From contig NZ_JADOGI010000019.1 in the NCBI RefSeq assembly GCF_015645445.1, forward strand, positions 1 to 64,000: a stretch of 64,000 nt of DNA, written 5' to 3'. Origin of the DNA: Nonomuraea cypriaca. Lineage in GTDB: Bacteria; Actinomycetota; Actinomycetes; Streptosporangiales; Streptosporangiaceae. The notes beneath the pieces were generated by a model that saw only the letters and a program-made list of their open reading frames with translations, was not told the origin of the DNA and ran no database searches. The translations under genes were made by a program, and so were the position numbers. This document shows positions 1 to 64,000 of this stretch, in pieces (within the stretch, counting starts at the first letter, position 1; each line of letters opens with the position of its first letter).

Positions 1-60
1 TCATACATGTAAAACATGCACTGGCTTTTAACACACTGTTGAGTTCTCAAGAAACGGCCG
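1..60 (-). promoter_or_regulatory. rRNA operon leader (16S gene lies off the left edge)
   Basis: Read on the minus strand this holds TTGAGAACTCAACAGTGTG followed by an A-rich string and an AGCCAGTGCATG element. A TTGAGAACTCAAC element of this kind is characteristic of the untranslated leader (boxA/processing region) before 16S rRNA in actinomycetes. The rRNA gene itself is not in the window, so the assignment rests on this short conserved string. The same motif class also occurs in the 16S-23S spacer, but the promoter-like sequence just upstream favours the leader. Confidence 0.5.
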
Positions 61-120
61 CGTACACCCTCACAGGAACTTTCACATTCCCGCTCAGGGG
101 CGTTCATTTCGTTGTGTCTT

Positions 121-150
121 AATCTTCCCAGCCGTTCAAGTCTCTGTCAA
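121..150 (-). promoter_or_regulatory. Candidate rRNA operon promoter
   Basis: On the minus strand a perfect TTGACA (-35, positions 150-145) is followed after 18 bp by AAGATT (126-121). It lies about 60 bp upstream of the rRNA-leader-like string and points toward the left edge. The -35 is perfect and the -10 is weak, which is common in actinomycete rrn promoters. Further promoters may exist between 150 and 300 but none is clear. Confidence 0.4.
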
Positions 151-458
151 ATTGACCCGACTCGCACAATCTGCGGAAATTAAGCCGCGCCCCTTCCGGG
201 ACAACCCCTCTAACTTACCAGCCCATCGGAGTGGAAGTGTCAGGAGCGGTCCCCGGGTGGGACCGGCGACCAGCGCCGTCCCCGCGGGACTGGTGAACTC
301 TATGTACGCCTCAGGGAACCGTCAAATCGGTTGCGCGAGCACCCGCCGGCGGTCGTCCGGTAACGAGACGACCACGGCGACGCCGGCCGATGGCAAACGC
401 GGTCGCCGTATGGGCGATGCCGATGGATCTCCCGCGCACCCTGGGTAGGTACGGAGGC

Positions 459-1499
459 GTGCGAGATCAACCCGTCCCCAGGCCGCTCATCATCCTGGTG
501 GGCATCGCCGCGGCGGTGGTCGCCCTCTTCGGTCTGCGCGAGGTCGCCTCCATCGCCGGGCCAGTCGTGCTGGCACTCGTCCTGGTCATCGCCGTCTCCC
601 CGGTACGCAGCCGGCTCGACGCCATGAGGGCCCCGATCTGGATCCAGGTCGCGGTGCCGTTCCTGATCGTGGTGCTGGTGCTGGTGGGCATGGTCGGCAT
701 CCTGACCATCTCGATCACCGAGCTGACCTCGTTGCTGCCCGCGTACGCCCCCGAGTTCCAGCAGCTGCTCGCCGACGCCCAGCAGTGGGCCACCACGCAC
801 GGCATCAGCAACGACTTGCTCAACCGGGGGTTGGAGGCGATCGATCCCGGGCGGGTGCTCGGGCTGGCGCAGGGGCTGCTCGGCAGTCTGATCGGCGTGT
901 TGTCGGCGTTGTTCCTCATCATCGTGTTGCTGCTGGCCATGTGTCTGGACGCGCCGGTGACGGCGAAGATCCTGACCACCGGGGAGGGGAACAGGCCGCA
1001 GCTGGTGACGGCGCTGGCCATGTTCGCGCACAAGACGCGCCGCTATCTCATCGTCTCCACCGTCTTCGGGCTGATCAACGCGACGCTCAACGTCCTGGCG
1101 CTGACCTTGCTGGACGTGCCCCTGCCGCTGCTCTGGGGGGTGCTCGCGCTCATCGCCAACTACATCCCGAACGTCGGTTTCGTCATCAGCCTGGTGCCGC
1201 CCGCCCTGCTCGCCCTGCTGGACGGCGGGGTGCAGACGATGGTGCTGGTCATCGCCGCCTACACCGTCATCAACGTCGTCACCCAGTCGTTCATCCTGCC
1301 GAAGTTCCTGGGCGACGCCGTGGGGCTGTCGACGACGATGACGTTCATCTCGCTGATCGTCTGGACGTTCGTGCTGGGGCCGCTGGGCGCCATCCTGGCC
1401 ATTCCGCTGAGCCTGCTGGCGCGGGCGGTGCTGATCGACAGCGATCCGCGAGCCGGGTGGGTGCGGGCGCTCGTGTCAGGCAGTCGCCCGCGCGGGTGA
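459..1499 (+). CDS. AI-2E family (PerM/YdiK-like) membrane transporter
   Basis: Polytopic inner-membrane protein of the AI-2E exporter/PerM family. The order is typical: two hydrophobic hairpins at the N-terminus, a central amphipathic region (LLPAYAPEFQQLLADAQQW), and then a C-terminal block of membrane helices with LIANYIPNVGFVISLVPP and the conserved GDAVGLSTTMTFISL stretch. The substrate cannot be predicted; members export small molecules or act as Na+/H+ antiporters. The GTG at 459 puts the first membrane helix close to the N-terminus, with GGTAGG upstream; ATG codons at 390, 417 and 423 are in frame and possible. The 3' end overlaps the convergent AraC gene by 24 bp. Confidence 0.85.
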   Translation: MRDQPVPRPLIILVGIAAAVVALFGLREVASIAGPVVLALVLVIAVSPVRSRLDAMRAPIWIQVAVPFLIVVLVLVGMVGILTISITELTSLLPAYAPEFQQLLADAQQWATTHGISNDLLNRGLEAIDPGRVLGLAQGLLGSLIGVLSALFLIIVLLLAMCLDAPVTAKILTTGEGNRPQLVTALAMFAHKTRRYLIVSTVFGLINATLNVLALTLLDVPLPLLWGVLALIANYIPNVGFVISLVPPALLALLDGGVQTMVLVIAAYTVINVVTQSFILPKFLGDAVGLSTTMTFISLIVWTFVLGPLGAILAIPLSLLARAVLIDSDPRAGWVRALVSGSRPRG

Positions 1500-2243
1500 G
1501 ACCAGGTGGCCCATCGCCACCCCGCTCAGCCGCTTGACGTCGTGTGACAGGTGCGCCTGGTCGGCGTAGCCGGCCGTGACGGCGACCTCGGCCAGTGGGA
1601 CGCCCGCGCGGGCCAGCCGCAGCGCACGCTGGAAGCGGACGATGCGCTGCAGGGTCTTGGGCGCGTAGCCGAACGCGCTCACGCTGCGGCGGTGCAGCTG
1701 GCGCTCGCTGAGGCCGAGGTCCCTGGCCACCTCCGCGACGGTGCGGCCGCGCCGGAGGGCCGTGGCGACGGCCGGGACGGCGGGGTCGACGGTGGCCGAT
1801 CGGGCCAGCCGGTGCCGGACCGCCCACCGCATGGCCGCCAGGCGGGCGCCGAGCCGCGGCTCGCACCCCGGGACGGACAGCGCGCGAAGGTCGGACAGCG
1901 CGGGGAGGTCGACCAGCGGGACACGCTCGTCACGCAGGTCGGACAGCGCGGGGAGGTCGGACAACGGGACGCGCTGGTCACGCAGGTCGGACAGCGGGAC
2001 GCCGAAGACGTCGCCCGCCGCGCCCGGCCTGAAGCGGATGCCCGCGAACGTGTCTCCGGCCGCCATCGGCGTGGGCATGGGCCCGGTGTCGGGACCGGCC
2101 ACGAACAGCCCCTCGGGGCCCCAGATGAGGTCGACGCAGGCATCCGGCACCACGAGCTGGGTGGAGTCGGCCTCGCTGACCTGGTGCCACACGCAGGCGA
2201 TGCGGCCTGCGAGGTCGGGCTCGGGTGGCCGTTCCACGTACAT
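1476..2243 (-). CDS. AraC family transcriptional regulator with internal 16-residue repeats
   Basis: DNA-binding regulator of 255 residues. The N-terminal part (about 1-82, with DACVDLIWG and FRPGAAGDVFG) resembles the sensor domain of AraC regulators that carry a DUF6597-like N-terminus. The C-terminal part (about 160-245) is the double helix-turn-helix, with VAEVARDLGLSERQLHRR and the second helix pair ending in AGYADQAHLSHDVKRLSG. Between them residues 84-122 are 2.4 copies of a 16-residue unit. The ATG at 2243 is 36 bp downstream of the end of the next minus-strand gene, so the two may be co-transcribed. The effector is unknown. Confidence 0.85.
   Translation of the reverse strand: MYVERPPEPDLAGRIACVWHQVSEADSTQLVVPDACVDLIWGPEGLFVAGPDTGPMPTPMAAGDTFAGIRFRPGAAGDVFGVPLSDLRDQRVPLSDLPALSDLRDERVPLVDLPALSDLRALSVPGCEPRLGARLAAMRWAVRHRLARSATVDPAVPAVATALRRGRTVAEVARDLGLSERQLHRRSVSAFGYAPKTLQRIVRFQRALRLARAGVPLAEVAVTAGYADQAHLSHDVKRLSGVAMGHLVSPARATA
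1889..1996. repeat. 48-bp tandem repeat inside the AraC gene (about 2.25 copies)
   Basis: Units start at 1889, 1937 and 1985, and each begins with GGTCGGACAGCG. The first two are nearly identical over 48 bp; the third matches for about 12 bp. The period is a multiple of three, so the frame is kept. It encodes the 16-residue unit LSDLRDxRVPLxDLPA between the sensor and DNA-binding domains. Confidence 0.9.
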
Positions 2244-2279
2244 GGGCCCAACGTACGCGACCGCACCGACAGAAGCGTC

Positions 2280-3134
2280 TCACCCGGGCAGCCGCCCGTA
2301 CGCGCGCAGTGTCTTGAGGCGGTGTACGGCGAGGTGGCCGCCCCATTCGTGCGCGACCACCGGGGTCCAGACCGACCAGTTGACGCCCACCGCCTCGTCG
2401 TCGAACCGGGTGGCCATGAGCACGTCGAGGTGGGTGTCCATGACCTCCGCCGAGAACAGCGGCAGCCGCGACGGCTCCGGCGCGAAGTCCGGCGGGAAGT
2501 GCGCGTGCCCGGTCTCGTGCGGGTCGAAGGCGACCGTGGCGAGGATGGCGTCCCGCAGCCGGGCGAACTCGGCCTCCGCCCGGTCCCGGTCGGGCACCAG
2601 GTTCAGGAATGTCACCACCGCGCGAGCGTCGTACGGGCTCATCTCCTCCAGTGAGGCGATGCGGGACCAGCAGAAGTCGGTCGCGGCGGGCAACCATGGA
2701 TGGGTGATGCCGTGCTCGTGCAGCAGCCCGGCGAGGGACGCGGTCGGTACGAGGTGGCCGGGCGGGTCGTCGTCCGCCTGCCACCACGGCGCGCTCGGCG
2801 TGCCCCTGACGGAAGGCAGCACGAACGGCACGCCGCCGTCCTGCGCGCTGACACGCAACAGGTAGTCGCAGGCGGCGGGCACCATCGGCGAGTCGAAGGC
2901 GTCGAGCTCGGCCAGGATCCAGAACGCCACCTCGACAGGCTCCGGCTGGCTGCCGGCACCGCGGAGGTCGGGTTCGAGTGCGTGGCCGAAGCCGCCGTCG
3001 GGGTTCTGATAGCAGCGCAGCGCGTCCAGCACCCGCTCGCGCGAGCCGCCACGGAACAGCGCGTCGAAGCGCAGCCGGTCGATCAGCCTGCCGTGCAGCT
3101 GGAGGTATCTCTCCGCGCGGTCGAGCATGTCCAT
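2280..3134 (-). CDS. Prenyltransferase/squalene-cyclase-fold-like protein
   Basis: Protein of 284 residues with a QNPDGGFGHALEPD motif near the N-terminus (about 40-53). This resembles the QxxDGGFG/QW repeat of alpha-alpha toroid proteins such as squalene-hopene cyclase and prenyltransferases. No complete catalytic DxDD or zinc site is visible, so an enzymatic role is uncertain. The ATG at 3134 is chosen because GGGAGG lies a few bases upstream and reading further upstream gives unlikely sequence. It is followed by the AraC gene after 36 bp and is divergent from the small gene at 3214. Confidence 0.65.
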   Translation of the reverse strand: MDMLDRAERYLQLHGRLIDRLRFDALFRGGSRERVLDALRCYQNPDGGFGHALEPDLRGAGSQPEPVEVAFWILAELDAFDSPMVPAACDYLLRVSAQDGGVPFVLPSVRGTPSAPWWQADDDPPGHLVPTASLAGLLHEHGITHPWLPAATDFCWSRIASLEEMSPYDARAVVTFLNLVPDRDRAEAEFARLRDAILATVAFDPHETGHAHFPPDFAPEPSRLPLFSAEVMDTHLDVLMATRFDDEAVGVNWSVWTPVVAHEWGGHLAVHRLKTLRAYGRLPG

Positions 3135-3213
3135 GTCGGTGGTCCTCCCGTAGTGAGCTCGCACCGCGAAGCTATCCCGGTACCCGTGCCGCCTTCTTGT
3201 CACAATCGGACGT

Positions 3214-3561
3214 ATGGAGCAGCGGCGGTGGAACATCGACGAGCGGTTCACCGGAGTGAGCGACGCGGCGGCGATGCTGCCCGCCGTACACGAGCTGGAG
3301 GAGGCGATGCGCGGGGACGGGTGGGTGACCGAGGACCCCGACGCGCACCTCCTGCCCCATCTGCGGCGCGCGCCCGGCTGGGAGGTGCTGGGCGCGCGAC
3401 TGCTCGACGACGGGTTCTACGAGGTGCGGGCGCGTCCGGAGGAGCGGCCGGCGGGCATCGGCATGCACCGGGCCGTGATCCGGCTGCTGTCCGTGATCGC
3501 GGAGCCGACCTTCCTCGTACGCCCCACGCGGGGGGCAAGCCCCCCGCGCTCCCCCCAATAA
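3214..3561 (+). CDS. Small conserved-type hypothetical protein
   Basis: Protein of 115 residues, acidic and soluble, with no signal peptide. The body (MEQRRWNIDERFTGV to IAEPTFLVRP) has normal actinomycete codon use, so it is probably a real gene. The last nine residues (GASPPRSPQ) are encoded by one arm and the flank of a perfect GC-rich hairpin, so the reading frame may have been extended or the original stop lost when that element arrived. I do not recognise the family. The start is divergent from the toroid-fold gene with an 80-bp shared upstream region. Confidence 0.6.
   Translation: MEQRRWNIDERFTGVSDAAAMLPAVHELEEAMRGDGWVTEDPDAHLLPHLRRAPGWEVLGARLLDDGFYEVRARPEERPAGIGMHRAVIRLLSVIAEPTFLVRPTRGASPPRSPQ
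3527..3548. repeat. Perfect GC-rich palindrome, copy 1
   Basis: Arms 3527-3536 (CGCGGGGGGC) and 3539-3548 (GCCCCCCGCG) are perfectly complementary around an AA loop. The element lies inside the 3' end of the small gene. A nearly identical element occurs 58 bp further on. It could act as a bidirectional terminator or be a REP-like palindrome. Confidence 0.85.
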
Positions 3562-3584
3562 GCGGGGAAGAGTCGTTCTGTCAA

Positions 3585-3604
3585 CGCGGGGGCAAGCCCC
3601 CGCG
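3585..3604. terminator. Perfect GC-rich palindrome, copy 2; likely bidirectional terminator
   Basis: Arms 3585-3593 and 3596-3604 (CGCGGGGGC/GCCCCCGCG) pair perfectly around AA. It sits between the convergent ends of the small plus-strand gene (3561) and the ABC permease (3639), where a terminator for both is expected. There is no U tract, as is usual in high-GC actinomycetes. Confidence 0.55.
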
Positions 3605-3638
3605 TACAAGTCGCACGGACATCTGATCAGGGTGATCG

Positions 3639-4835
3639 TCACGGAGTAGCGAGAGCCTCCGTCGGTGACATGCGGGCGGCGCGTACCGCTGGGTAGAAGC
3701 CCGCGATGCCGCCGATGGCCAGCGTGGCGAGGACGCCGCCCACCATGGCCCAGACGGGCACGATCGCGGGCCAGCTCTGGATGCCCGCGTACGCGGAGGT
3801 GACGCCGATGCCGAGCAGCACCCCACCGATCCCGCCGATGGCCGACAGCAGCAGCGACTCGGCCAGGAACTGGACGCGGATCTGGCCGCGGGTGGCCCCC
3901 AGCGAGCGGCGCAGCCCGATCTCGGCACGCCGCTCCAGGACCGAGATGACCATGGTGTTGGCCACGCCCACGCCTCCGACCAGCAGTGCGACACCGCCGA
4001 GGCCGAGGAGTAGGGCGTTCAGTGTGGCGTCGGTGGCCTGTTTGGCGGCCAGCACGTCCGACGGTCTGGACACCTCGACCTCGTTGGGGCTCTCGGGGTT
4101 GGCGGTGGCGCCGAGCACGTCGCGTACGTCGGCGACGAACTCCTCCCGCGCCCTGGCGTAGATCGTGGTGGCGTAGCCGTCGAAGCCCAGCCGCTCCGCC
4201 GCGACCGGCCAGCCGACCAGCGCGGCCGTGTCGAGCTCGGGGGCGAGCGGCGCGGGCGCGAGCACCCCGACGACGGTGAACCACTGCTCGCCCAGCCAGA
4301 CCCGCTGGTCCGGACCCGCCTGGACGACGCCGAGCCGGTCGGCCGCCTTGGCGCCGAGCACGGTGGCGGGGTAGCGGTGGGTGGCCTCGTTCAGCCAGAC
4401 GCCGCTGACGACGGTGGCGCCGACGTCCGCGGGCAGGTCGAGCCGGGCGGCGGTGACCGAGACGCTGCCGGTCTCCGCGGCCGGGATGTGGTCGTTGCGG
4501 TAGACGTTGGCGGGGGTCGTGCCGGTCGCGGTGACCGCGGTGACGGGCTCGATCTGGTCGATCATGCCTTCTGACTCGGCGGGCAGGTGCGACGCCTCCC
4601 CGAACAGGTTCTGGCCGGGCGAGACGGTGAGCAGGTTGGTGCCGAGCGCTTCGAGCTGCCGGTTCAGGTTCTCCTGGCTGGAGGCGGAGATGCCGACGAC
4701 GCCGAGCATGGCGGCGATGCCGATGGCGATCCCGAGCGCCGACAGGAACACCCGCAGCGGTCTGGACCGCAGCCCCGAGCCGCCGACCCTGATCACGTCG
4801 CGTGGCCGCATACGGGCCGGGACGAGGACGCTCAT
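3639..4835 (-). CDS. MacB-like ABC transporter permease
   Basis: Permease of the MacB/FtsX type, 398 residues. It has one N-terminal membrane helix ([23 protein letters not shown]), a large extracytoplasmic domain (about 60-270), and three C-terminal helices containing [21 protein letters not shown] and the [24 protein letters not shown] motif that is diagnostic for the family. It is the last gene of the operon that starts at the response regulator. The ATG overlaps the stop of the ATPase gene by 4 bp (4832-4835), so translation is coupled. Probable role: export of an antimicrobial or envelope-active substrate with the adaptor and ATPase. Confidence 0.93.
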
Positions 4836-5500
4836 ACCCGCACCCCGTCCGGCACGACGCGGCCGTCGAGCATCTCGATCTGCCTGGGGAGCGAGGCGGC
4901 GATGTCGCGGTCGTGGGTGATGATGACCACGGTGGTCCCCGCCGCGTTCAGTTCGCGCAGCAGCTCCATCACCCCGGCTCCTGAGCGGGAGTCGAGGTTG
5001 CCCGTCGGCTCGTCGGCCAGCAGCAGTCGCGGGTCGCCGACCACGGCGCGGGCGATGGCGACGCGCTGCCGCTCGCCGCCGGACAGCTCGTGCGGGCGAT
5101 GGCCGAGCCGGTGCCCGAGCCCCACGCGTTCCAGGGCGTCGTACGCCCGGAGGCGCCGTTCGCGCGGGGACGGGCCCGCGTACAGGAGGCCGTCGGCCAC
5201 GTTGTCCAGCACGGGCACGCCGGTGGTGAGGTGGAACTGCTGGAAGACGAAGCCGATGACGTTCGCGCGCAGGGCGGACAGCTGCTTGTCGTTGAGTGAG
5301 AGCACGTCGTGCCCGGCGATGCGTACGGTGCCGCCGGTCGGGCGGTCGAGGGTGCCGATCATGTTGAGCATGGTCGACTTGCCGGACCCCGACGGGCCGA
5401 CGATGCCGACGAGCTCGCCGTGGTCGATGCCCATGGAGACGCCGCGGAGTGCGGCGACGTCGCCGTACTCCTTGCTCACGTCGTGCAATTCCACGATCAC
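4832..5500 (-). CDS. ABC transporter ATP-binding protein (MacB/LolD type)
   Basis: ATPase of 222 residues that powers the MacB-like permease. Walker A is GPSGSGKST (about 36-44), the Q loop is [17 protein letters not shown], the signature is LSGGERQR, Walker B is [14 protein letters not shown], and the switch histidine is in [11 protein letters not shown]. The [18 protein letters not shown] stretch is typical of the LolD/MacB subgroup. Its start overlaps the adaptor stop (5497-5500) and its stop overlaps the permease start (4832-4835). Confidence 0.95.
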
Positions 5501-6591
5501 TTGGGCACCGCCACGGTCATGCCCTCGTTCACGCCCGTGACCTCCACCTTGCCGTCGGCGAACATGCCGGTCTCGACCGCGACGTAGCGGGTGGCGGCGC
5601 CCTCCACGACCTGTACGCCGTAACCGCCCTCGGCGAGGGCGACGAGCGCGCCGACCGGTACGGCCAGGACGTTCTCGCGCTGCTCCGAGACGATCGTGAC
5701 GTCCACGGGCGCGGCGTCGAACGACTTCTTCAGCCCACTCACCGACACCCTGACCTCGACCGTGGTGGCGGTGTCCGTGCCGCTGCCGGTCTCGGTGGCG
5801 ACCTTGCCGACGCCGGCGACCTCGCCCTTCACGGTGCTGCCGTCGGGCAGCTCCACAGTGGCCTTCATGCCCTTCCTGACCAGGTGCTCGTCGGCCACGT
5901 CGAGGTTGACGAGCACCTCGCGGGTGGTGCCTGTGGCGGTGAGCACGGGGCCGCTGCCCGGGTCGCCGAGGGTCTTCTTGAGCTCGGCGACGCGGATGCG
6001 GCCGTCGGCCACCACGACGTCACCGGGCTCGACCCTTCCCGTGACGTCGAGGCCCAGGTCCTCCTGCCAGTCCTCGACCGCCTCCCTGGTGGACCAGGTG
6101 AACGCGTTGTCCACGTCGAAGCCGGTGTAGCCGAGCTTGTCCAGGTTGCGTTCGAGCAGTTCGACGTCCTTGCCCTCGACCCCGTCCTCCAGGGTGCGGT
6201 AGAGGGGGATGGTGCCGTAGAGGAGGGGGCGGCGGTCGGCGTCCACGCTGTAGACGCCGTGGCCCCTGGTGATGGTGGAGCCCTCGCCGGGGAGCCAGGT
6301 GATCGTGCCCTGGGACTTGCCGGCGACCGTCAGCGGGTCGCCGTAGCCGAGGGTGCCGTCCACGGTCTTGGTCGCCGTCAGGGTCGTACGGGTCACCTTG
6401 ACGGTGGCCGGGGGTGTCCGGGTGGCGGCGGCCGTACCTGCGCTGCCGCCGCCGAAGCCCACGGCGGCGGCCGCGACGGCGGCGGCGAGCAGCGCGACCC
6501 CGCCCGTCCAGGCGAGGACGCGCAGCGGGCGGCGGCGACGGGGCGGCAGGGCGCGGAGCGCGCGTTCGTTCTTCTCCTGCACCTGCGTCAC
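5497..6591 (-). CDS. HlyD/MacA-like efflux adaptor with peptidoglycan-binding domain
   Basis: Membrane-anchored adaptor of 364 residues. An N-terminal helix ([24 protein letters not shown]) anchors it. Residues about 140-185 ([20 protein letters not shown], then [17 protein letters not shown]) form a peptidoglycan-binding_1 domain, common in Gram-positive adaptors. The rest is beta-barrel and membrane-proximal domain ([38 protein letters not shown]). The start is GTG at 6591, whose GTGA overlaps the lipoprotein stop; extending upstream would read through the lipoprotein gene in another frame. It probably couples the MacB-like pump to the cell wall. Confidence 0.88.
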
Positions 6592-7109
6592 TTGCCCGTC
6601 CCTCTTCCCAGGGACTTGTTGCAGGCCTGGAGCGCCTTCATGGTCTTGGGATCCTCGCGCGCGATGGTGCCCATGGTGCCGTTGGCGAAGGTGCCGTCGG
6701 GGTTGGGGTCGGGCATGTCCACGCCGTTCTCGCGCATGCACTGCGCGAGATTGCGAAGTTGTTCGACGTTCTGCGGGTTGGCGCGGTCGGCCACCTTGGC
6801 CGGCGCTTCGGCGCGGCAGACCTCGAGTGCCTCCGCGACCTTCTTCTTGTCGACGCCCTCGATCTTGGTCAGGCCGCCGCCGCCCTTGGGGCCCGGATCC
6901 TCCATGGGCACGCCGTTCTCGCGCATGCACGCGGCGAACTTCCTGCCCTGCTCCTCCGGGTCCGCCGTGGTGGTGGACGACGCGCTGGCGGCCGGCTTGG
7001 CGGTGCCGGCGGCGGCTACGGAGGCGACGCCGGTGTCGCCCTGCCGGCTGCCGCAGCCCGCGACCGCGACCGCGGCCATGAGCGCTGTGACGATCAGTGT
7101 CTTTCTCAT
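6588..7109 (-). CDS. Lipoprotein with duplicated CMRENG motifs, coupled to the efflux operon
   Basis: Exported lipoprotein: MRKTLIVT plus a hydrophobic core and the lipobox AVAGC, with the acylated Cys at about residue 19. After a Ser/Thr/Ala-rich linker the mature part contains two related blocks, FAACMRENGVPMEDPGP and LAQCMRENGVDMPDPNP, each followed by a second Cys later (EVCRAEA, QACNKSLG). This suggests an internal duplication with two disulfides. It lies between the sensor kinase and the adaptor and may be a sensing or accessory component. A TTG at 7136 overlapping the kinase stop is an alternative start; the ATG at 7109 gives a compact signal peptide. Confidence 0.8.
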   Translation of the reverse strand: MRKTLIVTALMAAVAVAGCGSRQGDTGVASVAAAGTAKPAASASSTTTADPEEQGRKFAACMRENGVPMEDPGPKGGGGLTKIEGVDKKKVAEALEVCRAEAPAKVADRANPQNVEQLRNLAQCMRENGVDMPDPNPDGTFANGTMGTIAREDPKTMKALQACNKSLGRGTGK

Positions 7110-7132
7110 GCTCCGAATGTGCCGAGCGCTCT

Positions 7133-8542
7133 TCAACGCGGGCTTGGAGCCGCCTGGGAGTCAGGTAGGAGCACGCGGAAGGTCGCGCCCGCACCGGGCG
7201 CTGTGTCCAGCTCGACCCGGCCGCCGTGCGCGCGGACGATCGCCGAGACGATGGCCAGGCCGAGCCCGGCGCCGCCGTCGGCCCTGGACCTGCCCGCGCT
7301 GACCCGGTAGAGCCGGTCGAACAGCCTCGGCACGTGCTCGGGCGGCACTCCGGGACCGGTGTCCGACACCTCCAGCACCCCCATGCCGCCGGACCTGCCC
7401 AGCTTGACGGTGATCGCGGCGTCGGGCGGCGTGTGGCAGAGCGCGTTGCCGACCAGGTTGGCGGCCACCTGGCGCAGACGGGCCTCGTCGCCGACGATGG
7501 AGACGGGCGCGAGCTGGTCGCCGAGGGCGGTCAGCCTGACCTGCCGGTCCGGCACGCGTACGCGGGCGTCGCGGATCGTGTCGGCGGCCACCTCCAGGAG
7601 GTCGACGGGGCGGCGGTCGAGCGGGCGTTCCTCGTCGAGCTGGGCCAGCGTGAGCAGGTCGTTGACGAGCACGCCCATCCTGGCGGCCTCGTCCTCGATC
7701 CTGCGCATCGTCTCGTCGGTGTCGCCGCCGCCTCTTCTGTGCAGCTCGGCGAAGCCGCGGACGGACGTGAGCGGGGTGCGCAGCTCGTGAGAGGCGTCGG
7801 CGAGGAAGCGCCGCATCCTGGCCTCGGAGTCGGTCCTGGCGGCGATCTCGGACTGGAGGCGGTCGAGCATGACGTTCATGGCGCCCGCCAGGCGGCCGGG
7901 CTCGGTGTGCGGGTCGTGTCCCGGCACCCTGCGGGCGAAGTCGCCGCGCGCGATGTGGCCCGCCGTGGCCTCCATCCTGGTCAGGGGGCGCAGGCCGAGG
8001 CGTACGACGGCGGCGGCGGCCAGGCCGAGCAGGAGCAGCACGAACGCGCTGACCGCGACCGCGATGACGATGGCCGAGGTCAGGGTCTGCTCCAGCTCGG
8101 CGAGCGACTGGGCGAACACCCACGTCTCGCCGGTGGACAACTCGACGGCGCGGACCCGCCATGAGTCGCCCGTCGTGCCCGGCACGGTGTAGGGGACGTC
8201 GGTCCTGATGACGTCGATGACCGGGGCGGGCTGGTCCTGCTCGTCGGCGGACTGGTAGCGCAACGTGCCGTCGGCGTCGTAGATCAGCATCCGCTGGATC
8301 GCCGAGATCCGCTTGCCGATCAGGGCTTCCAGGCCGTTGGTGATCGGCTTCGTCCGCAACGCCTGGAAGGTCTTCGCGGAGGTGGCCTTGGAGAACTGCT
8401 GGAGCTGATCGTCCACGCGGTCCATCAGGTTGTCGCGAAGCAGCATGACGCCGACCACGTTGGACAACACGAGCGCGAGCGTGGTGAGGCCGAGGATGGC
8501 CATGACCAGGCGGGTGCGCAGGGTCCAGGTGGCGGGTCTCAT
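7133..8542 (-). CDS. Two-component sensor histidine kinase
   Basis: Membrane sensor kinase of 469 residues. Two membrane helices (about 12-35 and 155-182) flank an extracytoplasmic sensor domain of about 120 residues. A HAMP linker (RPLTRMEATAGHIARGDFAR) follows. The dimerisation domain has DASHELRTPLTSVRGFAEL, with phospho-His at about 252, and the ATPase has N (NLVGNALCHTPPD), G1 (VSDTGPGVP) and G2 (GGAGLGLAIV) boxes. The start ATG at 8542 overlaps the regulator stop by 4 bp. It probably senses envelope stress or the pump substrate and controls its own operon. Confidence 0.94.
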   Translation of the reverse strand: MRPATWTLRTRLVMAILGLTTLALVLSNVVGVMLLRDNLMDRVDDQLQQFSKATSAKTFQALRTKPITNGLEALIGKRISAIQRMLIYDADGTLRYQSADEQDQPAPVIDVIRTDVPYTVPGTTGDSWRVRAVELSTGETWVFAQSLAELEQTLTSAIVIAVAVSAFVLLLLGLAAAAVVRLGLRPLTRMEATAGHIARGDFARRVPGHDPHTEPGRLAGAMNVMLDRLQSEIAARTDSEARMRRFLADASHELRTPLTSVRGFAELHRRGGGDTDETMRRIEDEAARMGVLVNDLLTLAQLDEERPLDRRPVDLLEVAADTIRDARVRVPDRQVRLTALGDQLAPVSIVGDEARLRQVAANLVGNALCHTPPDAAITVKLGRSGGMGVLEVSDTGPGVPPEHVPRLFDRLYRVSAGRSRADGGAGLGLAIVSAIVRAHGGRVELDTAPGAGATFRVLLPDSQAAPSPR

Positions 8543-9216
8543 CGCGGGGTCCTCAGCGTGTAGCCGACGCCGCGTACGGTGTGGATGAGCTGCGGCTCCC
8601 ACTTGTCGATCTTCTTGCGCAGGTAGTAGACGTACGACTCGACGATGCTGGAGTCGCCGTCGAAGTCGTAGCGCCAGACGCTGTCGAGGATCTGTGCCTT
8701 GCTCACCACCCGGCCGGCGTTCGCCAGCAGGTATTCGAGCAGGTTGAACTCGGTGGGCGACAGGTCGACCGGCACCCCCGCCCTGCGCACCTCGTGGGCC
8801 TGCGCGTCCAGCTCCAGGTCGGCGTAGCGCAGGACGTCGTCCTGGGGCTTGGCGCCGCTGCGCCGCAGGATGGCGCGGATGCGCAGCACGACCTCCTCCA
8901 GGCTGAACGGCTTGGCCACGTAATCGTCGGCGCCCAGCGACAGCCCCTGTACGCGGTCCTCGACCCCGTCGCGCGCGGTCAGGAACAGCACGGGAATGCG
9001 CTCACCGAGCCGCCTGGCGACCTCGAATCCGTCGAAGTCCCCCAGCATCACGTCGAGCACCACGATGTCGGGCCTGAACTCCCTGGCGACCGTCACCGCC
9101 TCCGCCCCCGTCTCGGCGGTCCGTACCTCGAACGAGACCAGTCGCAGGGTCTGCGAGAGCAGGGCGCGGATGTTCGGCTCGTCGTCCACGACGAGCACCC
9201 TGGCCGATCTGTCCAT
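8539..9216 (-). CDS. OmpR/PhoB family response regulator
   Basis: Response regulator of 225 residues. The receiver domain has the acidic pair DDE (11-13), the phospho-acceptor Asp at about 55 (IVVLDVMLGD) and the KPFSLEEV lysine region. The C-terminal winged helix contains LSPTEFNLLEYLLANAGRVVSK and ends in HTVRGVGYTLR. It is the first gene of the six-gene operon running down to 3639. It is divergent from the erm leader, with a 90-bp shared region before the leader ORF. Confidence 0.95.
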   Translation of the reverse strand: MDRSARVLVVDDEPNIRALLSQTLRLVSFEVRTAETGAEAVTVAREFRPDIVVLDVMLGDFDGFEVARRLGERIPVLFLTARDGVEDRVQGLSLGADDYVAKPFSLEEVVLRIRAILRRSGAKPQDDVLRYADLELDAQAHEVRRAGVPVDLSPTEFNLLEYLLANAGRVVSKAQILDSVWRYDFDGDSSIVESYVYYLRKKIDKWEPQLIHTVRGVGYTLRTPR

Positions 9217-9268
9217 GGGTAAAGGTGTACCCGAGCCAGCTCAATGCGAGCTCAAAGCGGAAATCGCG

Positions 9269-9298
9269 TTGCCGCGCCGCGAGGCCGCTCCCTACAGT
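9269..9298 (+). promoter_or_regulatory. Candidate erm promoter giving a leaderless leader-peptide transcript
   Basis: TTGCCG (9269-9274) and TACAGT (9293-9298) are separated by 18 bp. The ATG of the short leader ORF is at 9306, 7 nt after the -10, so the predicted start of transcription falls at or next to that ATG. Leaderless transcripts are common in actinomycetes. Confidence 0.5.
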
Positions 9299-9305
9299 GA
9301 CGAGC

Positions 9306-9383
9306 ATGTCATGCATGTTCTGCTGCCAGGTTTTCACGCGCATCCGCCACGGCCGGGCTCTGGCCCGCCCGCGGACGCGATGA
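9306..9383 (+). CDS. Candidate Erm leader peptide (25 residues)
   Basis: Short ORF directly upstream of erm, starting MSCMFCCQVFTRIRHG and ending RPRTR before TGA. The R-I-R at residues 12-14 fits the +x+ motif known to stall macrolide-bound ribosomes, and a second Arg-rich stretch lies at the end. Its last codons overlap the first arm (9371-9378) of a leader hairpin, so a stalled ribosome would change the RNA fold. No strong ribosome binding site precedes it, consistent with leaderless initiation. A competing ORF in another frame begins at 9311. The role is inferred from layout. Confidence 0.5.
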   Translation: MSCMFCCQVFTRIRHGRALARPRTR

Positions 9384-9456
9384 CCTGAGGCGAAGCGTCC
9401 GCGACGCGCGGCCCAGGGCCCTTCGAGACCAGACGATCTCGAGGACCCGGAAGGGC
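9371..9456 (+). promoter_or_regulatory. Translation attenuator hairpins covering the erm ribosome binding site
   Basis: Arm GCGGACGC (9371-9378) pairs perfectly with GCGTCCGC (9395-9402). Downstream, GCCCTTC (9418-9424) pairs perfectly with GAAGGGC (9450-9456), with an inner CGAGA/TCTCG stem (9424-9428 with 9437-9441). The GGAAGGG ribosome binding site of erm (9449-9455) is almost wholly inside the 3' arm. This is the layout of translation attenuation in inducible erm genes: the site is hidden until a ribosome stalls on the leader ORF. Confidence 0.65.
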
Positions 9457-9462
9457 AGTGCT

Positions 9463-10287
9463 GTGGCGCAGAATTTCGCGCACGGAAACTATTCACACAC
9501 CCAGAAGAAGGCCAGGAACGGCGGTGGCGGCCGCACGCCCAGAGATCGGGCGAGGCGCACGTTGTCGCAGAATTTCCTGGTCGACAGGCATGCCGTCGAC
9601 CTCGTGGTGAAGGCCGCCGCGCCGGAAGGGCTCGTGCTCGAGCCCGGCTCCGGCGAAGGCGTGCTCACCTTGGCGCTCGCCGCGGCGGGCGCGCGGGTCG
9701 TCGGCTACGAGATCGATCCACGGCTGGCCGCCCGGCTGGCTTCGCGCACGTCGGGCGATCCGGGGATCGACGTCGTCAGGGGCGACTTCACGGCCGCGCG
9801 GGCCCCGCGCGAGCCGTTCGCCGTCGTGGGGAACATCCCCTACTCCGTCACGTCGAAGATCGTGGACTGGTGCCTGCGGGCGCCGGCCCTGACCTCGGCG
9901 ACGCTGCTGACGCAGCGGGAGTACGCCCGCAAGCGCGCGGGCGACTACGGCCGCTGGAGCCTGGTCACGGTGGAGTCGTGGCCGTGGTTCACCTGGCGGC
10001 TCGGCGACACGATCGGCAGGGACAGCTTCCGGCCGGTCCCCTCCGTCGACTCGGCGATCCTGCGCCTCCAGCGCAGGCCGGAGCCGCTGGTGCGCGGCCG
10101 CCGCTCCTACCAGGAGCTGGTCGAGCTGGGCTTCGGCGGGGTCGGCGGCTCGGTACGGGCCTCGCTGAAGACCCGCTACCAGGGGGTGGACGCCGCGCTG
10201 GAGGCCGCAGGAGTCCCCCGCGACGCCGTCGTGGGGTACGTCCACCCGGACCAGTGGGTCACGTTGTGGGGGCGCCTATGCCCTTGA
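9463..10287 (+). CDS. erm: 23S rRNA (adenine-N6)-methyltransferase, Erm family
   Basis: Adenine N6-methyltransferase of 274 residues, expected to methylate A2058 of 23S rRNA and give macrolide-lincosamide-streptogramin B resistance. Seen: RRTLSQNFLVDRHAVDLVV, the SAM-binding LEPGSGEG (59-66), YEIDPRLAARL, VVRGDFTAA, the catalytic NIPYS (124-128) and LLTQREYARKRAG. The Lys/Arg-rich N-terminal extension with RARRTLSQNFL is usual for actinomycete Erm proteins. KsgA is the other family with these motifs, but the RRTLSQNF start, WPWFTWRLGD and the attenuator favour Erm. The start is GTG at 9463 with GGAAGGG 7 nt upstream. The 3' end overlaps the convergent membrane gene by 29 bp. Confidence 0.9.
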   Translation: MAQNFAHGNYSHTQKKARNGGGGRTPRDRARRTLSQNFLVDRHAVDLVVKAAAPEGLVLEPGSGEGVLTLALAAAGARVVGYEIDPRLAARLASRTSGDPGIDVVRGDFTAARAPREPFAVVGNIPYSVTSKIVDWCLRAPALTSATLLTQREYARKRAGDYGRWSLVTVESWPWFTWRLGDTIGRDSFRPVPSVDSAILRLQRRPEPLVRGRRSYQELVELGFGGVGGSVRASLKTRYQGVDAALEAAGVPRDAVVGYVHPDQWVTLWGRLCP

Positions 10288-11659
10288 CGTGACCGTGGCC
10301 GGAGCCGAGGACCCCCTGGGAGAGGGTCACCGCCGGGGTCGCCGCGACGCGGCGGCCCCACGGCAGGGCCAGCGCCAGGATCGGCAGCAGCACGATCGAC
10401 GCCCGAGACCAGTGCGAGTGCAGGATCCACCAGGTGTCGAAGTCGAACTGCGTCATGTAGAGATAGCCGTACGCCGCCCAGAAGGACGCGCCGATGATGG
10501 CCGGCCAGGCGAATTTGGTGGGCCTGGCGACCAGGAACGGCATGAACCACAGCAGGTACTGGGCGCCGAGCCGGGGCGTCATGATCATGAAGATCAGCAG
10601 GATGGCGGTGGTCATGTCGATCGGGTCTGCGCGCCGCCAGTAGAGCACGGCGGCCACGACACTGACGTAGATCAGGTTCGTGCCGAACGACGCCAGCTCC
10701 GGGCGCAGGGCCCACTGGCCCTCGGTGAACCACGGCGTCCAGCCCCACTCGCCGACGATCGGCCTGATGTCCTGGATGGTGCGGATGACCTCCGGGATCT
10801 GGTTGAGCGCCGTGCCCGCGAAGATCGGCAGCGTGACCAGGAAGAAGAGCGGCACCAGCCCGGTGAGGAACAGGCCCGCGATCCGGGCGCGCAGGTTGGG
10901 CAGAAGCAGCAGCATGCCGGGGATCAGCCAGATCGGCCAGCTCTTCGCGCACAGCGCCAGGCCCATCAGGAGGCCCGCCAGCGCCGCCCGCTTCAGCCCT
11001 GCCCGGTCATCGGGGCCTGGCCGCAGGGCCTGGCCTAGCATGCCGATCAGCTTCGGGATCGAGCCGCGTACGCCGTGGATCGCGAGGCCCTGGCGCGCCT
11101 TCGCGATCACGTCGGTCGTCATGCCTGGCCGCTCCGGCGAGCCCGGTCCGCGGGCGACGACGAACGCGGCCACCCCGAACACGAGCGCGACCGGCTCGAC
11201 CTGGCCATGGACCGAGGCGACCAGCAGGGCCAGTGGGCTGAGTGCGTACTGGAAGGCGCGAAGGGACGCCCTGGGGCCGCCGGCCAGCTTGCCGACCAGT
11301 GGGATCAGCACGATGTCCGCGACCACGGTGACCAGGCGGCCCGCGTATTCCCAGGGGATGCCCAGCCACAGCAGGATGCCGTAGACGTAGGGGATGGTCG
11401 GCAGGAAGTGCCAGCCGCCCTCGCTCGCCAGGACCGGATCCTGACCGCGCAGCACGGCCTCCCCCGCGGGCTTGAAGCTCTCCACGAAGTCCACGGGCTG
11501 CCACGTGTCGATCGCCGACGTGTACATGATCAGCACCCGGACCGCGACGCCGACGACGATGGCGACGACAAGAGGGGGTCGCCAATCACGCCATTGGGCG
11601 ACGATCGCGAGCACGACACCGGCGACGAGGACTATCCCCGTGATGACTGCGTAATCCAT
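10259..11659 (-). CDS. Multi-spanning membrane protein, GT-C/GT87-like glycosyltransferase
   Basis: Protein of 466 residues with at least ten hydrophobic segments. Features fit GT-C mannosyltransferase-like proteins: an early extracytoplasmic loop (SAIDTWQPVDFVESFKPAGEAVLRGQDPV), a PYVYGILLWLGIPWEYAGRL segment, YALSPLALLVASVHGQVEPVAL, and late loops with MTPRLGAQYLLWFMPF. No soluble nucleotide-sugar fold is present, so a polyprenyl-phosphate-sugar donor is likely if it is an enzyme. It stands alone: convergent with erm and divergent from the NarG-like gene. Confidence 0.65.
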   Translation of the reverse strand: MDYAVITGIVLVAGVVLAIVAQWRDWRPPLVVAIVVGVAVRVLIMYTSAIDTWQPVDFVESFKPAGEAVLRGQDPVLASEGGWHFLPTIPYVYGILLWLGIPWEYAGRLVTVVADIVLIPLVGKLAGGPRASLRAFQYALSPLALLVASVHGQVEPVALVFGVAAFVVARGPGSPERPGMTTDVIAKARQGLAIHGVRGSIPKLIGMLGQALRPGPDDRAGLKRAALAGLLMGLALCAKSWPIWLIPGMLLLLPNLRARIAGLFLTGLVPLFFLVTLPIFAGTALNQIPEVIRTIQDIRPIVGEWGWTPWFTEGQWALRPELASFGTNLIYVSVVAAVLYWRRADPIDMTTAILLIFMIMTPRLGAQYLLWFMPFLVARPTKFAWPAIIGASFWAAYGYLYMTQFDFDTWWILHSHWSRASIVLLPILALALPWGRRVAATPAVTLSQGVLGSGHGHVKGIGAPTT

Positions 11660-11776
11660 GGCGGCCCCTAGCCTGCCGTAACACCAAGAGTGCTGCCACC
11701 TGGGCTTGCGATTCTTATCCCCGACATGCCGTCACGTATCGCGATAGAACATCACCGTCTGTGTTGAACTTTTCCC

Positions 11777-13354
11777 ATGGGGGGATCGCAGGTCAACCAG
11801 GCACTGGTCAGGCTCTACTTCGAGGTACGGGACGGGTCGCGCGACCCGGTCGCGGCCTGGGCGAAACTCACAGGAAACTCACAGGAATATCAGCGCTCGC
11901 GAGGTGAGAGGCGGGTCCCGCTCGACGACGGCACGGCCGCCGAGCTGGCCGCGGCGGCGATCGCGCACACGTCCGCGCGGCACGGCGCCGACCGGGTGGC
12001 GGCGCTGGCGACCTCGCCGCTGGCCCGGCTCGTCGGCGGGCTCGGCGGGGCGGTGCTGACCGAGCACCCGTGCGCGCCGGAGCAGGTGCTGGGGCCCAGG
12101 TTCGCGGGTCCGCGGGCGGAGGACTGGGCGCGGGCGGCGTACGTGCTGCTGTGGGGTGAGAACAACCGGCTCGCCCGCACGGCCGGCGCTCCCATGGTGA
12201 TCGCCGGGCGCTACAAGGGGCAGAAGGTCGTCGCGATCGGCACGCATCCGACGCGGCTGTCCGACGAGACGCTGGTCGTGCGGCCTGGCACGGACGGCGC
12301 GCTGGCCATGGCCATGGGGCACGTGCTGCTCAAGGAGTTCTTCCTGGACCGCACGCCGTTCCATGGGCACGCGATGGAGCGCACGGACCTGCCGTTCCTG
12401 GTGCGGCTGCGGGAGCGGGAGGCGGCGTTCGTGCCTGGCGGGCTGGCGGGGCGGGTCTGCGACCGGCTGAGCCTCTACGGCGGCGAGGCGGTGGAGGTGC
12501 TGCTGCCGCGCTTCGACGACGGTCCCGGGGTGCTGCGGCGCGGGGTGCCGGTGCTGCGGGACGGGGACGAGCTGGTGACGACCGTGTTCGACCTGCTGCT
12601 GGCCGTCTACGGGCTGGCCAGGCCCGGGTTGCCCGGCGTGTGGCCTGGGGGTTACGACGATCGGCTGGAGCCGTACACGCCGGCCTGGCAGGAGGCGTGC
12701 ACCGGGGTGGCGGCGTCGCGCACGCTGAAGATCGCGCGGGAGCTGGGCGTGACGGCGGAGAAGACGGGCGGCCGGTGCGTGATCGTGCCGGGCCGGCTGG
12801 AGACGCCGCACGCCGACACGGCCTACCGGGCGATGCTGGCGCTGCTGGTGCTGACCGGGTGCGGCGGCGGGTGGGCGCAGGCGGGCGGGGCGGGGATCCC
12901 GCTGGTGCCGTACCTGTGCCTGCACGCGTGCGGCGAGGACCGGTCGGACGTGGGGGCGCTGAGCTGGGCGCTGGCCGACGGGCTGTTCCACCGGCGGACG
13001 TCGCGTTCCGTACTGCTGGAGGCGGTGCGCGACGGCTGGCCGATGGCGCCCTCGCCGCGCGTGCTGGCCCTGCCGCGGCCGATCTACCCGCTGCCGCCAG
13101 ACGTGGACCTGCTCATCGGTCCCGACGACCACTGCGACCTGTCACCGCCCGACCCCGATCTGGTGGCGCGGGCGATGGACGGGATGGCCGGTCACGCGGC
13201 TCCGGCGGAGCCGCGTGACGGGCGGGAGGGCGGCCGGATGCGGCTGCTGGTCGACCACGCCTGGATGCGCGAGTACGGCGAGGCGCTGCCCGTCTACCGC
13301 CCGCCCGGCCTCGGCATCCCGCTCAAGCCGACCCAGCTGGTGAGGGTCACGTGA
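11777..13354 (+). CDS. Truncated and divergent NarG-like molybdopterin oxidoreductase
   Basis: Protein of 525 residues that follows the central part of respiratory nitrate reductase alpha (about 1,200 residues). Matching stretches are SRDPVAAW (21-28), ADRVAAL, RYKGQKVVAIGTHP, VRPGTDGALAMAMGHVLLKEF (from about 168), and AEKTGGRCVIVPG followed by a GCGGGWAQAGG segment. The N-terminal FS0 cysteine motif and the C-terminal cofactor domain are absent. At the place of the NarG YCDLPPASPQTWG molybdenum-ligand loop it has TEHPCAPEQVLG, so the Asp ligand appears replaced (Glu96 by my alignment). No narHJI genes are nearby. An electron-transfer role is doubtful; a repurposed or decaying paralog is possible. 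Confidence 0.7.
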   Translation: MGGSQVNQALVRLYFEVRDGSRDPVAAWAKLTGNSQEYQRSRGERRVPLDDGTAAELAAAAIAHTSARHGADRVAALATSPLARLVGGLGGAVLTEHPCAPEQVLGPRFAGPRAEDWARAAYVLLWGENNRLARTAGAPMVIAGRYKGQKVVAIGTHPTRLSDETLVVRPGTDGALAMAMGHVLLKEFFLDRTPFHGHAMERTDLPFLVRLREREAAFVPGGLAGRVCDRLSLYGGEAVEVLLPRFDDGPGVLRRGVPVLRDGDELVTTVFDLLLAVYGLARPGLPGVWPGGYDDRLEPYTPAWQEACTGVAASRTLKIARELGVTAEKTGGRCVIVPGRLETPHADTAYRAMLALLVLTGCGGGWAQAGGAGIPLVPYLCLHACGEDRSDVGALSWALADGLFHRRTSRSVLLEAVRDGWPMAPSPRVLALPRPIYPLPPDVDLLIGPDDHCDLSPPDPDLVARAMDGMAGHAAPAEPRDGREGGRMRLLVDHAWMREYGEALPVYRPPGLGIPLKPTQLVRVT

Positions 13355-15146
13355 GCCCGTCGAGGTACGCCCGATGGCTCCTGGCGAACTGCAACCCGTT
13401 GTACCTGTCCCAGTTGATCGACCAGCTCATCAACCCGCGCAGGTTCGGATAGACCCCGCGCGGCCGGTACGTCCCGCAGCCGGCCCCCTTGGCCAGGCAG
13501 TCGAACGCCTTCTGCACCTCCGCCACGGTCGTGAACCCGTTGCCCGCGTTCGGCGAGGCGGGCAGGCCGATGGCGACCTGCTCCTGGCGCAGCGGCGGGA
13601 ACACGTTCGCCGCGTTGCCCATGATCGGGAAGCCGGCCAGCAGCATGTCCGTCATGGCCACGTGGAAGTCGTGCCCGCCCATCGTGTGGTACTGGGCGTC
13701 CAGGCCCATGATCGGGCCCGAGTTGTAGTCCTGCACGTGGAGCAGGGTCAGGTCGTCGCGCATGGCGTGGATGACGGGCAGGTAGGAGGCGCTCCTGTTG
13801 TCGGCCGCGCCGTTCGGTCCCGGGCCGTAGAACTGGTGGCCGAGCTGGACGAAGAACGTCTCAGGAGCCATGGTGAGCACGAATCCCGCTCCGTAGCGGC
13901 TCTTGAGCGTCTTCAGCGCCGAGATCAGGTTGACGATGACCGGGGTGGTCGGGGCGGCGAGGTTGGTGTCGCCCGGGTTGAGGTAGAGCGAGTGGCCCTC
14001 GAAGTCGATGTCGAGGCCGTCGAGGCCGTACCTGTCGATGATGGCGGACACCGAGCGTACGAACGTGTCGCGCGCGGCCGCGGTCGTGAGCTGCACCTGG
14101 CCGTTCTGGCCGCCGATCGAGATGAGCACCTTCTTGCCCTGCGCCTGCTTGGCTCCGATGGCGGCGATGAAGTCCGCCTCGGGTTCGACGTTCGGGCACT
14201 CGGCGGCCGGGCACTGGCTGAACCTGATGTCGCCCGAGGTGACCGAGGTGGGTTCGCCGAAGGCGAGGTTGATGACGTCCCATTCGCTGGGCACATCACT
14301 CATCCTGATATATCCGGATCCGTTGGCGAATGACGCGTGCAGGTAGCCGACCATCACCCGCTTCGGCAACCCACCGCCCGAGCCGCCGCCCGCCGTCGTG
14401 GTGCCGCTCGCCTCGGCGGTGTAGGGCGAGCAGTTGCCCGCGGCGTCGCAGGCCCGGACCCTGAACCGGTACGTGGTGGACGCGCTCAGCCCGGTCGCCT
14501 GGTGGCTCGTGCCGGTGACGGCGACCGGGGCGCCGCCGTCGCGCGAGACCTCGTAGCGGGCGACCCCGACGTTGTCCGTGGCGGCGGACCAGTTCGCGGT
14601 GAGGCTGGAGCCGGTGACCCCGCCGACGGCCAGGTTGCCCGGGACGGTCGGCGCCTGGGTGTCCGGCGTGCCGCCTGGCCCGTCGAGCACCACGTCGTCG
14701 GCCAGGTAGGCGCTCTGGCCGTACCAGCCGTTGACGTACACGGTCACGGAGGTGGCCGACGCGCCCGTGGTGAAGGAGGTGCGCAGTTGGCCCCACTGGC
14801 CGCCCGGCGCGCCCCAGGTGCTGGCCTCGACGCCCGTGCCGGTGGCGCCCAGGAACACGTACGTGCCCTGCACCCAGGCCGACAGCTGGTAGGTGGTGCC
14901 AGGCCGGACGTTGACGGTCTGCTGGCACCTGGCGTGGTCGTTGCCCTGCGGGGTGGCCCGCAGCGCCTGGGTGCCGCCGTGCGCGGGGGACGGCACGGCC
15001 TGCGCCCCCGACGTCGCGGAGCACGTCCAGCCGCTCAGTCCGGCCTCGAAGCCGGGGTTGGCCAGGATGTTCGCGGCGGCGGCCGGGGTGGCGTGGAGGG
15101 CGATCAGTCCCGAGACGAGCAAGACCGCCGGTCCTCGGAGTTTCAT
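13347..15146 (-). CDS. Secreted GH18 chitinase: CBM, one FnIII, GH18
   Basis: Exported chitinase of about 599 residues. A signal peptide ends near residue 25 (TPAAAA). Residues about 27-160 are a jelly-roll carbohydrate-binding module (ANILANPGFEAGLSGWTC, CenC-like CBM4/9/16/22 type). About 168-255 is an FnIII domain, then a Gly/Ser linker, then the GH18 barrel (about 265-598). The catalytic motif is DGLDIDFE (376-383) with Glu383 as acid. The ATG at 15146 has GGAGGAACC just upstream, better than the earlier ATG. It is last of three chitinase genes, 52 bp after the previous one, and overlaps the NarG-like gene end by 8 bp. Confidence 0.93.
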   Translation of the reverse strand: MKLRGPAVLLVSGLIALHATPAAAANILANPGFEAGLSGWTCSATSGAQAVPSPAHGGTQALRATPQGNDHARCQQTVNVRPGTTYQLSAWVQGTYVFLGATGTGVEASTWGAPGGQWGQLRTSFTTGASATSVTVYVNGWYGQSAYLADDVVLDGPGGTPDTQAPTVPGNLAVGGVTGSSLTANWSAATDNVGVARYEVSRDGGAPVAVTGTSHQATGLSASTTYRFRVRACDAAGNCSPYTAEASGTTTAGGGSGGGLPKRVMVGYLHASFANGSGYIRMSDVPSEWDVINLAFGEPTSVTSGDIRFSQCPAAECPNVEPEADFIAAIGAKQAQGKKVLISIGGQNGQVQLTTAAARDTFVRSVSAIIDRYGLDGLDIDFEGHSLYLNPGDTNLAAPTTPVIVNLISALKTLKSRYGAGFVLTMAPETFFVQLGHQFYGPGPNGAADNRSASYLPVIHAMRDDLTLLHVQDYNSGPIMGLDAQYHTMGGHDFHVAMTDMLLAGFPIMGNAANVFPPLRQEQVAIGLPASPNAGNGFTTVAEVQKAFDCLAKGAGCGTYRPRGVYPNLRGLMSWSINWDRYNGLQFARSHRAYLDGLT

Positions 15147-15161
15147 GGGGGGTTCCTCCAT

Positions 15162-15190
15162 GCGGCCCGCCCCGGCGAGGGACGGGCCGC
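15162..15190 (-). other. Intercistronic hairpin between chitinase genes
   Basis: Arms 15162-15169 (GCGGCCCG) and 15183-15190 (CGGGCCGC) pair perfectly with a 13-nt loop. It lies in the 52-bp gap between the second and third chitinase genes, and just before the ribosome binding site of the third. It could reduce expression of the last gene or protect the upstream mRNA end. Confidence 0.6.
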
Positions 15191-15198
15191 TCAGCGGG

Positions 15199-16869
15199 TC
15201 AGAAGCCGGCGGTGGTCCTGGTGAACTCCCAGTCGGCCTGGGCGATGCCGCTGCAGTTCGAGGTCACGCCGCCGCCCGGGCAGGGGCGGTCACGGTTGAC
15301 GGCCCAGTACGCGAGCCTGGTCAGGCCGTGGGAGTTGGCCCAGTCACGGATCTGCGTCCAGGTGGCCGGGGAGGTCAGCTCCTGCTGGTCGGACAGGCCG
15401 TTCATGCCCGAGATGCCCATGTGCGCGTACGCCTGGGCGTCGGTCCAGCCGTACGCGTTCTTGAGTGCGTTCTTCAGTCCCTCGGAGGCGTTGACCGTGT
15501 CCTGGTACATGTTCGAGCCGCCGAAGTCGAACGGCATGATCGTGAAGTTGTCGATCGGCACGGCCAGCGCCTTGGCCTGGTTGATGAGCCGGATGCCGTG
15601 CGCGTTCGGGCCCGTCCTGGAGGTGCCGAAGGTGACGACGACCTTGACGTTCGGGTTGTTCTGCTTGACGATCTTGAGGCCGTTCAGAATGCGGTCCTGG
15701 ACGGTGTAGTTCTCGAACTCGTCGGTGTTCTCGATGTCGAAGTCCACGACGGCGGGGCCGACGGCGTTGATCACCTGCTGCACCGCGCCCGCGAACGCCT
15801 GCGGCGTCGAGCAGTTGGGGCCGAGCTTGTTGCCGGACCAGCCGCCGAAGGAGATCTGGACGCTGCCGCCCTTGGACTTGATCGTGTTGATCGCCTGCTG
15901 GTCGGCGCCGCCGGTCAGCGGGCGCTGCCCGTCCCACGCCGGGTTGCAGCCGCCGCTGGCCAGGATGAACGCCATCGTGAACGACCTGACGCCGGTCGCG
16001 TCCATCACCGTGCCCGGGTTGGGCGGGTTGCCCCAGCCCATGTAGAGGTAGGGGGCGCCGGGCATCTTGGTGGGGTTGCTGCAGCCCGTCGTGGTGGCGG
16101 TGGCGTCCCGTCCCGCCGACTCCCCCGCCGAGTTGTACGCCCGCACCGTGTACGTGTGCGTCGTGCACGCGCCGAGCCCGGAGATCGTCGCGCTGGTCCC
16201 GGTGACCTGGGCGCGCTGGGCCGAGCCCTCGTACACGCGGTAGCCGGTCACGGTGCCGGACGAGGCGCCCCAGCTGAGCGCGATGCTGGAGCCGGTGGCC
16301 GAGGTGCTGACGGTGCCCGGCTGTCCGGGGGCGCCGGTGCCGCCCGAGGTGGTGGCCGTGACGGAGTTGCTGACGCCGGACAGGTTCCCCGCGGCGTCGC
16401 GGGCCCTGACGGTGTAGGTGTAGCCGGTCGAGGCGGCGCGTCCGGTGTCGGTGTAGGAGGTCCCTGTCACCGTGGTGACCAGCGTGCCGCCGCGGTAGAC
16501 GTTGTAGCCGGTGACGCCCACGTTGTCGGTGGAGGCGTTCCAGGCCAGCGCGACGCTGCTGGAGGTGACGCCGGTCGAGCGCAGGTTGCCGGGCACGCTG
16601 GGCGCCGCGGTGTCACCGCCGCCGCCCGTGCCGGCCTTCCAGAGCGCGGGCACGTTCGACGGCTCCCAGCCGGGCTGGGAGGTGTGAGCCTGCAGGCACA
16701 CGTAGTCGACGCCGTTGTAGGTGACGACCGCGCCGGTGGCGTACGCCGTCCACGGCGCCCACGCGGCGGCCATCATCTGGACCTCGGCGTGGGCCGCGGG
16801 CGCGGCGGTGACGATCCCGGTCCCGCTCAGCGCGAGGACCACTCCGGTCAATAAGGCGGTGAGTCTCAT
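15199..16869 (-). CDS. Secreted GH18 chitinase: CBM5/12, two FnIII, GH18
   Basis: Exported chitinase of 556 residues. Signal peptide ends near AHAE (about 28). Residues about 36-78 form a small chitin-binding CBM5/12 module (WAPWTAYATGAVVTYNGVDY, then WEPSNVPALW). Two FnIII domains follow (about 88-175 and 180-262), then a GH18 catalytic domain (about 270-550). The active site reads VVDFDIE, with Glu380 as the probable acid, and fits the actinomycete ChiC/ChiD-type subgroup. The ATG at 16869 overlaps the stop of the upstream chitinase by 4 bp, so translation is coupled. Confidence 0.94.
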   Translation of the reverse strand: MRLTALLTGVVLALSGTGIVTAAPAAHAEVQMMAAAWAPWTAYATGAVVTYNGVDYVCLQAHTSQPGWEPSNVPALWKAGTGGGGDTAAPSVPGNLRSTGVTSSSVALAWNASTDNVGVTGYNVYRGGTLVTTVTGTSYTDTGRAASTGYTYTVRARDAAGNLSGVSNSVTATTSGGTGAPGQPGTVSTSATGSSIALSWGASSGTVTGYRVYEGSAQRAQVTGTSATISGLGACTTHTYTVRAYNSAGESAGRDATATTTGCSNPTKMPGAPYLYMGWGNPPNPGTVMDATGVRSFTMAFILASGGCNPAWDGQRPLTGGADQQAINTIKSKGGSVQISFGGWSGNKLGPNCSTPQAFAGAVQQVINAVGPAVVDFDIENTDEFENYTVQDRILNGLKIVKQNNPNVKVVVTFGTSRTGPNAHGIRLINQAKALAVPIDNFTIMPFDFGGSNMYQDTVNASEGLKNALKNAYGWTDAQAYAHMGISGMNGLSDQQELTSPATWTQIRDWANSHGLTRLAYWAVNRDRPCPGGGVTSNCSGIAQADWEFTRTTAGF

Positions 16870-18689
16870 GGCATTCCCTGGAGGTGGGGCTTGACGGTCT
16901 TGGAGAACGACCAGTTGTTGCTGGCGTCCCAGTTGATGGACCAGGTCATCGCGCCTCTGATTTCCGGGTACGCGCGCGGCGGCACGAAGGTCCCGCAGCC
17001 CGTCCGCTTGGCCAGGCAGTCGAGCGCCTGGTTGACGAGGGCCGGCGAGACGATGCCGCCGCCCGCGGCCCCCGGTCCGGCCGGCAGGCCCAGCGCCACC
17101 TGGTCGGGGCGCAGGCCGCTCTCGAGCTGGATGCAGGCCAGCGCGGTCATGAAGTTGACCGAGCCCTGCGAGTACGCCTGGGCCTGGTCGCAGCCGAGCA
17201 TGGAGCCGGAGTTGTAGAACTGCGTGTGGACGACGGTGAGGATGTCCTTGATGGACAGGGCGAGCTTGAAGTACTCCATCCCGGTCGACTGCATGTCGAT
17301 GGTCTGCGGGGCCATGGTGATGATCAGGCCGGCGCCCGCCTTGGCGCGCAGCGACCTTAGGGCCTGGGCCATGTAGGTGGCGTTGAGGCCGTTCTCCAGG
17401 TCGATGTCCACGCCGTCGAAGCCGTGGCTCTGCATGAGGGTGTACACGGAGTCGGCGAACTTCGTCGCCGCAGCCGCGCTCGCCACCTGCACGCGCCCGG
17501 CCTCGCCGCCGACGGACAGGATGACCTTCTTGCCGCGCTGGTGCAGGGCCTGGACGTCGGACTTGAACTGGGCGTCGGTGTAGCCGCCGACCGCCGTGGC
17601 GAGCCCCGGGTCGACCGCGAAGACGACCTCGCCCGCGGTGGCCGTGGCCTCGCCGAACGCGATCGCGACCAGGTCGTACTCGTTGGGCACGGCCGAGAGC
17701 TTGAGCTCCACGGCGGGGTTGACGAAGTTGTGCCAGTAGCCGGTGAGGAAGTGCTTGGGCAGCGTCCCTCCCGTGCAGCCCGGCGTGGTGAGGCTGGTGG
17801 GGTCGCTGACCGGGCCGTCGCCGGCGGCGTTCGACGCGTTGATCGTGATCGTGTAGGAGGTGCAGGCGGACAGGCCGCTGAGTGCGTGGGTGGTGCCGGT
17901 GACGGTGGCGACGAGTGCGCCGTTCAGCCGGATCTTGTAACCGGTGGCGCCGGGGACGGCGGGCCAGCTCAGCGTGGCGCCGGTGGAGGTAGAGCCGGTC
18001 ACGGCGATCCCGGTGACCTTGCCCGGCACGCCGGTGCCGCAGCCGGTGGTGGTGGCCGTGACGGGCGCGCCGGCGGCCGACTCTCCGGCCGCGTTGTACG
18101 CCTTGACGGTGTACGTGTGGCTTTCACAGGTCCCGAGCCCGCCGATGGTCGCGGTGGTGCCCGTGACAGTGGCCTTGACAGAAGTGCCCTCGTAGACGCG
18201 GTAGCCGGTCACCGTGCCCGAGGACGCTCCCCAGTTGAGAGTGATGGCGTTGGCCGTGGAGGTGGCGGAGGCGGCGCCGGGCCGGCCGGGGACCTCGGCG
18301 GACGAGCCGCCGCACGAGGCGCCGTTCAGCGTGCAGCCGGTGATGCCGGGGAAGTTGCCTGGGCTGCCGTTGAAGCCGAAGCTCGCGCTGGCGCCCGCCG
18401 CGAGCGTGGGGGCCCAGCCGGGATTGGTGAACGTGTAGTGCTGGCCGTTCCTCGACATGACCGCGTCCCACGCGGACGGGATCGAGAACCCGGCGGGGAC
18501 GTCGAACTGGACGTTCCAGCCCGACATGGTCGTGGTGGTGCCGTTGGTGACGGTGACCTTGCCCTCGAATCCCGAGCCCCAGTCGGCGACCTTGACGAAG
18601 GTCGCGGTGGCCGCGGCGGCGTGGGCCGGCAGGGCGGTCACGGTGAGGGCGAGGGTGGCGAGCGCAAGGACGATCGCGCGAAGTCTCAC
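16866..18689 (-). CDS. Secreted GH18 chitinase: CBM2, two FnIII, GH18
   Basis: First gene of the chitinase operon, 607 residues. After the signal peptide (cleavage near AHAAA, about 25) comes a CBM2-type cellulose/chitin-binding module (about 28-127; WGSGFEGKVTVTNG, MSGWNVQFD, GWAPTLAAGASASFGF). Two FnIII domains (about 133-215 and 222-302) and a GH18 barrel (about 312-605) follow, with DGVDIDLE at 425-432 and Glu432 as acid. The start is GTG at 18689 with AAGGAAG upstream. The second FnIII lacks the close similarity that the first shares with the neighbouring chitinase, suggesting domain shuffling. Confidence 0.94.
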   Translation of the reverse strand: MRLRAIVLALATLALTVTALPAHAAAATATFVKVADWGSGFEGKVTVTNGTTTTMSGWNVQFDVPAGFSIPSAWDAVMSRNGQHYTFTNPGWAPTLAAGASASFGFNGSPGNFPGITGCTLNGASCGGSSAEVPGRPGAASATSTANAITLNWGASSGTVTGYRVYEGTSVKATVTGTTATIGGLGTCESHTYTVKAYNAAGESAAGAPVTATTTGCGTGVPGKVTGIAVTGSTSTGATLSWPAVPGATGYKIRLNGALVATVTGTTHALSGLSACTSYTITINASNAAGDGPVSDPTSLTTPGCTGGTLPKHFLTGYWHNFVNPAVELKLSAVPNEYDLVAIAFGEATATAGEVVFAVDPGLATAVGGYTDAQFKSDVQALHQRGKKVILSVGGEAGRVQVASAAAATKFADSVYTLMQSHGFDGVDIDLENGLNATYMAQALRSLRAKAGAGLIITMAPQTIDMQSTGMEYFKLALSIKDILTVVHTQFYNSGSMLGCDQAQAYSQGSVNFMTALACIQLESGLRPDQVALGLPAGPGAAGGGIVSPALVNQALDCLAKRTGCGTFVPPRAYPEIRGAMTWSINWDASNNWSFSKTVKPHLQGMP

Positions 18690-18712
18690 GGGTTCTTCCT
18701 TTGGGGGGTGGC

Positions 18713-18785
18713 GTGCCGTACGGCTCGCGCCGGGGGGTGAGAGCGCAAGCCGTACGGCACGGCCCGTGGAGGTGAGACACGGGCC
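18713..18785 (-). promoter_or_regulatory. Two strong stem-loops in the chitinase operon leader
   Basis: Stem-loop 1: GTGCCGTACGGCT (18713-18725) pairs with AGCCGTACGGCAC (18748-18760), a perfect 13-bp stem; each arm also contains a self-palindromic GCCGTACGGC. Stem-loop 2: GGCCCGTG (18761-18768) pairs with CACGGGCC (18778-18785). Both lie within 100 nt upstream of the first chitinase start, so they are in its leader if transcription begins near the palindrome at 18865. An attenuator or mRNA-stabilising role is possible; no plus-strand gene ends here that would need a terminator. Confidence 0.55.
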
Positions 18786-18864
18786 TTCGGGGGGTGTCGG
18801 CGCGGACCGGTGGTTGGGGGTGCCTTGCTGAGGCAGTCAGATCTTGTCCGATGGGCGATTACTG

Positions 18865-18881
18865 TTAGGAAAGTTTCCTAA
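18865..18881. promoter_or_regulatory. Palindromic operator candidate upstream of chitinase operon
   Basis: TTAGGAAA, G, TTTCCTAA is a perfect 8-bp inverted repeat around one base, in an AT-richer stretch about 180 bp upstream of the first chitinase start. Symmetry and position suggest a dimeric repressor or activator site controlling the chitinase genes. The regulator is not identified in the window. It does not match the TGGTCTAGACCA-type DasR consensus. Confidence 0.5.
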
Positions 18882-19062
18882 GAGTTGTCGCGATCGTAGC
18901 CTTGACACCCCGTGCTTACAAGACCCAATCCCGCCACACCCGACAAACCGGCTATTTCTATACGTTGCAACTTATAAGCCAATTAGTGATGAGCCGGAAA
19001 CGTTCCTGCTGCGGTCCGGGCAGGTCGACGCCGCATGCGACGTGTGGCGGCCGAGCGCCATG

Positions 19063-19281
19063 CCGGGGGACACCATGTCGATGCGGGAGCTGGCCGGCCT
19101 CATGGAGGAGGCGGGCAGGGACGACGAGGCGGAGCCGGCCTTGCGCGAGGCGGTCGACGACGGCAACGAGTTCGCCGCGCTGGCGTTGTCGGAGCTGCTG
19201 CGCGGCACCGAGCGCGCGGACCAGGCCGACACGGTCCTGCAGGAGTTCCGGCCCTCCAGGCCCGTACCCAGGGAGGTCTAG
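19063..19281 (+). pseudogene. Possible TPR-protein remnant
   Basis: The frame from about 19063 to 19281 reads as tetratricopeptide-like helices (MRELAGLMEEAGRDDEAEPALREAVDDGN, cut here for length: MRELAGLMEEAGRDD then EAEPALREAVDDG, and ALSELLRGTERADQADTVL). The same frame is open back to 18844, but the upstream part is AT-richer, low in coding character and lies over the palindrome region. It looks like the 3' end of a longer TPR gene that has lost its beginning. It may instead be a short real protein starting at 19063. Confidence 0.35.
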
Positions 19282-19315
19282 GAAGGCTCTCCTGGCATCG
19301 GGATCAGGGCCTCGG

Positions 19316-19564
19316 TCAGCGGTTTCCTGGCCAGGTCCGGGACTTCTGCGCCGTCCGCGGCGCACCCGACGGGGAACAGGATGTGGCCGGGCGCTCGCAG
19401 ATCTCGCTGAGGAACGCCATCGGGTGGCGGTCCATGAGCCGGCAGAACTCCGCACCCCGCCGGACCATCTCCTCGGGGTCGTGGCGCTCGGGCGTGTAGG
19501 AAACGAAAAGGGTACTGGTGCTCCATAGGACCCGAAGTCTCGGCCTCAATGGCGACGATGACAA
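19316..19564 (-). pseudogene. Possible gene fragment (unrecognised)
   Basis: An 82-codon minus-strand frame contains a plausible protein stretch (YTPERHDPEEMVRRGAEFCR, then LMDRHPMAFLSEICERP) but its ends look non-coding, ending in a run of Ser/Pro/Arg. I do not recognise it. It is probably a fragment of a decayed gene. The whole 18.89-19.59 kb stretch between the chitinase promoter and the SBP56 pair holds no intact gene that I can defend. Confidence 0.3.
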
Positions 19565-19589
19565 CCACCATCGACGCGACTGATCTCGC

Positions 19590-20189
19590 TCAGAGCTGGG
19601 CCAGGGTGATGATCCCGGCGGCGATGAGGGCCACCGCCCACATGCGGTCCACGTTGAACCAGGCGCGGCGCAGGACCGTCAGGCCGGCCAGCTTGTAGAC
19701 GAGCACCGCGACGAGCCCGGCGACCAGGAACATGGCCAGCGTGTGGAAGGCCGCCACGCCCAGTCCTCCCGACACGGCGTGGCCCGCGTGGCCTTCCGCG
19801 GTCATGCCGGTGAAGATCGGGAGGAGCATCAGTCCCGCCCCATGGGCCGAGGACATGAGAAACGACCAGCCGGCCAGCTGCCAGAGCGACAGGCGCATGC
19901 CCACCCAGCGGAAGTGACGGGTCGAGAGCAGGCGCCACAGGCCGAAGGCCACCAGGACCACCCCGCCGGTCACCGAGAGCACGGTCCCGGTGACCAGGGA
20001 GCCGGTGGCGGCCACCACGAGGGCCACCAGGGCCACGGACGCCAGGTGGCCCAGGGCGATCGGCGGGATCGACTGCAGCAGCCGGTCCATGCTGCGTTCC
20101 TGCAGGCCGCGGGCCACCGCGAAGAGCCAGCCCATGGCGGGGTTCAGGCCGTGGAAGGCTCCCAGCAGGAGCACCGCGGTGAGGGTCAC
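19590..20189 (-). CDS. Integral membrane partner of the SBP56 protein
   Basis: Protein of 199 residues with about six hydrophobic segments. The first carries GAFHGLNPAMGWLFAVARGL and a later one SSAHGAGLMLLPIF; the paired HG motifs are reminiscent of metal or sulfur-compound transporters such as the NiCoT/HupE or sulfite-exporter-like families, but I cannot place it in one. Its ATG overlaps the stop of the SBP56 gene by 4 bp (20186-20189), so the two are translationally coupled and probably act together. Confidence 0.75.
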   Translation of the reverse strand: MTLTAVLLLGAFHGLNPAMGWLFAVARGLQERSMDRLLQSIPPIALGHLASVALVALVVAATGSLVTGTVLSVTGGVVLVAFGLWRLLSTRHFRWVGMRLSLWQLAGWSFLMSSAHGAGLMLLPIFTGMTAEGHAGHAVSGGLGVAAFHTLAMFLVAGLVAVLVYKLAGLTVLRRAWFNVDRMWAVALIAAGIITLAQL

Positions 20190-21577
20190 GGGAAGCAGTA
20201 CGAGTCGGAGGAGGCGTCCCCGCCCTGCAGGCGCACCTGGTGGGGGCGCAGGCCGCGGAAGTCGTCGCCGTACGGGAAGAAACGCTCGTCGAAGGTGAAC
20301 GCGGCCGTGTCGACCTTGGCCATCCAGGCGCCGACGCCGTCGGGATAGAACTGGTCGTCCCAGGAGCCGTACAGGGAGTTGGTGAGGTAGACGCGGCGGC
20401 CGTCGCGGCTGACCTCGACCATCTGCGGCCCGCCGCGCAGCGCGAGATCGGGCCTGGCCGGGTGCGGTGCCTGCCCGATGATGCCGCCGATCCGGAGCGA
20501 GCCCAGCTCCACCGGCTTGTACGGATCCGACACGTCGTACTGCTTGAGCTCGCCGGTGCCCCAGCAGGAGACGTACAGGCGCTGGTCGTCCACCGACAGG
20601 GCGATGTCGGTCACCAGCGGCGGCACCGCCCCGAACGGCTGCAGGACGGGCGGCAGGTGGTCGGCGCCGGCCGGTTCCGCGGGGATGGAGATGACCTTGC
20701 GCGCCTGCCAGCGCCCGTCCTCGTGGAACCAGAGCCAGACCGACGCCGACAGGTCCGCGACGCTGGTGACCACGCCGGCGAAGCCGTACAGGCGGGTGGG
20801 GTCGTGGGCCGGGCGCAGCTCCAGCGCCATCTGGTGCTCGTCGCCGAGGTCGACCTCCTGGACGTGCGTACGCTTGCGGAGGTCCCAGAAGTGCAGCTTG
20901 TGGCCGTATTTCCGGCCGAGCAGCAACTCACCGACCACCCCGTCCTCGACCATCGACGGCGTGCCCCACTCCGAGGTCACCAGCACGTCGTGGTTGATGT
21001 GCCACCAGAAGTCGTAGGCCAGGTACTGCGGTCCCCTGTCCACCTCCCACTGCCCGGTCACCTCGAACGTGGTGTGGTCGAGGACCGCGATGCCCCCTGG
21101 CCCGTCCCGGCCGTCCGCGCCGCCGAGCGCCGACACGTACAGGCCGTCGGGGCCGCAGTGGACGGTGTGCGGGCGCGAGTAGCCGGCGCGGCGGGCGAGC
21201 GTCTCCGGTTCGATGACTTTGACCAGCTCCGGACTGATCCGGTCCTTGGTGTCGTAGATGTGGATGCGCGAGGAGCGCAGCCCGGGGACGACGAGGTAGC
21301 GCCGCTCGACGTGCGGGTGCGGCGCGCTGGGGCACAGGGCGCTGCTGCAGGCGTTCCAGCCGAAGTGGTGCAACTCGTCGCCGGTGCCCGGCAGGTCCGT
21401 CCAGCCGGCCACCGTGCCGTAGCCTGGCGAGGCCGGATCGGTGTCGATCACAGCCAGTGCGTCCGGCCGCGTAGCCGTCCGGTCGAAGGCGGCGACGTAC
21501 GCGAGCCGCTCGGAAGCCGCCTGCGCCGCGTCCCGGGGAGAGGGGTAGAACGTGGGATCTGGAGTCCAGAGAGTCAT
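20186..21577 (-). CDS. Selenium-binding protein SBP56 family / methanethiol oxidase
   Basis: Beta-propeller protein of 463 residues matching the SELENBP1/SBP56 family over its length. Hallmarks: ELHHFGWNACSSALC near residue 70, RSSRIHIYDTKD, SRPHTVHCGPDGLYVSALG, YDFWWHINHDVLVTSEWGTP, LRISLSVDDQRLYVSCWGTGELKQYD-like propeller repeats, and the His/Glu-rich metal sites. Family members oxidise methanethiol to formaldehyde, sulfide and H2O2 (EC 1.8.3.4), often as copper enzymes. No signal peptide is seen, so this copy acts in the cytoplasm. The membrane gene follows with a 4-bp overlap. Confidence 0.9.
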   Translation of the reverse strand: MTLWTPDPTFYPSPRDAAQAASERLAYVAAFDRTATRPDALAVIDTDPASPGYGTVAGWTDLPGTGDELHHFGWNACSSALCPSAPHPHVERRYLVVPGLRSSRIHIYDTKDRISPELVKVIEPETLARRAGYSRPHTVHCGPDGLYVSALGGADGRDGPGGIAVLDHTTFEVTGQWEVDRGPQYLAYDFWWHINHDVLVTSEWGTPSMVEDGVVGELLLGRKYGHKLHFWDLRKRTHVQEVDLGDEHQMALELRPAHDPTRLYGFAGVVTSVADLSASVWLWFHEDGRWQARKVISIPAEPAGADHLPPVLQPFGAVPPLVTDIALSVDDQRLYVSCWGTGELKQYDVSDPYKPVELGSLRIGGIIGQAPHPARPDLALRGGPQMVEVSRDGRRVYLTNSLYGSWDDQFYPDGVGAWMAKVDTAAFTFDERFFPYGDDFRGLRPHQVRLQGGDASSDSYCFP

Positions 21578-21584
21578 CTCTCCA

Positions 21585-21612
21585 CGTATAGCCCGATTCC
21601 CGATCCGGTCAA
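21585..21612 (-). promoter_or_regulatory. Promoter of the SBP56 operon, near-leaderless
   Basis: On the minus strand TTGACC (21612-21607) and TATACG (21590-21585) are 16 bp apart. The ATG at 21577 lies 7-8 nt after the -10, so transcription should start at or just before the start codon. Confidence 0.55.
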
Positions 21613-21976
21613 TAGGTATTGTTCCCGCGATACCGTCATGGGTCAGGAGTTTTACCCCACGAGCAGGCGGCGTCCAGTACGCCGGCGCGGTGCCCGAGCG
21701 CAGGTCGTGGTGGCCCAGCCGCTCGCTTTCTGGGCGAAACCGGCCACAGCTTCACTCGACTGAAAGAAAGGTTCAAGGCTCTGCTGATTTGGTTGGGAAC
21801 AGATGGAGCGTGTCAAAAGAGGCAGTCGCATCATCTCGCCTCGGGTACGGTAAGCCACCGGCGTGCTTCCCAGGACGACGGGATGCCGCCAGGGTTACAG
21901 CGAGCGGTCCATCTGGAAAGCCTGGTCCCCCGAAGCCCGGGTAGACGCTGATCGTCGGCCAATCTGCGGAGCAGCC
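21613..21976. other. Non-coding stretch between SBP56 promoter and VC0807-like gene
   Basis: About 360 bp, somewhat richer in A+T than its surroundings. I see no defensible gene, tRNA or strong hairpin in it. It presumably holds the promoter of the plus-strand gene that starts at 21977. Confidence 0.5.
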
Positions 21977-22618
21977 TTGAACCATCCTCAGGTCACCCTC
22001 CCACGCCTCACCGCGCTCGCCCGGCAGGCGGCTCCCAAGCTGCTCGAAGGCGTCGTCGCACCGCTGGCGGTGTTCTACCTCGCCATGGTCGTCCTCGGAT
22101 TCAAGTGGGCGCTCTTCGCCACCGTCGCCTGGGTCTACTTCGGCGTCGCCTGGCGGCTGGTCAAGCGGGTCAAGGTGCCCGCCACCATGTGGCTGGCCGC
22201 GTTCGCGATCACCATCAGGGCCGTCGTGGCCTTCTGGACCGGCACGTGGATGTGGTTCTTCATCCAGCCGGAGATGGGCACGATCTGCATCAGCATGGTC
22301 TTCCTCGCGTCGGTCCGGCTGAACCGGCCGCTCGTGCAGAAGCTCACGCTCGACTACATCCATCTGCCGTCGGCGGTGCTCAAGCACGAGCGGGTCCGCA
22401 GGTTCTTCGCCAGGATCACGCTGCTGTGGGCGTTCGTCCTGCTGATGAACTCCACCCTGAGCATCTTCCTGGCGGTCTACGAGTCGCTGGCCGGGTCGCT
22501 GGGCACGTTCATGCTGCTGCGGACCTCAGGGGTGGCTGTGATCAGCGGTCTGGCGATCGCCATCTCGATCATCGGCTTCAAGCGCCTCCTGCGCCGGCTG
22601 CACGTCGCCCACACCTGA
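21977..22618 (+). CDS. VC0807-like conserved membrane protein
   Basis: Protein of about 213 residues with five or six membrane segments, including FYLAMVVLGFKWALFATVAW and MWFFIQPEMGTICISMVFLA, and the family-like LNRPLVQKLTLDYIHLPSAV segment. The function of this family is unknown. I place the start at TTG 21977 because GGAG lies 5 nt upstream and the sequence before it lacks coding character. It converges on the minus-strand membrane gene with a 93-bp overlap of coding frames. Confidence 0.65.
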   Translation: MNHPQVTLPRLTALARQAAPKLLEGVVAPLAVFYLAMVVLGFKWALFATVAWVYFGVAWRLVKRVKVPATMWLAAFAITIRAVVAFWTGTWMWFFIQPEMGTICISMVFLASVRLNRPLVQKLTLDYIHLPSAVLKHERVRRFFARITLLWAFVLLMNSTLSIFLAVYESLAGSLGTFMLLRTSGVAVISGLAIAISIIGFKRLLRRLHVAHT

Positions 22619-23560
22619 GCCCACACCCGCGCGCACACCCCCGCCCACGCCTGACCGCTCGGCCAGCAGGAACGCCCCGCACATCCCCATGACGAGGCCG
22701 GTCAGCATGCCGAACAGGTCCACGAGCCGCACCGCGCCCGAGATCGCGCCGAGTTGGTCAACGGTGGCCGCGGTGATCGTGCTGTAGAAGCCGAAGCCGA
22801 ACATCGAGCCAGAACCGAGCCAGGCCACGACGAGCGGCCGCCAGAAGGGCCCGCGCCCGCGCCGGCTGACGAGGGCGACGAGCGCGGCGGCGCCCGCGAT
22901 GGCGAGCACGCCCTTGAACCCGTTCTGGATGCCGGCCGTGAGGCTCGTGGCGGCGGGGACCCCGGCGGTGCCGCCGGCCGCCCAGTAGATCCTGACCCCG
23001 CCGACCAGCGCGGCCACCAGGAACGCGCCGCGGGCCACGACCGTCTGGAACGACCTGGTGGGGCTGGCGAAGGCGTGATCGACCCGCGTGGTGAAGACTC
23101 CCGGCCACCGCTCCCTGGCGTGGAGCGCGAAGACCGTCATGAGGCCGACGCCCTGAACGATGAAGCCGCCGTAGACCATGAGGTAGACCCACGGCTGGAT
23201 GGGCCCGGCCGCGGCGCTGAACAGCGTGGGCCCGTACACCAGCGTGGACAGCGGCAGCGTCACCACGATCTCCGACAGCAGCCCGATGCCCACCCACAGG
23301 GGCAGCAGGACGAGCCAGGCGGGCAGGCGCATGCTCAGCCGGGTGGTCAGTGCCAGCGTCAGCGCCAGGCCCACGGCCTCCATGCCGAAGGTCGCCGCGT
23401 TGGCCCCGATCATCGCCGGGTCGCTCATCAGCGCGGGATCGTCCACCCCGACGGAGCTTCCGGTGAGCCAGAGGATCTTCAAGGTGAGATAGGGCAGCAT
23501 CGCGGCGGCCGTGACGATCGCGGCGGTGACGCGGCCTATCCCCGCTCTTTGTCGTGTCAT
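22526..23560 (-). CDS. Multi-spanning membrane protein coupled to a histidine kinase
   Basis: Protein of 344 residues with about eight membrane helices (VTAAIVTAAAMLPYLTLKIL, LALTLALTTRLSMRL, WLVLLPLWVGIGLLSEIVV, and others). The last 40 residues are a Gly/Val-rich tail read across the end of the convergent gene and may be an extension without function. Its ATG (23560) overlaps the kinase stop by 4 bp, so the two are co-translated. I do not recognise the family; a sensory or transport partner of the kinase is a reasonable guess. Confidence 0.7.
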   Translation of the reverse strand: MTRQRAGIGRVTAAIVTAAAMLPYLTLKILWLTGSSVGVDDPALMSDPAMIGANAATFGMEAVGLALTLALTTRLSMRLPAWLVLLPLWVGIGLLSEIVVTLPLSTLVYGPTLFSAAAGPIQPWVYLMVYGGFIVQGVGLMTVFALHARERWPGVFTTRVDHAFASPTRSFQTVVARGAFLVAALVGGVRIYWAAGGTAGVPAATSLTAGIQNGFKGVLAIAGAAALVALVSRRGRGPFWRPLVVAWLGSGSMFGFGFYSTITAATVDQLGAISGAVRLVDLFGMLTGLVMGMCGAFLLAERSGVGGGVRAGVGSGVGDVQPAQEALEADDRDGDRQTADHSHP

Positions 23561-24786
23561 GCTCCCGAGCGTCGCGCGTCCGGCCGCCGGTTCACTCCCG
23601 AGTGAAGGGGATCCTCCTCCCCCGTGAGAGGGAGGGTGACGGCCAGCTCGAAGCCGTCGCCCGCGGGTCCCGCGGTCAGCGTGCCGCCCGCGAGGCGTAC
23701 GCGCTCGCGCAGGCCCGCCAGCCCCAGGCCGCCGGACAACGCCGTCGGGCGGGAGCGCGGCGGCCCGTTGCGCACGGCCACGCGGTACGGCGAGACCGAG
23801 ACCTGCACGGCGGCGCCGGGCGCGTGCTTGGCGGCGTTGGTGATCCCTTCCTGCACCACGGCGCGGGCCAGGCCGGGCACCGGTCCCGGCGCCAGATCCA
23901 GGGTGATCGACATGCCGGAGTCCCTGGCCCGCCACACCAGCTCGGCCACGTCGCCATCCACGGGCCCCACCACGGGCTCGTCCACGGGGGACAGCGGCGG
24001 CGGGTCGGAGTCCTCGCGCAGCAGCCCGATGATGTGCCGCAGCCGCTCGGTGGCGTCCGCCGCCGCCAGCCGCAGCTCTCCCGCCGCCTTGACCTGCGCC
24101 GGGTCGAGTCCTGGAGCCAGCTCCAGCCCCGCCGCCCGGACCGCGATCAGGGCCAGGTCGTGGCCGAGCGAGTCGTGCATGTCCCGCGCGATCCTGGCCC
24201 GCTCGCGCAGCCTGGCCTGCGCCGCGACCGACAGCCTGGTCTGCCGCCGCTGCTGCAGCAGCCTGCGCCTGAGCAGCCCGAGCAGGTACGGCACCAGATA
24301 CGTGCCGACGAGCGCGGTGACCATGGACACCCACAGGGCCAGGTCGCCGCCCATGACCAGCACCACGCTCACGCCCACGCACGTGACCAGGCAGAACGCC
24401 GCCGGCGCCGGCCACACCCGGCTCAGCCGCCGGCCGGTGAGATAGGCGTACCAGATGATGAACGGCGAGGTCGGCAACAGCGGGAAGATCTTGACACCCT
24501 GCCTGGGCAGCAGCCAGCTCAGGTCCACCGTGGCGAACCCCTCGGTGAACCGCCACGGACCGAGCGGCAGCAGCAGCACCAGCGCGGCCAGCGGGTAGGG
24601 CCGGCCGACGAGCACCGCCGCCGCGGCGAGCACGACCCTGGGCGCGGTCACCATGCCGAACGCGGCCGGGTCCTTGAACGGGTCGGGGCCCATCGCGGCG
24701 ATGAAGACGCCGAGCGCGATCCAGAGCAGCAGGTCGTAGACCACCTGGCGGCGGCTCTCCCGGCGAAGACGGCGCAGATGCCTCAC
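23557..24786 (-). CDS. NarL-type (HisKA_3) sensor histidine kinase, no adjacent response regulator
   Basis: Membrane kinase of about 409 residues. Five or six hydrophobic segments fill the first 175 residues. The HisKA_3 motif ARIARDMHDSLGHDLALI puts the phospho-His at about 204. The HATPase_c has VVQEGITNAAKHAPGAAVQV and the Gly-rich SGGLGLAGLRERVRLAGG. Such kinases normally sit beside a NarL/FixJ regulator, but none is found here; a membrane protein is coupled instead. I chose the GTG at 24786; the frame is open further upstream, but the N-terminal sequence there looks non-coding. Confidence 0.85.
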   Translation of the reverse strand: MRHLRRLRRESRRQVVYDLLLWIALGVFIAAMGPDPFKDPAAFGMVTAPRVVLAAAAVLVGRPYPLAALVLLLPLGPWRFTEGFATVDLSWLLPRQGVKIFPLLPTSPFIIWYAYLTGRRLSRVWPAPAAFCLVTCVGVSVVLVMGGDLALWVSMVTALVGTYLVPYLLGLLRRRLLQQRRQTRLSVAAQARLRERARIARDMHDSLGHDLALIAVRAAGLELAPGLDPAQVKAAGELRLAAADATERLRHIIGLLREDSDPPPLSPVDEPVVGPVDGDVAELVWRARDSGMSITLDLAPGPVPGLARAVVQEGITNAAKHAPGAAVQVSVSPYRVAVRNGPPRSRPTALSGGLGLAGLRERVRLAGGTLTAGPAGDGFELAVTLPLTGEEDPLHSGVNRRPDARRSGA

Positions 24787-25178
24787 CGCACCGACGTTAT
24801 CCGCCGCCGGGAGGAGGACGGCACCGTCCGAAGGCAGGAGACGACCCTGACGAAAGTAAGGGTGGGGCGGCGACCACTGTCCAGGTAGTGCTAGCCCCAC
24901 CTCGAAAGCGCCTACCTCCACTCCTGCTTCCGCCTGCGGAAGCCGGTTTGATCGATGGTGTCACCAGGAGGTCGGAGCCATGACCCCGACGAAAGTCGGG
25001 GGTACTGCGTGCCGATCGTCCGATGTGCCGTGACCTGCGGAGTTTCTACCTTCATGGGGAACCGGCCCTGAACCACCTCGGGGATGGGTCCGCGTTCGAC
25101 CGGGGGCATCCCGGATGTCCCCGGCCGCCTCACACCGACACGCTGTGTGAGTGCCCTAATCGATCGGAGTACACGCTT
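24787..25178. other. 390-bp structured intergenic region upstream of dedA
   Basis: No gene is supported. On the plus strand the RNA would form several local hairpins: ACCCT/AGGGT around a CGAAAG core (24844-24863); GCTTCCGC/GCGGAAGC (24926-24943); and CCCCGAC-GAAA-GTCGGGG (24984-25001), a perfect 7-bp stem capped by a GNRA tetraloop. The last is followed by an AGTTTCTACC string near 25042. The DedA ribosome binding site follows at 25167-25170. This could be a cis-acting leader RNA, but it fits no riboswitch class I can name. Confidence 0.4.
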
Positions 25179-25796
25179 ATGTCGCACGCCATTCTCAACA
25201 TGGTCCAACAGGCCATGTCGTCACCGTGGTTGTACGTGGCGCTGTTCGCTCTGGCACTGCTCGACGGGTTCTTTCCGATCGTGCCTGCCGAGACGTCGGT
25301 GATCACGGCCGGGGTCTTCGCCGCGACCGGCGAGACGAACCTGGCCCTGGTCATCGTGGTCGCGGCACTCGGCGCGTTCGCGGGGGACCACATCTCTTAC
25401 CTGATCGGCAACAAGACGGGACGCCGGCTCCGTGACAAGAAGGCGTTCGTCTGGGCGCGGAACGCGCTCGCCGAGCGGGGCGGGCTCGTGCTGGTCGTGG
25501 CCAGGTACATCCCCGGAGGGCGTACCGCGACCACGCTGACCATGGGCGCCGTACGCCATCCGCTGCGCTCGTTCACGTTCTTCGACGCGATCGCGGCGAT
25601 CTCGTGGGGGGTGTACTCCGGGCTGATCGGCTTCTTCGGCGGCATGGCCTTCGAGAACGACCCGATCAAGGGCCTGCTGCTCGGCCTGGGTATCGCGCTG
25701 TCCGTCACGGCGATCGTCGAGATCGTGCGATGGGTCAGGAAGCGGCGCGCCATCCAGGCTTCCCCCGAAGGTCTTCCCGCGGACACGTCCGTTTGA
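25179..25796 (+). CDS. DedA family membrane protein
   Basis: DedA/SNARE-associated (VTT) family protein of 205 residues. Seen: the ALLDGFFPIVPAETSVITAGV re-entrant region with its essential acidic and Pro residues, AGDHISYLIGNKTGRR, and the VARYIPGGRTATTLTMG motif with conserved Arg and Gly. Members act as undecaprenyl-phosphate or phospholipid flippases and in proton-motive-force maintenance. The start ATG at 25179 has GGAG 8 nt upstream. It is followed after 37 bp by a DMT-type gene with its own strong ribosome binding site. Confidence 0.92.
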   Translation: MSHAILNMVQQAMSSPWLYVALFALALLDGFFPIVPAETSVITAGVFAATGETNLALVIVVAALGAFAGDHISYLIGNKTGRRLRDKKAFVWARNALAERGGLVLVVARYIPGGRTATTLTMGAVRHPLRSFTFFDAIAAISWGVYSGLIGFFGGMAFENDPIKGLLLGLGIALSVTAIVEIVRWVRKRRAIQASPEGLPADTSV

Positions 25797-25833
25797 CATT
25801 TCCCGGTAACCATCTGTCTGAAAGGAGTGCGAA

Positions 25834-26646
25834 ATGACTGTGCTGGCCGCGGCGATCGCCCTGGTCGGTTCGCTGTTCTTCGCGCTCGGAGCCGCCCTCC
25901 AGCAGTTCGAGGCAGCCGGCACCGCCAATCCTGGGCTGCTCGCCCTGCTGCGGAGACCGCGCTGGCTGATCGGCGGCGCGTCCATCCTGACGGGTGGCGG
26001 CCTGCACATCGTCGCACTCGGGCTCGGCCCGCTGACCGTGGTCCAGCCCATGGGCGTGGCGAGCCTGCTCTTCGCCCTGCCCATCGCGGCCACGCTGCAC
26101 GGGCGCAGGCCCTCCCGCGCGGAGCTGGGCGCGGCCGGGGTGGTGGCGGCCGGGCTGATCATCCTGGTGCTGCTGGTCCCCGAGTCCGACGGCCCCACCC
26201 ATCTGGGCCCGCAGGGCGTCCTCACCCTGCTCGGGGTGGCGGGCATCGCCGCGGTGCTGCTGTGGGCCGGCTCGAAGGCGGCCTCGCCTGCGGGCCGGTC
26301 GGCGCTGCTGGCGACCAGCTCCGGCGTGCTGTACGGCGCCACCGCCACGCTCATGCGCGTGCTGGTGGACGGGGGATGGAACTGGTGGTACCTGCTGGCG
26401 CTGCCGGTCCCCGCGCTGCTGGCGCTGATGATGCTGCAGCGGGCCTACGCCGCCGGGCACTTCGGCGTCTCGTTCGCCTCGCTGCAGATCGCCGACCCGC
26501 TGACCGCGGTGGCGTTCGGGGCGCTGCTGCTCGGTGAGCCGCTGCCGACGGGGATCGCCCCCTTCGCGGCCGCCGCGCTGACCGCCGCGGGCACCGTCGC
26601 CCTGGCGCGGACCAGCCCGCTGGAGGCGCGCATCGACGCAGCCTGA
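25834..26646 (+). CDS. DMT (EamA-like) superfamily membrane protein
   Basis: Protein of 270 residues with about ten short membrane helices in two halves, as in DMT transporters. The FALGAALQQFEA start, GPLTVVQPMGVASLLFALP in the first half and FASLQIADPLTAVAFGALLLGE in the second are the usual pattern. The substrate is unknown. AAGGAG 7 nt before the ATG gives a clear start. It is likely co-transcribed with dedA and perhaps with the glycosyltransferase 93 bp downstream; nothing else is seen in that gap. Confidence 0.85.
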   Translation: MTVLAAAIALVGSLFFALGAALQQFEAAGTANPGLLALLRRPRWLIGGASILTGGGLHIVALGLGPLTVVQPMGVASLLFALPIAATLHGRRPSRAELGAAGVVAAGLIILVLLVPESDGPTHLGPQGVLTLLGVAGIAAVLLWAGSKAASPAGRSALLATSSGVLYGATATLMRVLVDGGWNWWYLLALPVPALLALMMLQRAYAAGHFGVSFASLQIADPLTAVAFGALLLGEPLPTGIAPFAAAALTAAGTVALARTSPLEARIDAA

Positions 26647-26739
26647 GCTTTCGCGATCACTTGCTCCCTACTCGATGTTCCCCGTTCTCTCGCCGGTCCT
26701 CCCCTGGCCGGTTTCCCTTGAAAATCTGGAGTCACCGTC

Positions 26740-27951
26740 ATGGCCATGCCTCTGCACACCGTTTCCGACGTCGCCGGCCTCGCCCCCGTCCCGGAGCGGC
26801 CCCGCCGGATCCTGATCTCGTCCGATACCTATCCCCCCGACGTGAACGGCGCCGCGTACTTCACCCATCGCCTGGCCACCGGGCTGGCCGCGCGCGGCAA
26901 CGAGGTGCACGTCGTGTGCCAGTCGGAGGCCGGCCCCGCAAGCACCGACATGGTCGACGGCGTGGTCGTGCACCGGCTGCGCTCCGCGCCGCTGCTGGTC
27001 CACCCCACCATGCGGGTCACCGTACCGACGCGGCTCGACCGGCTGGTCGCCGCCGTCGGCCCCGACGTGCTGCACACCCAGGGCCACTTCGTGGTCGGCC
27101 GGGCCGCCATCGGCGCCGCCCGCCGCGCCGGGGTGCCGATCGTCGCCACCAACCACTTCATGCCGGACAACCTCTTCCAGTTCGGCCACATCCCCGAGCG
27201 GCTGCGGACGAAGGCGGGCAAGCTGGCCTGGCGCGACTTCAGCCGGATCTTCAGGCGGGCCGACCACATCACCACGCCCACCCCGCTGGCCGCCAGGCTG
27301 CTGGCCGACCAGGGCTTCGGCCGTGACGTGGAGGCGGTGTCCTGCGGGATCGACCTGACCAGGTTCCACCCGCACGCCGAGCCGAAGGCATGGGCGCGCA
27401 AGATGTTCGACCTGCCCGACCGGCCCACGGCGCTGTTCGTCGGCCGCCTGGACGAGGAGAAGCGCCTGGACGAGCTGGTCCGCGCCCTGCCGCTCGTGCT
27501 CAACGAGACCGACGCCCAGGTGGCGTTCGTGGGCAAGGGCAACCAGCGGGCCGAGCTGGAGCGGCTGGCCAGGCGCATCGGGGTGGCCGAGCGGGTGTTC
27601 TTCCTCGGGTTCGTGCCCGACGAGAGCATGCCGCAGGCGTACGCCGCCGCCGACGTGTTCGCCATGCCGGGCGTCGCCGAACTGCAGAGCATCGCCACGC
27701 TGGAGGCCATGGCCACCGGGCTGCCCGTGGTGGCCGCGGACGCGATGGCGCTGCCGCACCTGGTGAACGGCAACGGGTACCTGTTCCAGCCGGGCGACGT
27801 GATCGGCCTGGCCAGGCACCTGACCGCCGTGCTCACCGACGACGACCTGCGGGCCGGGCTGGGCAGGACCAGCAGGGAGCTGGCGCTCACCCACGACGAC
27901 CAGTCCTCGCTCGCCAGGTTCGAGCGCATCTACGACGAGGTGGCCCGATGA
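26740..27951 (+). CDS. GT4 family glycosyltransferase
   Basis: Cytoplasmic GT-B glycosyltransferase of 403 residues. N-terminal acceptor domain: RRILISSDTYPPDVNGAAYF, the glycine/His segment VLHTQGHFVVGRAAI. C-terminal donor domain: LFVGRLDEEKRLDELVRAL and the E-x7-E motif ELQSIATLEAMATGLPVVA, which binds NDP-sugar. Relatives are lipid mannosyl- or glucosyltransferases such as MgtA/PimB. With DedA, DMT and DUF998 neighbours, a glycolipid or cell-envelope role is likely. The stop overlaps the DUF998 start by 4 bp. Confidence 0.9.
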   Translation: MAMPLHTVSDVAGLAPVPERPRRILISSDTYPPDVNGAAYFTHRLATGLAARGNEVHVVCQSEAGPASTDMVDGVVVHRLRSAPLLVHPTMRVTVPTRLDRLVAAVGPDVLHTQGHFVVGRAAIGAARRAGVPIVATNHFMPDNLFQFGHIPERLRTKAGKLAWRDFSRIFRRADHITTPTPLAARLLADQGFGRDVEAVSCGIDLTRFHPHAEPKAWARKMFDLPDRPTALFVGRLDEEKRLDELVRALPLVLNETDAQVAFVGKGNQRAELERLARRIGVAERVFFLGFVPDESMPQAYAAADVFAMPGVAELQSIATLEAMATGLPVVAADAMALPHLVNGNGYLFQPGDVIGLARHLTAVLTDDDLRAGLGRTSRELALTHDDQSSLARFERIYDEVAR

Positions 27952-28646
27952 CCCTTCGGCGGAGCGTCTGGGTGACCGTGATCGGCGCCCTGACCGCCAT
28001 GGGCGCGCTGGCGTACGCGCAGTTCGCCCTGCCCGCCCAGCCGCTGATCAGCGACTACGCGTTGGTCTCCGGGGGGCTGGTGCCCGTACTGGCCGGCATG
28101 CTGGCACTCGCGGGGGCGTGCCTGTCGCTGGCCTACGGGCTCGCCCGGAGCGAGCCTGCGCGCAGCGCGGCCACGAGGGTGCTGCTGCTGGCCGGGGCCG
28201 CGGGACTGATGCTGAGCGCGGTCTTCCCCACCGATCCCGGCATGTCGGACGTCGGCACGATGTCCGGCGAGATCCACCGCTGGGCGTCGGCGGTCGTCTT
28301 CACGACGCTGCCGGTCGCCGGCTGGTCGCTGGCCAGGGGGCGGGCGACGGCGGCCCGGTGGAACGCGGTCAAGGCGGTCAGCATGACGTCGGCGCTGGCG
28401 CTGGCGGCCTACCTGGCGGCGCACCCGGCGTCCATCACCTCACCGCTGATCGACGGCGCGGCCTACTACGGGCTGCTGGAGCGGGCCGTCGTGCTGGCCG
28501 AGATCGTGCTCGTCACCCTCATGGCACTGGCCTTCGCCAAGGGAAGGCCGGCCACGCGGACTCAGGCGGCACCCGCGGAGCCCACGCGGGCGGGCGGCGC
28601 GGCGGGAAACGGCGAGGCGGGCCCACGGGAGAGGCTCGCGGCGTGA
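27948..28646 (+). CDS. DUF998 family membrane protein
   Basis: Protein of 232 residues with six hydrophobic segments. DUF998-like features are the FPTDPGMSDVGTMSGEIHRW loop and the following SAVVFTTLPVAGWSLARG helix. The C-terminal 35 residues are an Ala/Gly/Pro-rich soluble tail. The ATG overlaps the glycosyltransferase stop (ATGA at 27948-27951). The function of the family is unknown. Confidence 0.8.
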   Translation: MTLRRSVWVTVIGALTAMGALAYAQFALPAQPLISDYALVSGGLVPVLAGMLALAGACLSLAYGLARSEPARSAATRVLLLAGAAGLMLSAVFPTDPGMSDVGTMSGEIHRWASAVVFTTLPVAGWSLARGRATAARWNAVKAVSMTSALALAAYLAAHPASITSPLIDGAAYYGLLERAVVLAEIVLVTLMALAFAKGRPATRTQAAPAEPTRAGGAAGNGEAGPRERLAA

Positions 28647-28700
28647 CCCCGCACGCACATTTCGAGCGGCGACGAAGGGACCTCGTCCTAACGTGAGGCC

Positions 28701-29453
28701 ATGCTCATCACCCGCCACGCCGCCGCCCAGGCGGTGCTCGCCGACACGAGGTACGTGCCGCCACCTGTACGTCAGGACGCCGCAGAGGCGACGCTCGCCT
28801 GGCTGCGCGCGCACGTGTCACGGTTCGCGGCCGGCGAGACCCACGCCCGGCGCCGCCGCCGGCTGACCGAGCGGCTGGCCAGGCTGGACCCCGCGGAACT
28901 GCGCACCGCCGCACTGGCCATGACCCTGGAGCGGGACGGCGAGTGGCGAGGCGTGCCGACGGCCGCGCTCGGCGCCGCGCTCGGCGTACGCGACACGAGC
29001 GCCGTCCCCGCCGCCGCGGCCGGATACCTGTCGGGCGAGGAGAGCTCGCAGGCCGACGCCGCCGTGGCCGCGCTGCTCGCCCAGGCCGATCTCCCCGCGA
29101 TCACCCTGCTGCTGCAGGGGCACGCCGCCACGGAGGCCCTCGTCGAGACCGCGCTCGGGCACGCCCGCCCTGGCGACGACGTCGACGCGCTCCTGCACGA
29201 GACGCTCAGGCAGGACCCGCCGCTCAAGGCCACCCGCAGGCTCGACACCCGGACGGGCGACGAGGTCACGATCGACCTGGTGTCCGTCAACCGGGACCCG
29301 GACGTGTTCGCCGCACCCGACCGGTTCGACCTCTCCCGCGACCCCGCCCCGCACCTCACCTTCGGGTACGGCGTGCGCCCCTGCCCCGCACCCGCCCACG
29401 CGCTCGCCCTGGCCGCCGGTGTGCTCACGGCCCTGCTCGGCGGCGGCCGATGA
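28701..29453 (+). CDS. Short cytochrome P450-like protein (250 residues)
   Basis: Compressed P450: the standard bacterial enzyme has about 400 residues. Seen in order are a C-helix-like HxR (GETHARRRRR, 45-54), an I-helix-like GHAAT (140-144) without the usual acidic residue, the ExxR as ETLR (167-170), VSVNRDPDVFAAPDRFDLSRDP, and the heme loop FGYGVRPCPAPAHA with the thiolate Cys at 228. Substrate-binding B-C and F-G regions are shortened. Heme binding is plausible; activity is uncertain. The stop overlaps the PEP-mutase-family start by 4 bp, so the two proteins probably share a pathway. Confidence 0.78.
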   Translation: MLITRHAAAQAVLADTRYVPPPVRQDAAEATLAWLRAHVSRFAAGETHARRRRRLTERLARLDPAELRTAALAMTLERDGEWRGVPTAALGAALGVRDTSAVPAAAAGYLSGEESSQADAAVAALLAQADLPAITLLLQGHAATEALVETALGHARPGDDVDALLHETLRQDPPLKATRRLDTRTGDEVTIDLVSVNRDPDVFAAPDRFDLSRDPAPHLTFGYGVRPCPAPAHALALAAGVLTALLGGGR

Positions 29454-30199
29454 GCTTCCGCGACCTGCACCGCCCCGGCGACCCGCTGCTGCTGCCGAAC
29501 GCCTGGGACTACGGCTCGGCCGCCGTACTGGCCGCGCACGGATTCGCGGCGATCGGCACGACCAGCCTCGGCGTGGCCGCCGCGTACGGCAAGCCGGACG
29601 CGGCAGGCGCGACCAGGGCGGAGACGATCGAGCTGGCCGAGACGATCAGGGAGCTCGGCGTCATGGTCACCGTGGACATCGAGGGCGGCTTCAGCGACGA
29701 CCCCGCCGAGGTGTCCGATCTGGTGGCGGGCCTCGCCGCGCTCGGCGTCGCCGGGGTCAACCTGGAGGACGGGCGTCCCGACGGCACACTGCGGCCGATC
29801 GAGCTGCACCAGCGGATCATCGAAGCCGCCGGGGGGCACGGCGTGTTCGTCAACGCCCGTACGGACACGTGCTGGCTGGGCACCGGGGACACGCTGGCGC
29901 GGGTGCGCGCGTACGGGCACGCCGACGGGGTCTTCGTGCCCGGATTGAACGATCTCGGGGAGATCGCCCGTGTGGTCGCGACCACGCCACTGCCCCTCAA
30001 CGTCCTCTACCAGCCGGACGGCCCCACCCTGGACCAGCTCGCGGGGGCCGGTGTGGCCAGGGTGAGCACCGGATCGCTGCTGTACCGCGCCGCGCTCCAG
30101 GGGGCGCTGGCGACGGCGCTCGGCGTACGCGGCGAACCGGCGCCGCACGTGCCGTCCTACGCGGAGATCACCGCGCTCCTGCCGCAGAACGAACCCTGA
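29450..30199 (+). CDS. Isocitrate lyase/PEP mutase family protein
   Basis: TIM-barrel enzyme of 249 residues of the PEP mutase/ICL superfamily. Seen: LLLPNAWDYGSAAVLAAHGF (substrate-binding WD near residue 19), GTTSLGVAAAYGKPDA, the Mg-site strand VTVDIEGGFSDDP, VNLEDGRPDG and FVNARTDT. Members cleave or form C-C or P-C bonds in 2-methylisocitrate, oxaloacetate or phosphonopyruvate-type substrates; the exact one cannot be predicted, and the KKCGH loop of true lyases is absent. It is translationally coupled to the short P450. Confidence 0.88.
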   Translation: MSFRDLHRPGDPLLLPNAWDYGSAAVLAAHGFAAIGTTSLGVAAAYGKPDAAGATRAETIELAETIRELGVMVTVDIEGGFSDDPAEVSDLVAGLAALGVAGVNLEDGRPDGTLRPIELHQRIIEAAGGHGVFVNARTDTCWLGTGDTLARVRAYGHADGVFVPGLNDLGEIARVVATTPLPLNVLYQPDGPTLDQLAGAGVARVSTGSLLYRAALQGALATALGVRGEPAPHVPSYAEITALLPQNEP

Positions 30200-30237
30200 C
30201 ATGCCCGGCGAAACGACCGCGTTCCCGATCGAACCGC

Positions 30238-30243
30238 GATAAT
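30238..30243 (+). promoter_or_regulatory. -10 element for a leaderless SARP regulator transcript
   Basis: GATAAT lies 6 nt before the ATG at 30250, so the transcript should begin at or within a base of the start codon. No ribosome binding site is present, which supports leaderless initiation. A matching -35 is not clear. Confidence 0.45.
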
Positions 30244-30249
30244 CAAACC

Positions 30250-33069
30250 ATGCGCTTCCAGATCCTCGGGCCCACCAACGCGCTGGGCGAGGACGGTGAG
30301 CCGGTCGCGCTCGGCGGTCCGCGCGTGCGCGCCCTGCTGACCCTGCTCGCCCTGCACGCCGGCCGCGTCGTCGGCGCGGAGCAGCTCGTGGACGGCGTCT
30401 ACGGCGCCCGGCCCCCCGAGGGCGTGGCCAACGCCCTGCAGTCACAGGTGTCCAGGCTGCGCCGGGCCCTGGGCCGGGACCTGGTCGAGTTCCACCCGGC
30501 GGGATACCGGCTGGTTGCGGAGCCGCAGGACGTGGACGCGCACCGGTTCGAGCTGCTGACGCGGTCCGGCCGGCAGGCGCTGACCGGCGGCGACCCCGAC
30601 CGGGCGGCCACGCTGCTGCGCGAGGCGCTGACGTTGTGGCGGGGCGCGCCGCTGGCCGACGCGCCGCACGCCGAGGCGGCCGCGGCCGCGCTGGAGGAGC
30701 TGCGGCTGGCCGCGACGGAGGACCGCGTACAGGCCGACCTGGACCTGGGCAGGCACCGCGAGCTGGTCGCCGAGCTGCGCCAGCTCGCCACCGCTCACCC
30801 GCTGCGCGAGCGGCTGAGGGCCCAGCTCATGCGCGCGCTCTACGGCAGCGGCCGCCAGGCCGAGGCGCTTACCGTCTACGACGAGGCCAGGAAGCTCCTG
30901 GACGATGAGCTGGGCGTCGAGCCGGGCACCGAGCTGGCCGCCGCGCACCTGGCCGTGCTCAGGGCCGACCCCGCTCTGGGCGCGCCCGCCGCGCCGGCGA
31001 CCGAGCGCAGACAGGGGTTACGCGCCCAGCTCACCAGCTTCGTCGGCCGCGCCGAGGAGCTGGCGCAGGTCAGCCGGCGGCTGGCGGAGAGCCGGCTGGT
31101 CACGCTGATCGGGCCGGGCGGCGCGGGCAAGACCCGGCTCGCGATCGAGGCGGCCGAGCAGGCGACGGGCGACGTCTGCTTCGTGCCGCTCGCGCCGGTC
31201 GCCGACGGCACCGACGTGCCCAGGGCGGTGCTGGCCGCGCTCGACATCCGCGACACGCTGCTGCACGCCCCCGAGCGGCCCGCCGTGGACCAGGTCACCC
31301 GGCTGCTCACCGCGCTGGCCGACCGCAGAATGCTCATGATCCTGGACAACTGCGAGCACCTCATCGCGGCCACGGCCGAGCTGACGGACCTGCTGCTCGC
31401 GTCCTGCCCGGGGTTGCGCGTGCTGGTGACGGGACGCGAGGCGCTGGGCATCACCGGCGAGTCGATCCTGCCGGTCGCGCCGCTGCGCCTGCCGCCGTCG
31501 GAGACTGACGACCCGCTCGCCTACCCGGCCGTCCGGCTGTTCGCCGACCGCGCCGCCGCCGTCGACCAGGGCTTCACCCTCGACTCCGGCAACTCCGCGC
31601 AGGTCGTACGCATCTGCCGGGCGCTCGACGGGCTGCCGCTGGCCATCGAGCTGGCCGCGGCGCGGCTGCGCACGCTGTCGGTGTCCGACGTGGCGGCGCG
31701 GCTGGACGACCGGTTCAGGCTGCTGACGCGCGGCAGCCGTACGGCGCTGCCCCGGCACCAGACCTTGCGCGCGGTCGTCGCGTGGAGCTGGGACCTGCTG
31801 GACGAGAGCGAGCAGCGGATGGCCGCGCGGCTGACCGTGTTCGTGGGCGGGGCGCGGCCGGAGGCGGCCGAGCGGGTCTGCGGGCTGCCTGAGGAGGTGC
31901 TGTTCTCGCTGGCCGAGAAGTCGCTGGTGGAGGTCGTCGACGGCCGTTACCGGATGCTCGACACGATCCGGGCGTACTGCGCGGAGCGGCAGGCGGAGTC
32001 CGGCGAGGTGGCCGCGATCCGCGATGCGCACGCCGCCTACTATCTCGACCTGGTCGTCGCGGCCGACGCCCGGCTGCGCACCAGGGAGCAGTTGGAGTGG
32101 CTGGCCAGGCTCGACGAGGAGAGCGACGACGTCAACGCGGCGGTGCGCTGGGCGACCGAATCCGGGCAGCTGGAGCTGGGGTTGCGGCTGCTGGCCCACA
32201 GCGCCTGCTACTGGTACATGCGCGGCCACCGCGTCACCAGCGCCAACCTGGCCGCCGCACTGCTGGCCGAGCTCGGCGACGCCCGCCCCGAGGGCATGGC
32301 GGAGGAGTACGCCATGGCCGTGCTCATCACCGCGTGGTCGGGAGACCGCGACGGCCTGCTCCTCTACCGGCTGGCGGAGGTGCGGCAGCTGCTGCCGCTG
32401 AACTACCTGCCGGCGCGGGTGGAGTTCCTGATGTTGCTGCTGTCCATGTTCACCGGGCCGCCCGCCGACTTCGAGCTGATCTTCGAGGAGATCACGGGCG
32501 TCGTCCACCTGCTGCCGCCCTGGCAGGAGGCGCTGGCGTACAGCGGTACGGCGTTCGTGCTCCAGGTGCTCGGCCGGTTGACCGAGGCGGAGGCCCAGTT
32601 CGAGCGCAGCCTGGAGCTGTTCAAGTCGATCGGCGAGCGCTGGGGCACGGTGCTGGTGCTGTCCGGGCTCGGGGCGCTGCACCAGCTCCGGGGCGACTTC
32701 CCGACCGCGTACGCGCGGGCCGACGAGGCGTTGACGATCGCCCGTGAGCTGGACGCCAAGACGGAGATCGCCGAGGCCCTGTGCCGCCGGGGCGACGCCC
32801 TGCAATGCCTGGGGGACGCGGCCGGCGCGCGGGCGGACTACACGCTCGCGGCCGAGGTGTCGCACCGGAACGGCTCGGTGGAGACCATGGCCTGGGCCCA
32901 TCTCGGCCTGGGCGAGGTGGCGCTGCGCCAAGGCGGGCCGGAGGAGGCGGAATCCATGCTGCTCCGGGCGCGCGAGGAGTGCCCCGTCGGCTGGTACAGC
33001 ACCGAGCAGACCCACGCGCGCATCGAGGTCGCGCTGACGGAGGCCGGCCGGATGGTCAGCGAACGGTAG
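30250..33069 (+). CDS. Large SARP-type (BTAD) transcriptional regulator with ATPase and TPR domains
   Basis: Regulator of 939 residues (AfsR/SARP-like). Residues about 1-90: winged-helix DNA-binding domain (LGGPRVRALLTLLALHAGRV, ALQSQVSRLRRALG). About 95-240: bacterial transcriptional activation domain. About 265-560: NB-ARC-like ATPase with Walker A GPGGAGKTR (288-296) and Walker B RMLMILDNCEH, and RALDGLPLAIELAAARLRT typical of this class. About 620-939: TPR-like repeats. The ATG at 30250 is chosen because coding begins there with a -10 right upstream. It probably activates neighbouring or distant secondary-metabolism or transport genes; an MFS exporter follows after 35 bp. Confidence 0.92.
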   Translation: MRFQILGPTNALGEDGEPVALGGPRVRALLTLLALHAGRVVGAEQLVDGVYGARPPEGVANALQSQVSRLRRALGRDLVEFHPAGYRLVAEPQDVDAHRFELLTRSGRQALTGGDPDRAATLLREALTLWRGAPLADAPHAEAAAAALEELRLAATEDRVQADLDLGRHRELVAELRQLATAHPLRERLRAQLMRALYGSGRQAEALTVYDEARKLLDDELGVEPGTELAAAHLAVLRADPALGAPAAPATERRQGLRAQLTSFVGRAEELAQVSRRLAESRLVTLIGPGGAGKTRLAIEAAEQATGDVCFVPLAPVADGTDVPRAVLAALDIRDTLLHAPERPAVDQVTRLLTALADRRMLMILDNCEHLIAATAELTDLLLASCPGLRVLVTGREALGITGESILPVAPLRLPPSETDDPLAYPAVRLFADRAAAVDQGFTLDSGNSAQVVRICRALDGLPLAIELAAARLRTLSVSDVAARLDDRFRLLTRGSRTALPRHQTLRAVVAWSWDLLDESEQRMAARLTVFVGGARPEAAERVCGLPEEVLFSLAEKSLVEVVDGRYRMLDTIRAYCAERQAESGEVAAIRDAHAAYYLDLVVAADARLRTREQLEWLARLDEESDDVNAAVRWATESGQLELGLRLLAHSACYWYMRGHRVTSANLAAALLAELGDARPEGMAEEYAMAVLITAWSGDRDGLLLYRLAEVRQLLPLNYLPARVEFLMLLLSMFTGPPADFELIFEEITGVVHLLPPWQEALAYSGTAFVLQVLGRLTEAEAQFERSLELFKSIGERWGTVLVLSGLGALHQLRGDFPTAYARADEALTIARELDAKTEIAEALCRRGDALQCLGDAAGARADYTLAAEVSHRNGSVETMAWAHLGLGEVALRQGGPEEAESMLLRAREECPVGWYSTEQTHARIEVALTEAGRMVSER

Positions 33070-33104
33070 GTACGCCGTCAGCCGCCCTGTGGACAGTGGG
33101 CCGC

Positions 33105-34616
33105 ATGAAGAACAAATGGTCCTGCCTGGCCATCGTCTGCCTGGCCAGTCTCCTGCTCTCGCTCGACCTCACCGTCCTGCACCTGGCCCTGCCCAGCCTG
33201 GTCACCGACCTCGGCGCCAACTCCACGCAGCTGCTCTGGATCGGCGACATCTACGGGTTCGCGCTGGCTGGCCTGCTCGTCACCATGGGCAACCTCGGGG
33301 ATCGCATCGGCCGCAAGCGCCTCCTGCTGATCGGCGCGGTCGCGTTCGGCGCCGCCTCGGCCGTGACGGCGTACGCGCCCAACGCCGAGGCGCTGATCGC
33401 GGCCCGCGCGCTGCTCGGCGTGGCCGGCGCCACGATCATGCCCTCGACGCTGTCGATCGTCAGGAACGTCTTCACCGAACCCGGCGAGCGCACCGCGGCC
33501 ATCGGCATCTGGAGCGGGATGAGCGCGGCCGGCTTCGCCGTGGGCCCGGTCTTCGGCGGCCTGCTGCTCGACCACTTCTGGTGGGGCTCGGTCTTCCTGA
33601 TCAACGTGCCGATCATGGCGCTGGTGCTGGTGGGCGGCATCCTGCTGCTGCCCGAGTCGCGTAACCCGGACGCCGGCCGACTCGACCTGACCAGCGTCGT
33701 CCTGTCCTTCGGCGGGATCGTGACGGTCATCTACGCGATCAAGGAGGCCGCGCACAAGGGCTTGGAGCACGCGGACGTGCTGCTGTCAGGCGCGGCCGGG
33801 ATCCTGCTGCTGGGGCTGTTCGTGTGGCGGCAGACGCGGCTGGCCGAGCCGCTGATCGACGTGCGGCTCTTCAGCAGGAGGGCCTTCAGCGCCTCCATTC
33901 TCACGAACATGCTGGCGATCTTCGCGATGTCCGCCATGATGCTGATGTTCGCCTGGTATCTGCAGCTCGTGCTCGGCTGGTCGCCGCTCCAGGCGGGGCT
34001 GGCCCAGCTGCCCGGCGGCCTGAGCGGCGCGGTGGGCGGCATCCTGGCCGCCAAGCTGGTGCAGTACATCGGCAGGAACGGCGTGGTCGCGCTCGGCCTG
34101 GCCATGAACGCGGGCTCGTTCCTCTACTACACCACGCTCGGCACCGAACTCAACTACCTCACGCTGCTGCCTGCCATGGTGATCGGCGGCATCGGCGTCG
34201 GGTTCGCGTTCACCGTCAACAACGACAACGTGCTGGCCACCGCGCCCGTCCAGCGGGCGGGGGCGGCGGCCGCGGTGTCGGAGACGGCCTTCGAGCTGGG
34301 CGGGGCGCTCGGCATCGCGATCCTGGGCACGGTGCTGAACAGCGCGTACCGCGCCAACCTGGTGCTGCCGGCAGGGGTTACCGGGGAGGCCGCGCAGGAG
34401 TCGATCGCCGGCGCCGTGGGCACGGCCTCGGCCCTGCCCGCCGGGCAGGCGGGTGAGCTCATGGTGGCGGCTCGGACGGCGTTCCTCGAAGGCGTGCACC
34501 TGACGTCGCTGGTGACGGCGGGGCTGCTGGCCGTGGTGGCGCTGCTCGCGCTGGTCGGGCTCCGCGGGGTGCCGAAGGTCATCCCGGAGGAGGTGCTGGC
34601 CCGCGCCCACTCCTGA
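33105..34616 (+). CDS. MFS transporter, DHA2 (EmrB/QacA) family
   Basis: Drug:H+ antiporter of 503 residues with 14 membrane helices. Motif A is LGDRIGRKRLLL, motif C-like glycines are in IWSGMSAAGFAVGPVFGGLL, and helix 1 has the DLTVLHLALPSL motif seen in QacA-like pumps. The substrate is unknown. It starts 35 bp after the SARP regulator on the same strand and is a likely target of it. It converges on another MFS gene 12 bp away. Confidence 0.92.
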   Translation: MKNKWSCLAIVCLASLLLSLDLTVLHLALPSLVTDLGANSTQLLWIGDIYGFALAGLLVTMGNLGDRIGRKRLLLIGAVAFGAASAVTAYAPNAEALIAARALLGVAGATIMPSTLSIVRNVFTEPGERTAAIGIWSGMSAAGFAVGPVFGGLLLDHFWWGSVFLINVPIMALVLVGGILLLPESRNPDAGRLDLTSVVLSFGGIVTVIYAIKEAAHKGLEHADVLLSGAAGILLLGLFVWRQTRLAEPLIDVRLFSRRAFSASILTNMLAIFAMSAMMLMFAWYLQLVLGWSPLQAGLAQLPGGLSGAVGGILAAKLVQYIGRNGVVALGLAMNAGSFLYYTTLGTELNYLTLLPAMVIGGIGVGFAFTVNNDNVLATAPVQRAGAAAAVSETAFELGGALGIAILGTVLNSAYRANLVLPAGVTGEAAQESIAGAVGTASALPAGQAGELMVAARTAFLEGVHLTSLVTAGLLAVVALLALVGLRGVPKVIPEEVLARAHS

Positions 34617-34628
34617 CGACCGCGCAGG

Positions 34629-35996
34629 TCACGCCGACGCAGGCTCCCGAACGTCCCCCACCGCCCCGGCGGAGAGCGGCTCCACCACCGGCCCGGTGGA
34701 GCGCGGTTCCCCCACCGCCCCGGTAGAGCGCCGTGCCGCCACCGGCCCGGCGGAGGGCCGGTCCCCCACCGCCTCGGCGGAGAGCTGCTCCACCACCGGC
34801 GCGGCAGGCAGCGGGCGGAGGGTGTGGCGCCTGGCGAGGACCAGGGCCGCGGCGGCTGCCGTCGCCGGCGGCGCGACGACGAACGCCGCCGACGGCCCGA
34901 AGTGATCGACGAGCTGGCCCGCCATCGAGGCACCCGCCGCCAGGCCGAGCCCGACGGCCCCGTTGAGCCAGGTGAACGCCTCGGTCCTGGCGCCCGCGGG
35001 GACGAGCCCGTCGATGAGGGTGTAGCCGGTGATCAGCACGGGGGCGATCACCAGGCCGGCGAGGGCGGCGGCGACGTACAGGATGGGGATCGAGCCGGCC
35101 AGGGTGAACGCGCTGGTGGCGGCGGCGAGCAGGGCCAAGCCGGCCACCAGGCGGTGCCGCGGACCCGACCGCCAGTGGGCGGCGCCGTAGAGCAGGCCGC
35201 CGAGCATGCTGGCACCCGAGAACACGGCGTAGACGGGTCCGGCCGTGGCGGGCTCACCGAGGCCGGCGGTGAGCGAGGTGACACCCACCTGAAGGCTCCC
35301 GAACACCGATCCCATGGCCAGGAACGCCACCGCCAGGACCGGCACCCCGCGCATCCGCGCCACCCCGCCGGGCTTCCGCCCACCGGCCGCCGCGTCTCCG
35401 CCGAGCGGCGCCGGCGCTCCCGTCCTGACCGCCGCGAACGTCACCGTCCCCAGCACGATCAGCACCAGCCCCGCAGTCAGCGCGGCGACCGGCGAGTACG
35501 CCGTGGACAACCCCACCAGCAGCACCGGCGCCAGCGTGAACGTCAACTCGTCGGTGATCGACTCGACCGCGAAGGCCGTGTTCAACCGCCCGGGACTCCC
35601 CAGCCGGTACGCCCACCGAGCCCGGACCATGGCCCCGACCTGCGGCGCCGAGAAGCCGGCCAGCGCGGACACGAGGACCAGCGACCAGGGCGCGGCATGC
35701 GCGGCGGCGAGCGCGAGCAGCGTGCCCAGGGCCAGCGCGTGCCCGGCGACCTGCGGCAGCAGCACTCTGGCCTGCCCGTGCCGATCGGCCAGGCGGCCGG
35801 ACAAGGGGCCGCCGACGGCCTGCGACACGGCGGCCGCCGCGGCGGCGATCCCGGCGGCGCCGTACGAGCCGGTGGACCACTCCACCAGCAGCAGGATGCC
35901 CATCTGGGTCATCGCGAAAGGCAGGCGCGCGACCAGCGCGGGGGCCAGGAAGCGCCAGGCGCCGGGGGTGGCGAGCACGTGGAGGTAGGACTTCAC
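34629..35996 (-). CDS. MFS transporter with repetitive C-terminal tail
   Basis: MFS protein of 455 residues with 12 helices (LPFAMTQMGILLLVEWSTGS, SGRLADRHGQARVLLPQVAG as the motif A loop, and others). The GTG at 35996 is preferred, with GGAG 5-8 nt upstream, and it places the first helix normally. From about residue 405 the protein leaves the membrane and ends in a 50-residue tail made of a 9-residue repeat (V-x-x-x-x-S-[AT]-[EG]-[AP]). Such a tail is unusual for this family. The substrate is unknown. Confidence 0.88.
   Translation of the reverse strand: MKSYLHVLATPGAWRFLAPALVARLPFAMTQMGILLLVEWSTGSYGAAGIAAAAAAVSQAVGGPLSGRLADRHGQARVLLPQVAGHALALGTLLALAAAHAAPWSLVLVSALAGFSAPQVGAMVRARWAYRLGSPGRLNTAFAVESITDELTFTLAPVLLVGLSTAYSPVAALTAGLVLIVLGTVTFAAVRTGAPAPLGGDAAAGGRKPGGVARMRGVPVLAVAFLAMGSVFGSLQVGVTSLTAGLGEPATAGPVYAVFSGASMLGGLLYGAAHWRSGPRHRLVAGLALLAAATSAFTLAGSIPILYVAAALAGLVIAPVLITGYTLIDGLVPAGARTEAFTWLNGAVGLGLAAGASMAGQLVDHFGPSAAFVVAPPATAAAAALVLARRHTLRPLPAAPVVEQLSAEAVGDRPSAGPVAARRSTGAVGEPRSTGPVVEPLSAGAVGDVREPASA
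34661..34804. repeat. 27-bp tandem repeat in the MFS 3' end (about 5.3 copies)
   Basis: Units begin at 34661, 34688, 34715, 34742, 34769 and 34796 with CCG[CG]C[CT]CGG-like starts. All keep the reading frame and encode nine residues each. Copies differ by several bases and alternate between two subtypes, so the array is not recent. Confidence 0.85.
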
Positions 35997-36177
35997 GAGG
36001 TCTCCGTCCAGATCATGACGGAGAACCCCCGGGAAGGAGCACACCGTCGTGGTGGGCTTCGACCGGGGTTGACACCGACGCGAGGCCGGCCGCCGAGCGG
36101 TCTTTCAAAGGCATTCGAACAAGTCAAATGCGGCAAAAACCCATGCTATGTCATCCAGGGCGGCCGGGCGCGCGGGT

Positions 36178-37089
36178 TCAGGGGATCGGGTTGGTCGGGC
36201 AGGGCCGCTCGATCGTCGGGGACAGGTCGTCGAGCCGGGTGCCGATCATCCGCGCCAGCCGCTCGATGGTCTGGACGCCCGCCCCGTGGCCCGGCTGCTG
36301 GTCCGTCTGCACCGACAGCAGCAGATCGCGCCCCGGGCCCAGGATGCGGCCGTAGCTGGTGACGGCCCAGGTGTTGTGGATGAACGGCCGCGGCGTCCAC
36401 CCGTTCTTGAGCGCCACGCGATCCCCCCGCCGGGCGGCGGCGCTGACGCCCCATGCCTGTTCCCGCATCACCTGTCCCATCAGGCCGAGCACCAGCCTCC
36501 GATCGGCGGCGCTCAACCCCTTGACCCCCTTGACCCCCTTGACCAGCACCTTCAGCAGCCGGATGCGGTCGGCCGGGCTGCTCTTGGTGCCGCCCCAGTA
36601 AATGCCGGGCCCCGGAGTGGTCTCCCTCAGCCCGGCCTTCCGATAGAAGGCGCTCATCGCGCCGCTCCCGCCGACCCGCGACCAGAGGGCGTCGGCCGCG
36701 CGGTTGTCGCTCTCCTTGATCATGCGCGTCGCCAGATCGAGCTCCTCCTCGTCCAGCCGGCCGGTACGGCGTTGCAGCAACGCGGCCACGATGTCCACCT
36801 TGGCCCCGCTGGCGGTGATGAGCTCGTGGTCGTGCTCCCCGTGCCCGAGTCTGATCCCGCTGGCCAGGTCCAGCGCGCCGTACACGATCCGGCCAGGGCG
36901 GTCGGCGGCGTACCGGGCGAGGTCGCGTTCGAGGCGGGCGCGGGCGGCGGCTCCGGCTCGCCTGTCAGGAAATTTCAGGACGCATCGCGCTACCTTGACC
37001 GGGGGCTTCACGACCGCGGGCACGACCGGCGCCCGCTCGGCACCGCATCCGGTCACGAGGGCCAGTCCGATCCAGGCCATCCTCTTCAC
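36178..37089 (-). CDS. Class A beta-lactamase-like serine hydrolase lipoprotein
   Basis: Lipoprotein of 303 residues. Signal and lipobox: MAWIGLALVTGC. The penicillin-binding fold motifs are present in order: SxxK as SGAK (nucleophile Ser at about 93), SDN as ESDNRAAD, and KTG replaced by KNG (VALKNGWTPR). No clear ExxxN omega-loop motif of true class A beta-lactamases is seen, so a DD-peptidase-like or non-lactamase hydrolase is as likely. A 9-bp repeat (positions about 36519-36545) gives VKGVKGVKG. It is isolated from both neighbours by about 80-180 bp. Confidence 0.82.
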   Translation of the reverse strand: MKRMAWIGLALVTGCGAERAPVVPAVVKPPVKVARCVLKFPDRRAGAAARARLERDLARYAADRPGRIVYGALDLASGIRLGHGEHDHELITASGAKVDIVAALLQRRTGRLDEEELDLATRMIKESDNRAADALWSRVGGSGAMSAFYRKAGLRETTPGPGIYWGGTKSSPADRIRLLKVLVKGVKGVKGLSAADRRLVLGLMGQVMREQAWGVSAAARRGDRVALKNGWTPRPFIHNTWAVTSYGRILGPGRDLLLSVQTDQQPGHGAGVQTIERLARMIGTRLDDLSPTIERPCPTNPIP

Positions 37090-37169
37090 GCGCCAACCCC
37101 CGTGAGCTCATCGGGGGTCCCCCGGTTGATGCCCGTCGAGCGCGCCCATCACACCCGGAACATCCCTGG

Positions 37170-38114
37170 TCAGACCTTCAGCACGACCTTTCCGACGGTA
37201 CGCCGCCCGGCCAGGTCGGCGAGCGCCCTGCCGGCCTCGGACAGCGGATATTCCGCGCCGGCCAGCGGCCTGACCCGCCCGCTCGCGACGAGGCCGAGCA
37301 ACTCGTCCATCTCGAGCCCGGCCGCGCCCCGCTCGGTCAGCACCGGCCTCAGCCAGAAGCCGGACACGCCCAGGTTGGCCGCCATGAGCCGGCCTGGATC
37401 CACCGCCGGCGTCGGCTCCCCGGACGAGGACCCGTAGGTCACCAGCCGCCCGAACCCGGCCAGCGCGCTCAACGCCGCCTCGAACACCGCCCCGCCCACC
37501 GCGTCCAGGACGACGTCCACGGGCCGGTCCTCGTTGGCCTCGATGATCCGCTCGGTGTAGCCGTCGGCCGCGCCGTCGACCGCCGTGTCCGCGCCGAGCT
37601 CCACGGCCAGCGAGCGCTTGTCCCGCGTGGACGCCGTGGCGATCACCCGTCCGGCGCCGAACTCTCTGGCCAGTTGCACGGCCAGGCTGCCCACGCCACC
37701 GGCCCCGGCGTTCACCACGACGCTCTCGCCCGGCCGCAGCCGCGCGGACGAGCGCAGCAGGTGCCACGCGGTCAGCCCCTGCACCAGCAGCGCGAGCGCC
37801 TCGCCCGGCCCCAGCCGGTCGGGGACGCTCACCAGGTCGCCGGCGTCGAGCACGGCCTTGGAGGCGTATCCGTTGGCGGTGAACCCCATCACCCGCCGCC
37901 CGTCGGGCGTCCGCCCGATCACCTCGCCCCCGGGGATGTACGGCAGGCCGCCGGGCTGCTCGTAGTCCCCGGCGATCTGCCTGATGTCGGCGAAGTTGAC
38001 CCCGGCCGCCTCGACGTCGATCAGCACCTGGCCCGGGCCCACCACCGGATCGGGCACCTCGGCCGCTTCGAGCACCTCGGGCCCGCCGTACCTGGCGAAC
38101 TGGATGGCACGCAT
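37170..38114 (-). CDS. Quinone oxidoreductase-like NADPH-dependent dehydrogenase (MDR family)
   Basis: Zinc-independent medium-chain dehydrogenase/reductase of 314 residues. N-terminal GroES-like part: GPGQVLIDVEAAGVNFADI. Nucleotide-binding part: VVVNAGAGGVGSLAVQLAREFGA (about 140-160), with VIATASTRDKRSLAVELGADTAVD. Zinc ligands are absent, as in QOR/zeta-crystallin types. It likely reduces quinones or enones with NADPH. The neighbour at 38141 is on the same strand 26 bp upstream and may be co-transcribed. Confidence 0.9.
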   Translation of the reverse strand: MRAIQFARYGGPEVLEAAEVPDPVVGPGQVLIDVEAAGVNFADIRQIAGDYEQPGGLPYIPGGEVIGRTPDGRRVMGFTANGYASKAVLDAGDLVSVPDRLGPGEALALLVQGLTAWHLLRSSARLRPGESVVVNAGAGGVGSLAVQLAREFGAGRVIATASTRDKRSLAVELGADTAVDGAADGYTERIIEANEDRPVDVVLDAVGGAVFEAALSALAGFGRLVTYGSSSGEPTPAVDPGRLMAANLGVSGFWLRPVLTERGAAGLEMDELLGLVASGRVRPLAGAEYPLSEAGRALADLAGRRTVGKVVLKV

Positions 38115-38140
38115 GTATCCCCCCTGGCCAGAGTAGCCGG

Positions 38141-39013
38141 TCAGAGGTGCTCGGCCAGGAATTCGGCGGTCGCGGCCACGGCCTGGCTGACGTACGGCTC
38201 GCGGTCGTAGAGGTCGACGTGCTGTTTGGCGTCGACCCAGACGAGCCGCTTCGGCTGGTCGAGCCGCTTGAACGCCTCCTCGGCCCCCTCCGGCGAGCAG
38301 AACCGGTCGACGAGCCCGTGGACGATGAGCGCCGGTTTGGGCGACAGGAAGTCCGCCCCCATCATGTTGTCCATCGTGATCAGCTCACGCACGCCGGCCC
38401 TGGTCACCCGGTTCGCCCAGTGCGGCGAGGCTCCGCGCTCGGTGCCGTAGTACGCGTTCGGCTCGTCCCCCGGCATGGCGGCCTCCCCCTCCCGGGCCAC
38501 CGCCGGGACGTACTCGACGGGCCCGCCCCGGTCCTGCCGCTCCCGCACCTCGGTGAGCGCGGCCAGCGCGGCCTGGTAGTCCATCCCGGACCGCATCGCG
38601 TACGGGTTGTTGTACGCCCCGGCAATGCCCGCAAATACCCGCACACGAGGATCAAAAGCAGCAAATTTCAGGGCATATCCGCCGCCGAGACAGACCCCGA
38701 TCGCCCCGATCCGCTCCGGATCCACCTCGGGCCGCGACCGCAGGAACGACACCGCCGCCCCCAGGTCACGCAGCTTGCCCTGCGGATCCTCCTCGAAGCG
38801 CGGCTCACCCTCAGACTCGCCCCAGTTGCGGTGGTCGAAGGCGAGCGTGACGTATCCCCGCTCGGTCAGCCGCTCCGCGTACCGCCCCGTGACTTGGTCG
38901 CGCACCCCGGTGAACGGCCCCGTGAACACCAGCCCGGGACACGGCTCCCCGCCCTCCGGCACCCGCAGGTCCCCGGCCAGCGTGAGGCCGTCCGCGACGA
39001 ACTCAACTCTCAT
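38141..39013 (-). CDS. Alpha/beta hydrolase, dienelactone-hydrolase type
   Basis: Alpha/beta hydrolase of 290 residues. The nucleophile elbow reads GAIGVCLGGGYALKFA, so the nucleophile is Cys in a GxCxGG motif as in dienelactone hydrolases, not Ser. The acid is in KPALIVHGLVDRFCSPEGAEE and the His in DAKQHVDLYD. N-terminal VEFVADGLTLAGDLRVPEGG is usual for soluble esterases of this group. The substrate is not predictable. It probably forms an operon with the quinone oxidoreductase. Confidence 0.86.
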   Translation of the reverse strand: MRVEFVADGLTLAGDLRVPEGGEPCPGLVFTGPFTGVRDQVTGRYAERLTERGYVTLAFDHRNWGESEGEPRFEEDPQGKLRDLGAAVSFLRSRPEVDPERIGAIGVCLGGGYALKFAAFDPRVRVFAGIAGAYNNPYAMRSGMDYQAALAALTEVRERQDRGGPVEYVPAVAREGEAAMPGDEPNAYYGTERGASPHWANRVTRAGVRELITMDNMMGADFLSPKPALIVHGLVDRFCSPEGAEEAFKRLDQPKRLVWVDAKQHVDLYDREPYVSQAVAATAEFLAEHL

Positions 39014-39028
39014 ATGCCCCAGTGTGCG

Positions 39029-40423
39029 TCATGAGTCGAACCCGAGCCCCATCCGGTCGAGCGCACGCAGCCACAGGTTGCGCCTGCCCTGGTGCCGGTC
39101 GGCCTGGGCGATCGACCACCGGGTGAACTGGATGACCCCGGAGCGCACCGGCTCGGGCGGGAACGGGATCGGCTTCTCCTTGACCATCCGCAGCCCGGTC
39201 CGCTCGGTACGCTCGCCGGACAGCAGGTCGAGCATGACGTTCGCGCCGAACCTGGTGGCCCCGACGCCCATGCCGGTGAATCCGGCGGCGTAGGCCAGCC
39301 GCCCGCCGTGCGCCTGGCCGTAGAAGGCGCTGAACCGGCTGCACGTGTCGATCACGCCACCCCACCTGTGAGTGAAGCGCACCCCGGTGAGCTGCGGGAA
39401 CGTGTCGTAGAAGTGCTCGGCGAGCGTGACGAACGTCTCGTCGCGCTGGTCGTACTCCGGCTTGAGCAGGCCGCCGTTGTAGTAGACGGCGTCGTAGCCG
39501 CCCCACAGGATCCGGTTGTCGTCGGTGAGCCGGTAGTAGTGGAACCGGTTGCCCGAGTCGCCGACGCCCTGCCGGTTGCGCCAGCCCACCTCGGCGAGTT
39601 GCGCGCCGGTCAGCGGCTCGGTCATCAGGGCGTAGTCGTACACCGGGACCACGAAGTGCTTGAGCCGGCGCAGCAGCGACGGGAACACGCCGGTGGCCAG
39701 GGCCACGCGCGGCGCGGTGACGGCGGCGTGCGGGGTGCGCAGCGTGATCCTCGTGCCGTCGTCGCGCAGCCCCCGGACGGGGCTGCGCTCGTGGACCCGC
39801 ACGCCGAGGCGCAGGCACGCCTCCCGCAGGCCCCACGCCAGCCGCGCCGGGTCCAGCATGGCGCAGCCGTTGCGCTCCCAGAGCCCGCCGAGGTAGGTCG
39901 GCGAGTTCACCTGCGCGCGCACCTGCTCCCGGTCCAGCGGCTGGTAGTCGAGCCCCAGCTCGGAGATCAGGTCCAGGTGCTCGTTCAGCCCGTCGAGCTG
40001 CCACGGCTCGGTGGCCACGTGCAGCTCTCCGGTGCGCTCGAACGAGCAGTCGATGCCGTGGCGCTCCAGCGTGCGCTCCATCTCGTCGAGGTTCTCCACA
40101 CCCATGCGTTCGAGCCGGTCGATCTCTGACGGCCACCGCTCCAGCCCGTTCGCCAGGCCGTGAGTGAGGGTCGCCATGCAGAACCCGCCGTTGCGGCCGG
40201 TGGCCGCCCACCCGATCCGGCGGCCCTCCAGCAGGACCACGTCGAGTGAGGGGTCGCGTTCCTTGGCCATCAGGGCGGTCCACAGCCCCGAGAAGCCCCC
40301 GCCGACCACGACCAGGCCAGCGCCGGTGTTCCCGTCGAGCCGCGGCAGCGGCTCGGGCCTGGCCGGACTGTCCAGCCAGTACGGCCTGCGCTCCGCGTCA
40401 GCCAGCGCCTTCAGCGGATCCAC
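39029..40423 (-). CDS. FAD-dependent amine oxidoreductase (PuuB/DAO-like)
   Basis: Flavoprotein of 464 residues of the DAO family. FAD site: GLVVVGGGFSGLWTALMAKE near the N-terminus, then LLEGRRIGWAATGRNGGFC, the RNGG typical of gamma-glutamylputrescine oxidases; a second flavin segment is AAGFTGMGVGATRFGANVMLDLL. It would oxidise putrescine or a derivative to the aldehyde. The GTG at 40423 has AGGGAA about 8 nt upstream; GTG 40432 is too close to it. It is the last gene of the polyamine operon, 29 bp after potC. Confidence 0.88.
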   Translation of the reverse strand: MDPLKALADAERRPYWLDSPARPEPLPRLDGNTGAGLVVVGGGFSGLWTALMAKERDPSLDVVLLEGRRIGWAATGRNGGFCMATLTHGLANGLERWPSEIDRLERMGVENLDEMERTLERHGIDCSFERTGELHVATEPWQLDGLNEHLDLISELGLDYQPLDREQVRAQVNSPTYLGGLWERNGCAMLDPARLAWGLREACLRLGVRVHERSPVRGLRDDGTRITLRTPHAAVTAPRVALATGVFPSLLRRLKHFVVPVYDYALMTEPLTGAQLAEVGWRNRQGVGDSGNRFHYYRLTDDNRILWGGYDAVYYNGGLLKPEYDQRDETFVTLAEHFYDTFPQLTGVRFTHRWGGVIDTCSRFSAFYGQAHGGRLAYAAGFTGMGVGATRFGANVMLDLLSGERTERTGLRMVKEKPIPFPPEPVRSGVIQFTRWSIAQADRHQGRRNLWLRALDRMGLGFDS

Positions 40424-40452
40424 ACATCCCACTTCCCTACAAGTGCGTTTTG

Positions 40453-41424
40453 TCAGGTACGGCGCCGCGCCGCGACCGCGTTACCGATCGCGATCAGCAC
40501 GCCGATCCCGAAGATCAGCGTACCCATGACGTTGACCTGCGGCGGGATGCCGGTCTTGACCGCGCCGACGATCCAGAGCGGGAAGGTCACGGTGGAGCCG
40601 TTGACGAAGCTGGTCACCACGTAGTCGTCGATGGACAGCGCGAACGCCAGCATCCCGCCCGCCAGCACCGCTGGCATGATCGACGGCAACGTGACCTGCC
40701 TGAACGTCCCCCAGGCCGTGGCCCCGAGATCCCTGGCCGCCTCCTCCAGCGCCGGGTCCAGCGTGACGATCCGCGCCCGCACCGTCACCACCACGAAGGA
40801 GAGCGAGAACAACACGTGCGCCATGATGATCGTGTTCGCGTCGCGGGGCACGTTGCCGGACACGAACAACGACAGCAGCGACGCGCCCATGACCAGCTCG
40901 GGCGTGGAGATGGCGGCGAAGACCAGGAAGTTCGTGACGCCCTTGCCGCGGAACCGGTGCCGACCGATGGCGAGCCCCAGCATGGTTCCGATGACGACCG
41001 TGATCACGGTGCTGACCAGGGCGATGACCAGCGAGTTGCGCAGGGCCACGGTCAGGTCGGAGATGTCGAAGAGCTCGCCGTACCACCGGAGGGTGAAGCC
41101 CTGCCAGGTGGTGTTCGACTTGCTCTGCTTGTCGTTGAACCCGAAGAGGATCATCACGGCGATCGGCGCCGACAACCACACGATCACCAGCCACGTGTAG
41201 AAGTGCAGCAGCCGATCCCCAACCCTGCCCCTGCCCCTCCGCGTGCTGATTGGTCGCTCACCGCTCCTCATTCGCTTCGCGGACCCACTCGTCCCTCGCG
41301 GGTCCACTCCGCTCACTGCGTCGGGTTCCCTCGTGCTGATTGGTCGCTCACCGCTCCTCATTCGCTTCGCGGACCCACTCGTCCCTCGCGGGTCCACTCC
41401 GCTCACTGCGTCGGGTTCCCTCAT
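40453..41424 (-). CDS. Polyamine ABC permease PotC-like, with a duplicated 30-residue N-terminal insert
   Basis: Permease of 323 residues. The usual PotC-like part begins near residue 62 (RRGRGRVGDRLLHFYTWLVIVW) and has six membrane helices and the EAA loop EEAARDLGATAWGTFRQVTLP. Right after the start Met lie two identical copies of a 30-residue segment (REPDAVSGVDPRGTSGSAKR then MRSGERPIST), absent from normal PotC proteins. It is hydrophilic and cationic and would lie in the cytoplasm. The ATG overlaps the PotB stop (ATGA at 41421-41424). With PotB it forms the membrane channel. Confidence 0.9.
   Translation of the reverse strand: MREPDAVSGVDPRGTSGSAKRMRSGERPISTREPDAVSGVDPRGTSGSAKRMRSGERPISTRRGRGRVGDRLLHFYTWLVIVWLSAPIAVMILFGFNDKQSKSNTTWQGFTLRWYGELFDISDLTVALRNSLVIALVSTVITVVIGTMLGLAIGRHRFRGKGVTNFLVFAAISTPELVMGASLLSLFVSGNVPRDANTIIMAHVLFSLSFVVVTVRARIVTLDPALEEAARDLGATAWGTFRQVTLPSIMPAVLAGGMLAFALSIDDYVVTSFVNGSTVTFPLWIVGAVKTGIPPQVNVMGTLIFGIGVLIAIGNAVAARRRT
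41242..41421. repeat. Perfect 90-bp tandem duplication at the start of potC
   Basis: Copies 41242-41331 and 41332-41421 are identical as far as I can read. 90 bp is 30 codons, so the frame is kept. Each copy has a GGACCC/GGGTCC inverted repeat (for example 41281-41286 with 41300-41305). The array ends one base before the potC ATG triplet and supplies the last base of the potB stop codon. Confidence 0.95.
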
Positions 41425-42314
41425 CGGGCCGCCGCCTCTAGCACGTTCTCGGTGCCGAGCGCTCTGGCGTAGATGAAGATGCCCACGAGCAGCACCGCCA
41501 TCAACGTGAACGACAGCGCCGAGGCGGTCGGGTAGTTGAGGTTGGTCAGGTACTCGGTCTGGATGATGTTGCCGATCATGGTGTTCGCCGTGCCGCCGAG
41601 GATCTGCGCGTTGATCGGGTCGGCCGTGGCCGGCACGAACGTCATCAGCACCCCGGCGAACACCCCGGGCAACGACAGCGGCAGCACCACCCGGCGGAAG
41701 GCCGCCGTCTTCGTCGCGTACAGGTCCTGGGCCGCCTCCACCACCCGCGGGTCCACCCGCTCCAGCGCCACGTAGATCGGCAGGATCATGAACGGCAGGA
41801 AGTTGTACGTCAGCCCGCCGACCACGGCGAACGTCGTCGCCAGCACGTGGAAGCCCTCGGGCAGCAGCCCCCAGCCCTTCAACGTGCCGAACAGGATGCC
41901 GTTGTCCGACAGCAGGAAGTTCCACGAGATCGTCCGCAGCACGAACGACACGAAGAACGGCAACAGCAGCAGGAACAGGTACATGGACTTGCGCCGGCCG
42001 CCCTTGAAGGCGATCCAGTACGCCACGGGATACCCGATCACCAGCATGGCCACGGTCGCCAGCCCGCCGTAGAGCAGCGAGCGCAGGAGCTGGGTGCCGT
42101 ACCTGCCGAGCGCGTCGCCGTAGTTGGAGAAGCTGAACGTCATGGCGAAGCCGTCGATCGCGTTCCCGGTCTGCAGCGACACCGACGCCATCGCGACCAT
42201 GGGCACGACCAGGAAGATCCCCAGCCACATCCAGCTCGGGAGGGCGAGCAGGTAGGGGGTGAGCCGCCTCATCGCTACAGTGTGCCGCGTCCAGCGGTGC
42301 GCTGCAGGTCGCAT
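41421..42314 (-). CDS. Polyamine ABC permease PotB-like
   Basis: Permease of about 297 residues with six membrane helices (YLLALPSWMWLGIFLVVPMV first) and the EAA motif VVEAAQDLYATKTAAFRRVVLPLS. It pairs with PotC. Start choice is uncertain: GTG 42323 directly follows the stop of the binding-protein gene, ATG 42314 is next, and ATG 42272 would start just before the first helix. The stop is shared with the potC start by a 4-bp overlap. Confidence 0.9.
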   Translation of the reverse strand: MRPAAHRWTRHTVAMRRLTPYLLALPSWMWLGIFLVVPMVAMASVSLQTGNAIDGFAMTFSFSNYGDALGRYGTQLLRSLLYGGLATVAMLVIGYPVAYWIAFKGGRRKSMYLFLLLLPFFVSFVLRTISWNFLLSDNGILFGTLKGWGLLPEGFHVLATTFAVVGGLTYNFLPFMILPIYVALERVDPRVVEAAQDLYATKTAAFRRVVLPLSLPGVFAGVLMTFVPATADPINAQILGGTANTMIGNIIQTEYLTNLNYPTASALSFTLMAVLLVGIFIYARALGTENVLEAAAR

Positions 42315-42323
42315 TTCATGCAC

Positions 42324-43520
42324 CTACGCCTGGGTGACGGACTGGAAGATCGGGTTGAAGACCTGCTGCTGCTGCGTGGTCAGACTGGTGTACGTGCGCA
42401 GCCTGGCGTAGTCGGCCTCGGTGGGGAACATGAGCGGGCTGTCGATCATGTCCTCGAGCGCCTTCTTGTCCTCGCCCTCGGCCGTCTTCGCCTTCTCCCT
42501 GAGCAGGTCCTGCACCGCGGCGACCGGGGTGACGTACTGGATGAACTCGTCCAGTTCGGCGGCCACGGCCGGCTGGTAGAGGTGGTCCATCAGCATGAGA
42601 GCGTCCACCGGGTTGGCGGCGCCCTTGGGGATGAGCATGTTGTCGGTCCAGATCGTGCCGCCCTCCTCGGGCACCACGAACTTGACGGGCTCGCCGGCGA
42701 GCTGGCGCTGGAAGATGTCGCCCGACCAGGCCATGGTCAGCCAGATGTCACCCTTGGACACGGCGTCGATATACCCTTGATCGTAATATTTCCGTACAAG
42801 TCCGGCATCGCGCTGCGCCTTGAGCTTCTCCCCGGCCTTCTTCCAGTCGGCCTCGGTCGACTTCTCCGGATCGATCCCCAGCGCGAACATGCCGAAGTTG
42901 CCGATCTCCTGGGCGTCGGCCATCATCCCGACCCGCCCCTTGTACCGGGGATCGAACAACGACTCGATGCTGGTGATCTCTTCCTTGACGTAGTCGGTGT
43001 TGTACGCGATCCCGGTCACGCCCGACGTGTACGGGACCGTGTACTTGTTGCCCGGATCGTAGGCGCGTTCCTTGTACTTCTGGCCGGCGTTGGCCTGGAA
43101 ATTCGGCAACTGCGCGTGGTCGAGCGGCGTGGCGTAGCCGAGCTGGATCATGTGCTGGAGCTGGATGCCGTTGGTCATGACGACGATGTCGTAGCCCAGC
43201 GACTGGCCGGCGCGCAGCACGGGATCGGCCTTGCCGAAGAACTCGGCGTTCTCCTGGATGACCTCTTTGTACTCGTACGAGATGCCGGTGGCCTGCTTGA
43301 ACTTCTCCAGCGGGCCCCTGTCCTCGGGCATGTACTCGGGCCAGTTGGCGAAGACGACCTTGCCATGCTTGGTCTGCTTGGACCAGAAGTCCTTGACCGC
43401 GTCGGGCTTCGGCGCCGCCGCCTTCTGTCCCTGCACGCCACAGGCGGCGAGGGCGAGCCCGGCGGCCGAGAAGCCGGCGATTCTGAAGGCGTCACGTCTG
43501 GTGCGGAGACGGGGGTTCAT
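42324..43520 (-). CDS. Spermidine/putrescine ABC substrate-binding lipoprotein, PotD-like
   Basis: Binding protein of 398 residues. The N-terminus has a twin-arginine-like TRRDAF start, a hydrophobic core and the lipobox ALAAC. The mature part follows PotD/PotF: VVFANWPEYMPED near the N-terminus, GYDIVVMTNGIQLQHM, NKYTVPYTSGVTGIAYNTDYV, DIWLTMAWSGDIFQRQ and the VPEEGGTIWTDNMLIPKGA ligand loop. It likely binds putrescine or spermidine outside the membrane. It follows the ATPase gene by 9 bp. Confidence 0.92.
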   Translation of the reverse strand: MNPRLRTRRDAFRIAGFSAAGLALAACGVQGQKAAAPKPDAVKDFWSKQTKHGKVVFANWPEYMPEDRGPLEKFKQATGISYEYKEVIQENAEFFGKADPVLRAGQSLGYDIVVMTNGIQLQHMIQLGYATPLDHAQLPNFQANAGQKYKERAYDPGNKYTVPYTSGVTGIAYNTDYVKEEITSIESLFDPRYKGRVGMMADAQEIGNFGMFALGIDPEKSTEADWKKAGEKLKAQRDAGLVRKYYDQGYIDAVSKGDIWLTMAWSGDIFQRQLAGEPVKFVVPEEGGTIWTDNMLIPKGAANPVDALMLMDHLYQPAVAAELDEFIQYVTPVAAVQDLLREKAKTAEGEDKKALEDMIDSPLMFPTEADYARLRTYTSLTTQQQQVFNPIFQSVTQA

Positions 43521-43529
43521 GGGGTTGTA

Positions 43530-44597
43530 TCAACTTCCAATCACGTACGAGTGCCGCTCCTGCCACGACAGCCACACGGAGTCGCCCCGCTCCGCCGTGG
43601 CCGTCGCGTCATGCGCGTTCTGCTGGAACACGGTGATCTCCGCCCCGTCCGCGAGACTCACCGCGTAGCTGTTGTAGGTGCCGAGGTAGGCCACTTCGGC
43701 GACGGTGCCGCGCACGGCGCTCATGCCGGGCTCCGGCTCGTCCGTGCCGATGGTGATCTTCTCCGGCCGCACGGTGACCGTCACGTCGCCGTCGCGCCCC
43801 GGGACCATCACCCGGCCGCCGCCGATCTTCAGCGCACCGCCGGTCGCGGCGCCGGTGAGCAGGTTGGAGGTGCCTATGAAGCCGGCCACGAAGGCGGTCG
43901 CGGGCCGCTCGTAGATCTCGCGGGGCCCGCCGAGCTGCTCGACCAGCCCGTCGTTCATGACCGCGATCCTGTCGCTCATGGTCAGCGCCTCGTTCTGGTC
44001 GTGCGTCACGTACACGAACGTGATGCCGACCTCGCGCTGGATGCGCTTGAGCTCGATCTGCATGGCCTGGCGCAGCTTGAGGTCGAGCGCGCCGAGCGGC
44101 TCGTCCAGCAGCAGCGCCCGCGGCCGGTTGACCAGCGCCCTGGCCAGCGCCACGCGCTGCTGCTGGCCGCCGGACATCTCACGCGGCCTGCGCTTCTCCC
44201 GGCCGGCGAGAGCGACGATCTCCAGCATCTCGCCGACCCGCCGCCTGATCTCCTCCTGCGGCGTTTTGCGCTGCTTCAGCCCGAAGGCCACGTTGTCCCA
44301 GACGCTCATGTGCGGGAAGAGCGCGTAGGACTGGAAGACCATGTTGACGTCGCGCTTGTTCGGCGGGACGTTCGTGACGTCCTGGCCGCGCAGCCTCACC
44401 AGGCCCTTCGAGGGGGCCTCGAAGCCGGCGATCATCCGCATCGTGGTGGTCTTGCCGCAGCCGGACGGGCCGAGCAGGGAGAAGAACTCCCCCTCCGCGA
44501 TGTCCAGCGTCACACCCTTCACCGCCTGGACGACCTCCCCGTGGGAGAGGTAGTCCTTGGCGACGTCCTCAAGCTCGATCGCGGAGTGTCCGGTCAT
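43530..44597 (-). CDS. Polyamine ABC transporter ATP-binding protein, PotA-like
   Basis: ATPase of 355 residues. Walker A GPSGCGKTT, Q loop VFQSYALFPHMSVWDNV, signature MSGGQQQRVALARAL, Walker B ALLLDEPLGALD, switch His in VYVTHDQNEALTMSDR. A C-terminal TOBE domain (about 265-350; VTVRPEKITIGTDEPEPGM) is typical of PotA/MalK types. It lies between the aldehyde dehydrogenase (6 bp upstream) and the binding protein, so all are one transcription unit. Confidence 0.93.
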   Translation of the reverse strand: MTGHSAIELEDVAKDYLSHGEVVQAVKGVTLDIAEGEFFSLLGPSGCGKTTTMRMIAGFEAPSKGLVRLRGQDVTNVPPNKRDVNMVFQSYALFPHMSVWDNVAFGLKQRKTPQEEIRRRVGEMLEIVALAGREKRRPREMSGGQQQRVALARALVNRPRALLLDEPLGALDLKLRQAMQIELKRIQREVGITFVYVTHDQNEALTMSDRIAVMNDGLVEQLGGPREIYERPATAFVAGFIGTSNLLTGAATGGALKIGGGRVMVPGRDGDVTVTVRPEKITIGTDEPEPGMSAVRGTVAEVAYLGTYNSYAVSLADGAEITVFQQNAHDATATAERGDSVWLSWQERHSYVIGS

Positions 44598-44603
44598 CGT
44601 GGC

Positions 44604-46037
44604 CTATTCACCGATGTAGTGCATGACGTGCTTGACCCTCGTGTAGTCGTGCAGGCCGAACACCGACAGGTCCTTGCCGTACCCGGAGTGCTTGAAGCCG
44701 CCGTGCGGCATCTCCGAGACGAACGGGATGTGGGTGTTGACCCAGACGACGCCGAAGTCGAGCCGGTTGGACATCCGCATGGCACGGCCGTGGTCGGAGG
44801 TCCAGACCGAGCCGCTGAGGCCGTACCTGACGTCGTTGGCCTTGGCCAGCGCGTCGGCCTCGTCAGTGAACGTCTGGACGGTGATCACGGGGCCGAAGAC
44901 CTCGTTCTGCACCATCTCGTCGTCCTGCCTGAGCCCGTCGACGACGGTCGGGGCGAAGAAGTACCCCTTATCGCCGACGCGCCCGCCGCCAGTGAGCACC
45001 TTGGCGTGCGCGGGGACGCGGTCGATGAAACCCTGGACCTTGGCGAGTTGGCTCTCGTTGTTGAGCGGGCCGTACAGCGCGTCCTCCGCTTCCCGGTCGC
45101 CGGTCACGGTGCCGGCGGCGGCCTCGCTCAGCGCGGCCACGAACTCGTCGTGCACGCTCTCGTGCACCAGCACCCGGCACGCCGCGGTGCAGTCCTGGCC
45201 GGCGTTGTAGAAGCCGGCCACGGCGATGTCGGCGGCGGCCTTGCGCAGGTCCTTGACGTCCTCGAAGACCACGACCGGCGCCTTGCCGCCGAGCTCCAGG
45301 TGCACCCGCTTGAGGTCGTCCGCGGCGCTCTTGGCGACCGACATGCCCGCGCCCACCGAGCCGGTGATGGCCACCATGGCCGCCGTCGGATTGGCGACCA
45401 CGAGTGCACCGGTCTCGCGATCGCCGGTGACGACGTTGAAGACGCCGGCGGGCAGCACCTCGCCGAGGATCTCGGCGAGCTTCAGCGTGGCGACCGGGGT
45501 GGTGTCGGACGGCTTGAGCACGACCGTGTTGCCGGCCGCGATGGCGGGGGCGATCTTCCAGACCGCCATCATGACCGGATAGTTCCACGGCGTGACCTGA
45601 CCGACCACGCCGATCGGCTCGTGCCTGATGACGCTGGTGTGCTCGGCGAGGAACTCGCCGGCCGTGGGGCCCTCGAGCGTACGCGCCGCGCCCGCGAAGA
45701 AGCGGAAGTGGTCGGCGGCGACCGGGGTCTCGTCCTCCGCCATGCGGGCGAGCGGCTTGCCGGTGTCGCGGCACTCCGCCTCGTTGATCTCGTCGGCCCG
45801 CGCCTCGATCGCGTCGGCCACCTTGAGCAACAGGTTGGCCCGCTCACCCGGGGTGGTCCTGCCCCAAGACTCGAACGCGGCAGCCGCGGCGGCGAAGGCC
45901 GCATCGACGTCCTCGGGGCCCGAGACGGGGGCCTGGACATAAGACTCGCCCGTGCAGGGGTCGATGATGTCAGAGAATCGGCCGCTCTTGGCGTCCACGA
46001 ACTCACCATTGATGAAGTTCTGCAGACGGGTGATCAT
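44604..46037 (-). CDS. Aldehyde dehydrogenase, gamma-aminobutyraldehyde type
   Basis: NAD(P)-dependent aldehyde dehydrogenase of 477 residues. Motifs: VTPWNYPVMMAVWKIAPAIA, the catalytic Glu in HLELGGKAP, the catalytic Cys in YNAGQDCTAACRVLV, and EVFGPVITVQTFTDEADAL. In the polyamine context it would oxidise 4-aminobutyraldehyde, made by the amine oxidase, to GABA. The ATG at 46037 with GAGGAG upstream is chosen; the frame is open further back but lacks coding character. It is the first gene of the leftward polyamine operon, divergent from the Lrp gene. Confidence 0.92.
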   Translation of the reverse strand: MITRLQNFINGEFVDAKSGRFSDIIDPCTGESYVQAPVSGPEDVDAAFAAAAAAFESWGRTTPGERANLLLKVADAIEARADEINEAECRDTGKPLARMAEDETPVAADHFRFFAGAARTLEGPTAGEFLAEHTSVIRHEPIGVVGQVTPWNYPVMMAVWKIAPAIAAGNTVVLKPSDTTPVATLKLAEILGEVLPAGVFNVVTGDRETGALVVANPTAAMVAITGSVGAGMSVAKSAADDLKRVHLELGGKAPVVVFEDVKDLRKAAADIAVAGFYNAGQDCTAACRVLVHESVHDEFVAALSEAAAGTVTGDREAEDALYGPLNNESQLAKVQGFIDRVPAHAKVLTGGGRVGDKGYFFAPTVVDGLRQDDEMVQNEVFGPVITVQTFTDEADALAKANDVRYGLSGSVWTSDHGRAMRMSNRLDFGVVWVNTHIPFVSEMPHGGFKHSGYGKDLSVFGLHDYTRVKHVMHYIGE

Positions 46038-46139
46038 GCGCACTCCTCGTGAGGTGGCTGAGATGCCGCGACTCTTACAGAGCAGATGCATCCGGACAAG
46101 GGATTTCGTGGTGAAGATATCAAATTGCTACGAATTCGC

Positions 46140-46167
46140 TTGACAGACTGCCAAGAACTGACAACAT
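46140..46167 (+). promoter_or_regulatory. Candidate promoter for the Lrp regulator
   Basis: A perfect TTGACA (46140-46145) is followed after 16 bp by CAACAT (46162-46167). The Lrp gene starts 70 bp downstream with AGGAGG at about 46221. The 200-bp divergent region also serves the aldehyde dehydrogenase; its own promoter is not clear. Confidence 0.4.
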
Positions 46168-46236
46168 GTCGCACCAGGACGGTGATCGAGCGGGAACGTC
46201 CCCGTAACGCCGGACCGCTAGGAGGATTCCTCACAA

Positions 46237-46728
46237 ATGACCACGCCGCCCCGCGTACGCCGCAACAACTCCAACTCTGGGCAAGTGGTGCTCGACGATC
46301 TGTCGAAGCAGATCATCGAACAACTCCAGGCGGACGGGCGCAAGCCGTACGCGGCGATCGGGAAAGCGGTCGGCCTGTCGGAGGCCGCGGTGCGCCAGCG
46401 GGTCCAGCGGCTGCAGGACGCCGGCGTCATGCAGATCGTCGCGGTCACCGATCCTCTCACGCTCGGCTTCCCCCGCCAGGCCATGATCGGCGTCAACTGC
46501 GAGGGCGACCTGGATTCGGTGGCCGACGAACTCGCGGCCATCGACGAGATCGACTATGTGGTGCTCACGGCGGGCTCCTTCGACGTGATCGTGGAAGTGG
46601 TCTGTGAGGGCGACGGTCATCTGCTGGAGATCCTCAGCAAGATCCGCGCCATTCCCTCGGTACGGACGACCGAGTCGTTCGTGTACCTGAAGTTGCGCAA
46701 GCAGACGTATTCCTGGGGCACGCGCTGA
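46237..46728 (+). CDS. Lrp/AsnC family transcriptional regulator
   Basis: Regulator of 163 residues. N-terminal helix-turn-helix (about 25-75): DLSKQIIEQLQADGRKPYAA, IGKAVGLSEAAVRQRVQRLQ. C-terminal RAM domain (about 85-155): IVAVTDPLTLGFPRQAMIGV, EIDYVVLTAGSFDVIVEVVC. It is divergent from the polyamine operon and convergent with agmatinase, so it is the obvious local regulator, possibly sensing a polyamine or GABA-related metabolite. An AGGAGG site precedes the ATG. Confidence 0.94.
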   Translation: MTTPPRVRRNNSNSGQVVLDDLSKQIIEQLQADGRKPYAAIGKAVGLSEAAVRQRVQRLQDAGVMQIVAVTDPLTLGFPRQAMIGVNCEGDLDSVADELAAIDEIDYVVLTAGSFDVIVEVVCEGDGHLLEILSKIRAIPSVRTTESFVYLKLRKQTYSWGTR

Positions 46729-46747
46729 CTTTGGGTTTCCCGCACAC

Positions 46748-47683
46748 TTATGCCCGTTTCTCCTGGATCGCCAGCAGGCCGATGAGGTCGTAGGCCACGT
46801 GGGAGGCGGCGACCGAGGTGATCTCCGCGTGGTCGTACGCGGGAGCGACCTCCACCACGTCCGCCCCGACCAGATGACAACCGGCCAGGCCGCGCAGGAT
46901 CTCCAGCAGCTCCCTGCTGGTCAGCCCGCCCGCTTCCGGGGTGCCCGTGCCCGGGGCGTGGGCAGGGTCGAGCACGTCGATGTCGACGGAGACGTACATC
47001 GGCCGGTCCCCGACCCGCTGCCGCAGCACGTCGATCACCTCGTCAAGACCGCGGCGCAGCACGTCGGCCGCGGTCAGGATGCCGAACCCGAGCCGCCGGT
47101 CGTCCTCGAGGTCCTTCTTGCCGTACAACGGCCCCCGGATGCCGACGTGGCTGAGCGCCTCGGTGTCGAGGATCCCCTCCTCGACCGCCCGGCGGAACGG
47201 CGTGCCGTGCGTGTACTCGGCGCCGAAGTAGGTGTCCCACGTGTCGAGGTGGGCGTCGAAGTGCACCAACGCCACCGGACCGTGCCGCTTGGCGACCGAC
47301 CGCAGCAGCGGCAGCGCGATCGTGTGGTCGCCGCCGATGGTGACCAGCCGGGCGTCCAACTCGTCCGCCGCGCCCTCGATGGCCTCGATCGCCGCGCCGA
47401 TGTCGTACGGGTTCGCCGCGATGTCACCGGCGTCGACCACCTGCGCCCGCTCGAACGGCGAGACGTCCAGCCCCGGATGGTACGGCCGCAGCAACCGGGA
47501 CGCCTCCCTGACCGCCGCCGGCCCGAACCTCGCGCCAGGCCGGTAGGACACCCCGGTGTCGAACGGCACACCCACGACGGCGACGTCGGCGCGCTCCACC
47601 TCATCCAGGCGGGGCAGGCGGGCGAAGGTGGCGGGCCCGGCGAAACGCGGCACCCTGGTGGAGTCGACGGGACCTCTGTTCAT
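46748..47683 (-). CDS. speB: Agmatinase (ureohydrolase)
   Basis: Binuclear manganese enzyme of 311 residues converting agmatine to putrescine and urea. All ureohydrolase metal motifs are present: [28 protein letters not shown], and [22 protein letters not shown]. The N-terminal [21 protein letters not shown] and [20 protein letters not shown] favour agmatinase over arginase; guanidinobutyrase and related enzymes cannot be excluded. It lies next to the Lrp gene and supplies putrescine for the oxidation pathway. Confidence 0.92.
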
Positions 47684-47713
47684 GTCGGCCAGTGTTCGTC
47701 ATGCTCCTGACCA

Positions 47714-47767
47714 GCCACAACTGTAGCCACAACAAACTCTTACCGCGGGTCTTGTGGCAGCCCACAA
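47714..47767. promoter_or_regulatory. TTGTGG half-site cluster upstream of agmatinase
   Basis: GCCACAAC occurs twice 12 bp apart (47714-47721, 47726-47733), and an inverted repeat TTGTGG-CAGC-CCACAA lies at 47752-47767. Four related half-sites within 54 bp, 30-85 bp upstream of the agmatinase start, suggest a regulator site, possibly for the neighbouring Lrp protein. Confidence 0.4.
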
Positions 47768-47786
47768 CCCGGGGCCTACCGGCCGC

Positions 47787-48644
47787 TCAGGCGAAAAGCT
47801 CCTCCACGGAAGTCACGAACGCCGCCCGTTCGACCCACCCCTCCAGAATCGCGAGATCCGTACACGACACGATGCGCTCACGATCCCGATCACCCACCGA
47901 AACACCCCGCGAGCCCAGCACCAGCAGCACGGCCTTGGCCTCTCCTTCGGCCTTCCCTTGATCGATCAGAGACTGCGAGTACTCGCCCATGTAGGGATAG
48001 GTCTTTGTGGACATGAGTCGTTCCATCTCCTTCTGCGCGGGACTGTCCGACAGTGCTACGACGACATACTCAGCGTAACCCTGGGCCAGCTTCGGATCGA
48101 TGGAAGAGAGCGCATGGGTCAAAGTGGCGATGATGAGGTTGATGCTCGGATCGTCGCGATGGGTAACGGTCGAGATGACCGCCAGTCCGATGTTGTCCAC
48201 GGCCTTGGCGACGTCGGTGATGACAGGCGTGTTGTCCGGGCCGATCACCAGTGGTATCAGCACCATCTCCGGGTGGCCGATGAAGATGGGCTTGGCGGCC
48301 CATTCGGCCACCGCGCTATTCGGGCAGATGACGACCAGGTAGACACGGCACCGCTCGCGAGCACGGAGACTCGTGATGTAGTTCGGCCACGAATAGTGCT
48401 TCCTCCCGTCCTCCCCGCGCTGCGTCTCCAGGATCACGCCCACTTTCCGCTTCCCACTGCCGAAGAGCAGGGCGGCGTCCGCGTGGTAGCTGGCCGGCAC
48501 GGTTTCCGACAGGTCGGGAGAGGCCAGCCGCGCCTCTCCCGACTCGGATATCGGCAGGTCGAAGAGCGAGAGCAACATTTTCGCGGTATGTCCGAAATCA
48601 AGGGTGCCGATCGAGACCAGCCCCTCGTGCTGAGATCCAGGCAT
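47787..48644 (-). CDS. Rpn/PD-(D/E)XK nuclease-like protein
   Basis: Protein of 285 residues. The N-terminal part contains ADAALLFGSGKRKVGVILETQRG followed by a basic YITSLRARERCRVYLVVICP segment, which fits a PD-(D/E)XK fold (D, then E-x-Q) as in the Rpn/YhgA-like transposase-related family. The C-terminal part is helical (SQSLIDQGKAEGEAKAVLLVL), also usual for that family. Such genes are multiplied in Streptosporangiales. The role is unknown; Rpn proteins promote recombination. It stands alone between the polyamine and inositol clusters. Confidence 0.6.
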   Translation of the reverse strand: MPGSQHEGLVSIGTLDFGHTAKMLLSLFDLPISESGEARLASPDLSETVPASYHADAALLFGSGKRKVGVILETQRGEDGRKHYSWPNYITSLRARERCRVYLVVICPNSAVAEWAAKPIFIGHPEMVLIPLVIGPDNTPVITDVAKAVDNIGLAVISTVTHRDDPSINLIIATLTHALSSIDPKLAQGYAEYVVVALSDSPAQKEMERLMSTKTYPYMGEYSQSLIDQGKAEGEAKAVLLVLGSRGVSVGDRDRERIVSCTDLAILEGWVERAAFVTSVEELFA

Positions 48645-48675
48645 GACCGCGACATTACTGAACGCTGTCGTTGGA

Positions 48676-51393
48676 TTACCGAGAGTTGAACAATTGGATG
48701 GTCGCGATTTCCCACGGCCCCAGGGGAAGCCGCAGCACGCCGTCCGTGACGGGCACGGACTCGCCCGGTCGCCCGCGCAGGTCCGCGTGTCTGGCCTCGG
48801 TGAAGGCGCCCTCGATGACCGCTTCCGTGTCCGAGGGGGTGAGCGCGACCAGCCGGAGCTCGCGCCGGTCGTCGCGCGTCCTGAGTGACGTCATCACCAC
48901 GCCCTCCCCCGTCACCGAGAGTCCCGTGGCGGGTGACGGCAGGGGGAGCGTCCGAGCGCCCGTTCCCGGCACCACCAGCAGGTCGTGCCTGAAGGTCTCC
49001 GCCTGCGGCACCACCTCCTCCCAGGATCCCTGGTACGGCATCAGCGCCAGGCTCACCGACCGCACCCCACGCGACTGCGCGGCCGGTGTCGGCAGCTGGG
49101 GACCGGCGGGTTCCGGGCGCAGGGCGTTGCGGTTGCGGGAGAGGTAGCCGACCGAGCGAAGCAGCGTGAGGGCGAGTTCGGCGCCCTCGTCCACCAGCTC
49201 GTACTCCGTCACGTGCTCAAGCAGCGCCGCCACACCGCCGGCGGCCACCCACGAGGAGGCAGGGAAGGTGGGGAGAGGTGTCTCGCCGCAGCCGGCCTCC
49301 GCGGTCAGGCCCCGCGTGACGACCGCGAACTGCCCCTCGGCGTACGACTGCGACGCCTTCGACGGCAGCGGCACGTGCAGGCGTACGCGGTGGTCGGCGC
49401 AGCGGTTGTCGAACTCGACGTTCAGCCGGACGTACGGCTCGCCCGCGCGCAGCTCGACCCGGGTGGTGACGACGATCTCCTCGGTCCTGGCCGTCCGCGC
49501 GGCGGCGGGCAGTTCCTCGGCCCCGTCGATCCCGTCGCCCGCGGCGGGCCAGCGGTACGCGCGCCGCACGTCCACCGCCGCCACCAGCGGTCCCGAGCAG
49601 ATCAGCTCGACCTCGACCGCCTCGGGCTCGGACACGACGAGGTCCGTGGCGGGCGGCGCGTGGTTGTAGGTGTCGCCCACGTCGCCGCCGTCTACGATGC
49701 GGCCGGCTCCCGTGACCGTGGTGCCGTCCCCGGAGACGAGCGTCAGCGTGCCGTCCCCGGCGATCGCCACCCGCAGCAGCCCGTTGTCCAGCACCTCCTC
49801 GTCGCCCCGCACCGGCGGCGGCGTCGCGTCCGAGCCGAACGCGCAGGGCTGCCCAGTGGAAGCACCGGTGGAGGCGGAGCGCGGCGCGGGCCTGACGCTC
49901 GTGTGCCCCAGCGCCGGCGTCTGAACGAGGGCGGCGACCGTGCGCCGAGGCTCGGCGAGGATGCGGACGCGGGTCACGCCGTCCAGCGCCCCACGCAGGT
50001 CGTCCACGTCGAACACGACCGGCGTCTCCCGCGCGACCGTGAACGTCAGCGTCCCGTCCTCGACCGACCAGTTCGTGATGTGCTGCCCGTACAGCTCGGT
50101 CCCGTGGATGAACGTCAGCGCGGTGGCCGGGTCCATCTCCTGGTCGAGCAGCAGCGTGGCGGCGTACTCCAGGGGTTGCGCGGGCACCGGCGCGCCCGAC
50201 GGGTCCACCAGCGGGTCCATCCCGGCGACGTCCAGGAGCACGACCCCGCTCCGCGCGGACGGCGTCGGGTTGACGACGAGCACCCCGCCGGACGGTACGG
50301 CGGCCGCCAGCCGTGCGGTCACCATGTCGCGCACGGCCTGCCCGAGGTGCTCGGCCTCCGCGATGCGGGCGGCCACCTGCTGGGCGGTGTCGTCGACGCC
50401 GCAACCGGTCACGGAATCGTGTCCGCTGGCGTCCACGAGCCGCCACCACGCCATGTCCAGGAACCGCCGCGGCCACTCGGCGCCCCACAGCGTGGCCAGC
50501 GGCTCGGCGTAGCGCTCCACCATCCGCTCGGCGCGTCCCATGGCCTGCTTGACGTGGGCGCGGACGGAGATGACGCCGGGCAGGATGTTGGCCCGCGCGT
50601 GCGAGCGCAGCTCACCGACGACTCGGGGCAGTCCCGCCACGTCACCCGATTGAACACCGATATATCCGGACAAGGTGTCCATGCGGCCGCCGATCGCCGC
50701 CACCATCTCCGGCAACCCTCGCACGGGCGCGGAATGGTCGGTCCCGTACATCGCCAGCAGCGGTCCCTCGGGCCCGTGCCACTCGCGCATGGTCGCGACG
50801 AACGCCGTGGCCCGGTCCGCCAGCCCCTCCGCGTCGGAGAACAGGTGCGCCCCGTTGCCGTACCCGCCCGCGGGGAGGTACTGGGTGCGCAGCGCCGTCC
50901 CGTCCGGCGCGACCCAGGCGAAGGCGTCCGTGGTGACGGAGGACGGCACCCCGCGATACACGCAGGCGTGCAGCAGCCCGGCCTTGCGCAGGATCTGCGG
51001 CATCTGGGCCGTGTGCCCGAACATGTCCGGCAGGTACCCCACCGGCATCGCCCCGCCGAGCTTGTCCGCCCGGTCCATGCCGAGTTCGAGGTTGCGAACG
51101 ATGTTCTCGCCCGAGCACAGGAACTCGTCCAGCAGGATCTGCCACGGCCCGACCGCCAGCCGCCCGGACTCGACGAGCGCGGCGACGCGGTCGCGGTTCT
51201 CCGGGCGTACCTCCAGGTAGTCGTCGACGCAGGCGAGTTGGCCGTCGAGGGTGAAGTGGTAGCGGGGCTCGCGCTCCATCGTGTCGAGCACCTCGTCGAG
51301 CAGCGCCACCAGGCGCAGTCTGAAGCGCTGGAATGGCTCGTACCACTCCCTGTCCCAGTGCGTGTGCGGTACGACGACGATCTCCGAGCTCAC
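48676..51393 (-). CDS. GH38 alpha-mannosidase
   Basis: Glycoside hydrolase family 38 enzyme of 905 residues. The zinc and active-site motifs are HTHWDREW (10-17), ILLDEFLCSGENIVRNLELG, GYLPDMFGHTAQMPQILRKAG with the nucleophile Asp near 123, and the later MYGTDHSAPV His. Central three-helix bundle and C-terminal beta-sandwich domains follow. There is no signal peptide, so it acts on imported mannosides. It is the last gene of an eight-gene coupled operon with a sugar ABC importer and inositol-type enzymes; its start overlaps the upstream stop by 4 bp. Confidence 0.93.
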   Translation of the reverse strand: MSSEIVVVPHTHWDREWYEPFQRFRLRLVALLDEVLDTMEREPRYHFTLDGQLACVDDYLEVRPENRDRVAALVESGRLAVGPWQILLDEFLCSGENIVRNLELGMDRADKLGGAMPVGYLPDMFGHTAQMPQILRKAGLLHACVYRGVPSSVTTDAFAWVAPDGTALRTQYLPAGGYGNGAHLFSDAEGLADRATAFVATMREWHGPEGPLLAMYGTDHSAPVRGLPEMVAAIGGRMDTLSGYIGVQSGDVAGLPRVVGELRSHARANILPGVISVRAHVKQAMGRAERMVERYAEPLATLWGAEWPRRFLDMAWWRLVDASGHDSVTGCGVDDTAQQVAARIAEAEHLGQAVRDMVTARLAAAVPSGGVLVVNPTPSARSGVVLLDVAGMDPLVDPSGAPVPAQPLEYAATLLLDQEMDPATALTFIHGTELYGQHITNWSVEDGTLTFTVARETPVVFDVDDLRGALDGVTRVRILAEPRRTVAALVQTPALGHTSVRPAPRSASTGASTGQPCAFGSDATPPPVRGDEEVLDNGLLRVAIAGDGTLTLVSGDGTTVTGAGRIVDGGDVGDTYNHAPPATDLVVSEPEAVEVELICSGPLVAAVDVRRAYRWPAAGDGIDGAEELPAAARTARTEEIVVTTRVELRAGEPYVRLNVEFDNRCADHRVRLHVPLPSKASQSYAEGQFAVVTRGLTAEAGCGETPLPTFPASSWVAAGGVAALLEHVTEYELVDEGAELALTLLRSVGYLSRNRNALRPEPAGPQLPTPAAQSRGVRSVSLALMPYQGSWEEVVPQAETFRHDLLVVPGTGARTLPLPSPATGLSVTGEGVVMTSLRTRDDRRELRLVALTPSDTEAVIEGAFTEARHADLRGRPGESVPVTDGVLRLPLGPWEIATIQLFNSR

Positions 51394-52469
51394 GCTGCCT
51401 CCCCTCCCATGGGCAGATCATGCTGTACGGCGTAGCAGGCGGCGATCCGCTGGGCCGTCACGATGTCCTCGAGCCCGCCGTCCGCTCCGGTGAGCGGCGG
51501 CCTGCCATCGTTCACGAAAGCATGGAAGGCGGCCAGTTGTACCTCGAACGCCTCAGTCACGTCGCGCCACTCCGTACGGCTCTCGCCGCCGGACACCACG
51601 GTGAGCGTCGTCGGGGCGTTCATGAGGTAGGGCGAGGGGAAGACGAGTTCGAGCGAGCCGCGGTCGTGGTGGATGGTCACGGTCTCGCGGTAGGCCGGGT
51701 AGTCCTCCAGGTAGTGCCACCGGATGGTGAATCTGCCCTGGACGGGCAGCGGCCCCGAGATCTCGATGGACCCGGGCGCGGGCCCCCACATCTCAACGTA
51801 CGAAATTTCGGTGGGCGACCCGGTAAAGCGCCTTAAGAGCGACAAATCGTGACAAATTGAGCCGAGTGCTACGCCGTACAGGTTGCGTACCGACTCGGGG
51901 GCCGACTCCCCCAGCGCCTCGGAGACGAGCGCGGTCTCGGCGGCCCGCAACGAGGCCGGCAGCCCGGCGTCCACGTCCCGCGCCTGCGTCAGGTTCGCAT
52001 ACGCGAGCTGCGACTCCCCGCTCGGATGCAGCACACTCACCTCGACCGACCTGATGACGCCGGGACCGCCCAGCTCGGCCAGCAGCTCCTCGGCCCGGCG
52101 CACGGCCGGGTCGTACTGCTTCATGTAGCCGACCATCAGCCGGCCCTCGGGCAGCGCCGCCACCTCGGCCCTGGTCAGCGCGAGCGGCTTCTCGCACAGC
52201 ACGGCGTAACCGGCCGCGAGGGCCTGGCGCACGTACTCGCCGTGTGAGCCGGAGGCCAGCATGAGCACGGCCTCGAAGCCGCCGCCCGCGAGCATCTCGT
52301 GCAGCGAGGTGTGGCGATCGGGCGCGCCGAGCCGGTCGCCCACGGCGTCGGCCAGCGTGCGCGACAGGTCGCAGACGGCCACCACCTCGAACAGGTCACG
52401 GCGCCTGGACAGCAGCGGTACGTACACCGCCTGCGTGACCGCGCCGCACCCGACAAGAGCGATCTTCAC
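51390..52469 (-). CDS. Gfo/Idh/MocA family dehydrogenase (inositol-dehydrogenase-like)
   Basis: NAD(P)-dependent oxidoreductase of 359 residues. Rossmann start MKIALVGCGAVTQAVYVPLL, VVAVCDLSRTLADAVGDRLG, and the family EKPL (YAVLCEKPLALTRAEVAAL), then GYMKQYDPAVRRAEELL. The substrate part is a beta-sheet dimerisation domain. Next to an IolE-like dehydratase it would supply the keto-inositol or oxidise a sugar to a keto-sugar. Coupled by 4-bp overlaps to both neighbours. Confidence 0.88.
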   Translation of the reverse strand: MKIALVGCGAVTQAVYVPLLSRRRDLFEVVAVCDLSRTLADAVGDRLGAPDRHTSLHEMLAGGGFEAVLMLASGSHGEYVRQALAAGYAVLCEKPLALTRAEVAALPEGRLMVGYMKQYDPAVRRAEELLAELGGPGVIRSVEVSVLHPSGESQLAYANLTQARDVDAGLPASLRAAETALVSEALGESAPESVRNLYGVALGSICHDLSLLRRFTGSPTEISYVEMWGPAPGSIEISGPLPVQGRFTIRWHYLEDYPAYRETVTIHHDRGSLELVFPSPYLMNAPTTLTVVSGGESRTEWRDVTEAFEVQLAAFHAFVNDGRPPLTGADGGLEDIVTAQRIAACYAVQHDLPMGGEAA

Positions 52470-53353
52470 AGTCCCAGGTCCTTCAGCTTGCGGCGGTTGG
52501 CCGCCTGGTCGGCGATGTTCTGGGCGACGGTGCGGCGTCCCGGCAGGGTGTCCTGCTCGATGACGATCCAGCCTGCGTAGCCGATGTCGTCGAGCGCGCG
52601 TACCACGCCGGGCAGGTCCAGCTCACCCTCCCCGAGCGGGGCGAACCCGCCGCGGCCCATGAGCTCGCGCAGGTCCACGCCCTCGGCCAGGGCGGTCGCG
52701 AGGATCTTCGTGTCGCCGTCCTTGATGTGCACGTGGCCGACCCGGTCCGCCCACGCGTGCAGCGCCGTCACCGGGTCGCCCCCCGCCAGCAGCAGGTGTC
52801 CGGTGTCGAGGCAGAGCTGCACGTCGGTCAGCTCCAGCAGGTGCTCCACGTCGTCGGGCGTCTCGACGTAGGTGCCGAGGTGGTGGTGGAACGCGGGCTC
52901 GAACCCGCGCTCGCGGCACCGGTCGGCCGCCTCCTGGACGCGGGCCGCGTACGCCGGCCACTCGGACGGCACCAGCCCTGGAGCGCTCCCCCCGGGACGG
53001 GCGAACCTCTCGGGCGAGCCCGAGCAGCCCAAAGTGGGCCGCGGCGGCAGCGCCCCGGCTGGCACCGACGCGAAGACGTCCAGCGTGGCGTCCAGCGCGG
53101 GCAGCGCCCGCCTGAACCCGTCCTCGTCGTTGTAGGGCAGATCGGCCCAGCCGCCGGCCAGCGCCAGGTCACCGAGGCGTGCGGCCAGATCGGCGCCGGT
53201 GCCCAAGTAGCCGAGCGGGCCCAGGTCGATGCCCTCGTAGCCGGCCTCGGACAACGCGTGGACCATCTCGTCGGCGCTCAGCGGCGGCGGCGCGTCGCTC
53301 AGTTCGAACACGCCGAAGCTCACAGGGGCGTTGGCGATCTTCCTCACGCGCAT
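52466..53353 (-). CDS. IolE-like inosose dehydratase (xylose-isomerase-like TIM barrel)
   Basis: TIM-barrel protein of 295 residues. It follows IolE (2-keto-myo-inositol dehydratase, EC 4.2.1.44) along its length: IANAPVSFGVFE at the start, the metal and active-site stretch EPAFHHHLGTYVETPDDVEH, LCLDTGHLLLAGGDP, VGHVHIKD, and FAPLGEGELDLPGVVRALDD ending with WIVIEQDTLPG. An inosose isomerase or other keto-sugar enzyme is the alternative. It overlaps its neighbours by 10 and 4 bp. Confidence 0.82.
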   Translation of the reverse strand: MRVRKIANAPVSFGVFELSDAPPPLSADEMVHALSEAGYEGIDLGPLGYLGTGADLAARLGDLALAGGWADLPYNDEDGFRRALPALDATLDVFASVPAGALPPRPTLGCSGSPERFARPGGSAPGLVPSEWPAYAARVQEAADRCRERGFEPAFHHHLGTYVETPDDVEHLLELTDVQLCLDTGHLLLAGGDPVTALHAWADRVGHVHIKDGDTKILATALAEGVDLRELMGRGGFAPLGEGELDLPGVVRALDDIGYAGWIVIEQDTLPGRRTVAQNIADQAANRRKLKDLGL

Positions 53354-54528
53354 AGCGCGATCACCTCGTTCTCGTACGTTTCCAAGCGATGTCGTCCTTC
53401 GGTCGCCGGCAGCAGCACCCGCTCACCGCGGACGACCTGCCGCGTGCCGTCGGGGCGTACCAGCACCAGGCCGTCGGCGTCCAGCGCCAGCAGTTCGCCG
53501 CCCAGCCTGAGTAGCAGCGGCCCGCCGGGCTCCGCCGAGACGGCGGTGCGCCCTGCGCGTACGCCGTCCAGCACCGCGCTCGCGTCTTCGGCCAGCACCC
53601 AGGTCGTGGGCGCGCCGGGCAGGCCGTCGGACCCGTGGCGGTGGAAGTCGCTGCCGCCGATCGCGATCACGTCGTCCCGCCAGGCGTCGGCCCAGGCCAG
53701 CGGCGCGCCCCAGCGGCGGTCCCACCAGCCGGAATGCCAGACCTCGGCGACCCTGGGGCGGCGGCTGAGCGGCTGCAGCCAGGCGCAGTCGCCGCCGAGC
53801 GGGTGGTTGATCGAGATGATCCCGCCCGCGCGCTCGGCGTGCTCGACCCAGGCGTCGACCGGCTGCCTGAAGTCCACCCAGCCGACGTCGCCGAACACGT
53901 TCGCGTGGCCGCGGTCGGTGGTGACCTCCTGGCCGTGGATGAGCGTGACCTCCCGGTCGATCTTGTCCAGCCAGGGGTGGTGGCTGACGGTGTTGTGGTC
54001 GGTGACGGCCAGGAAGTCGAGCCCGCGCCCGTGGGCCAGCTCGGCCAGCTCGGCGATGGTGAGGCCGCCGTCGCTGTGCAGGGTGTGCGCGTGGAAGTCA
54101 CCGGCGAACCACCGCAGGCCGTCCACGTCGGGAATGTCCCTGCGGGGCGGGCGCTCGCCGTGCGGCGGCTCGGCGACGACCGGCTGGGGCGGTGCGGCGG
54201 TCTCGGTGGTGATCTCCAGCGTGAAGTCGAGCCCCTGCGGCGGGATCCGGTGCAGCCGCAGCCACACGTGCCAGGTCCCCGCCTCCGGCGATCCCGGCAG
54301 GTAGCCCGGCGTCGCCCAGTCCGGAGTGATCGTGTACTCGTCCCGCGCGCCTCCCGACCAGCCGCGGAAGCCCTCGGGCGAGCCGCAGCCGAGGTCGATG
54401 ACGCCCTGCGACCGGTCGTACCCGAGCTTCACGGTCACGGCGGCCGTGCCTGCGGGCACCTCGAACGGCACCTCACGCAGGATCCGCTCCAGCCTGTCAT
54501 CCAGGCTCCAATGACCCCTCCTGGTCAC
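53344..54528 (-). CDS. CehA/McbA-type PHP metallohydrolase
   Basis: Protein of 394 residues in two parts. Residues about 1-120 are a beta-sandwich-like domain (VPAGTAAVTVKLGYDRSQ, WHVWLRLHRIPPQGLDFTLE). Residues about 150-330 are a PHP domain: WFAGDFHAHTLHSDGGLTIA, LDFLAVTDHNTVSHH, GQEVTTDRGHANVFG, GGIISINHPLGG and AIGGSDFHRHG supply the His/Asp/Glu metal ligands. Such proteins are predicted phosphoesterases. The GTG at 54528 forms GTGA with the stop of the ATPase gene; longer readings run into that gene. A phosphodiesterase step in uptake of a phospho-sugar or phospho-inositol compound is inferred. Confidence 0.82.
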   Translation of the reverse strand: MTRRGHWSLDDRLERILREVPFEVPAGTAAVTVKLGYDRSQGVIDLGCGSPEGFRGWSGGARDEYTITPDWATPGYLPGSPEAGTWHVWLRLHRIPPQGLDFTLEITTETAAPPQPVVAEPPHGERPPRRDIPDVDGLRWFAGDFHAHTLHSDGGLTIAELAELAHGRGLDFLAVTDHNTVSHHPWLDKIDREVTLIHGQEVTTDRGHANVFGDVGWVDFRQPVDAWVEHAERAGGIISINHPLGGDCAWLQPLSRRPRVAEVWHSGWWDRRWGAPLAWADAWRDDVIAIGGSDFHRHGSDGLPGAPTTWVLAEDASAVLDGVRAGRTAVSAEPGGPLLLRLGGELLALDADGLVLVRPDGTRQVVRGERVLLPATEGRHRLETYENEVIALCA

Positions 54529-55589
54529 ACCAGCTCTCCGTCCCGGTAGATGAGGGCGCGGTCGCGCCGGGGCAGCGCGTAGCCGGCGTCGCCGACGGCG
54601 GGTTCGCCGCCCTCGGGCACGACGGCCTGCACATTCACGTCGTTGACGTCGAGGGTCACCAGGTGGGAGGCGCCGAGGTTCTCCACGATGGCCACCCTTC
54701 CGCCCAGCCCGCCGTCCGCGGGCTCGGCGGAGTAGGACATGTACTCGGGCCGTACGCCGTACACGATCGTCTCCCCGTCGGTCAGCAGGCCCTCGGCCGA
54801 GACCGGGACCGCCACCTTGCACCCTGCCACCTCCAGCGTGTCACCTCGTACGGCGCCGTCCAGGAGGTTCATGGGCGTCGAGCCGATGAAGCCGGCCACG
54901 AACGTGTTCGCGGGCCGCTGGAACACCTCGGCCGGCGTGCCGATCTGCCGGATGTGCCCCGACTCCATGACGGCCATCCTGTCGGCCATGGCGAGGGCCT
55001 CGGCCTGGTCGTGGGTGACGAAGACGGTGGTGACGCCCAGCTCGCGCTGGAGCTTCTTCAGGAACGTACGCGCTTCGAGCCGCAACCGGGCGTCCAGGTT
55101 GGACAGCGGCTCGTCGAACAGGAACGCCTGCGCCTGCGTGGCCATCACCCTGGCCAGCGCGACCCGCTGCTGCTGCCCGCCGGAGAGCTGGCCCGGCCGC
55201 CGGTCCATGAGGAGTTCGAGCCCGAGCCGCGCCCCCACCTCCACGGCCTTGTCGCGGCGCGTGCCCTTGGCGACCTTCTTGATGCGCAGCGGGTAGGCGA
55301 TGTTGTCGGTGACGTCCATGTGCGGAAACAGCGCGTAGTCCTGGAAGACCATCGCGACGTCCCTGCCGCCCGGCTGCACGCCGGTCACGTCGCGCGCGCC
55401 GATCACCACCGCCCCGCCGGTGGCGGTCTCCAGGCCGGCGATCGTGCGCAGCAGCGTGGTCTTGCCGCAGCCGGAGGGGCCGAGCAGGGCGAAGAACTCG
55501 CCGTCGGGGATGACCAGGTCGAGCGAGTCGAGGGCTTTCACTCCGCCGGGATAGACCTTGGTCAGCCCGCGTAGTTCGATGGCGGCCAT
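54525..55589 (-). CDS. Sugar ABC transporter ATP-binding protein (UgpC/MsmK type)
   Basis: ATPase of 354 residues. Walker A GPSGCGKTT, Q loop VFQDYALFPHMDVTDNI, signature LSGGQQQRVALARVM, Walker B AFLFDEPLSNLDARLR, switch His in VFVTHDQAEALAMADR. The C-terminal TOBE-like domain (YGVRPEYMSYSAEPADGG) is usual for carbohydrate importers. Its ATG immediately follows the TAA of the permease gene, and its stop overlaps the PHP gene start. Confidence 0.93.
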   Translation of the reverse strand: MAAIELRGLTKVYPGGVKALDSLDLVIPDGEFFALLGPSGCGKTTLLRTIAGLETATGGAVVIGARDVTGVQPGGRDVAMVFQDYALFPHMDVTDNIAYPLRIKKVAKGTRRDKAVEVGARLGLELLMDRRPGQLSGGQQQRVALARVMATQAQAFLFDEPLSNLDARLRLEARTFLKKLQRELGVTTVFVTHDQAEALAMADRMAVMESGHIRQIGTPAEVFQRPANTFVAGFIGSTPMNLLDGAVRGDTLEVAGCKVAVPVSAEGLLTDGETIVYGVRPEYMSYSAEPADGGLGGRVAIVENLGASHLVTLDVNDVNVQAVVPEGGEPAVGDAGYALPRRDRALIYRDGELV

Positions 55590-56408
55590 TTAACGCTTGA
55601 TCCCTCCGTGGAAGCGGAAGCCGTATTTCTTACTAACAAACAGGTACATGAGCACGACAGGGATCGAATAGAGGAGACCGAACGTGGACAACATCCGCAG
55701 GTTCGCCTGGCCGCCCTCGGTGTACAGCGTGTACGTGATCACCGCCGCCGGCTGCTTCTCGACGTCGCTCAGCAGCAGGTAGGGCATCAGGAAGTTCCCC
55801 CACACGTTGGCCACCGCCCAGACCGCGATGGTCGCCAGCCCAGGGCGTACCAGGGGGACGACCACGTGCCGCACGATCTGCAGCGGCGAGGCCCCGAACA
55901 CCCGCGCGGACTCCTCGTACGACTTCGGCGTGGAGTCCATGAAGTCCTTCATCATGAAGATCGCCGCCGGCAGCAGGCCCCCGGTCAGGATGAGGATCAG
56001 ACCGAGTTGCGAGTCGATGAGGTTGAGCTCGACCGCGAGCTGGAACAGCGGCACCATCGCCGCCGTCCCCGTGATGATCGACGACAGCAGCAGCAACGCG
56101 TAGAGCAGCGCGTCGCGCCCCGGCAGCCGCACCCGGCTCAGCGCGTACGCGGCCAGCGCCGCCAGGATCACGACCAGCACCGCGGTCCCCGCCGACAGCA
56201 GCACCGAGTTGTACAGCGACGGCAGCGCGTACGGGTGCTCCACCACCGCCTGGAAGTTCTCCCAGGTGAAGTCGGGCACGGAGACCTCGTACGTCGGGTC
56301 CGACGTGAACGGCGCCGTGACCAGCCACAGCAGCGGGACCGTGAAGAAGGCCAGCAGCACCGCGATGAGCGTGTAGAAGCCGATCCGGCCGAGGACGAAG
56401 CGCGTCAT
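55590..56408 (-). CDS. Carbohydrate ABC permease (MalG/UgpE type)
   Basis: Permease of 272 residues with six membrane helices and the EAA loop ESARVFGASPLQIVRHVVVPLVRPG. The N-terminal FYTLIAVLLAFFTVPLLWLV helix and the DSTPKSYEESARVFGAS stretch are typical of MalG-like subunits. Start overlaps the partner permease stop by 4 bp (56405-56408). Confidence 0.93.
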   Translation of the reverse strand: MTRFVLGRIGFYTLIAVLLAFFTVPLLWLVTAPFTSDPTYEVSVPDFTWENFQAVVEHPYALPSLYNSVLLSAGTAVLVVILAALAAYALSRVRLPGRDALLYALLLLSSIITGTAAMVPLFQLAVELNLIDSQLGLILILTGGLLPAAIFMMKDFMDSTPKSYEESARVFGASPLQIVRHVVVPLVRPGLATIAVWAVANVWGNFLMPYLLLSDVEKQPAAVITYTLYTEGGQANLRMLSTFGLLYSIPVVLMYLFVSKKYGFRFHGGIKR

Positions 56409-57331
56409 TTCTTGCTCCGGAGCAGCCGCAGGTAGAACACCGCCACGACCAGGTTGATCAACAGGATGACCGTGGAGATCGCGGCGCCGTACCCGAGCTC
56501 GCCGCCCTGCAACGCGACCTTGTACACGTGCACGGCGAGCACCTCTGACTCACCGTCGGGGCCGCCGGCGGTGAGCATGAACGGGGTGAAGTCGTTGAAC
56601 GTCCACAGGCTGATCAGCAGCAGGTTCGTCAGGATGTGCCCTCTGATGTGCGGGAACACCACGTCTCTGAGTTGCTGCCAGCCGGAGGCGCCGGCCAGGC
56701 GGGCGCTCTCCAGGTGCGAGGGGGGCACGTTGCCGAGCGCGGCGCCGTACAGCATCATCGAGAACGCGGTGCCGCGCCAGGTGTTGAAGACGATGATCGA
56801 GAGCATCGGGTGGTCGAGCAGCCAGGCGAAGCCAGGGATGCCGAGCAGCGCGTTGAGCGTGCCGCCGTCGCGGTCGAGCAGCGCCACCCACAGGAACGAC
56901 ACCACCGCGCTCGGCAGGATCCAGGCCAGGATGACCAGGCCCTCGACCAGCCGCTTCAGCGGCCCGCGCCGGTCGCGCAGCAGCCAGGCGATGGTGAACC
57001 CGAGCCCGACCTGTCCGATGATCGCCGAGCCCAGCACGAACTGCGTGGTCAGCCACGTGGAGCTCCAGAACGCAGTGTCGGACACCGCCTTGACGAAGTT
57101 GTCCAGCCCCACGAACTGCGGCTCGGCCGCCGCGACCCCGGTCAGCCGGTAGTTGGTGAGCCCGAGATAGAGCACCCACAACGCGGGGAAGACGAGGAAG
57201 ACGGCGATGAGCAGCAGCGCGGGAGCCACGAAGGCCCCCGCGCGCCACCGGCCCAGGCCCGCCGCGTCCGAGCCGTCACCGCCGCCTCGCGCGGTCTCCT
57301 TGAACTCAGGAGGCGATATTGCCTGCGCCAC
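56405..57331 (-). CDS. Carbohydrate ABC permease (MalF/UgpA type)
   Basis: Permease of about 308 residues with six membrane helices (GAFVAPALLLIAVFLVFPAL first) and the EAA loop LESARLAGASGWQQLRDVVFP. The GTG at 57331 has AGGGA about 8 nt upstream and overlaps the end of the binding-protein gene by 26 bp; an ATG at 57346 is also possible. Confidence 0.9.
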   Translation of the reverse strand: MAQAISPPEFKETARGGGDGSDAAGLGRWRAGAFVAPALLLIAVFLVFPALWVLYLGLTNYRLTGVAAAEPQFVGLDNFVKAVSDTAFWSSTWLTTQFVLGSAIIGQVGLGFTIAWLLRDRRGPLKRLVEGLVILAWILPSAVVSFLWVALLDRDGGTLNALLGIPGFAWLLDHPMLSIIVFNTWRGTAFSMMLYGAALGNVPPSHLESARLAGASGWQQLRDVVFPHIRGHILTNLLLISLWTFNDFTPFMLTAGGPDGESEVLAVHVYKVALQGGELGYGAAISTVILLINLVVAVFYLRLLRSKK

Positions 57332-58697
57332 CGACGATTCCCTCAAGCTTCTTCTGGTAGTCGGCCGCCGCCTGGTCGGGCGTCGCGCCTCCGACGACCT
57401 CGGCCGTGGCCTCCTGCAACGCCACCGACACCTGCGGGTAGACGGCGACCGGCGGCCGGAAGGCGGTCACCGGCAGCACCTGCTCCGAGATGAAGGTCAG
57501 CAGCGGCTCGCCCGCGAGGATCTCCTTGTTGACGTCCGTACGCGGGGTGATGCGCACGTTGCCGTCCTTGGTCTCCTCCTTCAGCGCCTCGGGCGAGAGC
57601 GTGAAGGCCAGCAGCTCGAAGGCCTCCTTCGGGTGCTCGGTGTTGGGGTTGACCGTACGCAGCGCGCCGCCGGACATGCTGACGAAGTCCTGGCCGCGCA
57701 GTCCCTTGCCGGGCTCGATGGCGGGGATCTTGGCGTAGCCGACGGTCTGGTCGCGGTCGTCCATCTTGGCCACGCCGTCCTTGGGGTTGACGACGCCACG
57801 CCAGAAGTAGTCGCCCTCCATCAGGATGCCGATCCGGCCCTCGGCGAACTGCTGGAACGACTTGTCCCGGCCCTTGGCCTCCTGCTGCAGCTTGGGATCG
57901 CCGAGGCCGCCGCCGTAGATCTTCTGGTAGAGGCCGAGCGTGTCCTTCAGCGGCTGCGCGGCGGCGCCGGTCCACTTGCCGTCCCGCTGCACCTCGCCGC
58001 CCGCGCCCGCGAGCAGCGGCAGCACGCCCTGCATCGAGGTGGCCTCGCCCATCGCGGTGCCGGCGTTGATCTGGATCGGCACGGGCACACCCGAGGACTT
58101 CAGCTTGGTCCCGGCGTCGATGATCTCCTGCCAGCTCTTCGGCTGCCAGTCGGCCGGCAGGCCGGCCTTCTGGAAGAGGGTTTTGTTGAAGTAGAGCACG
58201 CGGCCGTCGGTGCCGACCGGCAGGGCGTACTTCTTGCCGTTGAACTCGGCCAGCCCCTGCACGGCCTCCGGGATCTGCGACCAGCCGTCCCAGCTGTCGG
58301 CCTCCGCCCCGACGAGCTCCGACAGCGGCTTGATGTAGCCGGCCTCGGCGAACTCGCCGGCCCAGATGCCGTCGATGTCGATCACGTCCGCGCCCTTGCC
58401 TGACTTGAGGTCGAGGGAGAGCTTGGTCTTGTACTGTTCGTCGTCGACGCCGCTGGGGACGAACTTGACCGTGACGTCCTTGCCCTTCGCCTTCTGGGCC
58501 GCCTCGAACTTCGGGACTACCCAGTTGGCCATGAAGTCCGCCGCCGCGGCGTTCTTGCCGCCCGCGATGGCGTTCTGGCCGATCGTCAACTCGATGGTGT
58601 CACCGCTACCGCCGGACGACTGGCCGCACGCGGCCAGCCCCAGCCCGGCCGCCGCGATGACGGCGACCACACCCATCGACCGTTTCCGCAATGCCAT
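57306..58697 (-). CDS. Sugar ABC transporter substrate-binding lipoprotein
   Basis: Extracellular solute-binding protein (family 1) of 463 residues. Start ATG 58697 has GGAGGG 5 nt upstream. Signal with lipobox GLAACG, then a Gly/Ser linker. Mature part: LDLKSGKGADVIDIDGIWAG, KYALPVGTDGRVLYFNKTLF, FAEGRIGILMEGDYFW and the C-terminal ALQEATAEVVGG stretch. The ligand is probably a sugar or cyclitol conjugate given the downstream enzymes. It is first of the eight-gene leftward operon. Confidence 0.92.
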   Translation of the reverse strand: MALRKRSMGVVAVIAAAGLGLAACGQSSGGSGDTIELTIGQNAIAGGKNAAAADFMANWVVPKFEAAQKAKGKDVTVKFVPSGVDDEQYKTKLSLDLKSGKGADVIDIDGIWAGEFAEAGYIKPLSELVGAEADSWDGWSQIPEAVQGLAEFNGKKYALPVGTDGRVLYFNKTLFQKAGLPADWQPKSWQEIIDAGTKLKSSGVPVPIQINAGTAMGEATSMQGVLPLLAGAGGEVQRDGKWTGAAAQPLKDTLGLYQKIYGGGLGDPKLQQEAKGRDKSFQQFAEGRIGILMEGDYFWRGVVNPKDGVAKMDDRDQTVGYAKIPAIEPGKGLRGQDFVSMSGGALRTVNPNTEHPKEAFELLAFTLSPEALKEETKDGNVRITPRTDVNKEILAGEPLLTFISEQVLPVTAFRPPVAVYPQVSVALQEATAEVVGGATPDQAAADYQKKLEGIVGGAGNIAS

Positions 58698-58743
58698 GCA
58701 AACCCTCCGACATGTCCTTAAGGAGAGAAGGCCATGGGCCAAT

Positions 58744-58755
58744 ATGTCATGACAT
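58744..58755. promoter_or_regulatory. Operator candidate O1, palindrome ATGTCATGACAT
   Basis: Perfect 12-bp palindrome 47 bp upstream of the binding-protein gene. Its core TGTCATGACA recurs at 58911-58920 near the divergent iolC gene. The core fits the IolR consensus KGWCHTRACA reported for Corynebacterium glutamicum inositol genes. An additional related half-site (CATATGACG) follows. Confidence 0.65.
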
Positions 58756-58910
58756 CCATATGACGTAAAGGCCTGGCCATATTTCGAAGATGTGCCCACA
58801 TGCTGCGTCTTTTCCCGGACGGCAGGGACCTGGCCGACCGGCACCATGCGAGATGCGTACCGAGGCTTTCGTGTCGGGGCACGTTAGGTAACGTAGTGGA
58901 CATCCGAATG

Positions 58911-58920
58911 TCATGACAAT
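58911..58920. promoter_or_regulatory. Operator candidate O2, palindrome TGTCATGACA
   Basis: Identical 10-bp core to O1, 166 bp away centre to centre, and 40 bp upstream of the iolC start. The flanks are also similar when O1 is read on the opposite strand (both continue into ATAT on one side and GGA/GAA on the other), so each operon has its own matched copy. Confidence 0.65.
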
Positions 58921-58960
58921 ATGCCATAGTGACGAAGTAAGCTCCATCCCTGGAGGTGCG

Positions 58961-59926
58961 TTGTACGACCTGATCACGATCGGCCGCAGCGGCGTCGACG
59001 TCTATCCGCTGCAGACCGGCGTCGGCCTGGCCGACGTCGAGACGTTCGGCAAGTTCCTCGGCGGCAGCCCGACCAACGTCGCCGTCGCGGCGGCCCGCCA
59101 CGGTCTGCGCCCCGCTGTGATCACCGCCGTGGGAGCCGACCCCTTCGGAGAGTTCGTACGCAGGGCGATCCGGGGGTTCGGCGTGGACGACGCCTACGTG
59201 AGCACCATCGAGGGACCGCCGACGCCCGTCACGTTCTGCGAGATCTTCCCGCCGGACCACTTCCCGATCTACTTCTACCGCGGTGAGCATCCGCCTGACC
59301 TGCGCATCTCCACGTCCTCCCTGGACCTCGACGCCATCGGCGCGGCGCGGCTCTTCTGGTTCTCGCTGACCGGCCTGAGCAAGGAGCCGAGCGCCTCGGC
59401 CCACGCCGCCGCCCTGTCGGCACGCAGGTCGGCACGCAGGTCCGCGCGCGGATCCGGGTGGACGGTGTTCGACCTCGACTACCGGCCCACGCTGTGGGAG
59501 TCGCGGGTGGCGGCCCACGAGGCGGCCCAGCGGGCGCTGCCGTACGCGGACGTCGCCGTCGGCAACCTGGAGGAGGTGGAGACCGCGGTCGGCGTACGCG
59601 ACCCGGAGGCCGCCGCGCGGGCGCTGCTGGTCGCCGGGGTGAAGGTCGCCATCGTCAAGATGGGCCCCGAGGGGGTTTTCGCGCGTACCTCTGAGGAGAG
59701 CACCGTGGTGGAGCCTGTGGAGGTGAAGGTGGTCAACGGGATCGGTGCGGGCGACGCGTTCGGCGGCGCCGTCTGCCTGGGGCTGCTGCGCGGATGGCCG
59801 CTGGAGCGGACGATCCGGTTCGCCAACGCCGCGGGCGCCTTCGTGGCCGCCCGCCTGGCCTGCGCGGACGCCATGCCCACCACCGCCGAGGTGGAGGACC
59901 TGCTGGGAAACGGGGTGCCCTCTTGA
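58961..59926 (+). CDS. iolC: 5-dehydro-2-deoxygluconokinase, IolC-like
   Basis: PfkB-family sugar kinase of about 321 residues phosphorylating 2-deoxy-5-keto-gluconate in inositol breakdown. Seen: LYDLITIGRSGVDVYPLQTG, KFLGGSPTNVAVAAARHGL, FYRGEHPPDLRIS, and the catalytic VVNGIGAGDAFGGAVCLGL with its Asp base. TTG at 58961 is chosen because GGAGG lies 4 nt upstream; an ATG at 58913 lies inside the operator. A 12-bp in-frame repeat (about 59416-59445) gives SARRSARRSARG. Its stop overlaps the next start as TTGA. Confidence 0.9.
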   Translation: MYDLITIGRSGVDVYPLQTGVGLADVETFGKFLGGSPTNVAVAAARHGLRPAVITAVGADPFGEFVRRAIRGFGVDDAYVSTIEGPPTPVTFCEIFPPDHFPIYFYRGEHPPDLRISTSSLDLDAIGAARLFWFSLTGLSKEPSASAHAAALSARRSARRSARGSGWTVFDLDYRPTLWESRVAAHEAAQRALPYADVAVGNLEEVETAVGVRDPEAAARALLVAGVKVAIVKMGPEGVFARTSEESTVVEPVEVKVVNGIGAGDAFGGAVCLGLLRGWPLERTIRFANAAGAFVAARLACADAMPTTAEVEDLLGNGVPS

Positions 59927-60828
59927 GCGACATCACGCTGCCCAGGACCGCCGGCTACGAGCGACTCACCCACATCCGCGCCACCAGGCCGGAGGAGATC
60001 GCCGCGGCCGCGGCCCGGCGGGAGCGGCGCGGCCTGCCCGCCGAGGGGGAGCGCCTGCTGATCATCGCCGCCGACCACCCGGCCCGCGGCTCCCTGGCCG
60101 TACGCGACCGCCCGCTGGCCATGGCCAGCCGCACCGACCTGCTCGACCGGCTCCAGGTGGCGCTGTCGAGGCCGGGCGTCGACGGCATTCTGGCCACACC
60201 CGACGTGCTGGAGGACCTGATCCTGCTTGGGGCGCTGGAGGGCAGGCTGGCCTTCGGCTCCATGAACAGGGGCGGCCTGCAGGGCTCGGTGTTCGAGATG
60301 GACGACCGCTTCACGGGCTTCGACGCCGCCTCGATCGACGCCATGCGGCTGGACGGCGGCAAGATGCTCTGCCGCATCGACCCGGCCGACCACGCGACGG
60401 TGGCGACCCTGGAGTCGTGCGCCCACGCGGTCACGGACCTGGCCCGGCGGCGCCTGGTGGCCATGGTGGAGCCGTTCTGGTCGCTCCGGTCCGAATCCGG
60501 GGCCGTACGCAACGACCTTTCGCCTGACGCGGTCATCCGGGCCATCAGCATCGCCCAGGCCCTCGGCGTCACCTCGGCCTACACCTGGCTCAAGATCCCG
60601 GCGGTGGCCGAGATGGAGCGCGTCATGGCCGCCACCACGCTGCCCGCCCTGCTCCTCGGCGGCGACCCGCCGGACATCGACGCCGCCTACGCCGACTGGC
60701 ACCGCGCCCTGACCCTGCCTGGCGTGCGGGGGCTCGTCGTCGGCCGCGCCCTGCTCTACCCTCCGGACGACGACGTGGCGACCGCGGTGGACGGCGCCGC
60801 CGCACTGGTACGAGAGGCCCGCGCATGA
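59923..60828 (+). CDS. Cgl0159-type aldolase-fold protein of the inositol pathway
   Basis: TIM-barrel protein of about 301 residues. It resembles the Cgl0159 (beta/alpha)8 family found in actinomycete iol clusters: LLIIAADHPARGSLAVRD, GILATPDVLEDLILLG, GSMNRGGLQGSVFEMDDRFT, and SAYTWLKIPAVAEMERVM with a Lys that could form a Schiff base as in DeoC-like aldolases. A likely role, by position after IolC and absence of IolJ, is cleavage of the phosphorylated 2-deoxy-5-keto-gluconate. TTG 59923 overlaps the IolC stop. Function is inferred. Confidence 0.78.
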   Translation: MSDITLPRTAGYERLTHIRATRPEEIAAAAARRERRGLPAEGERLLIIAADHPARGSLAVRDRPLAMASRTDLLDRLQVALSRPGVDGILATPDVLEDLILLGALEGRLAFGSMNRGGLQGSVFEMDDRFTGFDAASIDAMRLDGGKMLCRIDPADHATVATLESCAHAVTDLARRRLVAMVEPFWSLRSESGAVRNDLSPDAVIRAISIAQALGVTSAYTWLKIPAVAEMERVMAATTLPALLLGGDPPDIDAAYADWHRALTLPGVRGLVVGRALLYPPDDDVATAVDGAAALVREARA

Positions 60829-61676
60829 CCTACCTTCCGTACGGCAAGGCCGCCAACGGCCCCTGGTCGGTGGAGATCACCCCGTCCGCGGCCGGCTGGA
60901 CCTACTCGGGCCTGCGCGTGGCCGACCTGACGGACGCCCCGGTGTCCCTCGGCACGGACGACGAGGAGATGCTCGTCCTCCCGCTGGCGGGCTCCTGCAC
61001 GGTCACCGTCACGGCCGGCGGCCGGGCCAGGACGTTCGAGCTGGCCGGCCGGGCGTCGGTGTTCGACGGCCCCTCAGATTTCGCCTATATCCCGATTTCT
61101 GCGCAGGTGACCCTCCAAGGGACCGGACGGATCGCGCTGCCCTCGGCCCGCGCCACCCGCGCCCTGGAGCCGCGTCACGTCTCCGCCGCCGAGGTCCCCG
61201 TGGAGCTCAGGGGCGCGGGCCAGGCCAGCCGCCAGGTGAACAACTTCTGCGCCCCCGGCGTCTTCGACTGCGACAAGCTCATGGCCGTCGAGGTGCTCAC
61301 GCCGGGGGGCAACTGGTCGTCGTACCCGCCGCACAAGCACGACACCGACAACCCGGGCGAGGCCGTGCTCGAGGAGATCTACTACTTCGAGGTGGCCGGC
61401 CGGGGCCTCGGCTACCAGCGCGTCTACTCCTCAGAACGCGGCCAGATCGACACCCTCGCCGAGGTCTCCTCAGGCGACGTCGTCCTCGTCCCATACGGCT
61501 ACCACGGGCCCTCCATGGCCGCCCCCGGCTACGACCTCTACTACCTGAACGTCCTGGCCGGACCCGCGGAGCAGCGTTCGATGGCGTTCTGCGACGACCC
61601 CCGCCACACCTGGATCCGCTCGTCCTGGGACGATCAGCTCATCGACCCCAGACTGCCGTTCGGGAGGACTACATGA
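60825..61676 (+). CDS. iolB: 5-deoxy-glucuronate isomerase, IolB-like
   Basis: Cupin-fold isomerase of 283 residues, close to the family length. Seen: MLVLPLAGSCTVTV, NNFCAPGVFDCDKLMAVEVL, the metal-binding GGNWSSYPPHKHD and EEIYYFEV, and VPYGYHGPSMAAPGYDLYYLNV. It isomerises 5-deoxy-glucuronate to 2-deoxy-5-keto-gluconate. Overlaps both neighbours by 4 bp. Confidence 0.93.
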   Translation: MTYLPYGKAANGPWSVEITPSAAGWTYSGLRVADLTDAPVSLGTDDEEMLVLPLAGSCTVTVTAGGRARTFELAGRASVFDGPSDFAYIPISAQVTLQGTGRIALPSARATRALEPRHVSAAEVPVELRGAGQASRQVNNFCAPGVFDCDKLMAVEVLTPGGNWSSYPPHKHDTDNPGEAVLEEIYYFEVAGRGLGYQRVYSSERGQIDTLAEVSSGDVVLVPYGYHGPSMAAPGYDLYYLNVLAGPAEQRSMAFCDDPRHTWIRSSWDDQLIDPRLPFGRTT

Positions 61677-63523
61677 TCCGCTTGACCGTCGCGCAGGCCG
61701 TCGTACGCTTCCTCGCCCGGCAGTGGAGCGAGCGCGACGGCGTGGAGCGCAGGTTCTTCGGCGGCTGCGCGGGCATCTTCGGCCACGGCAACGTCGCCGG
61801 TCTCGGCCAGGCGCTGGCCACCTCCACCGAGGACCTGCCCTACCACCTGAGCCGCAACGAGCAGGCGATGGTCCACACGGCGGCCGCGTACGCGCGGGCG
61901 AGCAACCGCCTGGCCACGCTGGCCTGCACGACCTCGATCGGCCCAGGCGCGACCAACATGATCACCGGTGCGGCGGGCGCGACGATCAACCGGCTGCCCG
62001 TCCTGCTGCTGCCCGGCGACATCTTCTCCACCCGCGTGGCGGGACCGGTGCTCCAGGAACTGGAGGACCAGCGATCGTACGACATCTCCGTCAACGACTG
62101 CTTCAAGCCGGTCTCCCGTTTCTGGGACCGGATCAACCGTCCCGAGCAGCTCCCGTCCGCGTTCCTGGCCGCCATGCGGGTGCTCACCGACCCGGCCGAG
62201 ACCGGCGCGGTGACGCTGGCGCTGCCGCAGGACGTGCAGGCGGAGGCGTTCGACTGGCCGGACGAGCTGTTCGCCCGCCGCGTGTGGCACATCGCCAGGC
62301 CGCGCCCGGAACGCTCGGCCCTCGCCCGCGCCGCCGACGTGATCAGGACGGCCGCGCGCCCGCTGATCGTCGCGGGCGGCGGCACGATCTACAGCGAGGC
62401 CACGGAACAACTGCGGATCTTCGCCGAGACGTACGGCGTCCCGGTCGCCGAGACGCAGGCCGGCAAGGGCGCGCTCCCGTACGGCCACCCCCTCGCGCTG
62501 GGCGCGATCGGCGCCACCGGCACCACGGCCGCCAACGCGCTGGCCCGCGAGGCCGACGTGATCATCGGCGTCGGCGCCCGCTACAGCGACTTCACCACCG
62601 CCTCCAGAACGATCTTCGCCGTGGACGCCCGGTTCGTGAACCTCAACATCACCTCCTTCGACGCCGCCAAGCTGTCGGGCCTGCAACTGGTCGCCGACGC
62701 CCGTGAGGGCCTGGCCGACCTGACCGAGGCGTGCGCCGGCTGGAGCGCCCCGGCCGGCTACCGGGAGCGGGCCGTCGAGCTGACCGGGGCCTGGGACGCG
62801 GCCGTCGACGCGGCGTACGCGCTGGAGGGCTCGCCGCTGCCGCAGTCCGCGGTGATCGGCGCGGTCAACGCGGCGGCGGGCGACGACGGCGTGGTGGTGT
62901 GCGCGGCCGGCTCGATGCCCGGCGACCTGCACAAACTCTGGCGGCCGAGCGGCCCGGGCAGCTACCACGTCGAGTACGGCTACTCCTGCATGGGCTACGA
63001 GATCGCGGGCGGCCTGGGCGTCAAGATGGCGGCACCGGAGCGCGAGGTGTTCGTCCTGGTGGGCGACGGGTCTTACCTGATGATGGCCCAGGAGCTGGTC
63101 ACGGCGGTGGCCGAGCGGATCAAGCTGGTCGTCGTCCTGGTGGACAACTCCGGCTTCGCCTCCATCGGCCGCCTGTCGGAGAGCGTCGGCGCCGAACGCC
63201 TCGGCACGTCGTACGCCTACCGCGGCGACGGCGGCCCGCTGCCCGTCGACCTGGCGGCCAACGCGGCCAGCCTCGGCGCCACAGTGCTGCGCCCCGAGTC
63301 GGTCTCCGACCTGCGCAAGGCGCTCGACACGGCCCGCTCGGCGACGGAGACGACGGTCATCTATGTGCGCACCGACCCCATGGCCGACGATGCGCCGTCG
63401 TCCGAGGCCTGGTGGGACGTGCCCGTGGCGCAGGTGGGCACGACGAGCACCACGTACGCGGCGCGGGAGGCGTACATGTCGAGCAAGCGCGCCCAGCACC
63501 CCCACCTCACCCCGCCGACCTGA
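61673..63523 (+). CDS. iolD: 3D-trihydroxycyclohexane-1,2-dione hydrolase, IolD-like
   Basis: Thiamine-diphosphate enzyme of 616 residues opening the inositol ring after the dehydratase step (EC 3.7.1.22). Seen: FFGGCAGIFGHGNVAGLGQA, the catalytic Glu region LPYHLSRNEQAMVHTAAAYA, TTSIGPGATNMITGAAGATI, and the ThDP-binding GDGSYLMMAQELVTAV with VDNSGFASIG. The C-terminus (HPHLTPPT) runs into a 45-bp tandem repeat that contains the stop. Coupled to iolB by a 4-bp overlap. Confidence 0.94.
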   Translation: MIRLTVAQAVVRFLARQWSERDGVERRFFGGCAGIFGHGNVAGLGQALATSTEDLPYHLSRNEQAMVHTAAAYARASNRLATLACTTSIGPGATNMITGAAGATINRLPVLLLPGDIFSTRVAGPVLQELEDQRSYDISVNDCFKPVSRFWDRINRPEQLPSAFLAAMRVLTDPAETGAVTLALPQDVQAEAFDWPDELFARRVWHIARPRPERSALARAADVIRTAARPLIVAGGGTIYSEATEQLRIFAETYGVPVAETQAGKGALPYGHPLALGAIGATGTTAANALAREADVIIGVGARYSDFTTASRTIFAVDARFVNLNITSFDAAKLSGLQLVADAREGLADLTEACAGWSAPAGYRERAVELTGAWDAAVDAAYALEGSPLPQSAVIGAVNAAAGDDGVVVCAAGSMPGDLHKLWRPSGPGSYHVEYGYSCMGYEIAGGLGVKMAAPEREVFVLVGDGSYLMMAQELVTAVAERIKLVVVLVDNSGFASIGRLSESVGAERLGTSYAYRGDGGPLPVDLAANAASLGATVLRPESVSDLRKALDTARSATETTVIYVRTDPMADDAPSSEAWWDVPVAQVGTTSTTYAAREAYMSSKRAQHPHLTPPT

Positions 63524-63622
63524 CCAGGGTCACCTCACCCCGCCTGAGATTCGCCCCCGCCGACCTGACCAGGGTCACCTCACCCCGGCCTGAGTTCGCC
63601 CCCGCCGACCTGAGCAGGGTTG
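63513..63622. repeat. 45-bp tandem repeat at the 3' end of iolD (about 2.4 copies)
   Basis: Units start at 63513, 63558 and 63603, each opening CGCCGACCTGA. Units 1 and 2 differ only at a few positions near CCCCGCCTGAGATT versus CCCCGGCCTGAGTT. The iolD TGA lies in the first unit. Each unit contains GGTCACCTCACC-type sequence. The remaining bases to 63673 show no gene. Confidence 0.85.
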
Positions 63623-63673
63623 CCCGCGATCACCTGAGGGAACGCCTCTGACCAGGCATGATTGGGGGCAGGG

Positions 63674-64000
63674 ATGAGGCCGTGGCGGGTGCTGGGCTGG
63701 CTGGCGCTCATCGCCGTGGCCGGCTTCTGCCTCTACCAGCTGCGCACGGTGGTCATCTCGATCATCATCGGCGTGTTCATCACGGCTCTGCTGCTGCCCC
63801 CGGCCCGTCTGCTCAGGTCACTCGGTCTGAACAGCGCCCTGGCCACCGCGATCGTCTTCGCGGGCGGGCTCCTGGTGTTCGCGGGCCTGGCCGTGCTGCT
63901 GGTGCCGCCCACGGTCGACAGCCTGGCGCAGCTGCGCGACAGCGTCGGCAAGGTGCTCGACGACCTGCACGACTTCACGGTCCGGCTGGGGCTCGACGAC
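63674..64000 (+). CDS. AI-2E family transporter, partial (runs off the right edge)
   Basis: The frame is open from ATG 63674 to the last base (109 codons). It has two hydrophobic N-terminal segments (VLGWLALIAVAGFCLYQL, SIIIGVFITALLLPPARLL), a third hydrophobic stretch, and an amphipathic LRDSVGKVLDDLHDFTVRLG region, the order seen in AI-2E/PerM transporters. GGGGGCAGGG upstream may serve as ribosome binding site. It starts 150 bp after iolD and is probably unrelated to the inositol genes. Confidence 0.75.
   Translation, partial: MRPWRVLGWLALIAVAGFCLYQLRTVVISIIIGVFITALLLPPARLLRSLGLNSALATAIVFAGGLLVFAGLAVLLVPPTVDSLAQLRDSVGKVLDDLHDFTVRLGLDD

Follow-up and report, generated by a model that had tools for sequence, protein, structure and literature searches.

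A predicted macrolide-inducible switch upstream of an erm gene of Nonomuraea cypriaca, with a conserved leader peptide and leader RNA

The 64,000-nucleotide stretch of Nonomuraea cypriaca DNA analysed here (the window; contig NZ_JADOGI010000019.1, positions 1 to 64,000) carries an erm gene preceded by a short open reading frame (ORF), and in all likelihood the two together form a macrolide-inducible resistance switch. Our computations establish that the leader peptide and the leader RNA are conserved among related erm loci, that the promoter has a recurrent geometry, and that a ribosome modelled as stalled on the leader eases the opening of the erm start in a position-specific manner. The whole scheme, in which the codons of the stall site also lock the erm start, is our best present model, and we consider it slightly better than evenly placed to be right. 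The features on which it is built are collected in Table 1.

Table 1. Features of the erm leader region (positions within the window)
Feature	Position	Strand	Remarks
WblC/WhiB7-type box GAAATC	9260..9265	+	3 bp 5' of the -35; fits GAAAWY (PMC7157823)
-35 element TTGCCG	9269..9274	+	-35-like element in 82/84 loci
-10 element TACAGT	9293..9298	+	ends 7 nt before leader ATG
Leader (putative sensor) ORF MSCMFCCQVFTRIRHGRALARPRTR	9306..9383	+	25 codons plus stop; homologues at related erm genes
R12-I13-R14 (+x+), predicted macrolide stall site	9339..9347	+	R-x-R conserved; stall-position scan; ErmDL precedent (PMC8298421)
P1 5' strand, predicted anti-start (codons 14-16) CGCCACGGC	9345..9353	+	pairs with 9460-9468
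Hairpin A lower stem, 5' arm	9355..9363	+	in RALAR codons; 95.5% of cells paired, 3/9 pairs changed on both sides
Hairpin A upper stem, 5' arm CGCGGACGC	9370..9378	+	over the last leader codons
Hairpin A upper stem, 3' arm GCGTCCGCG	9395..9403	+	exact complement of 9370-9378 in the window
Hairpin A lower stem, 3' arm CCAGGGCCC	9413..9421	+	pairing from alignment
Alternative stem D (RBS-masking stem of the earlier note)	9418..9456	+	GCCCTTC 9418-9424 : GAAGGGC 9450-9456
Hairpin B	9422..9443	+	TTCGAGA 9422-9428 : TCTCGAG 9437-9443; 92.8% of cells paired, 2/7 pairs changed on both sides
Hairpin C, CCC-GGAA-GGG	9446..9455	+	bears the erm Shine-Dalgarno sequence; 100% of cells paired
P1 3' strand GCTGTGGCG	9460..9468	+	holds the erm GTG start (9463-9465)
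erm, 23S rRNA (A2058) methyltransferase	9463..10287	+	GTG start, 274 aa

The erm gene and a conserved leader peptide

Judging from curated family scores, the window's erm gene encodes an Erm-family A2058 methyltransferase, for which MLS-resistance activity is predicted. The product scores above the cut-off both of NCBIfam NF000337 (ErmE/H/O/R; 331.1 bits against 320) and of the broad Erm model NF000499 (237.2 bits against 212), its closest solved chain is 6nvm (E = 2e-80), and a NIPY motif can be read in its sequence. An anti-phage role for the methylase was considered and set aside, the matches being of a merely generic methylase type (the top one mad2, at 57.4 bits). Divergently from the erm promoter, the minus strand encodes a response regulator at 8539-9216, a histidine kinase at 7133-8602 and, farther away within 3639-9216, a peptidoglycan-binding-domain protein, an ABC ATPase and a MacB/FtsX-type permease; these may form a MacAB-like exporter.

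Upstream of erm lies a 25-codon ORF containing R-I-R, which an earlier note, made from the letters of the stretch and without database searches, had singled out. The peptide, which its author did not recognise, turns out to belong to a conserved family. Our comparison set comprised 110 Erm-matching loci, of which 80 were named, 29 came from family genomes and one was the window's own; they correspond to 90 distinct erm upstream regions, and a homologous leader ORF is present in 86 of the 90. The family mostly follows the pattern M..C..F[IMT]R[ILM]R..RALAR-stop, with a length of 17-22 residues in most members, and it spans Nonomuraea, Herbidospora, Spongiactinospora, Acrocarpospora, Microtetraspora, Sphaerimonospora, Nocardia, Rhodococcus, Amycolatopsis, Actinoplanes, Thermoactinospora and Streptomyces loci; in Planomonospora, Planobispora and two of three Streptosporangium loci, a P-x-x-G-R tail replaces RALAR. 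At codons 12-14 the window's leader carries the known macrolide stall motif R-x-R, and stalling is predicted there.

The four upstream regions in which the leader is absent (L073, L079, L090 and L091), and which lack the RNA element R1 described below as well, belong to second erm copies; judging from contig name prefixes, the same genomes also carry a leader-bearing erm. These second copies, which possibly are constitutive or otherwise controlled, come from four Nonomuraea genomes and are 74-80% identical. Counts over 84 loci given hereafter omit two of the 86 regions (L101 and L105), which have an odd start assignment and do carry both the leader and the RNA element.

To gauge constraint on the peptide, we calculated pN/pS over the stretch that begins at codon 2 and ends with the second arginine of R-x-R, using length classes with at least six sequences (69 of the 84 loci). 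In frame, the three classes, of 22, 10 and 37 sequences, gave ratios of 0.49, 0.78 and 0.62, respectively, and in the two other frames the ratio ranged from 0.91 to 1.07. These values point to a modest constraint on the leader at the protein level, and its translation is predicted.

Promoter and start of the leader mRNA

The earlier note had also proposed a -35/-10 pair that sets the transcription start at the leader ATG. Both elements are there (GAAATC-GCG-TTGCCG-18-TACAGT, then 7 nt and the ATG at 9306); what supports them is comparison among loci and the WblC consensus, not a sigma-70 scan, since a strict sigma-70 consensus search found no promoter at the leader. A TAnnnT hexamer occupies positions -13 to -8 before the leader ATG in 77 of the 84 loci, the -35-like element stands 16-19 bp upstream of it, an A at -43 (aligned with 9263) is shared by 82 loci and C precedes the ATG in all 84. 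As published, the WblC motif reads GAAAWY, 3 bp, TKGMNN, 16-19 bp, TANNNT, with most transcription starts 7 or 8 bp past the -10 (PMC7157823), and WhiB7 works via an AT-rich stretch adjoining the -35 (PMC3905903). The window's promoter fits the WblC consensus in full, so that the start is placed at C9305 or A9306. Such a start leaves no room for a ribosome binding site (RBS), and the leader ORF should therefore be leaderless; the leader mRNA is probably leaderless, in agreement with the earlier note.

Nine Whib matches were found in the organism's own genome, one of which (L177, G000:C219:1122-1262) has an RGRPRK tail resembling an AT-hook; by eye, we judge it to be a putative WhiB7 orthologue. 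Contrary to the earlier note, the switch is probably not self-contained, because a promoter of the WhiB7/WblC type makes a second input, from general antibiotic stress, likely.

Leader RNA and the modelled effect of a stalled ribosome

Judging from sequence comparison, the leader RNA forms a conserved four-way junction composed of helix P1 and hairpins A, B and C. The leader folds more stably than expected (z = -2.66; 1 of 200 shuffles equally stable, for the stretch from 9307, one base past the A of the ATG). In an alignment of 45 of 46 representatives (A1, omitting L112), 92.3% of cells are paired in the junction, against 33-49% when the structure is slid along the alignment, and the covariation score is 0.129 against 0.035-0.060; none of 500 shuffles, which ignore relatedness, scored as high on any of five measures. 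Double changes are less discriminating: 12 of 39 junction pairs are changed on both sides, no more than in the slid versions (5-14), and the 29 double-change cells, which lie in hairpins A and B, equal the number at a slide of -3. Given no structure beforehand, RNAalifold predicted 24 pairs that make up portions of P1 and of hairpins A, B and C, five of them showing double changes; its covariation term contributes just -0.21 of -17.22 kcal/mol. An Rfam search returned no match above the gathering threshold, the one reported (E = 0.35) scoring 17.5 bits where 59 would be required.

Hairpin A contains the perfect stem over the last leader codons reported in the earlier note, which proved to be nine base pairs long instead of eight; across the alignment, six of eight pairs of this upper stem are changed on both sides and 87.5% of its cells are paired. 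The pairing of hairpin C is uninformative because its sequence is nearly invariant. Among the 67 RALAR leaders, the codons of the lower stem are frozen (CGG in 67, GCT in 65, CTG in 67), although GCT makes up just 53 of the 2463 alanine codons of Erm bodies. The GCT at Ala18 (9357-9359) persists even though its last base suits the facing G less well than that of GCC would, and its U may have a role beyond hairpin A.

The main lock on erm seems to be P1, in which stall-site codons would pair with the GTG start. In the 45 sequences, 89.1% of P1 cells are paired, compared with 25-34% when slid by one or two columns and 58-70% when slid by three. Further tests of P1 gave a mixed picture: compared with random synonymous codons, the actual leader codons pair more strongly with the erm start (z averaging -1.83, with p < 0.05 at 40 of the 84 loci), and no stretch of the leader is a better partner of that start than R-x-R in 43 of the 84. 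On the erm side of the helix, codon 2 of the gene reads GCG in 77 of 81 loci, a codon used for 1170 of the 2463 alanines of Erm bodies. R-x-R is followed mostly by His, Arg or Ser and then by Gly or Ser, and because the exchanges between CAC and CGC and between AGC and GGC replace A with G opposite a U, pairing would be kept. In ten loci with unusual erm starts, some apparently mis-assigned, the locus's own leader pairs best in one and poorly in L080, L087 and L094. Taken alone in the 45 sequences, P1 has no pair changed on both sides and no excess over column shuffles, since the erm side hardly varies. The lock is the weakest step of the scheme, argued from complementarity, codon choice and modelled energy, with no covariation.

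We then used nearest-neighbour folding to model how much energy it takes to open the erm initiation region; the loci are related, so the counts are not independent. A ribosome stalled at R-x-R cut the cost in 81 of 84 loci (median from 16.6 to 13.4 kcal/mol), the medians being 15.5 with a ribosome at the leader stop and 16.2 with one stalled at codon 4, and the R-x-R stall was cheaper than the stop state in 71 loci. For the start-codon region alone, the stall helped in 68 of 84 loci and beat the stop state in 60. When the stall position was scanned in 45 representatives, median costs lay at 12.7-13.8 kcal/mol for P-site offsets from -3 to +1 and at 15.1-16.3 for all others; opening was cheapest at offset +1 in 17 of the 45 and at offset 0 in two. 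In the window itself, opening costs 18.6 kcal/mol in the free RNA, 13.9 with the stall and 16.6 with the ribosome at the stop. The bases of the GTG there go from 0-1% unpaired in the free RNA to 17-61% in the stalled state, while the GGG of the Shine-Dalgarno sequence stays largely paired in all three modelled states. Counting against the model, six of nine neighbouring gene starts (5.0-10.5 kcal/mol, within an overall range of 5.0-30.8) open more cheaply than stalled erm, whose cost is near the median of 13.1 for 117 first starts of long ORFs, many of them spurious.

The proposed switch, its rivals and its relatives

Taken together, the model runs as follows. Under ribosome stress, WhiB7/WblC would raise transcription from the leader promoter, and with a start at the leader ATG or one base before it, ribosomes would initiate on the leaderless sensor ORF. 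Without drug, the leader would be translated and released and the mRNA would fold into the four-way junction, with the second codon of the R-x-R pair of arginines and the two codons after it paired to the erm GTG start in P1. With a macrolide, the ribosome would stall, its P site holding the central R-x-R residue by analogy with ErmDL, and would cover the 5' strand of P1 and the foot of hairpin A, so that the stall site would double as an anti-start strand. The erm start would then be free and the Shine-Dalgarno sequence held in a weak hairpin, and Erm would methylate A2058, a modification by which Erm enzymes confer resistance. Stalling, the range of inducers, dependence on WblC and a translational rather than transcriptional readout are predictions of this model.

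A different translational route, close to that of the earlier note, would have the stall change hairpin A so that stem D opens and frees the RBS; we regard it as unlikely. The sequences for it do exist: the 7-bp stem GCCCTTC:GAAGGGC is present and its inner stem is found, as GAGA 9425-9428 : TCTC 9437-9440, in place of the 5-bp one described. Stem D has 86.9% of its cells paired with four outer pairs nearly invariant, and in the window, modelling a ribosome at the leader stop increases the pairing of the RBS. Against this, none of the covariation in the 45 sequences exceeds that of shuffles, the last pair is lost in 26 of the 45, and, from the geometry, a stall at R-x-R would free part of the 5' arm of D from hairpin A and favour D, which is the wrong direction. 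The modelled free RNA also leaves GGAA of the RBS unpaired in a hairpin loop, with GGG paired, and masks the GTG by leader codons 14-16. Transcription attenuation, in which the stalled ribosome would block a leader terminator as for whiB7 and several ARE-ABCF genes, strikes us as quite improbable. It is known in actinobacterial resistance genes (PMC12421871, PMC10727445), ARE-ABCF upstream ORFs often being explained this way (PMC12421871), and TTTT lies within 20 nt 5' of erm in 9 of 84 loci; in the other 75 it is absent, 9200-9520 contains no intrinsic-terminator-like site (a Rho-dependent or U-less terminator may nevertheless exist), and the conserved structure extends into the erm start codon.

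That the leader senses something else, such as a shortage of arginyl-tRNA or another ribosome-targeting drug, is a remote reading. The peptide is indeed rich in arginine (8 of 25 codons) and WblC governs resistance to translation-targeting antibiotics in general (PMC7157823), yet the controlled gene is an A2058-type methylase and the F-x-R-x-R core is shared with the Erm(X) leader, annotated as an erythromycin resistance leader peptide, which has FLRLR. Least credible of all would be the absence of any switch, with the ORF a chance one amid GC-rich folding. In its favour, the window's GC-rich starts are in any case costly to open. Conservation of the peptide and of the junction speaks against chance.

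Among known systems, ErmC and ErmB likewise use a drug-stalled ribosome on the leader to switch mRNA structure, and at ermC the start is exposed by a second rearrangement set off by the stall. Such a second rearrangement is also part of the published ermB model (PMC11264731); the proposed stall in the window would instead remove the locking strand directly. In ErmDL, whose short upstream ORF similarly carries a +x+ motif, both erythromycin and telithromycin stall ribosomes at R-L-R; with telithromycin, Leu7 occupies the P site, the motif is needed for telithromycin and less so for erythromycin, and mRNA refolding is thought to favour the ermD methylase (PMC8298421). The window differs in its peptide and has a WblC-type promoter, a probably leaderless ORF and stall codons predicted to pair with the start. 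The Erm(X) leader of Trueperella plasmid pAP2 (MLISGTAFLRLRSNR; L165, 300-363) shares the F-x-R-L-R motif and ends in SNR, not RALAR; its ATG lies 7 nt past a TATAAT, and it is perhaps leaderless too. Short +x+ upstream ORFs (TRFRRF; AVRDRRA), by eye 7 nt after a -10-like hexamer, also precede Erm(36) of Micrococcus luteus pMEC2 and one Rhodococcus and one Dietzia plasmid erm, and the R1 element was not found in these three regions or at Erm(X). The whiB7/wblC upstream ORF also senses ribosome stress and is, unlike the model favoured here, a transcription attenuator; WblC also raises mRNA of Erm(O) (SCO6089) in S. coelicolor, for which the text of the WblC regulon paper that we drew on mentions no leader (PMC7157823). 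A survey of erm upstream ORFs describes some families and no universal pattern (PMC11264731).

The literature on erm leaders that we searched yielded no account of the RALAR family, nor of stall codons that pair with a start codon. We put forward, tentatively and with a little less than even confidence, that the leader represents a distinct actinobacterial class of drug-sensing mRNA: a WhiB7-induced leaderless (70S-initiated) ORF whose +x+ stall site is both detector and start-codon antisense inside a conserved four-way junction, the stalled ribosome itself being the switch with no RNA rearrangement needed.

A covariance model of the element (R1) has a single match in every one of 54 genus genomes, and a single one in the organism's own genome, by eye at the start of the listed erm in 53 of the 54; in the remaining one (G168), the listed erm lies on another contig. 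Across 396 genomes of the phylum, matches were confined to the own genome and G575, the latter before an erm-like ORF, in a search with strict filters and eight candidates per genome fully scored, which may miss diverged copies. Of 341 genomes of the family, 191 gave an erm match at E <= 1e-50, and among 20 more distant family erm loci (L145-L164), 15 show a short R-x-R/K-variant ORF starting 6-8 nt after TAnnnT, a count uncorrected for chance that falls to 14 if the doubtful L152 (GTG) is dropped; in L151, L153, L155, L156 and L158 there is no such ORF. R1 matched three of the 20 at E <= 0.001, several of these leaders have RRPALD-like tails, those of L147, L163 and L164 are longer (about 290-390 nt, from coordinates), and the set perhaps constitutes a sister class with another RNA. 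Leader DNA in plasmid records came only from Nonomuraea gerenzanensis, an 11.85-Mb record filed as plasmid; the other 40 of 41 plasmid records with an Erm match are below 60% identical. Leaderless +x+ leaders may thus be common among actinobacterial erm genes, with the RALAR junction as one family of them.

Control of erm by a leader peptide is an old principle, and the RALAR family and its layout were not found in the literature we covered. If the model is right, WhiB7 stress transcription and leader-peptide stalling would be joined in one conserved unit, which would precede the erm carried by all 54 genus genomes searched as well as those of Nocardia and Rhodococcus relatives and would be a simpler switch than that of ermC. 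It would also raise the question of whether leaderless, 70S-initiated sensor ORFs respond differently to macrolides, and the RNA model together with the peptide motif could aid the sequence-based prediction of inducible macrolide resistance in actinomycetes.
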